A DNA stretch of 23,244 nt, taken from positions 1 through 23,244 of the forward strand of contig CAKKQC010000025.1 in the NCBI GenBank assembly GCA_919901855.1, written 5' to 3'. Below are positions 1 to 23,244 of the stretch, piece after piece (the first letter of the stretch is position 1; each line of letters opens with the position of its first letter). The translations under genes and the position numbers were made by a program. The DNA is from a bacterium. GTDB taxonomy: Bacteria; Oederibacteriota; CAKKQC01. The notes under the pieces are model-generated. The model was given only the letters and a program-made list of their open reading frames with translations, made no database searches and was not told the DNA's origin.

Positions 1-75
1 CGAGCGCGAGGCCGTGTTCGAGACGCTGGAGGAGTTCGGATTGATGAGTCGTGTATGAGGCGGAGAGGTCCTTCA
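1..75. repeat. Degenerate direct repeat, left copy
   Basis: This stretch is closely similar to 2607-2683: the first ~40 bases are nearly identical, and similarity then weakens through the shared TTCAG near 75. In the plus strand it reads as the end of an open frame (...EREAVFETLEEFG...) closed by TGA at 56-58. It could therefore be the 3' end of a coding sequence that starts left of the window, possibly a mobile-element gene, but I do not recognise the family. The copy lies immediately beside the truncated end of the beta-helix gene, and the second copy lies beyond the start of that gene. Confidence 0.6.
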
Positions 76-80
76 GGCCC

Positions 81-1982
81 TCAGACCGGAAATGATTTCG
101 TGATCACCACGCTGTGCAACGTGCACCCCGGAGCGATGGCGAGGGTGACGCCCGCGTTGACGGAGATGTCTGCGCTTATCCTGTTTGGAGCCGCGCCATC
201 CTGGGCCAGTAGACCGCCAGCACTAGTTGCATTCCCACCCGTGATAAGGATGCCCGGATGACCACTCGTCATCAGCGAGAAATCGTCAGCGGTCGGGTGG
301 CCAAAGAGCGAGTGGGCGATTGGGTTGACAGGACCCCGGATAGCAGCAACCCCATGGTTCTTGAACTTGTTTCCGCTTAGCTGTACTGACGAAGTTGGAT
401 CGATCAGGTCCACTCCAGCGACATTGGCTTCGAACGTCTGACCACTTAACTGGGCGTCTGAGGGAGCCACCGCCCCCCCCACGCGAACGCCCGCTTTGGC
501 GTTCTGCGTGAAATACCCATCCCCGTCTGCCACCAGCCTGAGAATCCCAGACCCATTTCCGCCACGCACAGCCAGCCCGTCATTCGAGGAATACCTCACA
601 GTGCATCCGTGCAATTCCAAATCCGCGCCCCGATTCACCTCGACACATGCGCCATCCACGTTGCCGCCGTATTCCGCGACTAGGTGAGACAATCTCCCGG
701 TGCTGCCGGAGCCGAACGAGAGCTTTCCCCAGTAGTCACCCGTCCCTGGCGACACCGTGGCCCGCGTCAACACCACTTCCGCCCCACTCTCTCCTTTGAC
801 GTCCAGCGTACCTTGTACCGAGAGCCAGTGACCCGGCTCTACTGCAATCCTCACACCTTTCGCGATGTGGAGTATCTTGCCACTCTCAACCAAGGACATG
901 TCCAGGTCCACCCTATATCCGGCGTCGCCGTCAAGGCCCAGCGTCAGATCGCTTGGAGGCGAAAGCGAGGCAGCCGCCACAACGATGCCGTGGAATCCTG
1001 CCCCAACACCGGAGATATCATCTGGCTCGGGTACTCCAAAGGTCGAGCGCAGGATGGAATTCCAACTCCCTCGTATGGCCTCTCCCGAGTGCGCGAGGAA
1101 CGTGTTGTGTCCCACCGTCGCGGCCGCTCCCTGGAAGAAGGCATGAAAGACAATCCCCGTGCTGTTGTTGCCGAAAGTGTTGTGCTCGATCACGACCAGG
1201 GCAGGATTCTGCGCCGGGATGGGCGGAGTCGTCGTGTCGGAAGGCGCGGAACAGGTGATCTGCAATCCCGGATACCACACACCGCCAGTCGGGCCCGAGT
1301 CCAGAATGCTGCTGTCTTTGAGAGTGAACTTGAGCGGATAGTGCACGCCTGTGGACTCACCCACCTGCACGGCCGCTTCCCCGGCAAGTACAGGCGCATT
1401 CTGAAGGAATCGGAATACCGTGCGTTCGATGTTCACATCCGCCGCCTGGCCGGGCAGGTTTCCGAAGACGGCGAGCCCGGCCCGAGCCGCATATTGCACC
1501 CGGCTGTCAAGCATCGTGAGTGCGGCACCGGAATCCACGCGGATCATCTGCTCCCCCGTGTTGTTCTGGCCGCCGTATTCCACCACGCAACGATCCAGCG
1601 TCGCCGTGCTCCCGCCCTGGAGCCAGATGCGGCCCCACTGCCCAGCAGCCTTCGTGTCCGAATCGCTCGTGAAGACGACGAGGCCACTCGCGGGATCGCC
1701 CGGCGGAGCAACGTCTTGGCCGACCGCATTGAGAACGCCGCCGCCATTGACGATCACCCCGGTGAGAGGCTGGAATCGGAGAGTGGCACCAGGCAGAATC
1801 CTGAGTGTTCCATGGTCAGGAACTGTTATCGTCCCCGTGACCACGTACACACCAGGATCCACCTGGTATATGGGATTCAAGGCGGTGCCCACGTTATTGA
1901 CGAATCCCGGGATGGTCTGACCGAAAGCATTCGGTGGCAGCAGGAGCCAAGCATTGAGCACGACGAGACAGACCGCCATCAT
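81..1982 (-). CDS. Secreted right-handed parallel beta-helix protein, C-terminally truncated
   Basis: Predicted exported surface or periplasmic protein of about 633 residues. I place the start at the ATG at 1982 because a signal peptide follows directly (a leucine-rich core ending near PPNAFGQT). A longer open frame reaches 2135, but its extra residues look non-coding. The protein is built of long repeats, each beginning with a 'low-complexity cap' (GTLRILPGATLRF, then a similar block ending IAVEPGHWLSVQGTL) followed by a WGRIWL/WGKLSF element and YGG turns. This is typical of pectin-lyase-like beta-helix proteins carrying right-handed repeats. A third repeat begins near the C-terminus (GVTLAIAPGCTL) and stops within a few residues, so the gene looks cut off. 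Function is unknown; adhesin, polysaccharide-binding or cell-surface roles are possible. No catalytic motif was recognised. Confidence 0.75.
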   Translation of the reverse strand: MMAVCLVVLNAWLLLPPNAFGQTIPGFVNNVGTALNPIYQVDPGVYVVTGTITVPDHGTLRILPGATLRFQPLTGVIVNGGGVLNAVGQDVAPPGDPASGLVVFTSDSDTKAAGQWGRIWLQGGSTATLDRCVVEYGGQNNTGEQMIRVDSGAALTMLDSRVQYAARAGLAVFGNLPGQAADVNIERTVFRFLQNAPVLAGEAAVQVGESTGVHYPLKFTLKDSSILDSGPTGGVWYPGLQITCSAPSDTTTPPIPAQNPALVVIEHNTFGNNSTGIVFHAFFQGAAATVGHNTFLAHSGEAIRGSWNSILRSTFGVPEPDDISGVGAGFHGIVVAAASLSPPSDLTLGLDGDAGYRVDLDMSLVESGKILHIAKGVRIAVEPGHWLSVQGTLDVKGESGAEVVLTRATVSPGTGDYWGKLSFGSGSTGRLSHLVAEYGGNVDGACVEVNRGADLELHGCTVRYSSNDGLAVRGGNGSGILRLVADGDGYFTQNAKAGVRVGGAVAPSDAQLSGQTFEANVAGVDLIDPTSSVQLSGNKFKNHGVAAIRGPVNPIAHSLFGHPTADDFSLMTSGHPGILITGGNATSAGGLLAQDGAAPNRISADISVNAGVTLAIAPGCTLHSVVITKSFPV

Positions 1983-2734
1983 TGCCCTGCGTGATCCAAT
2001 CCACGTGCGATCAGGGGCCCTCTCCCTTACGATCTTCACGAGGGGCCGGTCGCCCCCCAGACGCACCACTGGACGGATCCCCGCGCCCGTCACGGGAACA
2101 TGGCCTGATTGGCTCCCAGACGCATCGTGGAACACATGGAACTTCGAGAACCCACAGTTGCGGCGGGGCTTACCCGTCGTGTCGCCGGAGCGGTGACCAG
2201 CTTCACAATGCCAGTAGAGTAGGCATACGCGGAGTCCAAGTCAAGCCCCCTACGTTGCAGCCGCCGTGTTCCTTGACCTACAGCAAGGACCCGAGGAAAG
2301 ACCAGCAGGACAGCCAGATCGCACCCCCTACTGCATGGCCCCGTCGTTCCCTTCGCCCGCAGCAGTCACGCCGTCCCCTTGGTGATCGCCAGCGTCCGGT
2401 GCGTGCAGCATTCCCCGGATGTCTTCCACGCCAGCCTGCTCTCCCTTCCTGGTCAAGACCGGCCTCCTCCGGGGCTCGGCGCTCCTCGGAAGCCTCAATG
2501 TATCGTTCTTCTCAGCCCGCCGGCACGGGGGCCAAGGGCGTGACCAGAGGGGGGGCAACGTCCGCGACCACGGAAGAGGCAGAGTGCGTGGTCGGTCAGT
2601 CTGGCCGAGCGCGAGGCCGTGTTCGAGACGCCGGAGGAGTTCGGGGTATTGAGTCGCGCACATGGCGGTTGATCGGTTCTTCAGTACGCACAACGATTCC
2701 TGTATTGCCCGAGGTTCCGTGAATGAGCCCTCAC
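1983..2734. other. Gene-poor stretch with repeat and scars
   Basis: I see no convincing gene here. Open frames on both strands have proline/arginine-rich, non-protein-like translations. The stretch contains the second copy of the direct repeat (2607-2683) and ends against the truncated tRNA-Met. It probably holds debris of a mobile element or of a rearrangement. Any promoter for the beta-helix gene must lie near 1990-2200, but no clear -35/-10 pair was identified. Confidence 0.5.
2607..2683. repeat. Degenerate direct repeat, right copy
   Basis: Second copy of the repeat at 1-75, in the same orientation and about 2.6 kb away. The core GAGCGCGAGGCCGTGTTCG is identical in both copies. Later parts differ by substitutions and small indels, so the duplication is not recent. 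In the frame matching the left copy it reads ...SLAEREAVFETPEEFG... and runs to TGA shortly afterwards. Confidence 0.6.
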
Positions 2735-2776
2735 CGGGTATGAACCGCTTGCTCTACCCGGCTGAGCTACGCCGCC
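2735..2776 (-). tRNA. Truncated tRNA-Met (CAT), 5' portion only
   Basis: Read on the minus strand, the sequence gives an acceptor 5' strand GGCGGCG, a D-arm GCTC-AGCCGGGTA-GAGC, and an anticodon arm whose loop TTCATAC contains anticodon CAT at 2742-2740. This matches the common bacterial elongator tRNA-Met. After CCCG the expected 3' anticodon strand, variable loop, T-arm (GGTTCGAATCC-type) and a GCCGCC-matching acceptor strand are all missing. The following bases GTGAGGGCTCATTCAC are unrelated. A -10-like TAGAAT on the minus strand (2791-2786) still sits upstream. I infer a tRNA gene disrupted by insertion or recombination at the variable-loop region. An assembly join is the alternative. Confidence 0.7.
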
Positions 2777-2853
2777 ATCTGAACGATTCTAGCAACCACC
2801 GCCGCTCACCGTCGCTTCGACGGCAAGGTCCGGCGTAGGCCGGCCCGACACCC

Positions 2854-3645
2854 TTAGGACCACATCCAGCCGACCCCGAGGATCACGGGCAGGACCTGGA
2901 GGATGAGCTGGTCCCGCGACCGCTCGAATCCGGCCCCCTTCTCGAACGGGCCCATGACGTGCCAGCCCGGGCGGAACTCGAGCCAGACGAACGCGGCGTC
3001 CCAGGGGATGACCCGGACGCCCGCGGTGAGCTGGAACGCGATCCCGACCCGGGTCTCGCTCAACCGGCCTCCGTCGACCCCGGCGACGACGCCCGACCTC
3101 ACGTTCATGACCGACGCCCCCAGCCCGGCGCCGAGGTAGGGCTCGACCACCCCGTCGGTGAATGCCACGGTGCCGTTGATGAAGAGCGCGGTCGCGGACA
3201 TCTCGAAGTAGCGGGCCGGGAACTCGGCGTCGCCGCTCAGGAGGTCCGCGTAGCCCCCGAAGGGATCGTAGACCTGCCCCGCCGCCTCGACCCAGACCGT
3301 CTGCGCCGCGGTCGCCATCGACCAGCGCGAGACCTCGATCGTCCCGGCCACGACCCCGCGCTGCGCGCCTAGCTGGACGCCTCCGCCCGTCACCGCGCGG
3401 CCCCGGAGGCTGGCCACGTCGTACGTCCACAGCGATTGGCCGGCGCGGGTTCCCATCGTGGCCGAGTACCAGCTCGACGAGACGTACCCGACGAGGGACG
3501 AGGGACCGCGGGCGCCCCAGACGGAGATGAAATCCATCGACCGGCCGGGCTTCTCCGCGGCGGACCCAGAGGGCGCCGCGAGGAATGCCATCAGGAAGAC
3601 CCGTTTCGCCGTCAACGTCATACTCCCATGGTACTCCGACATCAT
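2854..3645 (-). CDS. Outer-membrane beta-barrel protein (hypothetical)
   Basis: 263 residues. The N-terminus is a signal peptide with a short hydrophobic core (RVFLMAFLAAP) and a small-residue cleavage region near GSAAEKP. The body shows alternating, aromatic-rich beta-strand segments (for example SLVGYVSSSWYSATMG, VEPYLGAGLGASVMNV, FVWLEFRPGWHVMG) and ends in a short strand with Trp. This suggests an 8-12-stranded outer-membrane barrel of the OmpA/OmpW-like size class. The start at 3645 has an AGGA 6 nt upstream; an internal ATG at 3621 directly before the signal sequence is a real alternative. It is divergent from the O-antigen ligase gene with only about 18 bases between them, so the two promoters must overlap. 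Substrate and role are unknown. Confidence 0.75.
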   Translation of the reverse strand: MMSEYHGSMTLTAKRVFLMAFLAAPSGSAAEKPGRSMDFISVWGARGPSSLVGYVSSSWYSATMGTRAGQSLWTYDVASLRGRAVTGGGVQLGAQRGVVAGTIEVSRWSMATAAQTVWVEAAGQVYDPFGGYADLLSGDAEFPARYFEMSATALFINGTVAFTDGVVEPYLGAGLGASVMNVRSGVVAGVDGGRLSETRVGIAFQLTAGVRVIPWDAAFVWLEFRPGWHVMGPFEKGAGFERSRDQLILQVLPVILGVGWMWS

Positions 3646-3663
3646 CCGCCATCCTGTAAGATC

Positions 3664-4932
3664 GTGAACGTGGCACGCGACGCGCGCTCGACCCCGACGG
3701 ACCGGGCCCTCTCCCTGGGCTGGACGGTGCTACCCGCGGCCGTGCTCTTCTCGATCACGGCGGGCCAGGCGCTCGCCTCCGTGCTCATCCTCCGCTGGAT
3801 CTGGACGCTGGCCGCGGGAGGCCGCGCGCGGGGGCGCCGGCGGACGGACCTCCCGGCCGCGGCCACCCCGCAGCATATCCTGCTCCCGCTGGGCGCCTTC
3901 CTCGTCTGGGCCTCCATCGCGGCCGTTCTCGCGAACCAGACCGCCCCGGACCTCGCGGGCGCGTGGGGCAAGTGGCTCTTCGCCCTCGCGCTCCCGGCGG
4001 CCTGGGCGCACGCGCGGCGGACCGGCTCCGTCCGGCCGCCCCTGTTCGTCCTCCTCGCGGCGGGGCTCGCGATCCTGCCCTTCGGGCTCAGGGATTTCCT
4101 CGCGACCGATTCGGGCCGGGCGGGCGGCTTCTCGGGCTCGGGTCCGCACCTGGGATCGAATCTCATGATGGCCTTCATCGTCGCGCTGGCCTTCGTCTTC
4201 GAGGCCCGGGGGCGGGCCGCCACGGTCGCTTCCGGGGCGGCCGCCCTGCTCCTGCTGGGGGGCATCGGCCTCTCGTTCAACCGCAGCGCCCTGCTCGGCG
4301 CCGCCGTGGGCGCGGGGGTTATCTGCGCGCGGCGCCGGCCGGTCCTGCTCGCGGCGGCGCTCGCCGTCGTCGCGGCCGGGCTCGCCGCCCGGCCCGTTTC
4401 GAAGCCGGTCCTGCGCCTGCGCAGCGCGCTCCAATTCGACCAGAACCCGACGGCGCGGGAACGGCTGATGATGTGGTCGGCCGCGGCCCGCATGATCCGG
4501 GCCCGGCCCATCGAGGGAGTCGCGAGCCGCGCGAGGTTCGCCGGCGCCTACCCCTCGTTCCGCGACGAGGACGCCCTGGAGGCGCGGCCCGGCCACGTTC
4601 ACAACTCCTACCTCCAGACCGCGGTCCTGCACGGCCTGCCCGGACTCGGCCTCCTGCTCTGGTGGCTGGCCGTGCTGGGGCGGCTGGCGCTGGTCCAGGG
4701 CCCCGCGTACGAGGCCGCGTGGCCGCTCCTGATCGCGGTTCTCGTCAACGCCGTCTTCGACTTCGTGCTCGCCGACGGCCAGCACGCGCTCATGTGGTAC
4801 GTGCTGGCGGGACTACTGCTCGGTTCCCAGACCCCCGCGGTCAGCGTGGCCGGGGCACGGCGTTTCGGCGGCCGCCGAAACGCCGATGCCGATCCGTCGG
4901 TTTCTAGCTCCTCGGCACGAAGGCGTGCGTGA
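3664..4932 (+). CDS. O-antigen ligase / polymerase (Wzy_C superfamily) membrane protein
   Basis: About 422 residues, nearly all hydrophobic, with roughly ten predicted membrane segments separated by short Arg-rich loops. A large periplasmic loop carries the family hallmark: HVHNSYLQ at about residues 311-318, following a conserved RL(M)MW...AAARMI...P..G stretch. Members of this superfamily (WaaL O-antigen ligases, Wzy polymerases, PilO/exopolysaccharide ligases) move undecaprenyl-linked glycans in the inner membrane; which acceptor is used here cannot be told. The open frame extends further 5' but overlaps the divergent barrel gene, so I use GTG 3664. GTG 3670 is equally possible and would sit 7 nt after a -10-like TAAGAT, that is, leaderless. 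The 3' end overlaps the convergent nadE 3' end by 29 bases. Confidence 0.85.
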   Translation: MNVARDARSTPTDRALSLGWTVLPAAVLFSITAGQALASVLILRWIWTLAAGGRARGRRRTDLPAAATPQHILLPLGAFLVWASIAAVLANQTAPDLAGAWGKWLFALALPAAWAHARRTGSVRPPLFVLLAAGLAILPFGLRDFLATDSGRAGGFSGSGPHLGSNLMMAFIVALAFVFEARGRAATVASGAAALLLLGGIGLSFNRSALLGAAVGAGVICARRRPVLLAAALAVVAAGLAARPVSKPVLRLRSALQFDQNPTARERLMMWSAAARMIRARPIEGVASRARFAGAYPSFRDEDALEARPGHVHNSYLQTAVLHGLPGLGLLLWWLAVLGRLALVQGPAYEAAWPLLIAVLVNAVFDFVLADGQHALMWYVLAGLLLGSQTPAVSVAGARRFGGRRNADADPSVSSSSARRRA

Positions 4933-6559
4933 TCGGGTGCCGCCGGTCCTTGCCGTAGGCCCGCGGCTGGATCTTGACCCCGGGCGGCGCCTGCCGCCGC
5001 TTGTACTCGCTCCCCTCGATCATGCGCACCACGCGGGCGACCGCGGCCGCGGGACACCCTGACCGGATCATCTCCCGCGGGGAGAGGCCGTCCTCGGCGT
5101 ACATGCGGATGATGGGGTCGAGCACCGGGTAGGGCGGCAGCGAGTCCGTGTCCCGCTGATCCGGCTTGAGCTCGGCGGTCGGCGGCCGCGTGAACGTCCG
5201 CGGCGGGATCGGGCGGCGTGGATCACGGGCGTTTCTCCAGCGCGCGATCCGGTAGACCAGGGTCTTGGGCACGTCCTTGAGCGCCGCGAACCCCCCCGCG
5301 AGGTCGCCGTAGAGGGTCGCGTACCCGACGCTCATCTCGCTCTTGTTGCCCGTCGCGAGCAGGAGGCAGCCGTACCGGTTCGAGAGCGCCATCAGCAGCG
5401 CGCCCCGGATCCGGGCCTGGAGGTTCTGGACGGTGAGGTCGGCCTCGGGCCCCCGGGCGTGTACGCCCAGCGTCTCGAGGTAGGCGGAGTGCATGGGCTC
5501 GATGGGCAGCTCGAGGAACCGCATCCCGAGCCGCCGGGCGAGTTCCCGCGCCTCCCGCCGGCTCTCCTCCGAGGTAAAGCGCGAGGGCATGGAAACCCCG
5601 GTGACATTCCCCGCCCCCAGCGCGTCGGCCGCGAGCACGGCCGTGAGGGCGGAGTCGATCCCTCCGCTCAGCCCCACGATCGCCCCCCGGAACCCGTTCT
5701 TGCGGGCGTAGTCCCGGACCCCGAGCACGAGGGCGCCGAAGATCTCCTCGAGGAGCCCCATCGGCCGCCGGACGGCGCCCTTCGTCGGTCGCGGCGACCG
5801 ACGCGTGCGCGCGGGGACGCCGCGGACAGGCACGTCGGCGACCACGAGCTCCTCGTCGAACTGGAGCCCCCTGGTCCGCACCCGCCCCGAGGCGTCGAAG
5901 ATCATGCTGCCGCCGTCGAAGACGAGCTCGTCCTGGCCGCCCACGAGGTTCAAGTAGGCCAGGGGGGCGCCCCAGCGCGCGGCCTCGCGGCCGAAGAGCC
6001 GCTCGCGCAGCCGCCCCTTCCCCGCCTCGTACGGCGACGCGTTCAGGCTGATCACGAGCCCCGGTTTCGCCGCCGCCAGCGCGACCACGACCGGCCCCTC
6101 GGGCAGCCAGAGGTCCTCGCAGATCGCGATCCCGAGTACGAGATCGCCGATTCGGACTACCGGGGATCGCGTCCCGGGAGTGAAGTACCGGCGCTCGTCG
6201 AAGACGCCGTAGTTGGGCAGGAGCTGCTTGTGGTACGTCGCCAGGACCCGGCCGCCGCGGATGAGCGCCGCCGCGTTGTACAGCCGCCCGCCCTCGGCGT
6301 CCGCGAACCCGACCGCGGCGACCAGCCGGGGGTGGCGCCGGCTGGCGCGCACGACGGCGTGCAACCCGGCGATGTTCGCCTCGACGAAGTCCCGCCGGAG
6401 GAGGAGATCCTCCGGCGGGTACCCGGTGATGGCCAGCTCGGGCGCGACCACGAGATCGGCGCCCAGACGCGCGGCATTTCCCATGGCCGCCACGACCTTG
6501 GCCGCGTTGCCGGGACAGTCCCCGACGAGGCAGTTGAGCTGGGCCAGGGCTACACGCAT
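4904..6559 (-). CDS. nadE: Glutamine-dependent NAD+ synthetase
   Basis: 551 residues. It makes NAD+ from nicotinic acid adenine dinucleotide, ATP and glutamine in the cytoplasm. The N-terminal nitrilase-fold glutaminase domain (about 1-250) shows the full catalytic triad: Glu41 in APELAITGYPPEDLL, Lys111 in YHKQLLPNYGVFDE and Cys147 in GIAICEDLW. The C-terminal synthetase domain (about 265-551) carries the ATP-pyrophosphatase P-loop SGGIDS at 298-303, the GNKSEMSVGY motif and a C-terminal YKRRQAPPGVK motif. Length is normal for the two-domain form. It begins 12 nt after the stop of the upstream barrel gene on the same strand and has a GGGGG purine run before the ATG, so the two are probably co-transcribed. 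Glutamine dependence and its position downstream of glnA fit a nitrogen-linked neighbourhood, though this is only inference. Confidence 0.96.
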   Translation of the reverse strand: MRVALAQLNCLVGDCPGNAAKVVAAMGNAARLGADLVVAPELAITGYPPEDLLLRRDFVEANIAGLHAVVRASRRHPRLVAAVGFADAEGGRLYNAAALIRGGRVLATYHKQLLPNYGVFDERRYFTPGTRSPVVRIGDLVLGIAICEDLWLPEGPVVVALAAAKPGLVISLNASPYEAGKGRLRERLFGREAARWGAPLAYLNLVGGQDELVFDGGSMIFDASGRVRTRGLQFDEELVVADVPVRGVPARTRRSPRPTKGAVRRPMGLLEEIFGALVLGVRDYARKNGFRGAIVGLSGGIDSALTAVLAADALGAGNVTGVSMPSRFTSEESRREARELARRLGMRFLELPIEPMHSAYLETLGVHARGPEADLTVQNLQARIRGALLMALSNRYGCLLLATGNKSEMSVGYATLYGDLAGGFAALKDVPKTLVYRIARWRNARDPRRPIPPRTFTRPPTAELKPDQRDTDSLPPYPVLDPIIRMYAEDGLSPREMIRSGCPAAAVARVVRMIEGSEYKRRQAPPGVKIQPRAYGKDRRHPITHAFVPRS

Positions 6560-6571
6560 GCCCCCATCATC

Positions 6572-7324
6572 TCAGAAGTTCGCGTCGAGCTGCGTCGTCC
6601 ATTTCCAGTGCCCGTTGATCCCGGCGTCGTTGAACCAGACGGGCCCGGCGAGCACGGAGGCGTTGCTCGCGAAGCACCAGTTGACGGCCACCGCGCCCCC
6701 GCCGATCGCGTTCCGCCCCGACAGCCAGTCCGCGCCGATCACGATCCGGTTGAACCCGCCCGCGGCCGCGGGCGCCGGCCAGAACCCGATGTCGTAGGCC
6801 GCCATGACCCCCGAGTTCGCCTTCGCCCCGGCGCTGCTCCGGAGCACACGCGGGTTCCCGAGGTAGCCGCCCAGGTGGATGCGCCCGAGCCCGGCCGGCA
6901 GCGACCTGCCGGTCACGAAGTCGGCCACGTTCTGGTCGGTGACACCCTTCTTCGTCCCGGCGTTGAAGACTCCCACCTGCAACGCGGGCGCCCCGCCGAA
7001 CAGCTTCCCCTCCGGCGCGCCGAACTTGGCGTTGAAGTACAGGGGGTCGTCCGCCGGCTCCAACCAGTCGACCCCGACCTCCATCTGCCACGCGTCGAAC
7101 GGCAGGACGCCCACGGTCAGCCCGAGGTCGGTCGCGAACGCCTCCCCGCCCCGCGCGGGCCCCTTCCGCCCCAGGGTCGTGTAGGTGTCGTACGTGAGGT
7201 GCACGACCCGGAACGCCTGCATGTCGATCGAGCACGGCGTCCAAACCATAGTCGTCGGCGTGGCCCCGGCCGCGCCGCCGATCAAGACCGCCAGCACAAC
7301 GGCAAACCAACAGGATCGTGACAT
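6572..7324 (-). CDS. Predicted outer-membrane beta-barrel protein, unknown function
   Basis: 250 residues. A clear signal peptide (WFAVVLAVLIGGAAGA) is followed by a body of amphipathic beta strands with many Gly and aromatic residues (LGLTVGVLPFDAWQMEVGVDWLEP, RIHLGGYLGNP, GVMAAYDIGFWP). The last residue is Phe after an alternating strand (WKWTTQLDANF), the standard outer-membrane assembly signal. The start ATG has AAGGAG about 7 nt upstream. It sits between glnA and nadE on the same strand, separated from glnA by a strong hairpin (7354-7392). The position suggests read-through from the nitrogen operon or a private promoter. No family name or substrate can be assigned; a small porin-like role is only a guess. 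Confidence 0.75.
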   Translation of the reverse strand: MSRSCWFAVVLAVLIGGAAGATPTTMVWTPCSIDMQAFRVVHLTYDTYTTLGRKGPARGGEAFATDLGLTVGVLPFDAWQMEVGVDWLEPADDPLYFNAKFGAPEGKLFGGAPALQVGVFNAGTKKGVTDQNVADFVTGRSLPAGLGRIHLGGYLGNPRVLRSSAGAKANSGVMAAYDIGFWPAPAAAGGFNRIVIGADWLSGRNAIGGGAVAVNWCFASNASVLAGPVWFNDAGINGHWKWTTQLDANF

Positions 7325-7353
7325 GCGCGTCTCCTTTCCCGCCCCGAAATGAA

Positions 7354-7392
7354 GAGGGCCCCCAACGGTCCCGTGACCGATTGGAGGCCCTC
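7354..7392 (-). terminator. Long interrupted hairpin after glnA, probable terminator
   Basis: On the minus strand GAGGGCC pairs with GGCCCTC, then CCAA with TTGG, then CGGTC with GACCG, around a 4-nt loop, with single-base internal mismatches between the helices. A modest T-rich run (CTTCATTTC) follows. It lies 60 bases after the glnA stop and just before the ribosome binding site of the next gene. It could act as a leaky terminator or as a 3'-end stabiliser separating glnA from the downstream barrel and nadE. Confidence 0.6.
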
Positions 7393-7451
7393 GTGGCCTT
7401 CCCCGGCCGGGCTGCGACTGCGCGGCCCGGAGGGTACCCTGGCTCTACTGC

Positions 7452-8867
7452 TCAGACGTCGAAATACAGATGGAACTCGTACGGATGCGGCCGGATCCTG
7501 ACCGGATCGACTTCCTTCGACCGCTTGTAGCCGAGCCACATCTCGATCAGGTCCTTGGTGAACACGTCTCCCTTGAGCAGGAACGCGTGGTCCTTCTCCA
7601 GCGCGTCCAGGGACTCGTTCAGCGACCCGCAGACCGTCGGGACCTTCGCCCGCTCGGCCGCGTCGAGGTCGAAGATGTTCTTGTCGAGCGGCTTCCCCGG
7701 ATCGATCTTGTTCTGGACCCCGTCCAGGCCGGCCATGAGCATGGCCGCGAAGCACAGGTACGGGTTGGCGGCCGGATCGGGCGGACGGAACTCGACGCGC
7801 TTGAGCTTCGGCGCGTCCGAGTACATGGGAATCCGGACCGCGGCCGACCGGTTCCGCTGCGAATACGCGAGGTTCACGGGCGCCTCGTACCCCGGCACGA
7901 GCCGCTTGTACGAGTTCGTGGTCGGCGCGGCGAAGGCCAGGAGCGCCTCCGCGTGCTTGAGGAGCCCGCCGATGTACCACTTCGCCGTGTCGGACAGCAT
8001 CGCGTAGCCCTTCGCGTCGAAGAACAGGTTCGTCCCGTCCTTCCAGATGCTCTGGTGCACGTGCATCCCGGAGCCGTTGTCCCCGAACAGGGGCTTGGGC
8101 ATGAACGTCGCGGCCTTGCCGTTCTGGTGCGCGACGTTCTTGACGATGTACTTGTACTTCATCACGTTGTCCGCCATGTGCTTGAGCGGCGCGAACCGCA
8201 TGTCGATCTCGCACTGGCCGGCCGTCGCGACCTCGTGGTGGTGCATCTCGACGTCGATCCCGACCTCCTCGAGCTTGAGCACGATGATCGTGCGCAGGTC
8301 CTGGAGCGCGTCGTGCGGCGGCACCGGGAAGTACCCTTCCTTCATCCGGGGCCGGTACCCGAGGTTCTGCACGCCCGCCTTGCCTGTGTTCCACGAAGCC
8401 TCGTTGGAGTCGAGGTGGTAGTACCCCTCGTGCTCGTTCTGGTCGTAGCGGACGTTGTCGAAGAGGAAGAACTCGAGCTCGGGGCCCATGAACGCCGTGT
8501 CCCCGATTCCCGTGCTCTTGAGGTACGCCTCGGCTTTCGACGCCACGTGCCGCGGGTCGCGGGTGTAGGGCTTCTTCGCGACCGGGTCCCACACGTCGCA
8601 GGTCACCGACAGGGTCGGGATCAGCGCGCAGGGGTCCATGAACGCCGTGTCCGGGTCCGGCTTCAGGATCATGTCCGACTCGTGGATCTCCTGGAAGCCG
8701 CGGATCGACGACCCGTCGAACCCGATGCCCTGCTCGAACATCTTCTCGTCGAACTGGTCACGCGTGATGGTCAGGTGCTGCCACAGCCCGGGCAGGTCGA
8801 CGAACTTCAGGTCGAAGACCTTGGCGTTGTTCCGCTGCCCCAATTCGATCACTTCTTTCGGTGTCAT
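7452..8867 (-). CDS. glnA: Glutamine synthetase type I, with Phe at the adenylylation site
   Basis: 471 residues, the usual length of bacterial GSI. It condenses glutamate, ammonium and ATP to glutamine as a cytoplasmic dodecamer. Family landmarks seen: [11 protein letters not shown] (near residue 50), [10 protein letters not shown], the GSGMHVHQS active-site motif, [16 protein letters not shown] and a C-terminal [13 protein letters not shown]. The start is the ATG at 8867, which has GGAGG 8 nt upstream; an in-frame TTG at 8897 is less likely. In place of the conserved NLYDLP adenylylation loop this protein reads NIFDLD, so the Tyr397 equivalent (residue 399, codon 7673-7671) is TTC/Phe. GlnE-type adenylylation at that position is therefore impossible. 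It starts 27 nt after glnK on the same strand and is the last gene before the hairpin at 7354-7392. Confidence 0.97.
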
Positions 8868-8893
8868 CTGTCTCGCCTCCGTTCCTTGTTCGG

Positions 8894-9235
8894 TCAACCG
8901 ATCGCGATGCGGCCGGTTTCCCAGGTTCTGATCCGCACGACATCCTTCAGATCGATGATGAAGATCTTGCCGTCGCCGATCTTGCCCGTGTGGGCACCCG
9001 CCGTGATGGCGTCGATAGTGGGCTTGACGAACTCCTCGTTCACGGCGATCTCGATCTTCACCTTCTTGAGGAGGCTGCCCACCTCCTTGGTGCTGCGGTA
9101 GACCTCGGAGACGCCCTTCTGCCGGCCCCGTCCCATGACCTGCGTCACGGTGACCAGGTGGATCTCCTTCTCGGTCAGCCGCTCCAGCACGTCGTCCAGC
9201 TTGTCGGGCTGGATGACCGCCACAATGTACTTCAT
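8894..9235 (-). CDS. glnK: PII nitrogen regulatory protein, lacking Tyr51
   Basis: 113 residues. PII proteins are trimeric sensors of ATP/ADP and 2-oxoglutarate that bind Amt channels, glutamine synthetase regulators and other targets. Conserved blocks: [13 protein letters not shown] before the T-loop, KVKIEIAV after it, and the [11 protein letters not shown] nucleotide-binding signature. The T-loop reads [12 protein letters not shown]. Tyr46 is kept, but residue 51, the tyrosine uridylylated in enteric PII, is Glu. Uridylylation by GlnD at the usual site is therefore not possible. The ATG is preceded by AAGGAGG at ideal spacing. The gene follows amt1 by 17 nt, the classic amt-glnK pairing, so its first job is probably gating that channel. 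The name glnK is chosen from this linkage; glnB would be equally valid by sequence. Confidence 0.95.
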
Positions 9236-9252
9236 CGTCGTCCTCCTTGGTT

Positions 9253-10488
9253 TCAGTCGATCGCCGTGTAACCGGCTTCGCGATGTTCGGTCAAATCAAG
9301 TCCGATCCTCTGCTCGTCGTCGCTCGCCCGCAGGCCCATCGTCGCGTCCACGGCCTTGAGGAGCACCCAGGACACGACGAACGAATACACCGCCGTCAGG
9401 ACGCCGGCCTTCACCTGGATCCAGGCCTGCCCCGGATTGCCGGCCAGCAGTCCGTCCGCCCCCGCGGCGTTGACGGCCTTGCTGGCCCAGATGCCGGCGG
9501 CCACGATGCCCCACAAGCCGCCGACCCCGTGCACGCCGAACGCATCCAGCGCGTCATCATAGCCCATCCGCGCCTTGAGAACGGCCACGGCCACGTAGCA
9601 GATGGCGCTGGCCCCGATCCCGATCCAGATCGCGGCCAGCGGGGTCACGAATCCGGCCGCCGGGGTCACCGCCGCCAGCCCCGCCACGGCCCCGGTGATG
9701 ACGCCGAGCATGGTCGGGTGGGCGTTGAATCTCCAGTCGAGGAGCAGCCACGCGAGCCCCGCGGCGGCCCCCGACACCTGCGTGGCCACGAACGCGGTGG
9801 TGGCCAGGCCGCCGGAGGTCAGCGCGCTGCCCGCGTTGAACCCGAACCAGCCGAACCACAGGATCCCCGCGCCCAGCACCCCGAACGGCAGGCTGTGCGG
9901 CGGCGAGATCCGGCCCGGGAACCCGACCCGGGGGCCCAGCACGAGCGCGGCGGCCAGGGCCGCGGCGCCGGCGTTGATGTGGACCACGATCCCGCCCGCG
10001 AAATCCAGGGTCCCCGCGAGCCGGAGCTTCCCGCCCGCCCCCCAGACCCAGTGCGCCACCGGGTCGTACACGAGCGTGGACCAGAGCAGGATGAAGACGC
10101 AGAACGCGCCGAACTTCATCCGCTCCGCGAACGCCCCGATGATGAGTGCCGGCGTGATCACGGCGAACATCATCTGGAACACCATGAATGCCTGGTGCGG
10201 GACGGTCGCGGCGTAGTCGGGGTTCGGCTCGACGCCGACCCCCTGAAGCCCCGCCCAGGACAGGCCCCCGATCCAGCCGCCGTGCGTCGGGCCGAAGGCG
10301 AGGGTGTAGCCCCAGAGGACCCATTGCACGGTGATCAGGCACATCGCCGCGAAGCACTGCATCAGCACCGAGAGCACGTTCTTGCGGCGCACGAGGCCGC
10401 CGTAGAAGAACGCGAGCCCGGGCGTCATGAACAACACGAGCGCCGCGCTGGTCAGCAACCAGGCGGTGTCGCCGGAATCAACGTGCAT
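9253..10488 (-). CDS. amtB: Ammonium transporter Amt (copy 1, glnK-linked)
   Basis: 411 residues with the expected eleven membrane segments, and no cleaved signal peptide apparent. It conducts ammonium/ammonia across the inner membrane as a trimer. Key residues are present: Asp162 (LDFAGG), the pore twin histidines His170 (VVHINAG) and His320 (FGVHGVGG), and the pore-gate phenylalanine region [11 protein letters not shown]. The conserved cytosolic tail [13 protein letters not shown], where PII proteins dock in characterised Amts, is intact. The start ATG has GGGGAG upstream. It heads an amt-glnK-glnA transcript with its own promoter (10676-10704) and attenuator-like leader. It is strongly similar along its whole length to the neighbouring amt2, so the two arose by tandem duplication that included the leader. 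Confidence 0.96.
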
Positions 10489-10518
10489 GCCCTACTCCCC
10501 GGACCCTGCGGCCCATGG

Positions 10519-10568
10519 AAAAAACAAAACGGCGTCCGCGCAACCGATATCGATTGCGACGAGACGCC
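10519..10568 (-). terminator. Intrinsic terminator in the amt1 leader (attenuator)
   Basis: On the minus strand GGCGTC (10568-10563) pairs with GACGCC (10536-10531), with an inner helix CGCAA/TTGCG, followed directly by GTTTTGTTTTTT. It lies between the promoter and the ribosome binding site of amt1, so termination here would switch the gene off. Its 5' arm overlaps the 3' arm of the hairpin at 10561-10576, so the two folds exclude each other. Confidence 0.85.
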
Positions 10569-10669
10569 GATGTCTCCGGAAGAAGTCGTTTCAGCCTATC
10601 TGGCCAACGGCAATGCTGCGATACGCCTGCGCAGGCTCCCCCGCCGACGACGCCGCCAGGTCCGAGGGC
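10519..10669 (-). ncRNA. Conserved structured leader RNA of amt1 (candidate riboswitch or ANTAR-type attenuator)
   Basis: The predicted transcript leader runs from about 10669. It is homologous and colinear with the amt2 leader (11996-12140): GCCCTCG at the 5' end, CGGCGGGGGA-CCT-CGC, GCCGTT, a hairpin TTGGCC-AGATA-GGCTGA (10588-10604), TCCGGAGACATCG, then the terminator. A second hairpin, GAGAC-ATCGGC-GTCTC (10576-10561), has a six-base loop with A first and G fourth and shares its 3' arm with the terminator. The two leaders differ at paired positions in compensating ways, which supports conserved structure. What it senses is not shown. Nitrogen status through an RNA-binding regulator or a small ligand is the obvious guess. 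Confidence 0.75.
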
Positions 10670-10675
10670 AACCGT

Positions 10676-10704
10676 AGGGTAGCAATCGCGAAGAGCCAAG
10701 TCAA
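10676..10704 (-). promoter_or_regulatory. Promoter of amt1-glnK-glnA
   Basis: -35 TTGACT (10704-10699), 17-nt spacer, -10 TACCCT (10681-10676). It lies within 9 bases of the amt2 stop codon. The spacer shares GCGATTG with the amt2 promoter. The initiation site is expected near 10669. No sigma-54 pair with correct GG/GC spacing was found. Confidence 0.7.
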
Positions 10705-10712
10705 GCTCCATT

Positions 10713-11957
10713 TCAGTCGATCCCCGTGTATCCGGCTTCGCGGTGCTGGGTCAGGTCGAGCCCGATCCGCTCCTCGTCGTCGCTCGCGCGCAGCCCGACC
10801 GTCGCGTCGACGAGCTTGAGAAGCAGCCACGACACCACGAACGAGTACGCGGCGATCAGGAAGGACGCCTTCGCCTGGATCCAGAACTGGCCGGGGTTCC
10901 CGAAGAACAGCCCGTCCGCGCCGGCCGGATTCACGGCCTTCGTGGCCCACAGCCCGGTCGCCAGCGCGCCCCACAGGCCTCCGACCCCGTGGACGCCGAA
11001 GGCGTCGAGGGCGTCGTCGTACCCCCACCGCGCCTTCACCACGGCCACGGCGAGGTAGCAGATGACGCTGGCCCCGATCCCGATCCAGATCGCGCCGGCG
11101 GGGGTCACGTACCCCGAGGCGGGCGTGACGGCCACGAGCCCCGCGACCGCGCCGGTGATGACGCCGAGCATGGTCGGGTGCGCGTTCACGAACCAGTCGA
11201 GAATCAGCCACGCCGTCCCGGCCGCGGCGGCGGCCGCGTGGGTGGCCACGAAGGCCGACGTGGCAAGGCTGCCGGACGCCAGGGCGCTGCCGGCGTTGAA
11301 CCCGAACCAGCCAAACCAGAGCAGCCCCGCGCCCAGGACCCCGAGCGGCAGGCTGTGCGGCGGCGAGATCTTGGCCGGGTATCCGAGCCGGGGGCCGAGC
11401 ACGAGGGCGGCCGCCAAGGCGGCGGCTCCCGCGTTGATGTGCACGACCGTGCCGCCCGCGAAGTCGAGCGCACCCGTGGCCCGGAGCCAGCCGCCGGTCG
11501 CCCAGACCCAGTGCGTGACGGGGTCGTAGACGAGCGTCGACCAGAGCAGCAGGAAGACGCAGAACCCGAAGAACTTCATGCGTTCCGCGAACGCGCCGAT
11601 GATCAGCGCGGGGGTGATGATCGCGAACATCATCTGGAACGCCATGAACGCCTGGTGCGGCACGGTCGCGGCGTAGTCGGGGTTGGGTTGCCCGCCGACG
11701 CCGGCCAGCCCGGCCCATGCGAAAGAGCCGATCCAGCCGCCCCGGGTGGGCCCGAACGCGAGGCTGTAGCCCCAGAGGATCCACTGCATGCTCACTAGGC
11801 ACATGGCCGCGAAGCACTGCATGAGCACCGAGAGCACGTTCTTGCGCCGCACGAGCCCGCCGTAGAAGAAGGCGAGCCCGGGCGTCATCAACAGCACAAG
11901 CGCCGCGCTGGTCAGCAACCAGGCGGTATCCCCCGCATCCACCGTGTGAATCGGCAT
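10713..11957 (-). CDS. amtB: Ammonium transporter Amt (copy 2, upstream paralogue)
   Basis: 414 residues, colinear with amt1 after a 3-residue longer N-terminus and highly similar throughout. The pore residues are conserved: LDFAGG Asp, VVHINAG His and FGVHGVGG His, at positions shifted by 3 from amt1. The C-terminal IGLDLTQHREAGY tail is kept. I use the ATG at 11957 because GGGAG lies 6-7 nt upstream and the sequence from here aligns with amt1. The longer frame to 12014 would read through the leader terminator. It has its own consensus-like promoter and attenuator leader and no adjacent private PII gene; it precedes the amt1-glnK-glnA unit on the same strand. Two channels with parallel control may differ in affinity or in PII binding, but this cannot be told from sequence. 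Confidence 0.95.
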   Translation of the reverse strand: MPIHTVDAGDTAWLLTSAALVLLMTPGLAFFYGGLVRRKNVLSVLMQCFAAMCLVSMQWILWGYSLAFGPTRGGWIGSFAWAGLAGVGGQPNPDYAATVPHQAFMAFQMMFAIITPALIIGAFAERMKFFGFCVFLLLWSTLVYDPVTHWVWATGGWLRATGALDFAGGTVVHINAGAAALAAALVLGPRLGYPAKISPPHSLPLGVLGAGLLWFGWFGFNAGSALASGSLATSAFVATHAAAAAAGTAWLILDWFVNAHPTMLGVITGAVAGLVAVTPASGYVTPAGAIWIGIGASVICYLAVAVVKARWGYDDALDAFGVHGVGGLWGALATGLWATKAVNPAGADGLFFGNPGQFWIQAKASFLIAAYSFVVSWLLLKLVDATVGLRASDDEERIGLDLTQHREAGYTGID

Positions 11958-11995
11958 GACCATCTCCCTGGACCCTAAGCGGGCCCCGCAAACGC

Positions 11996-12039
11996 AAAAA
12001 CGACGCCTCCACAACCCATATGGGGCTGCGAGAGACGTC
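11996..12039 (-). terminator. Intrinsic terminator in the amt2 leader (attenuator)
   Basis: On the minus strand GACGTCTC (12039-12032) pairs with GAGGCGTC (12009-12002), with one G-T wobble. An inner helix CAGCCC/GGGTTG closes the loop, and GTTTTT follows. It lies upstream of the amt2 ribosome binding site and overlaps the alternative hairpin at 12032-12047. Confidence 0.85.
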
Positions 12040-12140
12040 GATGTCTCCGGGAAAACGGTTGTTCAGCTCTTCAAGCTAACGGCTTTGTTGATCCACACCG
12101 GCGAAGGTTCCCCCGCCGGCGACATCGCCTCCGCGAGGGC
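11996..12140 (-). ncRNA. Conserved structured leader RNA of amt2 (candidate riboswitch or ANTAR-type attenuator)
   Basis: Colinear homologue of the amt1 leader. Conserved blocks in order: GCCCTCG at the expected transcript 5' end, GTCGCCGGCGGGGGAACCT, GCCGTT, a hairpin TTAGCT-TGAAG-AGCTGA, CCGGAGACATCG, then a hairpin GAGAC-ATCGAC-GTCTC (12047-12032) that competes with the terminator. Relative to amt1 the first hairpin replaces a C-G pair by T-A and a G-T by A-T, which keeps the pairing. Flanking unpaired blocks are more conserved than the stems, as expected for a ligand- or protein-binding leader. Confidence 0.75.
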
Positions 12141-12146
12141 TGATTG

Positions 12147-12175
12147 AGATTAACAATCGCGGACTCGCCTGTCAA
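12147..12175 (-). promoter_or_regulatory. Promoter of amt2
   Basis: -35 TTGACA (12175-12170), 17-nt spacer, -10 TAATCT (12152-12147): a near-consensus sigma-70-type promoter. It begins 18 bases from the stop of the FMN-binding-like gene. A small palindrome GTTCCCGGGGAAC overlaps the upstream edge and might be an operator or the 3' hairpin of the preceding gene. Confidence 0.8.
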
Positions 12176-12192
12176 GTTCCCCGGGAACGGCC

Positions 12193-12756
12193 TCACGGGG
12201 CGAGTTCGGCGAAGGCCGCGAGCTCCTTCTTGAGGCCGGTGACGACCGCCACCTTGCCCGTGGTCCGCTTCTCCCCGATCAGGGCGTCCAGCGCCTTCAG
12301 GTCGCCGGGCCCGCGGCCCAACAGGGAGTCCAGGAACTCCCGCTTCTTGAAGTCCCCGTCGCGCTCCCGGGCGCGCTGGATGTAGATCCCGTTCACGCTC
12401 CGGCTCAGGTCCAGGCCGAACACGAACTCGATCGCCCCGTATTCGCCCTTCTGGGAAGCCGCGATGATCGCGCCCAGGCGCTTGCCCCCGGCGTCCAGCA
12501 TCTCGTAGTACTGGTACTGCTCGCGCTGTCCCGGCAACAGGGGCCCGCCCGCCTTCGCCTCTATCGCGGCGACCGCCGCGGCCGAAATGGGCCGGGTCAC
12601 GGTCCGGTAGTCCCGCGCCTGCGGGAAGATCCGGCGCATGGTCCGCTCCGGGTTGCGCCAGACGCAGATGTACTTCTCCTCCGCCCCCGCGGACCCCGCG
12701 GCGAGCCAGCTAGCGAGAGCGACTCCAGGAATAATAAACCTGGCCAGTGACCTCAT
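12193..12756 (-). CDS. Exported FMN-binding-domain-like protein
   Basis: 187 residues with a signal peptide (FIIPGVALASWLAAGSAGA). The C-terminal half resembles extracytoplasmic FMN_bind domains (RnfG/NqrC/NosR type): GEYGAIEFVFGLDLSRSVNGIYIQ corresponds to the strand pair before the flavin site, FLDSLLGR to the F..qf.Gk element, and RTTGKVA occupies the place of the SGATxTS flavinylation motif. The canonical motif itself is not intact, so covalent FMN attachment is uncertain. The start ATG has GGAGG at perfect spacing and overlaps the 3' end of the barrel gene by 47 bases, so translation is coupled. It is the last gene of the five-gene ABC operon. A periplasmic electron-transfer or sensing role for the transporter is inference. 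Confidence 0.6.
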   Translation of the reverse strand: MRSLARFIIPGVALASWLAAGSAGAEEKYICVWRNPERTMRRIFPQARDYRTVTRPISAAAVAAIEAKAGGPLLPGQREQYQYYEMLDAGGKRLGAIIAASQKGEYGAIEFVFGLDLSRSVNGIYIQRARERDGDFKKREFLDSLLGRGPGDLKALDALIGEKRTTGKVAVVTGLKKELAAFAELAP

Positions 12757-13639
12757 CCTCGTCCTCCTTTTCGATCGGGTAGCGGTAGGCCGCGCGCACC
12801 TTCGCCCCCAGCACGTCCAGCGTAACGCCCGCGGCCGGGCCGCCCCGCCAGCCGGACCTGACCGCCCAGTCCGCGTTCAATTCCAGCCAGCCCAGCAGGG
12901 AGAAGTCGACCCCGGCAAAACCTCCCTGGAAGGGCTCCCCGTCCCGCCGGCCGGCGCTTCCTTCCGCCCGCAGGACCCCGCTTCCGGCCGTCCAGGTCAG
13001 GTCCAGCGCGGCCAGTTCCCGCCGCATCCGGGGCCCGGCCATGCCGCCGTGGGCGCCGCCGACCGCCTTGCCCCAGACGACCGAGACACCCGGCTTGAGC
13101 TCCGGCAGGTCGTCGCTTTCCCAGCCCACGCGCGCCGTGACCAGCCCGTCGTCGTCCGTGTCGGTCCACCGGTGCATGCCAACCCCCTCGCTGACGGACA
13201 CCGCGTAGTCGAAATCCCCGGCCAGGCCCGAGGACATTACGCCGTTGTCCGTCTCGACCCCCACGGTCTCCCCCTCCAGGGTCCGCACGAGCAGCCGATT
13301 CGTGCTGTACGACGGCAGCAGCCCGAACGGCAGCACGTACCGGCCGGCGGTCAGGTTCCAGACCCCCATGCGCCCCTTGTATCGCAGGTACGCCTGGTCG
13401 AAACCAGTCTCCCGGAAGTCGTCCAGCGACTCGAACAGGGCGAACGCGACGACCCGGTCGCCGCGGGCGTCGGCGAACACCTGGCGGACCGCGATCCCGA
13501 CGGCAGCGACGCGGGCCTCCCGCCCCGGCCCCATGGACCACGCCCGCAGGTCGGCGTCCGCCGTCACGAATAGCGCCCCGTCCGCTTCCGCCGCGACCAG
13601 GATCCCGGCGGCCGCGACGCTACGCCATGATCCGGCCAT
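12710..13639 (-). CDS. Outer-membrane beta-barrel, porin-like
   Basis: 309 residues. A short signal peptide (SVAAAGILVAAEADGA) is followed by many strands typical of porins of the phosphate/carbohydrate-selective type: DQAYLRYKGRMGVWNLTAGRYVLPFGLLPSYSTN, DFDYAVSVSEG and AGVTLDVLGAKVRAAYRYP. It ends ...TGQVYYSWSRSR, where the last barrel strand is followed by Arg rather than a terminal Phe. It overlaps the ATPase stop by 20 bases and the FMN-binding-like start by 47, so it belongs to the ABC operon. A barrel in the same operon as an ABC permease and a lipoprotein suggests movement of a substrate across the whole envelope. The substrate is unknown. Confidence 0.75.
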   Translation of the reverse strand: MAGSWRSVAAAGILVAAEADGALFVTADADLRAWSMGPGREARVAAVGIAVRQVFADARGDRVVAFALFESLDDFRETGFDQAYLRYKGRMGVWNLTAGRYVLPFGLLPSYSTNRLLVRTLEGETVGVETDNGVMSSGLAGDFDYAVSVSEGVGMHRWTDTDDDGLVTARVGWESDDLPELKPGVSVVWGKAVGGAHGGMAGPRMRRELAALDLTWTAGSGVLRAEGSAGRRDGEPFQGGFAGVDFSLLGWLELNADWAVRSGWRGGPAAGVTLDVLGAKVRAAYRYPIEKEDEDEVTGQVYYSWSRSR

Positions 13640-14297
13640 CTTCCATCCTCACGATCCGGCCCGCCCTCCCGGCCAGGTCCGGATTGTGCGTGACCATGAC
13701 GATGGCCAGCCCGCCGCGGTGGAGGCTCTCGAAGAGCTCCATGATCCCCCCGGCGTTCCGGCTGTCCAGGTTCCCCGTAGGCTCGTCGGCCAGCAGGAGG
13801 GCCGGCGAGTTGACCAGCGCCCGCGCGATGACCACCCGCTGCATCTCGCCGCCGGACAACTGCCCGGGGTAGTGGTCCAGCCGCCGGCCCAGCCCGACCA
13901 GCTCGAGCAGCTCCGCCGCGCGGCGCTCCCCCGCCGGGTTGCGGGCGAAGAGCGCGGGAATGCGCGCGTTCTCGAGCACGGTCATGGTCGGCACCAGGAA
14001 GAACTGCTGGAAGACGAACCCGACCGAGTGCTTGCGCACCTCGGCCAGTTCGCGCTCGCCCGCGTTCGTCACGTCACGTCCGCTCACGAGGACCCGTCCC
14101 CCGGTCGGCGTGTCCATGCATCCGAGCATGTTCAGCAGGGTGGTCTTGCCGGAACCCGACGCCCCCACCACGGCCGCGAACTCGCCCGGGGCGACGTCGA
14201 GGCTGACCCCGCCGAGGGCCCGGACCTCCTCGCTCCCCCGCCGAAACGTCTTCACCACGTCCACCAGCCGCGCGATAGGCGCCCGTTCACTCGTCAC
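13620..14297 (-). CDS. ABC transporter ATPase (MacB/LolD-type)
   Basis: 225 residues. Walker A GASGSGKT at 45-52, Q-loop around 97-98, signature LSGGEMQRV from 147, Walker B LLLADEP at 167-173 followed by TGNLDS, and a switch His in MVTHNP near 204. This is the MacB/LolD/FtsE subclass, whose members power mechanical or extrusion-type transporters with FtsX-fold permeases rather than classic import. Translation starts at GTG 14297, which overlaps the permease stop by 11 bases; the stop overlaps the barrel gene. Pairing with the MacB-like permease next to it is certain from the overlap. The exported or extracted substrate is not known. Confidence 0.93.
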   Translation of the reverse strand: MTSERAPIARLVDVVKTFRRGSEEVRALGGVSLDVAPGEFAAVVGASGSGKTTLLNMLGCMDTPTGGRVLVSGRDVTNAGERELAEVRKHSVGFVFQQFFLVPTMTVLENARIPALFARNPAGERRAAELLELVGLGRRLDHYPGQLSGGEMQRVVIARALVNSPALLLADEPTGNLDSRNAGGIMELFESLHRGGLAIVMVTHNPDLAGRAGRIVRMEDGRIMA

Positions 14298-15462
14298 GGA
14301 GCACCTCCATCGGCCGGATCCGCGCGGCCCGCGCCGCGGGATACACTGACGCCGCCAGGCTGACCACGACCACGAGCGCGGCGGAGGCGAGCACGACTGC
14401 CGCGCCCGGCTCCACGATCCTGGAGGTCGGCACGTAGACGACGAGGTACCTGCGGATCACGCCCTCGAACAGGGGCGAGAGCACCAGCGCGGCGGCACCG
14501 CCGACGGCCGCCCCGATCACGCCCATCAAACCCGTTTCCAGCGACACCAGCCTCATGATGTCGCCCGCGGTCGCCCCCACGCACTTCAGGTAGGCGAACT
14601 CGCGCTTCCGCTCGGCGATCGTCATGAGCTTCGTGTTCACGATGCCCATGATCGAGACGAGGAAGGTCATGATCACGGTGACGAACATGATCACCCGGGT
14701 GGATCCGAAGAAGGTCAGCACCCCGGCCCCGAGCTCCTTCGACGACATGACGTAGTAGTCGCCCGGCAGCAGGGCCCGCAGCTCGTCGAGCGTCGTCGCC
14801 AGCTTCCCGACGTCCTTGACCTTGATGGCGACGGCCGAAAGCTTGCCCTGCCGGTCGATCAGGGCCTGGGACACCTCCAGCGGCAGGAAGAACATGCCGT
14901 CGTCCTGCCCGTACGTCCGCTTCAGGATCCCGACTACCCGGAACTCCCGCTTCAACTGCTCGAAGTAGATCTTGTCGCCGACCGCCCGCTTCTCCAGGCG
15001 AGCCATCTCCGCCCCGAGAATGATCGGGTCCTTCCCCTCGAACCACCCCCCCCGGTCGAACTCGAGATCCGGCCTCATCTTCCGCAGGGCGGGGGTCACC
15101 CCCGTGAAGATGTCGGTCCGCGTCCCGTCGCTCGTGGTGAGCGCGAAGATGTTGAACGGCAGCACGGCGTCCAGGTTGCCCACCGTGGCGAGCCGGCCGA
15201 GGACGGACGCGGGGACGTACAGCGGGCTGATCCCCCCCTGCGCGATGATGGAGGCGGCCTCCATCGGACAGCCCTCCTTGGTGATGTAGAGGTGGACCCC
15301 GGACTTGCTCACCAGTTCGCGGTCGACTGCCGCCTGGTAGCCCCGGTCGAGCGCGAGCACGACGGTCAGCGTCACGGACGCCGTCGCGATGCTCAGGATG
15401 GTCAGCAGGCTCCGGGTACGGCTTCGCAAGATGTTGTTGAACGCGAGCCCCCGGAAGTTCAC
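14287..15462 (-). CDS. ABC transporter permease, MacB/FtsX family
   Basis: 391 residues. One N-terminal membrane helix (SLLTILSIATASVTLTVVLAL), a large periplasmic MacB_PCD-like domain (about 45-255), then three C-terminal helices including VIMFVTVIMTFLVSIMGIVNT, the YLKCVGATAGDIMRLVSLE coupling segment and a final region ending ARAARIRPMEVLRDE. This is the standard FtsX-fold layout. The periplasmic domain contains KEGCPMEAASIIAQGG, a block I associate with permeases of iron/metal-linked operons of the Campylobacter Cj1661 type, though I hold that loosely. The start is GTG 15462, which shares GTGA with the stop of the lipoprotein gene. No partner permease is seen, so it probably works as a homodimer with the downstream ATPase. 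Confidence 0.9.
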   Translation of the reverse strand: MNFRGLAFNNILRSRTRSLLTILSIATASVTLTVVLALDRGYQAAVDRELVSKSGVHLYITKEGCPMEAASIIAQGGISPLYVPASVLGRLATVGNLDAVLPFNIFALTTSDGTRTDIFTGVTPALRKMRPDLEFDRGGWFEGKDPIILGAEMARLEKRAVGDKIYFEQLKREFRVVGILKRTYGQDDGMFFLPLEVSQALIDRQGKLSAVAIKVKDVGKLATTLDELRALLPGDYYVMSSKELGAGVLTFFGSTRVIMFVTVIMTFLVSIMGIVNTKLMTIAERKREFAYLKCVGATAGDIMRLVSLETGLMGVIGAAVGGAAALVLSPLFEGVIRRYLVVYVPTSRIVEPGAAVVLASAALVVVVSLAASVYPAARAARIRPMEVLRDE

Positions 15463-15860
15463 AGGCGCACGATCCCGAGCGCGTTGACCACGATCCGCTC
15501 CTTCCCCGCCGTGACCTGGGCCAGCATGCGGATCTTCGCGCCCTTCTTGAGGCCCTTCAGCGCCATGTCCCGGGGATAGACGGTCACGCTCTTCGTGCCT
15601 TCGGTGTAGGTGAAATCGCAACCCTCGGGGCACACCCACGAGACCTCGCCCTCGAGCACCACCGATTTGCCGCTCCAGGCCTTCGGCGCGCCCAGCACCT
15701 CCGCCAGCGCGACCGGCTTCCAGTCCGCCGGAACGGCCGCTCCCATGGCCCTCGCCTTGCCGCATCCCGCCAGGATCCCCGCCACCATCGCCAGCGCCAC
15801 GATCGGGTACGCGACAACCGCGCGCCCCGGTCTCCATTGTTCGAATACCCGAATACGCAT
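15459..15860 (-). CDS. Lipoprotein with DUF4920-like OB-fold domain
   Basis: 133 residues. The signal peptide has a lipobox LAGC (Cys33), so the protein should be lipid-anchored. The mature part matches the DUF4920/OB-fold pattern GKSVVLEGEVSWVC...GC followed by strands KSVTVYPRD and GAKIRMLAQV. Cys77 and Cys81 (CPEGC) could bind metal or form a disulphide. The start is ATG 15860 with a G-rich run upstream. It is the first gene of the overlapping ABC operon (GTGA overlap with the permease). In the family such proteins are small envelope lipoproteins often found near metal or redox genes. Function here is not established. Confidence 0.75.
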   Translation of the reverse strand: MRIRVFEQWRPGRAVVAYPIVALAMVAGILAGCGKARAMGAAVPADWKPVALAEVLGAPKAWSGKSVVLEGEVSWVCPEGCDFTYTEGTKSVTVYPRDMALKGLKKGAKIRMLAQVTAGKERIVVNALGIVRL

Positions 15861-15878
15861 GATGGACCCCCCACTCGG

Positions 15879-15898
15879 CCCGTCCGGCAGGACGGGCA
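15879..15898. other. Perfect hairpin between cysteine-rich gene and ABC operon
   Basis: GCCCGTCC-GGCA-GGACGGGC: an 8-bp perfect stem with a 4-base loop and no T-run. It sits in the 78-base gap before the lipoprotein start. It could be a processing or stabilising hairpin, or part of an operator. Confidence 0.5.
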
Positions 15899-15938
15899 TC
15901 ACGACGTGTAGTTCAGTCGGCCGGTCGTCGGGAAGGGA

Positions 15939-16256
15939 TCAGGCGATGGGGGGGCGGAACAGGACGGCGCCCGCCTCGGCGGGCTCATCACCCGGGGCGA
16001 CGGGGACGCAGTCGACGACCCGGTCCGGGGCGGCCACGGCGAAAACCGCGGGGGCCACGGCGTGAACCGCTGGGCCGCAGTTGCAGCTTTCGCCACCGCC
16101 GCAAGGGGCCTTCTCCTGCGCACAGCAGAAGCCGTCCGGCTGCGAACAGCCGGGGCACCCGTAGGGCCGGCACTCGACCGGCCCCTGGGCCGTCTGGACG
16201 GCCGCCGCCACCACGAGGAACAAGGCCAACACGTATCTGTCCATGTCTTGTGTCAT
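15939..16256 (-). CDS. Small cysteine-rich exported protein
   Basis: 105 residues from ATG 16256 (GGAG 8 nt upstream); a longer frame upstream lacks such a site. The N-terminal hydrophobic segment YVLALFLVVAAAV acts as a signal peptide or anchor. It is followed by a compact cysteine cluster with ten Cys in about 35 residues (C..YGCPGC....FCC....PC....SCNC) and then a Pro/Ala-rich tail with one more Cys. The spacing is reminiscent of metal-binding or disulphide-knotted periplasmic peptides, but I recognise no named family. It lies on the same strand directly before the five-gene ABC operon, which hints at a joint role, perhaps metal binding. That is inference. Confidence 0.65.
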   Translation of the reverse strand: MTQDMDRYVLALFLVVAAAVQTAQGPVECRPYGCPGCSQPDGFCCAQEKAPCGGGESCNCGPAVHAVAPAVFAVAAPDRVVDCVPVAPGDEPAEAGAVLFRPPIA

Positions 16257-16354
16257 TCTACCAACTCCGGCCCGGCCCCAGCGGGTTCCCGGCCCGGCGG
16301 CCCGATTCACCGCCCTGGTGGCCCAAATGCCGTCGGCAACCACGGAATTCCTTG

Positions 16355-16498
16355 TCAGGTTTCCTGCGACAGGTATTCAAGGAGGCCGGGAAGCAGGGCG
16401 TGAGCCCGCTCCACCAGGGCGACGCCGGACGGTTCGAAGAGGAACGGCTCCAGCGACCGCGCCATCCTGGCCAGGTCCGTGCCGTCACGTGAGAACAC
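16355..16498 (-). CDS. Short reading frame after AbiEi-like gene, possible toxin remnant
   Basis: 47 residues from GTG 16498, with AAGGAG 7 nt upstream, overlapping the 3' end of the AbiEi-like gene. The translation (SRDGTDLARMARSLEPFLFEP, then GVALVERAHALLPGLLEYL) is protein-like. It could be the C-terminal scrap of an AbiEii-type nucleotidyltransferase toxin, which normally follows AbiEi, or simply a small coupled protein. No nucleotidyltransferase motif is present. Confidence 0.35.
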   Translation of the reverse strand: MFSRDGTDLARMARSLEPFLFEPSGVALVERAHALLPGLLEYLSQET

Positions 16499-17105
16499 GG
16501 ACGCGCTCCTTGATCTTCGCCGCCGACTGCCCGAACAGGCCCGCGTACCGGGCCATCCTCCCGCGGTCGAGCCTGCGGATTCTCCTCCGGTTCCATCGCT
16601 CCGTCAGCGGATCGAGCGGCTCCCCTCTGCGCAGGGCGGCGTACAACCGGTCGACGATCGCCTTCTCCGGATCGGCCATCCGGACCTGCCGGTGCTCGAC
16701 TTCCACCAAACCATACCCCCTGAACGCTGCCGGCTTGACCGCGAAGTACGTGAAGGTGCCGTGCGGATTGACGAACCGCCGAGTCCATCCGGAAGTGACC
16801 GAGGTTACTTGCACCGCGACATCCGGGACCAGCCCGTGCTGGAACATCGCGGTGTCGAGCGAGACGTAGGAGGGCTCATACAGGCGGTTCGCCACGAACA
16901 GGTCGGGGATAACTACCGGCTCCGGCCAGGCCAGCTCGAACAGGCCGCGCTTCAGCCGCCTGATCCAGCCCCGGCGCGCCCACTGGTGCATCTGGAGGTT
17001 TGCCACCCCCCGGCCCCGGGGCGGGAACATCGCGGCGAGATCCCGGGTCGAGAACACCTCGAGCCCGCCGGCATGCAGGACGCTCGCGGCACTGCTGATA
17101 TCCAT
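16485..17105 (-). CDS. AbiEi-family type IV antitoxin / transcriptional regulator
   Basis: 206 residues. An N-terminal winged-helix-like part (VFSTRDLAAMFPP...NLQMHQWARRGWIRRLKRGLFEL) is followed by the AbiEi core: YEPSYVSLDTAMFQHGLVPDV, QVTSVTSGWTRRF.NPHGTFTYFAVKP and MADPEKAIVDRLY. In AbiE systems this protein represses its own operon and neutralises the AbiEii nucleotidyltransferase toxin, giving phage abortive infection. Here no intact toxin follows; only a 47-codon frame remains (16355-16498). It is therefore an orphan antitoxin or a regulator in its own right. A perfect -10 TATAAT (17119-17114) sits 8 nt before the ATG, so the message is nearly leaderless. Confidence 0.85.
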   Translation of the reverse strand: MDISSAASVLHAGGLEVFSTRDLAAMFPPRGRGVANLQMHQWARRGWIRRLKRGLFELAWPEPVVIPDLFVANRLYEPSYVSLDTAMFQHGLVPDVAVQVTSVTSGWTRRFVNPHGTFTYFAVKPAAFRGYGLVEVEHRQVRMADPEKAIVDRLYAALRRGEPLDPLTERWNRRRIRRLDRGRMARYAGLFGQSAAKIKERVRVLT

Positions 17106-17113
17106 TGCGGTTG

Positions 17114-17119
17114 ATTATA
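17114..17119 (-). promoter_or_regulatory. -10 element of the AbiEi-like gene
   Basis: TATAAT on the minus strand, 8 nt upstream of the start ATG. A weak -35 candidate (TTGCGG, short 15-nt spacing, or CGTTGC at 17) lies upstream. The distance implies a leader of at most a few bases. Confidence 0.55.
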
Positions 17120-17313
17120 GCATGATATAAGCTTCCGCAACGGCCTGCCGTGGCCCTCTTCCCCAACCACGGCTGCGCTGGAATGTTGCCGTATACGATC
17201 GCGGCCACTCGCGTCTTCCGCGACCGGTCCTCGGCCCCGATCGACCTACGATCGGTCGCCCGGAGCCCCAGCGCACCACGGGATGCCTCGGATGTACGGC
17301 CGGACGCGACACG

Positions 17314-17342
17314 TTGGTGAAGGCTGAACGCTGGACTAGAAT
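17314..17342 (+). promoter_or_regulatory. Promoter of DUF3024 gene copy 1
   Basis: -35 TTGGTG (17314-17319), 17-nt spacer, -10 TAGAAT (17337-17342). Transcription should begin near 17349, giving a leader of about 30 nt with a purine-rich GGGAAGG before the ATG at 17379. The rest of 17120-17313 shows no gene. Confidence 0.55.
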
Positions 17343-17378
17343 GGGACGCAGGAACGCTCCGGGGACGGGAAGGCGATC

Positions 17379-17804
17379 ATGAAACCGGTCGAGATGCCAA
17401 TTGAAGTCCGCACGCACGCCGAAGAGCTGATCAAGGAGTTCGCCCGCAAGCGGATCCCCGAGGACCTCGAGGACAAGGTCCGGATCCTCCACAAGACCCG
17501 CGGTTGCGCGATCACGCTCATCGAGGAGCGCCCGCACTTCATGCGCCCCGGCCTCTGGACGCTCTTCGAGGTCGCGCAGTTCCGCTACAAGCCCTCAACC
17601 GGCATCTGGACTCTCTACTGCCGCGATCGCCACCACAAGTGGTGGCGCTTCACCCCCGAGCCCCCCTCCCGCGATCTCGCCGCCCTCATTCGGGCCTGGA
17701 TGAGGACCCAACCTGCATCTTCTGGGGGTAGTACACCCTCAACATCGTCCTTCCCACTCGCCCCCCCCACACCCCTCATGCCAGCCGGTTGCCTTCACAA
17801 GTAA
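17379..17804 (+). CDS. DUF3024 family protein, copy 1, with frameshifted C-terminus
   Basis: 141 residues as read. Residues from MPIEVRTHAEELI to DLAALIRA match copy 2 (20272-20610) almost residue for residue, including the family core FEVAQFRYKPSTGIWTLYCRDRHHKWW. Just after LIRA a G present in copy 2 (GAGCCGTGG) is absent here (GGGCCTGG). This shifts the frame, so the conserved ending VDEDPTCIFWG is replaced by an unrelated Ser/Pro-rich tail of about 30 residues. The ancestral stop TAG is still visible out of frame near 17730. The gene is thus probably a decaying duplicate, although the core domain could still fold. DUF3024 has no established function. Similarity to copy 2 begins at or just before the ATG and ends at the old stop, so the duplicated unit is essentially the gene itself. 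Confidence 0.8.
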   Translation: MKPVEMPIEVRTHAEELIKEFARKRIPEDLEDKVRILHKTRGCAITLIEERPHFMRPGLWTLFEVAQFRYKPSTGIWTLYCRDRHHKWWRFTPEPPSRDLAALIRAWMRTQPASSGGSTPSTSSFPLAPPTPLMPAGCLHK

Positions 17805-17817
17805 ATACTCGTATAGT
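17789..17817 (+). promoter_or_regulatory. Promoter of the HigBA-type pair
   Basis: -35 TTGCCT (17789-17794), 17-nt spacer, -10 TATAGT (17812-17817). Only 6 nt separate the -10 from the GTG start at 17824, so transcription should begin at or next to the start codon, giving a leaderless toxin message. Confidence 0.7.
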
Positions 17818-17823
17818 GGAATC

Positions 17824-18186
17824 GTGGATGCGCGCTACGAGGTAGTCTTCTACTTGTCTTCCCGGGGCGACTCTCCCCCGAAAGAGTTCGTCGACCGGCT
17901 CGAGAAGCGCGTGAGAGCGAAGGTGTACAAGTGGCTTGACCTGCTCGCGGAGGAAGGTCCGGACCTACCGCGTCCCCATGCGGACGTGGTGGACGGACCG
18001 ATACGGGAGCTCCGCGTGGGATTCGGCCGCCTGGAAGTGCGACTGCTCTACTTCTTCCACGCAAGGACGTTGATCGTGGTCGCCCACGGTTTCCTGAAGA
18101 AGGCCCGCGCCATCCCGGACGGGGAGCTTCGCAAGGCCCACCGGGCGCACGCGGACTGGTTGATACGGTACGGAGGGTCGAAATGA
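17824..18186 (+). CDS. higB: HigB-type (RelE/Gp49-like) toxin
   Basis: 120 residues. It matches the phage-derived Gp49-like/HigB family: an N-terminal strand YEVVFYLSSRGDSPPKEFV, helices rich in Lys/Arg, a central PIRELRVGFGRLEVRLLYFF strand pair and a C-terminal VVAHGFLKKARAIPDGELRKAH segment, which carries the basic residues typical of ribosome-dependent mRNA interferases. It starts at GTG with no ribosome binding site because the promoter is too close. Its stop overlaps the antitoxin ATG (ATGA), so the two are translationally coupled in the toxin-first order of HigBA systems. It lies between the two DUF3024 copies, suggesting an acquired module. Confidence 0.88.
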   Translation: MDARYEVVFYLSSRGDSPPKEFVDRLEKRVRAKVYKWLDLLAEEGPDLPRPHADVVDGPIRELRVGFGRLEVRLLYFFHARTLIVVAHGFLKKARAIPDGELRKAHRAHADWLIRYGGSK

Positions 18187-18470
18187 AGGACAGGGGAATC
18201 ACACTGAAGTCAGCACTCAAGAAGGAGCTCCGGGACCCGGAGTTCCGGAAGGCGTTCAATGACGAGGACCTGCCCGCGCGGCTGGCGGTCCGGATCGCGA
18301 AACTGCGCGAGGCCCAGGGGCTCACGCAACGGGCCTTGGCCAGGAAGATGGGCGTCACCCAACAGGCGCTCTCCCTCCTCGAAAAGCCCTCGTCCGCCCG
18401 CTACACTCTGCGGACCCTCCAGCGGGTGGCCAGCGCGCTGAACCGGGAGCTTGTCGTCCAGCTTCGATAG
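18183..18470 (+). CDS. higA: HigA-type antitoxin, XRE helix-turn-helix
   Basis: 95 residues. The C-terminal two thirds (about 36-90) form an XRE/Cro helix-turn-helix: RIAKLREAQGLTQRALARKMGVTQQALSLLEK followed by YTLRTLQRVASALNRELVVQL. The N-terminal about 30 residues (KSALKKELRDPEFRKAFNDED) are the toxin-facing extension seen in HigA-like antitoxins. It is coupled to the toxin by a 4-base overlap. By family knowledge it should neutralise HigB and repress the shared promoter at 17789-17817. Confidence 0.9.
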   Translation: MKDRGITLKSALKKELRDPEFRKAFNDEDLPARLAVRIAKLREAQGLTQRALARKMGVTQQALSLLEKPSSARYTLRTLQRVASALNRELVVQLR

Positions 18471-18481
18471 ATTGCGCGCGT

Positions 18482-18568
18482 CGGACCAAACTGAACACGA
18501 TTATCGGAGCAATCTGAACACCGAAATCGGACCAACTTGAACACGGAAGACGGCCAAGCTGAACGGAG
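18482..18568. repeat. Four 23-bp tandem repeats, IS21-like terminal array
   Basis: Units start at 18482, 18505, 18528 and 18551, each beginning CGGA/CGGC and containing CAA..CTGAAC(AC), with exact 23-bp period; the fourth is partial. IS21-family elements carry multiple internal terminal repeats of this GGA.CAA.TTGAAC form, bound by the transposase IstA. No transposase gene or opposite end is present nearby, so this is a solo or relic IS end. Confidence 0.7.
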
Positions 18569-18820
18569 CAGGGGGCCTGGGGGCTCCTCCGAGGAGGCGC
18601 GGCCGGTCTGGCGACGCTGGACACTACACGACGCGCCGACGGCGTCCCTGCCAGGGAGCGAAAGCGCGGAAGATCAGGTGCATTTCGATTCGTTCATCAG
18701 GGGAGTCGAGGGCAGGGAGCAGGCCAATTGGCTGACTCGTTTCCGCGGGTTCAGCGACGTGGCCAACGCCCTGAAGGTGGGCCACTCGCCCTCGCACTTT
18801 CCTGGAGAAGTAGTAGATGA
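18569..18820. other. No gene seen; decayed sequence
   Basis: Between the tandem repeats and the gene remnants no protein-like frame is apparent on either strand. Long open frames crossing it are antisense to the remnants and have no family resemblance. It is likely debris left by IS activity. Confidence 0.45.
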
Positions 18821-18946
18821 TCACGTGGGGTACTTGTCGTTAGCAAAGAGGCGCGCCTCGTACTTGCCAACCTTCAGGAAGCTGACGAGTCCAAGGTTGA
18901 ACACAAGTTCGAAGGTCCTCATCCTGTCGGTGATATTCACCTTCAC
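18821..18946 (-). pseudogene. C-terminal fragment of a DUF6941-like protein
   Basis: A 41-codon stretch on the minus strand reads VNITDRMRTFELVFNLGLVSF, then a strand GKYEARLFAND, ending at TGA 18823-18821. This resembles the C-terminal part of DUF6941-type proteins (LVFNLG...FP..G.YEFRLFANG). Its 5' part is missing and is replaced directly by the radical-SAM fragment in another frame. Confidence 0.45.
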
Positions 18947-19313
18947 TGACGACCGAGATCATGTGCACCCGCTGTTCGGGATCGACCCGCGCCTCGTTCA
19001 AGAGCCGCAGCGCCCGGATGGCCCGGTCGAACGCACCCGGGCACGCCCGCTGCGCGTCGTGCTTCGCGGGGTCGGCGTAATCCACCGAGATGCTGATCTC
19101 GTACATCCCGGCGGAGAACAGGGCCTTGGCGATCTCCGGCGTCACGAACCAGCCGTTGCAGATCATGGCCGCGAAGTTGTCGCGGGAGAAGTTGCACGCA
19201 TAACCGACCTGGAGATTGACATGGACGAGCCGCCTGCGCAGAAAGGCGTACCCGTACCGGAGCTTCTTCGCGGCATCCCCGTAGCCCACCGCCCATTTAT
19301 ACCCGATCGTCAA
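18840..19313 (-). pseudogene. Radical SAM protein remnant with internal deletion
   Basis: The open frame gives 157 residues, but homology covers only about the first 122 (to about 18948). HVNLQVGYACNF, the lead-in to the CxxxCxxC iron-sulphur motif, is joined within two or three residues to RDNFAAMICNGWFVTPEIAKAL, a segment that normally follows some 50-60 residues later. The second and third cluster cysteines and the GGE-type motif are therefore missing. The following part (YEISISVDYADPAKHDAQR, AFDRAIRALRLL, RVHMISVV) is well preserved and then runs into unrelated sequence. This is an inactive, doubly truncated gene of the MoaA/NirJ-like class. The original substrate cannot be told. Confidence 0.7.
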
Positions 19314-19408
19314 CCGGCGATGCGCCGCCGGCCCAAAAGCCCTCCGAGAGCACCAGGGGATGAGGCCGATGCACGACCGGACCCGTCCTGGAGGGCTAGA
19401 ATGCCCCT

Positions 19409-20260
19409 ATGGACGTCTGGTATGTCGGCGTGCTGGCCTTCCGCAAAAATGTCCTTATGGTACGCACCAAGACCGCAGAGGGCGCCGGCAAATGGTCATT
19501 GCCGCGTGAGTTCGTGCGGCACGGCGAGAAGGAGGACGACGCCGTCATTCTCACTCTCCGGCAGGATACTGGGTTCGACACGGTTCCCAACAGATTCCTC
19601 TACGAGACCGAGCCGATGGAGGACGGCAGTCTCGTTCGCTGCTACCTCCTCGTCTTCGATCGGGCGGAAGGAGCACCGCGAGATTTCTCCGACCTTAACG
19701 TCGCCCTGACCAACAACAGCTCGACCAGAGAATGCCGCTGGTTCCCGCTCGGCGAGGCCGGCGAGGATCCCGAGGTCGCCCGTGCGATCCCCCTCCTGGC
19801 ATGCAAGGTGGACAATTGGCCCGCGGCCCATCCATACAACTGGGCCAGCATCCCTGATAAGAAGCGGGAGATGGAGCATCGCGCCCGCCGCGCACAGAGG
19901 TACTTCACGATCCCGGAGCCGCCCGAACCGGAACCGGACCCGCTATACCAGGCGCTGTTCAAGATCGCAGATCACATACCTGAACGGCATGAGCTGGTAT
20001 GGGATTTCGTGCGGCGATTCGGTGGCCACCCCTCCGAGCGCGTCCGTGACGCCCTAGCCGTTTGCCTGCTCGAAGACCTGCTGCGTGACCACTTCGACCG
20101 GTTCTTCCCGAAGGTCGAGCTTCTGGCCGGGCAAGATCCGGGCTTCGCCGACTGCTTCTGGCGCTGCTGGGATGTTGGCCAGGCTTCCCTGCCCGGTAAC
20201 CAGGAGCGCTTCCGTTCCCTGCAAGAGCGGATACGCAGCAAGAAGGGCGGTGGAACCTGA
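19409..20260 (+). CDS. Nudix-fold protein with degenerate Nudix box plus C-terminal helical domain
   Basis: 283 residues. The N-terminal part (about 1-135) has the Nudix fold pattern: VGVLAFRKNVLMVRTK, GKWSLPREFVRHGE, YLLVFDRA and ECRWFPLGEA. The Nudix box Gx5Ex7REUxEExGU is badly eroded: Glu40 is kept, but the metal-binding R-E and E-E positions are Leu48, Thr49, Gln52 and Asp53, and the first Gly is Glu34. Hydrolase activity is therefore unlikely; a ligand-binding or sensor role is plausible. The C-terminal region (about 175-275) is helical (ERVRDALAVCLLEDLLRDHF, then ADCFWRCWDVGQ) and resembles a small helical domain seen in standalone proteins of unknown function. A -10 TAGAAT lies 6 nt before the ATG, giving a leaderless message. 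DUF3024 copy 2 follows 11 nt later. Confidence 0.65.
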   Translation: MDVWYVGVLAFRKNVLMVRTKTAEGAGKWSLPREFVRHGEKEDDAVILTLRQDTGFDTVPNRFLYETEPMEDGSLVRCYLLVFDRAEGAPRDFSDLNVALTNNSSTRECRWFPLGEAGEDPEVARAIPLLACKVDNWPAAHPYNWASIPDKKREMEHRARRAQRYFTIPEPPEPEPDPLYQALFKIADHIPERHELVWDFVRRFGGHPSERVRDALAVCLLEDLLRDHFDRFFPKVELLAGQDPGFADCFWRCWDVGQASLPGNQERFRSLQERIRSKKGGGT

Positions 20261-20271
20261 AACAGGCTGAT

Positions 20272-20610
20272 ATGCCCATCGAAATCCGCACGCACGCCGA
20301 GGAGCTGATCAAGGATTTCACCCGCAAACGGATTCCCGAGGGTCTCGAGGACAAGATCCGGATCCTCCACAAGACCCGCGGTTGCGTGATCACGCTCATC
20401 GAGGAGCGCCCGCACTTCATGCGGCCCGGCCTCTGGACCCTTTTCGAAGTCGCCCAGTTTCGCTACAAGCCCTCAACCGGCATCTGGACTCTCTACTGCC
20501 GCGATCGCCACCACAAGTGGTGGCGCTTCACCCCCGAGCCCCCCTCCCGCGACCTCGCCGCCCTCATTCGAGCCGTGGATGAGGACCCAACCTGCATCTT
20601 CTGGGGATAG
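20272..20610 (+). CDS. DUF3024 family protein, copy 2, intact
   Basis: 112 residues with a full DUF3024 domain: HAEELIKDFTRKRIPEGLED, ITLIEERPHFM, FEVAQFRYKPSTGIWTLYCRD and the conserved ending DEDPTCIFWG. It is nearly identical to copy 1 about 2.9 kb upstream but keeps the correct reading frame. The similarity begins at 20257, at the stop codon of the Nudix-like gene, where CTG replaces the upstream ATG of copy 1. Translation therefore starts at the second ATG here. It is likely co-transcribed with the Nudix-like gene. Function is unknown. Confidence 0.85.
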   Translation: MPIEIRTHAEELIKDFTRKRIPEGLEDKIRILHKTRGCVITLIEERPHFMRPGLWTLFEVAQFRYKPSTGIWTLYCRDRHHKWWRFTPEPPSRDLAALIRAVDEDPTCIFWG

Positions 20611-20628
20611 CCCACTCGACGCCCCCCA

Positions 20629-21294
20629 TCATGTTACCGGTCTCTCGAGGAATCCGGAGAAGTCCCACGGGATTTCGGATGCCCCAGGTCCCTCCTCGCT
20701 ACGTGACAAACTCATGATGGACTGCCTGTGTGCTGCGCCCACCAAAAATGCATAATTGCTGAATGAAGCCTGCCGGCAGTGCTTCCGAATGTTCTCCATC
20801 ATTGCAGCGTCTCGGCGCTCGTTGGTCTTGATCCATAGGTCGTAGTTCTCAGCAAGCCTAGGGTCGGCAAGCTTCCCGATCGCGGTCAGGATCGCGGCGT
20901 ACCGCTTGGAGAAGAGATCGCTACAGTACTCGCTGTTGAGATACGCGAATCCGTATACACTGACGTAATGCCTGTGCGTTCCTGCTATCTGGTCGTACTC
21001 AGGGCCCGCCCTGCCTACTCTGTCGATCACTTCACCGAAGTTCTCGAAGAATGCCGCTTCTGGTGTTGGTAGGTCTACCGGGATCAGGTCGACCCGATGC
21101 TTCTCGCGATAGCGACTTACTGCGGTTCCCTCGAGGTTCATGCGGCCGCGGTTGAAATAGGTGCCGAGGGCCGCAGCAGGGGCTTCAAGGAAGATGACCT
21201 CGGGATTGATGCGCATCAGAATTGCCAGTAGCTCAGAGCTATTGCAGAGGCCATTCTCCGCATGTTCGGTAAAGACCACGGATACGCGCTTCAT
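20629..21294 (-). CDS. TraB/Tiki-like (ChaN/GumN-type) protein, tentative
   Basis: 221 residues, cytoplasmic by appearance. The N-terminus VSVVFTEHAENGLCNSSELLAILMRINPEVIFLEAP and the C-terminal MMENIRKHCRQASFSNYAFLVGAAHRQSIM follow the TraB/PrgY/Tiki-superfamily outline: an early (T/E)xH element, a 'xPEVIFLE' segment, and a late R..MxxNI...LVGAxH segment. I hold this at family level only. Codons are visibly less GC-rich than in the neighbouring core genes, which points to recent transfer. Its ATG overlaps the stop of a small upstream frame (ATGA). Possible roles include metal-dependent peptidase-like activity or sensing; none is shown. Confidence 0.6.
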   Translation of the reverse strand: MKRVSVVFTEHAENGLCNSSELLAILMRINPEVIFLEAPAAALGTYFNRGRMNLEGTAVSRYREKHRVDLIPVDLPTPEAAFFENFGEVIDRVGRAGPEYDQIAGTHRHYVSVYGFAYLNSEYCSDLFSKRYAAILTAIGKLADPRLAENYDLWIKTNERRDAAMMENIRKHCRQASFSNYAFLVGAAHRQSIMSLSRSEEGPGASEIPWDFSGFLERPVT

Positions 21295-21449
21295 ACGGTG
21301 ACTTCATGCCGGCGCGCAATCAGCTTGACCGTCGCCCGGGTATCGAGGAATGGCGCCATCCCTAACAGAGTAACACTCGCTTGAAAGGCCTCCTTGTGTC
21401 TCACCGGATTAGACATACCGCGTCTGCGCCTCAAGAGCAGGGACATCAT
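21291..21449 (-). CDS. Small hypothetical protein coupled to the TraB-like gene
   Basis: About 52 residues if started at ATG 21449, or about 42 from ATG 21416; neither has a strong ribosome binding site. The end of the frame overlaps the next ATG as GTATGA, which is the main reason to report it. The translation (MSNPVRHKEAFQASVTLLGM, then ATVKLIARRHEVTV) is protein-like but matches no family I recognise. Confidence 0.35.
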   Translation of the reverse strand: MMSLLLRRRRGMSNPVRHKEAFQASVTLLGMAPFLDTRATVKLIARRHEVTV

Positions 21450-21604
21450 TTCGATATTGGCATTCGCCTTCCCCCTCCCGCGAGCATTGCATGAATGCAA
21501 GAGCGTCCCTCTTCTTGGGCCGCGCCGAGCTGGCCCGCCTCTGGGCGCAGGCGCAAGCCCACCGGCCGCTGGATTCAATCCCACCGCTGGTCTAGACTGG
21601 AACC

Positions 21605-21877
21605 ATGAAGAGGATCGCCAGCGCCCAGGCCCAGCAGGGCTACCGGTTCGCCATCCGTTTCGAGGACGGTGCGAGCGGGGTGGTGGATCTGTCCAGCCTT
21701 GTGGACAACGGCGTATTCGTTGCGTGGCATGATCCTGCCGAATTCGGGAAGGTGGCCGTCGACAACGCCACCGGCACCGTGACCTGGCCGGGAGGCATCG
21801 ACCTCGACCCCGACCAGCTCTATCATGACGTCACCGGCGCGCCGCTTACCGGTGCCTCCCAGCCCGTCGCCCGGTAG
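21605..21877 (+). CDS. DUF2442 domain protein
   Basis: 90 residues. It shows the DUF2442 pattern: YRFAIRFEDGASGVVDLSSLVDNGVFVAWHDPAEFGKVAVDNATGTVTWPGGIDLDPDQLY. DUF2442 proteins are often encoded next to DUF4160 partners in toxin-antitoxin-like pairs; no DUF4160 gene is visible on either side, so this is a solitary copy. A -10 TAGACT (21593-21598) is only 6 nt from the ATG, so the transcript should be leaderless. It ends about 50 bases before the tRNA-Lys gene. Confidence 0.85.
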   Translation: MKRIASAQAQQGYRFAIRFEDGASGVVDLSSLVDNGVFVAWHDPAEFGKVAVDNATGTVTWPGGIDLDPDQLYHDVTGAPLTGASQPVAR

Positions 21878-21927
21878 CTGTTCTCCCCGGCTCGACCGCG
21901 TCCGCATGCGATAGACTAGTTGATAAT

Positions 21928-22000
21928 GGGCCAGTAGCTCAGCTGGTAGAGCACCAGCCTTTTAAGTTGGGTGTCCTCGGTTCGATCCCGAGCTGGCCCA
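21928..22000 (+). tRNA. tRNA-Lys (TTT)
   Basis: Full cloverleaf. Acceptor GGGCCAG pairs with CTGGCCC (21993-21999); D-arm GCTC/GAGC; anticodon stem CCAGC/GTTGG (one G-T) with loop CTTTTAA and anticodon TTT at 21961-21963; T-arm CTCGG-TTCGATC-CCGAG; discriminator A at 22000. CCA is not encoded (GGCAG follows). The 3' half is a classic integration target, and a tyrosine recombinase gene lies 91 bases downstream. Confidence 0.95.
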
Positions 22001-22042
22001 GGCAGTTCTCGTTGATCAAGGCGGTTTTTCTAACTGTCAAAC

Positions 22043-22093
22043 GACCGTGGCAAAGACACCCAAACTTTTCTTACCATTCGATTTACCACGGTC
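22043..22093. other. Inverted repeat between tRNA-Lys and integrase, possible att or terminator element
   Basis: GACCGTGG (22043-22050) and CCACGGTC (22086-22093) are perfect inverted copies 35 bases apart, and a further GTGGCA/TGCCAC pair overlaps them. The segment sits between the tRNA 3' end and the integrase 3' end. It could be arm-type recombinase sites or a bidirectional terminator. Confidence 0.4.
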
Positions 22094-23198
22094 ATGCCAC
22101 GAACTTGGCAACCTTCCCCTGCTCATCCCCTCCGTGGCCAAGCTTGTCCTCAATCGCCTTGACCGCCATGTCCCGGGATTCGGATCCCTCTCCGAGGTAG
22201 AGCTCGGTGGTCCGGATATTCGTATGCCCGAGTAGCTTCTGGGCCGCCCTGACATCATGCGTGCTCAGCGCAACCCAAGTCGCAGCGAGTTTTCGGAAAG
22301 TCTTGAGCGTGATCCACGGAAGCCCAACCGCCTTGGCCGACTTCTTGAACGAGCGGGAAAGACAGTGCCTGTCCCGCTGGTTGTTGGACTTGCCCCGGAA
22401 GACGAGGCCTTCCCGCGGCATTCCTGTTTCCATCCAGAGGATGTTCAGCACCTCGTTCAGTGTTTTGGCCATCGGCAGCCGGTGAAGATCATTCACCTTG
22501 CGCCTGACAAGGACTAGCGTTCCCCCGATGAAATCCACTCTCGACCAGTCCAGCGAGAGAACCTCTCCAAGTCGTGCGCCGGTGTAGATGAGCGTCACCA
22601 CAATCGGGTACAGCGAAGGCCTCTTGTGCTTCAGATAGTCCAGGAGCCGCTTGACCTCATCCACGCTCGGCAGAACCGGCTCCAGCAACCGCGGCTTTTC
22701 CACCCGAATCCCGATGGCAGGGTTCTTCTCGAGGTATCCGCGCTGGATAGCCACGTTGAACATCCTGCGTATCGATCGGTGGTGATTGTCGACGGTCACC
22801 TGGCTGATCCTCCCCTTGCAGGCGTGGAGAAAGGTCTCGACGTCAGCCCGGGTTATCTTCGCAAGCTCGATCTGTGCCCCTTTGTGTTTCACGAACGCTT
22901 TCAGGTGGCCGACAGGAGTCTGATACCCGAGGAGCTTTCTCTCATCCCTCAGGTACCTGACATACCAGTCGAAGAACTCGCCCAGGGTGCTCGGCTTCTC
23001 TCCGCTGAACTGCGCGGTGAAGTAATCATCCAGACGGTTCTTCTCGGCCAGGGCCTTCTCGAGGTTGTCGCCAAGAGTCTTGCGATAGTCCCGATACTTC
23101 TTGTCCTTCGTTTTTGCCTGCAACAAGCGTCTGTACAAGTAACGGAATTGGCCGTCCTTTTCCTGACGCCGCCACAGATTCCCCTCGACCTTCTCCAT
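22092..23198 (-). CDS. Tyrosine recombinase / integrase (tRNA-Lys-linked)
   Basis: 368 residues. The arrangement is an N-terminal DNA-binding arm (about 1-65), a core-binding SAM-like domain (about 70-165) and a catalytic domain (about 175-345). Catalytic residues seen are Arg209 (YTGARLGEV), Arg302 with Lys299 in place of the usual first His of HxxR (LKTFRKLA), His325 (LLGHTNIRTT) and the nucleophile Tyr334 (ELYL). His-to-Lys at that position is tolerated in the family. The start is ATG 23198 with AGGAGG just upstream. The gene points toward tRNA-Lys, and its 3' end is 91 bases from the tRNA. The integrated element therefore most likely extends rightwards beyond the window, with the tRNA 3' end as one attachment site. 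Confidence 0.95.
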   Translation of the reverse strand: MEKVEGNLWRRQEKDGQFRYLYRRLLQAKTKDKKYRDYRKTLGDNLEKALAEKNRLDDYFTAQFSGEKPSTLGEFFDWYVRYLRDERKLLGYQTPVGHLKAFVKHKGAQIELAKITRADVETFLHACKGRISQVTVDNHHRSIRRMFNVAIQRGYLEKNPAIGIRVEKPRLLEPVLPSVDEVKRLLDYLKHKRPSLYPIVVTLIYTGARLGEVLSLDWSRVDFIGGTLVLVRRKVNDLHRLPMAKTLNEVLNILWMETGMPREGLVFRGKSNNQRDRHCLSRSFKKSAKAVGLPWITLKTFRKLAATWVALSTHDVRAAQKLLGHTNIRTTELYLGEGSESRDMAVKAIEDKLGHGGDEQGKVAKFVA

Positions 23199-23244
23199 CT
23201 TTACCTCCTGAAAGCCAGGGGGCTCTGTACTAATTCTACAGCAC

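Follow-up and report, generated by a model that had tools for sequence, protein, structure and literature searches.

The window, that is, the whole stretch of 23,244 nucleotides analysed here, corresponds to contig C25 in an assembly of 4.68 Mb, and it was compared with a phylum set of 45 genomes, its own included. On the minus strand, two ammonium transporter genes, amt1 (11957-10713) and amt2 (10488-9253), are followed by glnB (9235-8894) and glnA (8867-7452), and both amt genes have upstream leaders, some 150-180 nt long. The spacing within amt2-glnB-glnA is tight and a leader of the amt kind was not found between these genes; since glnB and glnA stand close behind amt2 without a similar intervening leader, the amt2 leader probably governs amt2-glnB-glnA. 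The features of the locus are listed below, P1 and P2 being the upstream and downstream candidate hairpins for an ANTAR protein.

12147-12175, minus strand: amt1 promoter-like site, TTGACA-17-TAATCT, extended TGT (sequence reading; under the consensus-scan threshold)
12091-12140, minus strand: 5' domain of the amt1 leader, GCCCTCG...CGGCGGGGGA... (paralogue conservation, 71% identical)
12078-12090, minus strand: amt1 candidate P1, CAAC-AAAGCC-GTT, A1/G4 hexaloop, 3 bp (aligned-pair test, scan)
12063-12079, minus strand: amt1 linker hairpin, TTAGCT-TGAAG-AGCTGA, overlapping the P1 3' arm by 2 nt (shuffle test, folding)
12032-12048, minus strand: amt1 P2, putative antiterminator, GGAGAC-ATCGAC-GTCTC(T) (hairpin scan, aligned-pair test)
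11996-12040, minus strand: amt1 intrinsic terminator, 5' arm sharing CGAC-GTCTC with P2, tail TTTTT (scan and folding)
10713-11957, minus strand: amt1, ammonium transporter (PF00909 and TIGR00836)
10676-10704, minus strand: amt2 promoter-like site, TTGACT-17-TACCCT, extended TGC (sequence reading; absent from the consensus-scan list)
10619-10669, minus strand: 5' domain of the amt2 leader (paralogue conservation, 71% identical)
10605-10618, minus strand: amt2 candidate P1, CAGC-ATTGCC-GTTG, A1/G4 hexaloop, 4 bp (aligned-pair test, scan)
10591-10607, minus strand: amt2 linker hairpin, TTGGCC-AGATA-GGCTGA (shuffle test)
10561-10576, minus strand: amt2 P2, GAGAC-ATCGGC-GTCTC (hairpin scan, aligned-pair test)
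10519-10569, minus strand: amt2 intrinsic terminator, 5' arm sharing CGGC-GTCTC with P2, tail TTTTGTTTTTT (scan and folding)
9253-10488, minus strand: amt2, ammonium transporter (profile matches as for amt1)
8894-9235, minus strand: glnB/glnK, PII signal protein, adjoining amt2 downstream (PF00543)
7452-8867, minus strand: glnA, glutamine synthetase I, adjoining glnB downstream (PF00120 and TIGR00653)

The initial annotation had placed a sigma-70-type promoter before each amt gene. The -35 elements (TTGACA, TTGACT) are good, and there are 17-nt spacers and extended TGn motifs, but the -10 elements (TAATCT, TACCCT) are poor and neither site appears in a consensus scan; as promoters, both sites are plausible though weak. 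Near the contig end (21928-23198), the window also carries a tRNA-Lys gene (TTT) and, behind it in convergent orientation, the gene of a tyrosine-type phage integrase (22092-23198, minus strand); a tRNA gene with an adjoining convergent integrase is the usual layout of a tRNA-integrated element.

As had been noted at first sight, the two leaders are colinear: they align without large gaps and are about 72% identical, the amt1 and amt2 genes themselves sharing 81% DNA identity. At four-fold degenerate sites the two genes agree in 56% of positions, where composition alone would give 45%, implying that their neutral sites are near saturation. By segment, identity between the leaders is 71% in the 5' domain, 75% in P1, 59% in the linker, 94% in P2 and 50-60% in the terminator. 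Judged from this alignment, the leaders are under constraint that exceeds a chance likeness. The conserved blocks first singled out are present as quoted, but one of them, GCCGTT, described as unpaired, is the site of the P1 hairpin.

The known target RNA of ANTAR proteins consists of two hairpins with six-base loops bearing A at position 1 and G at position 4 (A1/G4 hexaloops), the second of which overlaps a terminator (PMC3369931, PMC8934654). P2 conforms to this rule in both leaders, with a stem of 5-6 bp and an exact A1/G4 hexaloop, as the initial annotation had read it. The folding energies of the terminators are -27.5 and -28.2 kcal/mol (z -6.5 and -5.9); in both, the 5' arm starts inside the P2 loop and takes in the P2 3' arm (CGRC-GTCTC). 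Because it includes that arm, terminator and P2 are predicted to be mutually exclusive, which bears out the attenuation logic proposed earlier. The inner terminator helix has changed in sequence with its pairing kept (GCAGCCC-CATAT-GGGTTGT versus GCAATCG-ATAT-CGGTTGC).

The partner of P2 is less conspicuous. The compensating changes claimed for the hairpin first taken as partner amount to no more than one two-sided and one one-sided change, and the conservation of this hairpin is at chance level, a shared hairpin of at least six pairs arising in 16.5% of column shuffles; it also lies outside the ANTAR rule, as had been recognised, its loops having five bases and no A1/G4. We therefore rejected it as P1. 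What fits instead is a hairpin overlooked until now within the GCCGTT block. At matching positions the two leaders share exactly two A1/G4 hexaloops closed by at least three pairs, P1 and P2, and at least two such aligned hexaloops occur in 0.08% of column shuffles (P=0.0008), the A1/G4 rule having been set beforehand by the literature and the P1 candidate having been spotted by eye before the shuffle test. P1 lies upstream of P2 in both leaders and its stem is weak; RNAfold favours competing folds, the hairpin first described among them, so that P1 is not the minimum-energy fold. The linker between P1 and P2 is 29 nt in amt1 and 28 nt in amt2 and holds the rejected hairpin. This exceeds the 2-25 nt rule, which is a curation range in actinobacteria rather than a mechanistic definition (PMC8164766), and the distance shortens if the internal hairpin folds; its upper pairs, four in amt1 and three in amt2, are compatible with P1, and it may compact the linker. 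Against so long a spacing it also counts that 20 nt added to the linker abolished antitermination by EutV in vitro (PMC8934654).

These features also bear on a variant in which the ANTAR protein would act through P2 alone, a single hexaloop, with no genuine P1 and with the hairpin first described acting as a spacer that has no ANTAR role. EutV does bind single hexaloops, the minimal motif having been redefined as one hexaloop (PMC8934654); P2 is moreover the only strong A1/G4 stem in the leaders, and the 13-14 nt between the spacer hairpin and P2 would be a common linker length. Antitermination by EutV nevertheless requires both hexaloops (PMC8934654), both paralogues retain A1, G4, C5 and C6 of the P1 candidate together with its three pairs, and relatives have clear P1s. 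We consider this variant unlikely; it does not exclude the ANTAR explanation, and the probability given to it is counted inside that explanation.

An ANTAR-domain gene had been proposed as a check, and the genome holds one protein above the Pfam cut-off, a GAF-GAF-ANTAR protein on contig C68 (E=1e-21). Its gene does not lie near the amt genes, and no recognisable nitrogen-assimilation gene was seen by eye in the 12 kb around it. The ANTAR domain aligns to those of Rv1626, EutV and NasR. Of the EutV contacts, mapped by hand on this alignment, K143, M172 and K147 (as R) are kept and R168, R175 and R177 are not; the Q found at 168 is common to this protein and Rv1626. The best NCBIfam matches of the GAF region are partial ones to PtsP and NifA, far under the curated cut-offs; from these and from the nature of the target genes, the GAF domains may sense nitrogen status.

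To gauge specificity, both strands of 1.62 of the 4.68 Mb of the genome were scanned for an A1/G4 hexaloop with at least 5 pairs overlapping a terminator of -18 kcal/mol or lower. Three matches were obtained; two are the amt1 and amt2 leaders and the third is without a P1 candidate. At looser settings about 1.25 matches arise per shuffled 23-kb window, implying that its matches carry information only when stem length, loop, energy and place are weighed as well. A covariance model (R2) built from the P1-to-terminator part, without the 5' domain, recovers both leaders of the genome; the search for homologous leaders that had been suggested gave only weak matches in ten relatives, none convincing (best E 0.0027). 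This best match, in G005, was rejected on reading, since it overlaps a response-regulator gene from start to end.

The architecture recurs in the phylum, where an ANTAR gene was detected in 21 of 40 genomes searched, this one included. ANTAR-type attenuators stand upstream of amt in G001, G003, G009 (three), G022 (two) and G026, all of which have an ANTAR gene, and directly so except in G026 (about 0.9 kb upstream). In G001, of the same family, the second amt is preceded by GCGC-GATGAC-GCGC and GGCGTC-GATGAC-GGCGCC with an overlapping terminator; in the other four the pattern is P1 CCGGC-AANG..-GCCGG and P2 GGAC-NNNGAT-GTCC, again with an overlapping terminator. In four stretches (L134-L137) the scan matches lie solely directly upstream of amt genes, and in G022 and G009 the GAF-GAF-ANTAR gene sits in one cluster with amt and PII genes. 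Among ten P2 loops from six genomes, with pairs counted by script since MAFFT misaligned the G001 P2, position 4, the one base that EutV contacts (PMC8934654), is G in all ten, partly by construction as the scan required G4; seven of the loops have A at position 1, and the second stem pair is seen as A-T, C-G and G-C. These elements resemble the window's in their G4-hexaloop P2, overlapping terminator, place upstream of amt and ANTAR gene in the genome. They differ in their strong GC-rich P1 (CCGGC..GCCGG in four genomes), often with a 9-10-nt ANNG loop, in the absence of a comparable 5' domain, and in their linkers, of 7-20 nt in four genomes and 44 nt in G001, where a hairpin (GGGGTG..CACCCC) can be drawn within.

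Relatives lacking an ANTAR gene gave only scattered, unlike matches, none resembling these leaders. In five ANTAR-bearing genomes (G004, G006, G019, G023, G039) the amt loci that were read lacked an element of this type, so that the link between ANTAR gene and attenuator is not universal. On another detail, the P1 loop in L135, L136, L137 and L174 has 9-10 nt (AAAGAAAAA, AAAGTAAAA and similar) instead of six and still starts ANNG. In L136 (G009:C21, about 11220-11366), two tandem ANTAR-type attenuators precede one amt; their P2 loops, GTTGAT and CTTGAT, have retained G4 and not A1. A few of the named amt relatives from public genomes, L059, L073 and L086 of Negativicutes lineages, have ANTAR-like P2-plus-terminator matches 155-160 nt upstream of amt. 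The deltaproteobacterial L027 carries AGATAC-ATCGTC-GTATCT at about -297 of amt, followed by a terminator-like hairpin and a T-run; its loop is close to the ATCGRC of the window.

The conserved 5' domain lies outside the ANTAR motif. It contains two further aligned G4 hexaloops, GATGTC/GGCGTC and TTCGCC/TGCGCA, which brings the number per aligned leader pair to four (P=0.0026, column shuffles). The leaders might accordingly be two-input elements, in which an ANTAR antiterminator is fused to a separate 5' domain, with the hairpin-bearing linker, that senses some other signal, such as a metabolite or binding at an additional hexaloop; we regard this as distinctly unlikely. Less credible still is a metabolite riboswitch or protein-free attenuator, whose 5' domain (GCCCTCG...CGGCGGGGGA) would be an aptamer for a nitrogen metabolite controlling the choice between P2 and terminator. 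Such an aptamer would account for a domain that stays 71% identical while the paralogues' synonymous sites are nearly random. P2, however, is explained by the ANTAR signature alone; the attenuator leader of G001 shows, on reading, no block like this domain; leader DNA searched against the 45 phylum genomes found itself only, being absent from the other 44, beyond which the R2 model adds only its weak matches; and the leader does not recur in the public genomes of named amt relatives. A comparison with the ANTAR and riboswitch models of Rfam, proposed at the outset, returned nothing: a scan of the window with Rfam 15 at E up to 5 gave no match on the leaders, 5' domain included. This silence is no evidence of novelty, since Rfam is equally silent on the ANTAR-type elements of L134 and L137, the latter a plainer one. 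A conserved aptamer beyond recent paralogues, the mark of a new riboswitch, was not found in these searches of the phylum genomes. A GGGGAACC sequence in the amt1 leader, which we take to be like the core of the c-di-AMP riboswitch, was dropped as a candidate, having no Rfam match and not being kept in amt2 (GGGGAGCC).

Simple constitutive attenuation, or terminators left over from a leader duplication, the A1/G4 loops being coincidental and ANTAR control absent, would suit a genome with only two paralogous leaders, a weak P1 and an unlinked ANTAR gene, but is hardly credible given the joint A1/G4 hexaloops (P=0.0008), their near-uniqueness in 1.62 Mb and the recurrence of the architecture before amt in ANTAR-bearing relatives.

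Against an ANTAR reading count the 3-4 pairs of P1, its competing folds, the 28-29-nt linker and the unlinked ANTAR gene, as do the three EutV contacts that are not conserved and the five ANTAR-bearing relatives without the element. With the hairpins, A1/G4 loops, terminator overlap, ANTAR gene and relatives' elements all present in the DNA, we nonetheless consider it very probable that each leader is a transcription attenuator controlled by an ANTAR protein. The initial annotation had hesitated between a divergent ANTAR target and an undescribed riboswitch or attenuator class: P1 and P2, the GAF-GAF-ANTAR gene and the amt elements of relatives argue for the former, and the latter gives way since the ANTAR rule is obeyed and amt targets are already known from Ramesh et al. 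(PMC3369931).

Under ANTAR control, transcription would start about 80-100 nt ahead of P2. In the default state the terminator would form in the nascent RNA, and the polymerase would stop short of amt1 or, in the other leader, of amt2 and probably of glnB and glnA too. The GAF-GAF-ANTAR protein, presumably activated under nitrogen shortage sensed via its GAF domains, would bind hexaloop P1 as a recruitment step and then P2. P2, once held, would occupy the shared CG(A/G)C-GTCTC segment, blocking the terminator so that the nitrogen genes are transcribed, with likely read-through from amt2 into glnB and glnA.

This scheme parallels EutV/eut of Enterococcus faecalis, NasR/nasF and AmiR/ami, where there are likewise two A1/G4 hexaloops, an intrinsic terminator that has the 3' arm of the second in common with it, downstream nitrogen genes and an ANTAR gene in the genome. 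The window differs in its P1 of 3-4 bp, its 28-29-nt linker with an internal hairpin and its conserved extra 5' domain, and its candidate sensor is GAF-GAF-ANTAR instead of REC-ANTAR or NIT-ANTAR. Ramesh et al. 2012 report ANTAR RNA matches ahead of genes for ammonium transporters, PII and glutamine synthesis (PMC3369931), so that mechanism, RNA signature and target class were already known; those amt leaders, from a different set of genomes, are likened to the window's by description rather than alignment.

With the present leaders, ANTAR antitermination of ammonium uptake, and probably that of PII and glutamine synthetase as well, would reach into a phylum that has been little studied. The likely partner is a one-component GAF-GAF-ANTAR protein, and the regulon looks small. 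The weak P1 and the long, hairpin-bearing linker of the leaders make them a direct test case for how strict the spacing rule of the dual hexaloop is.
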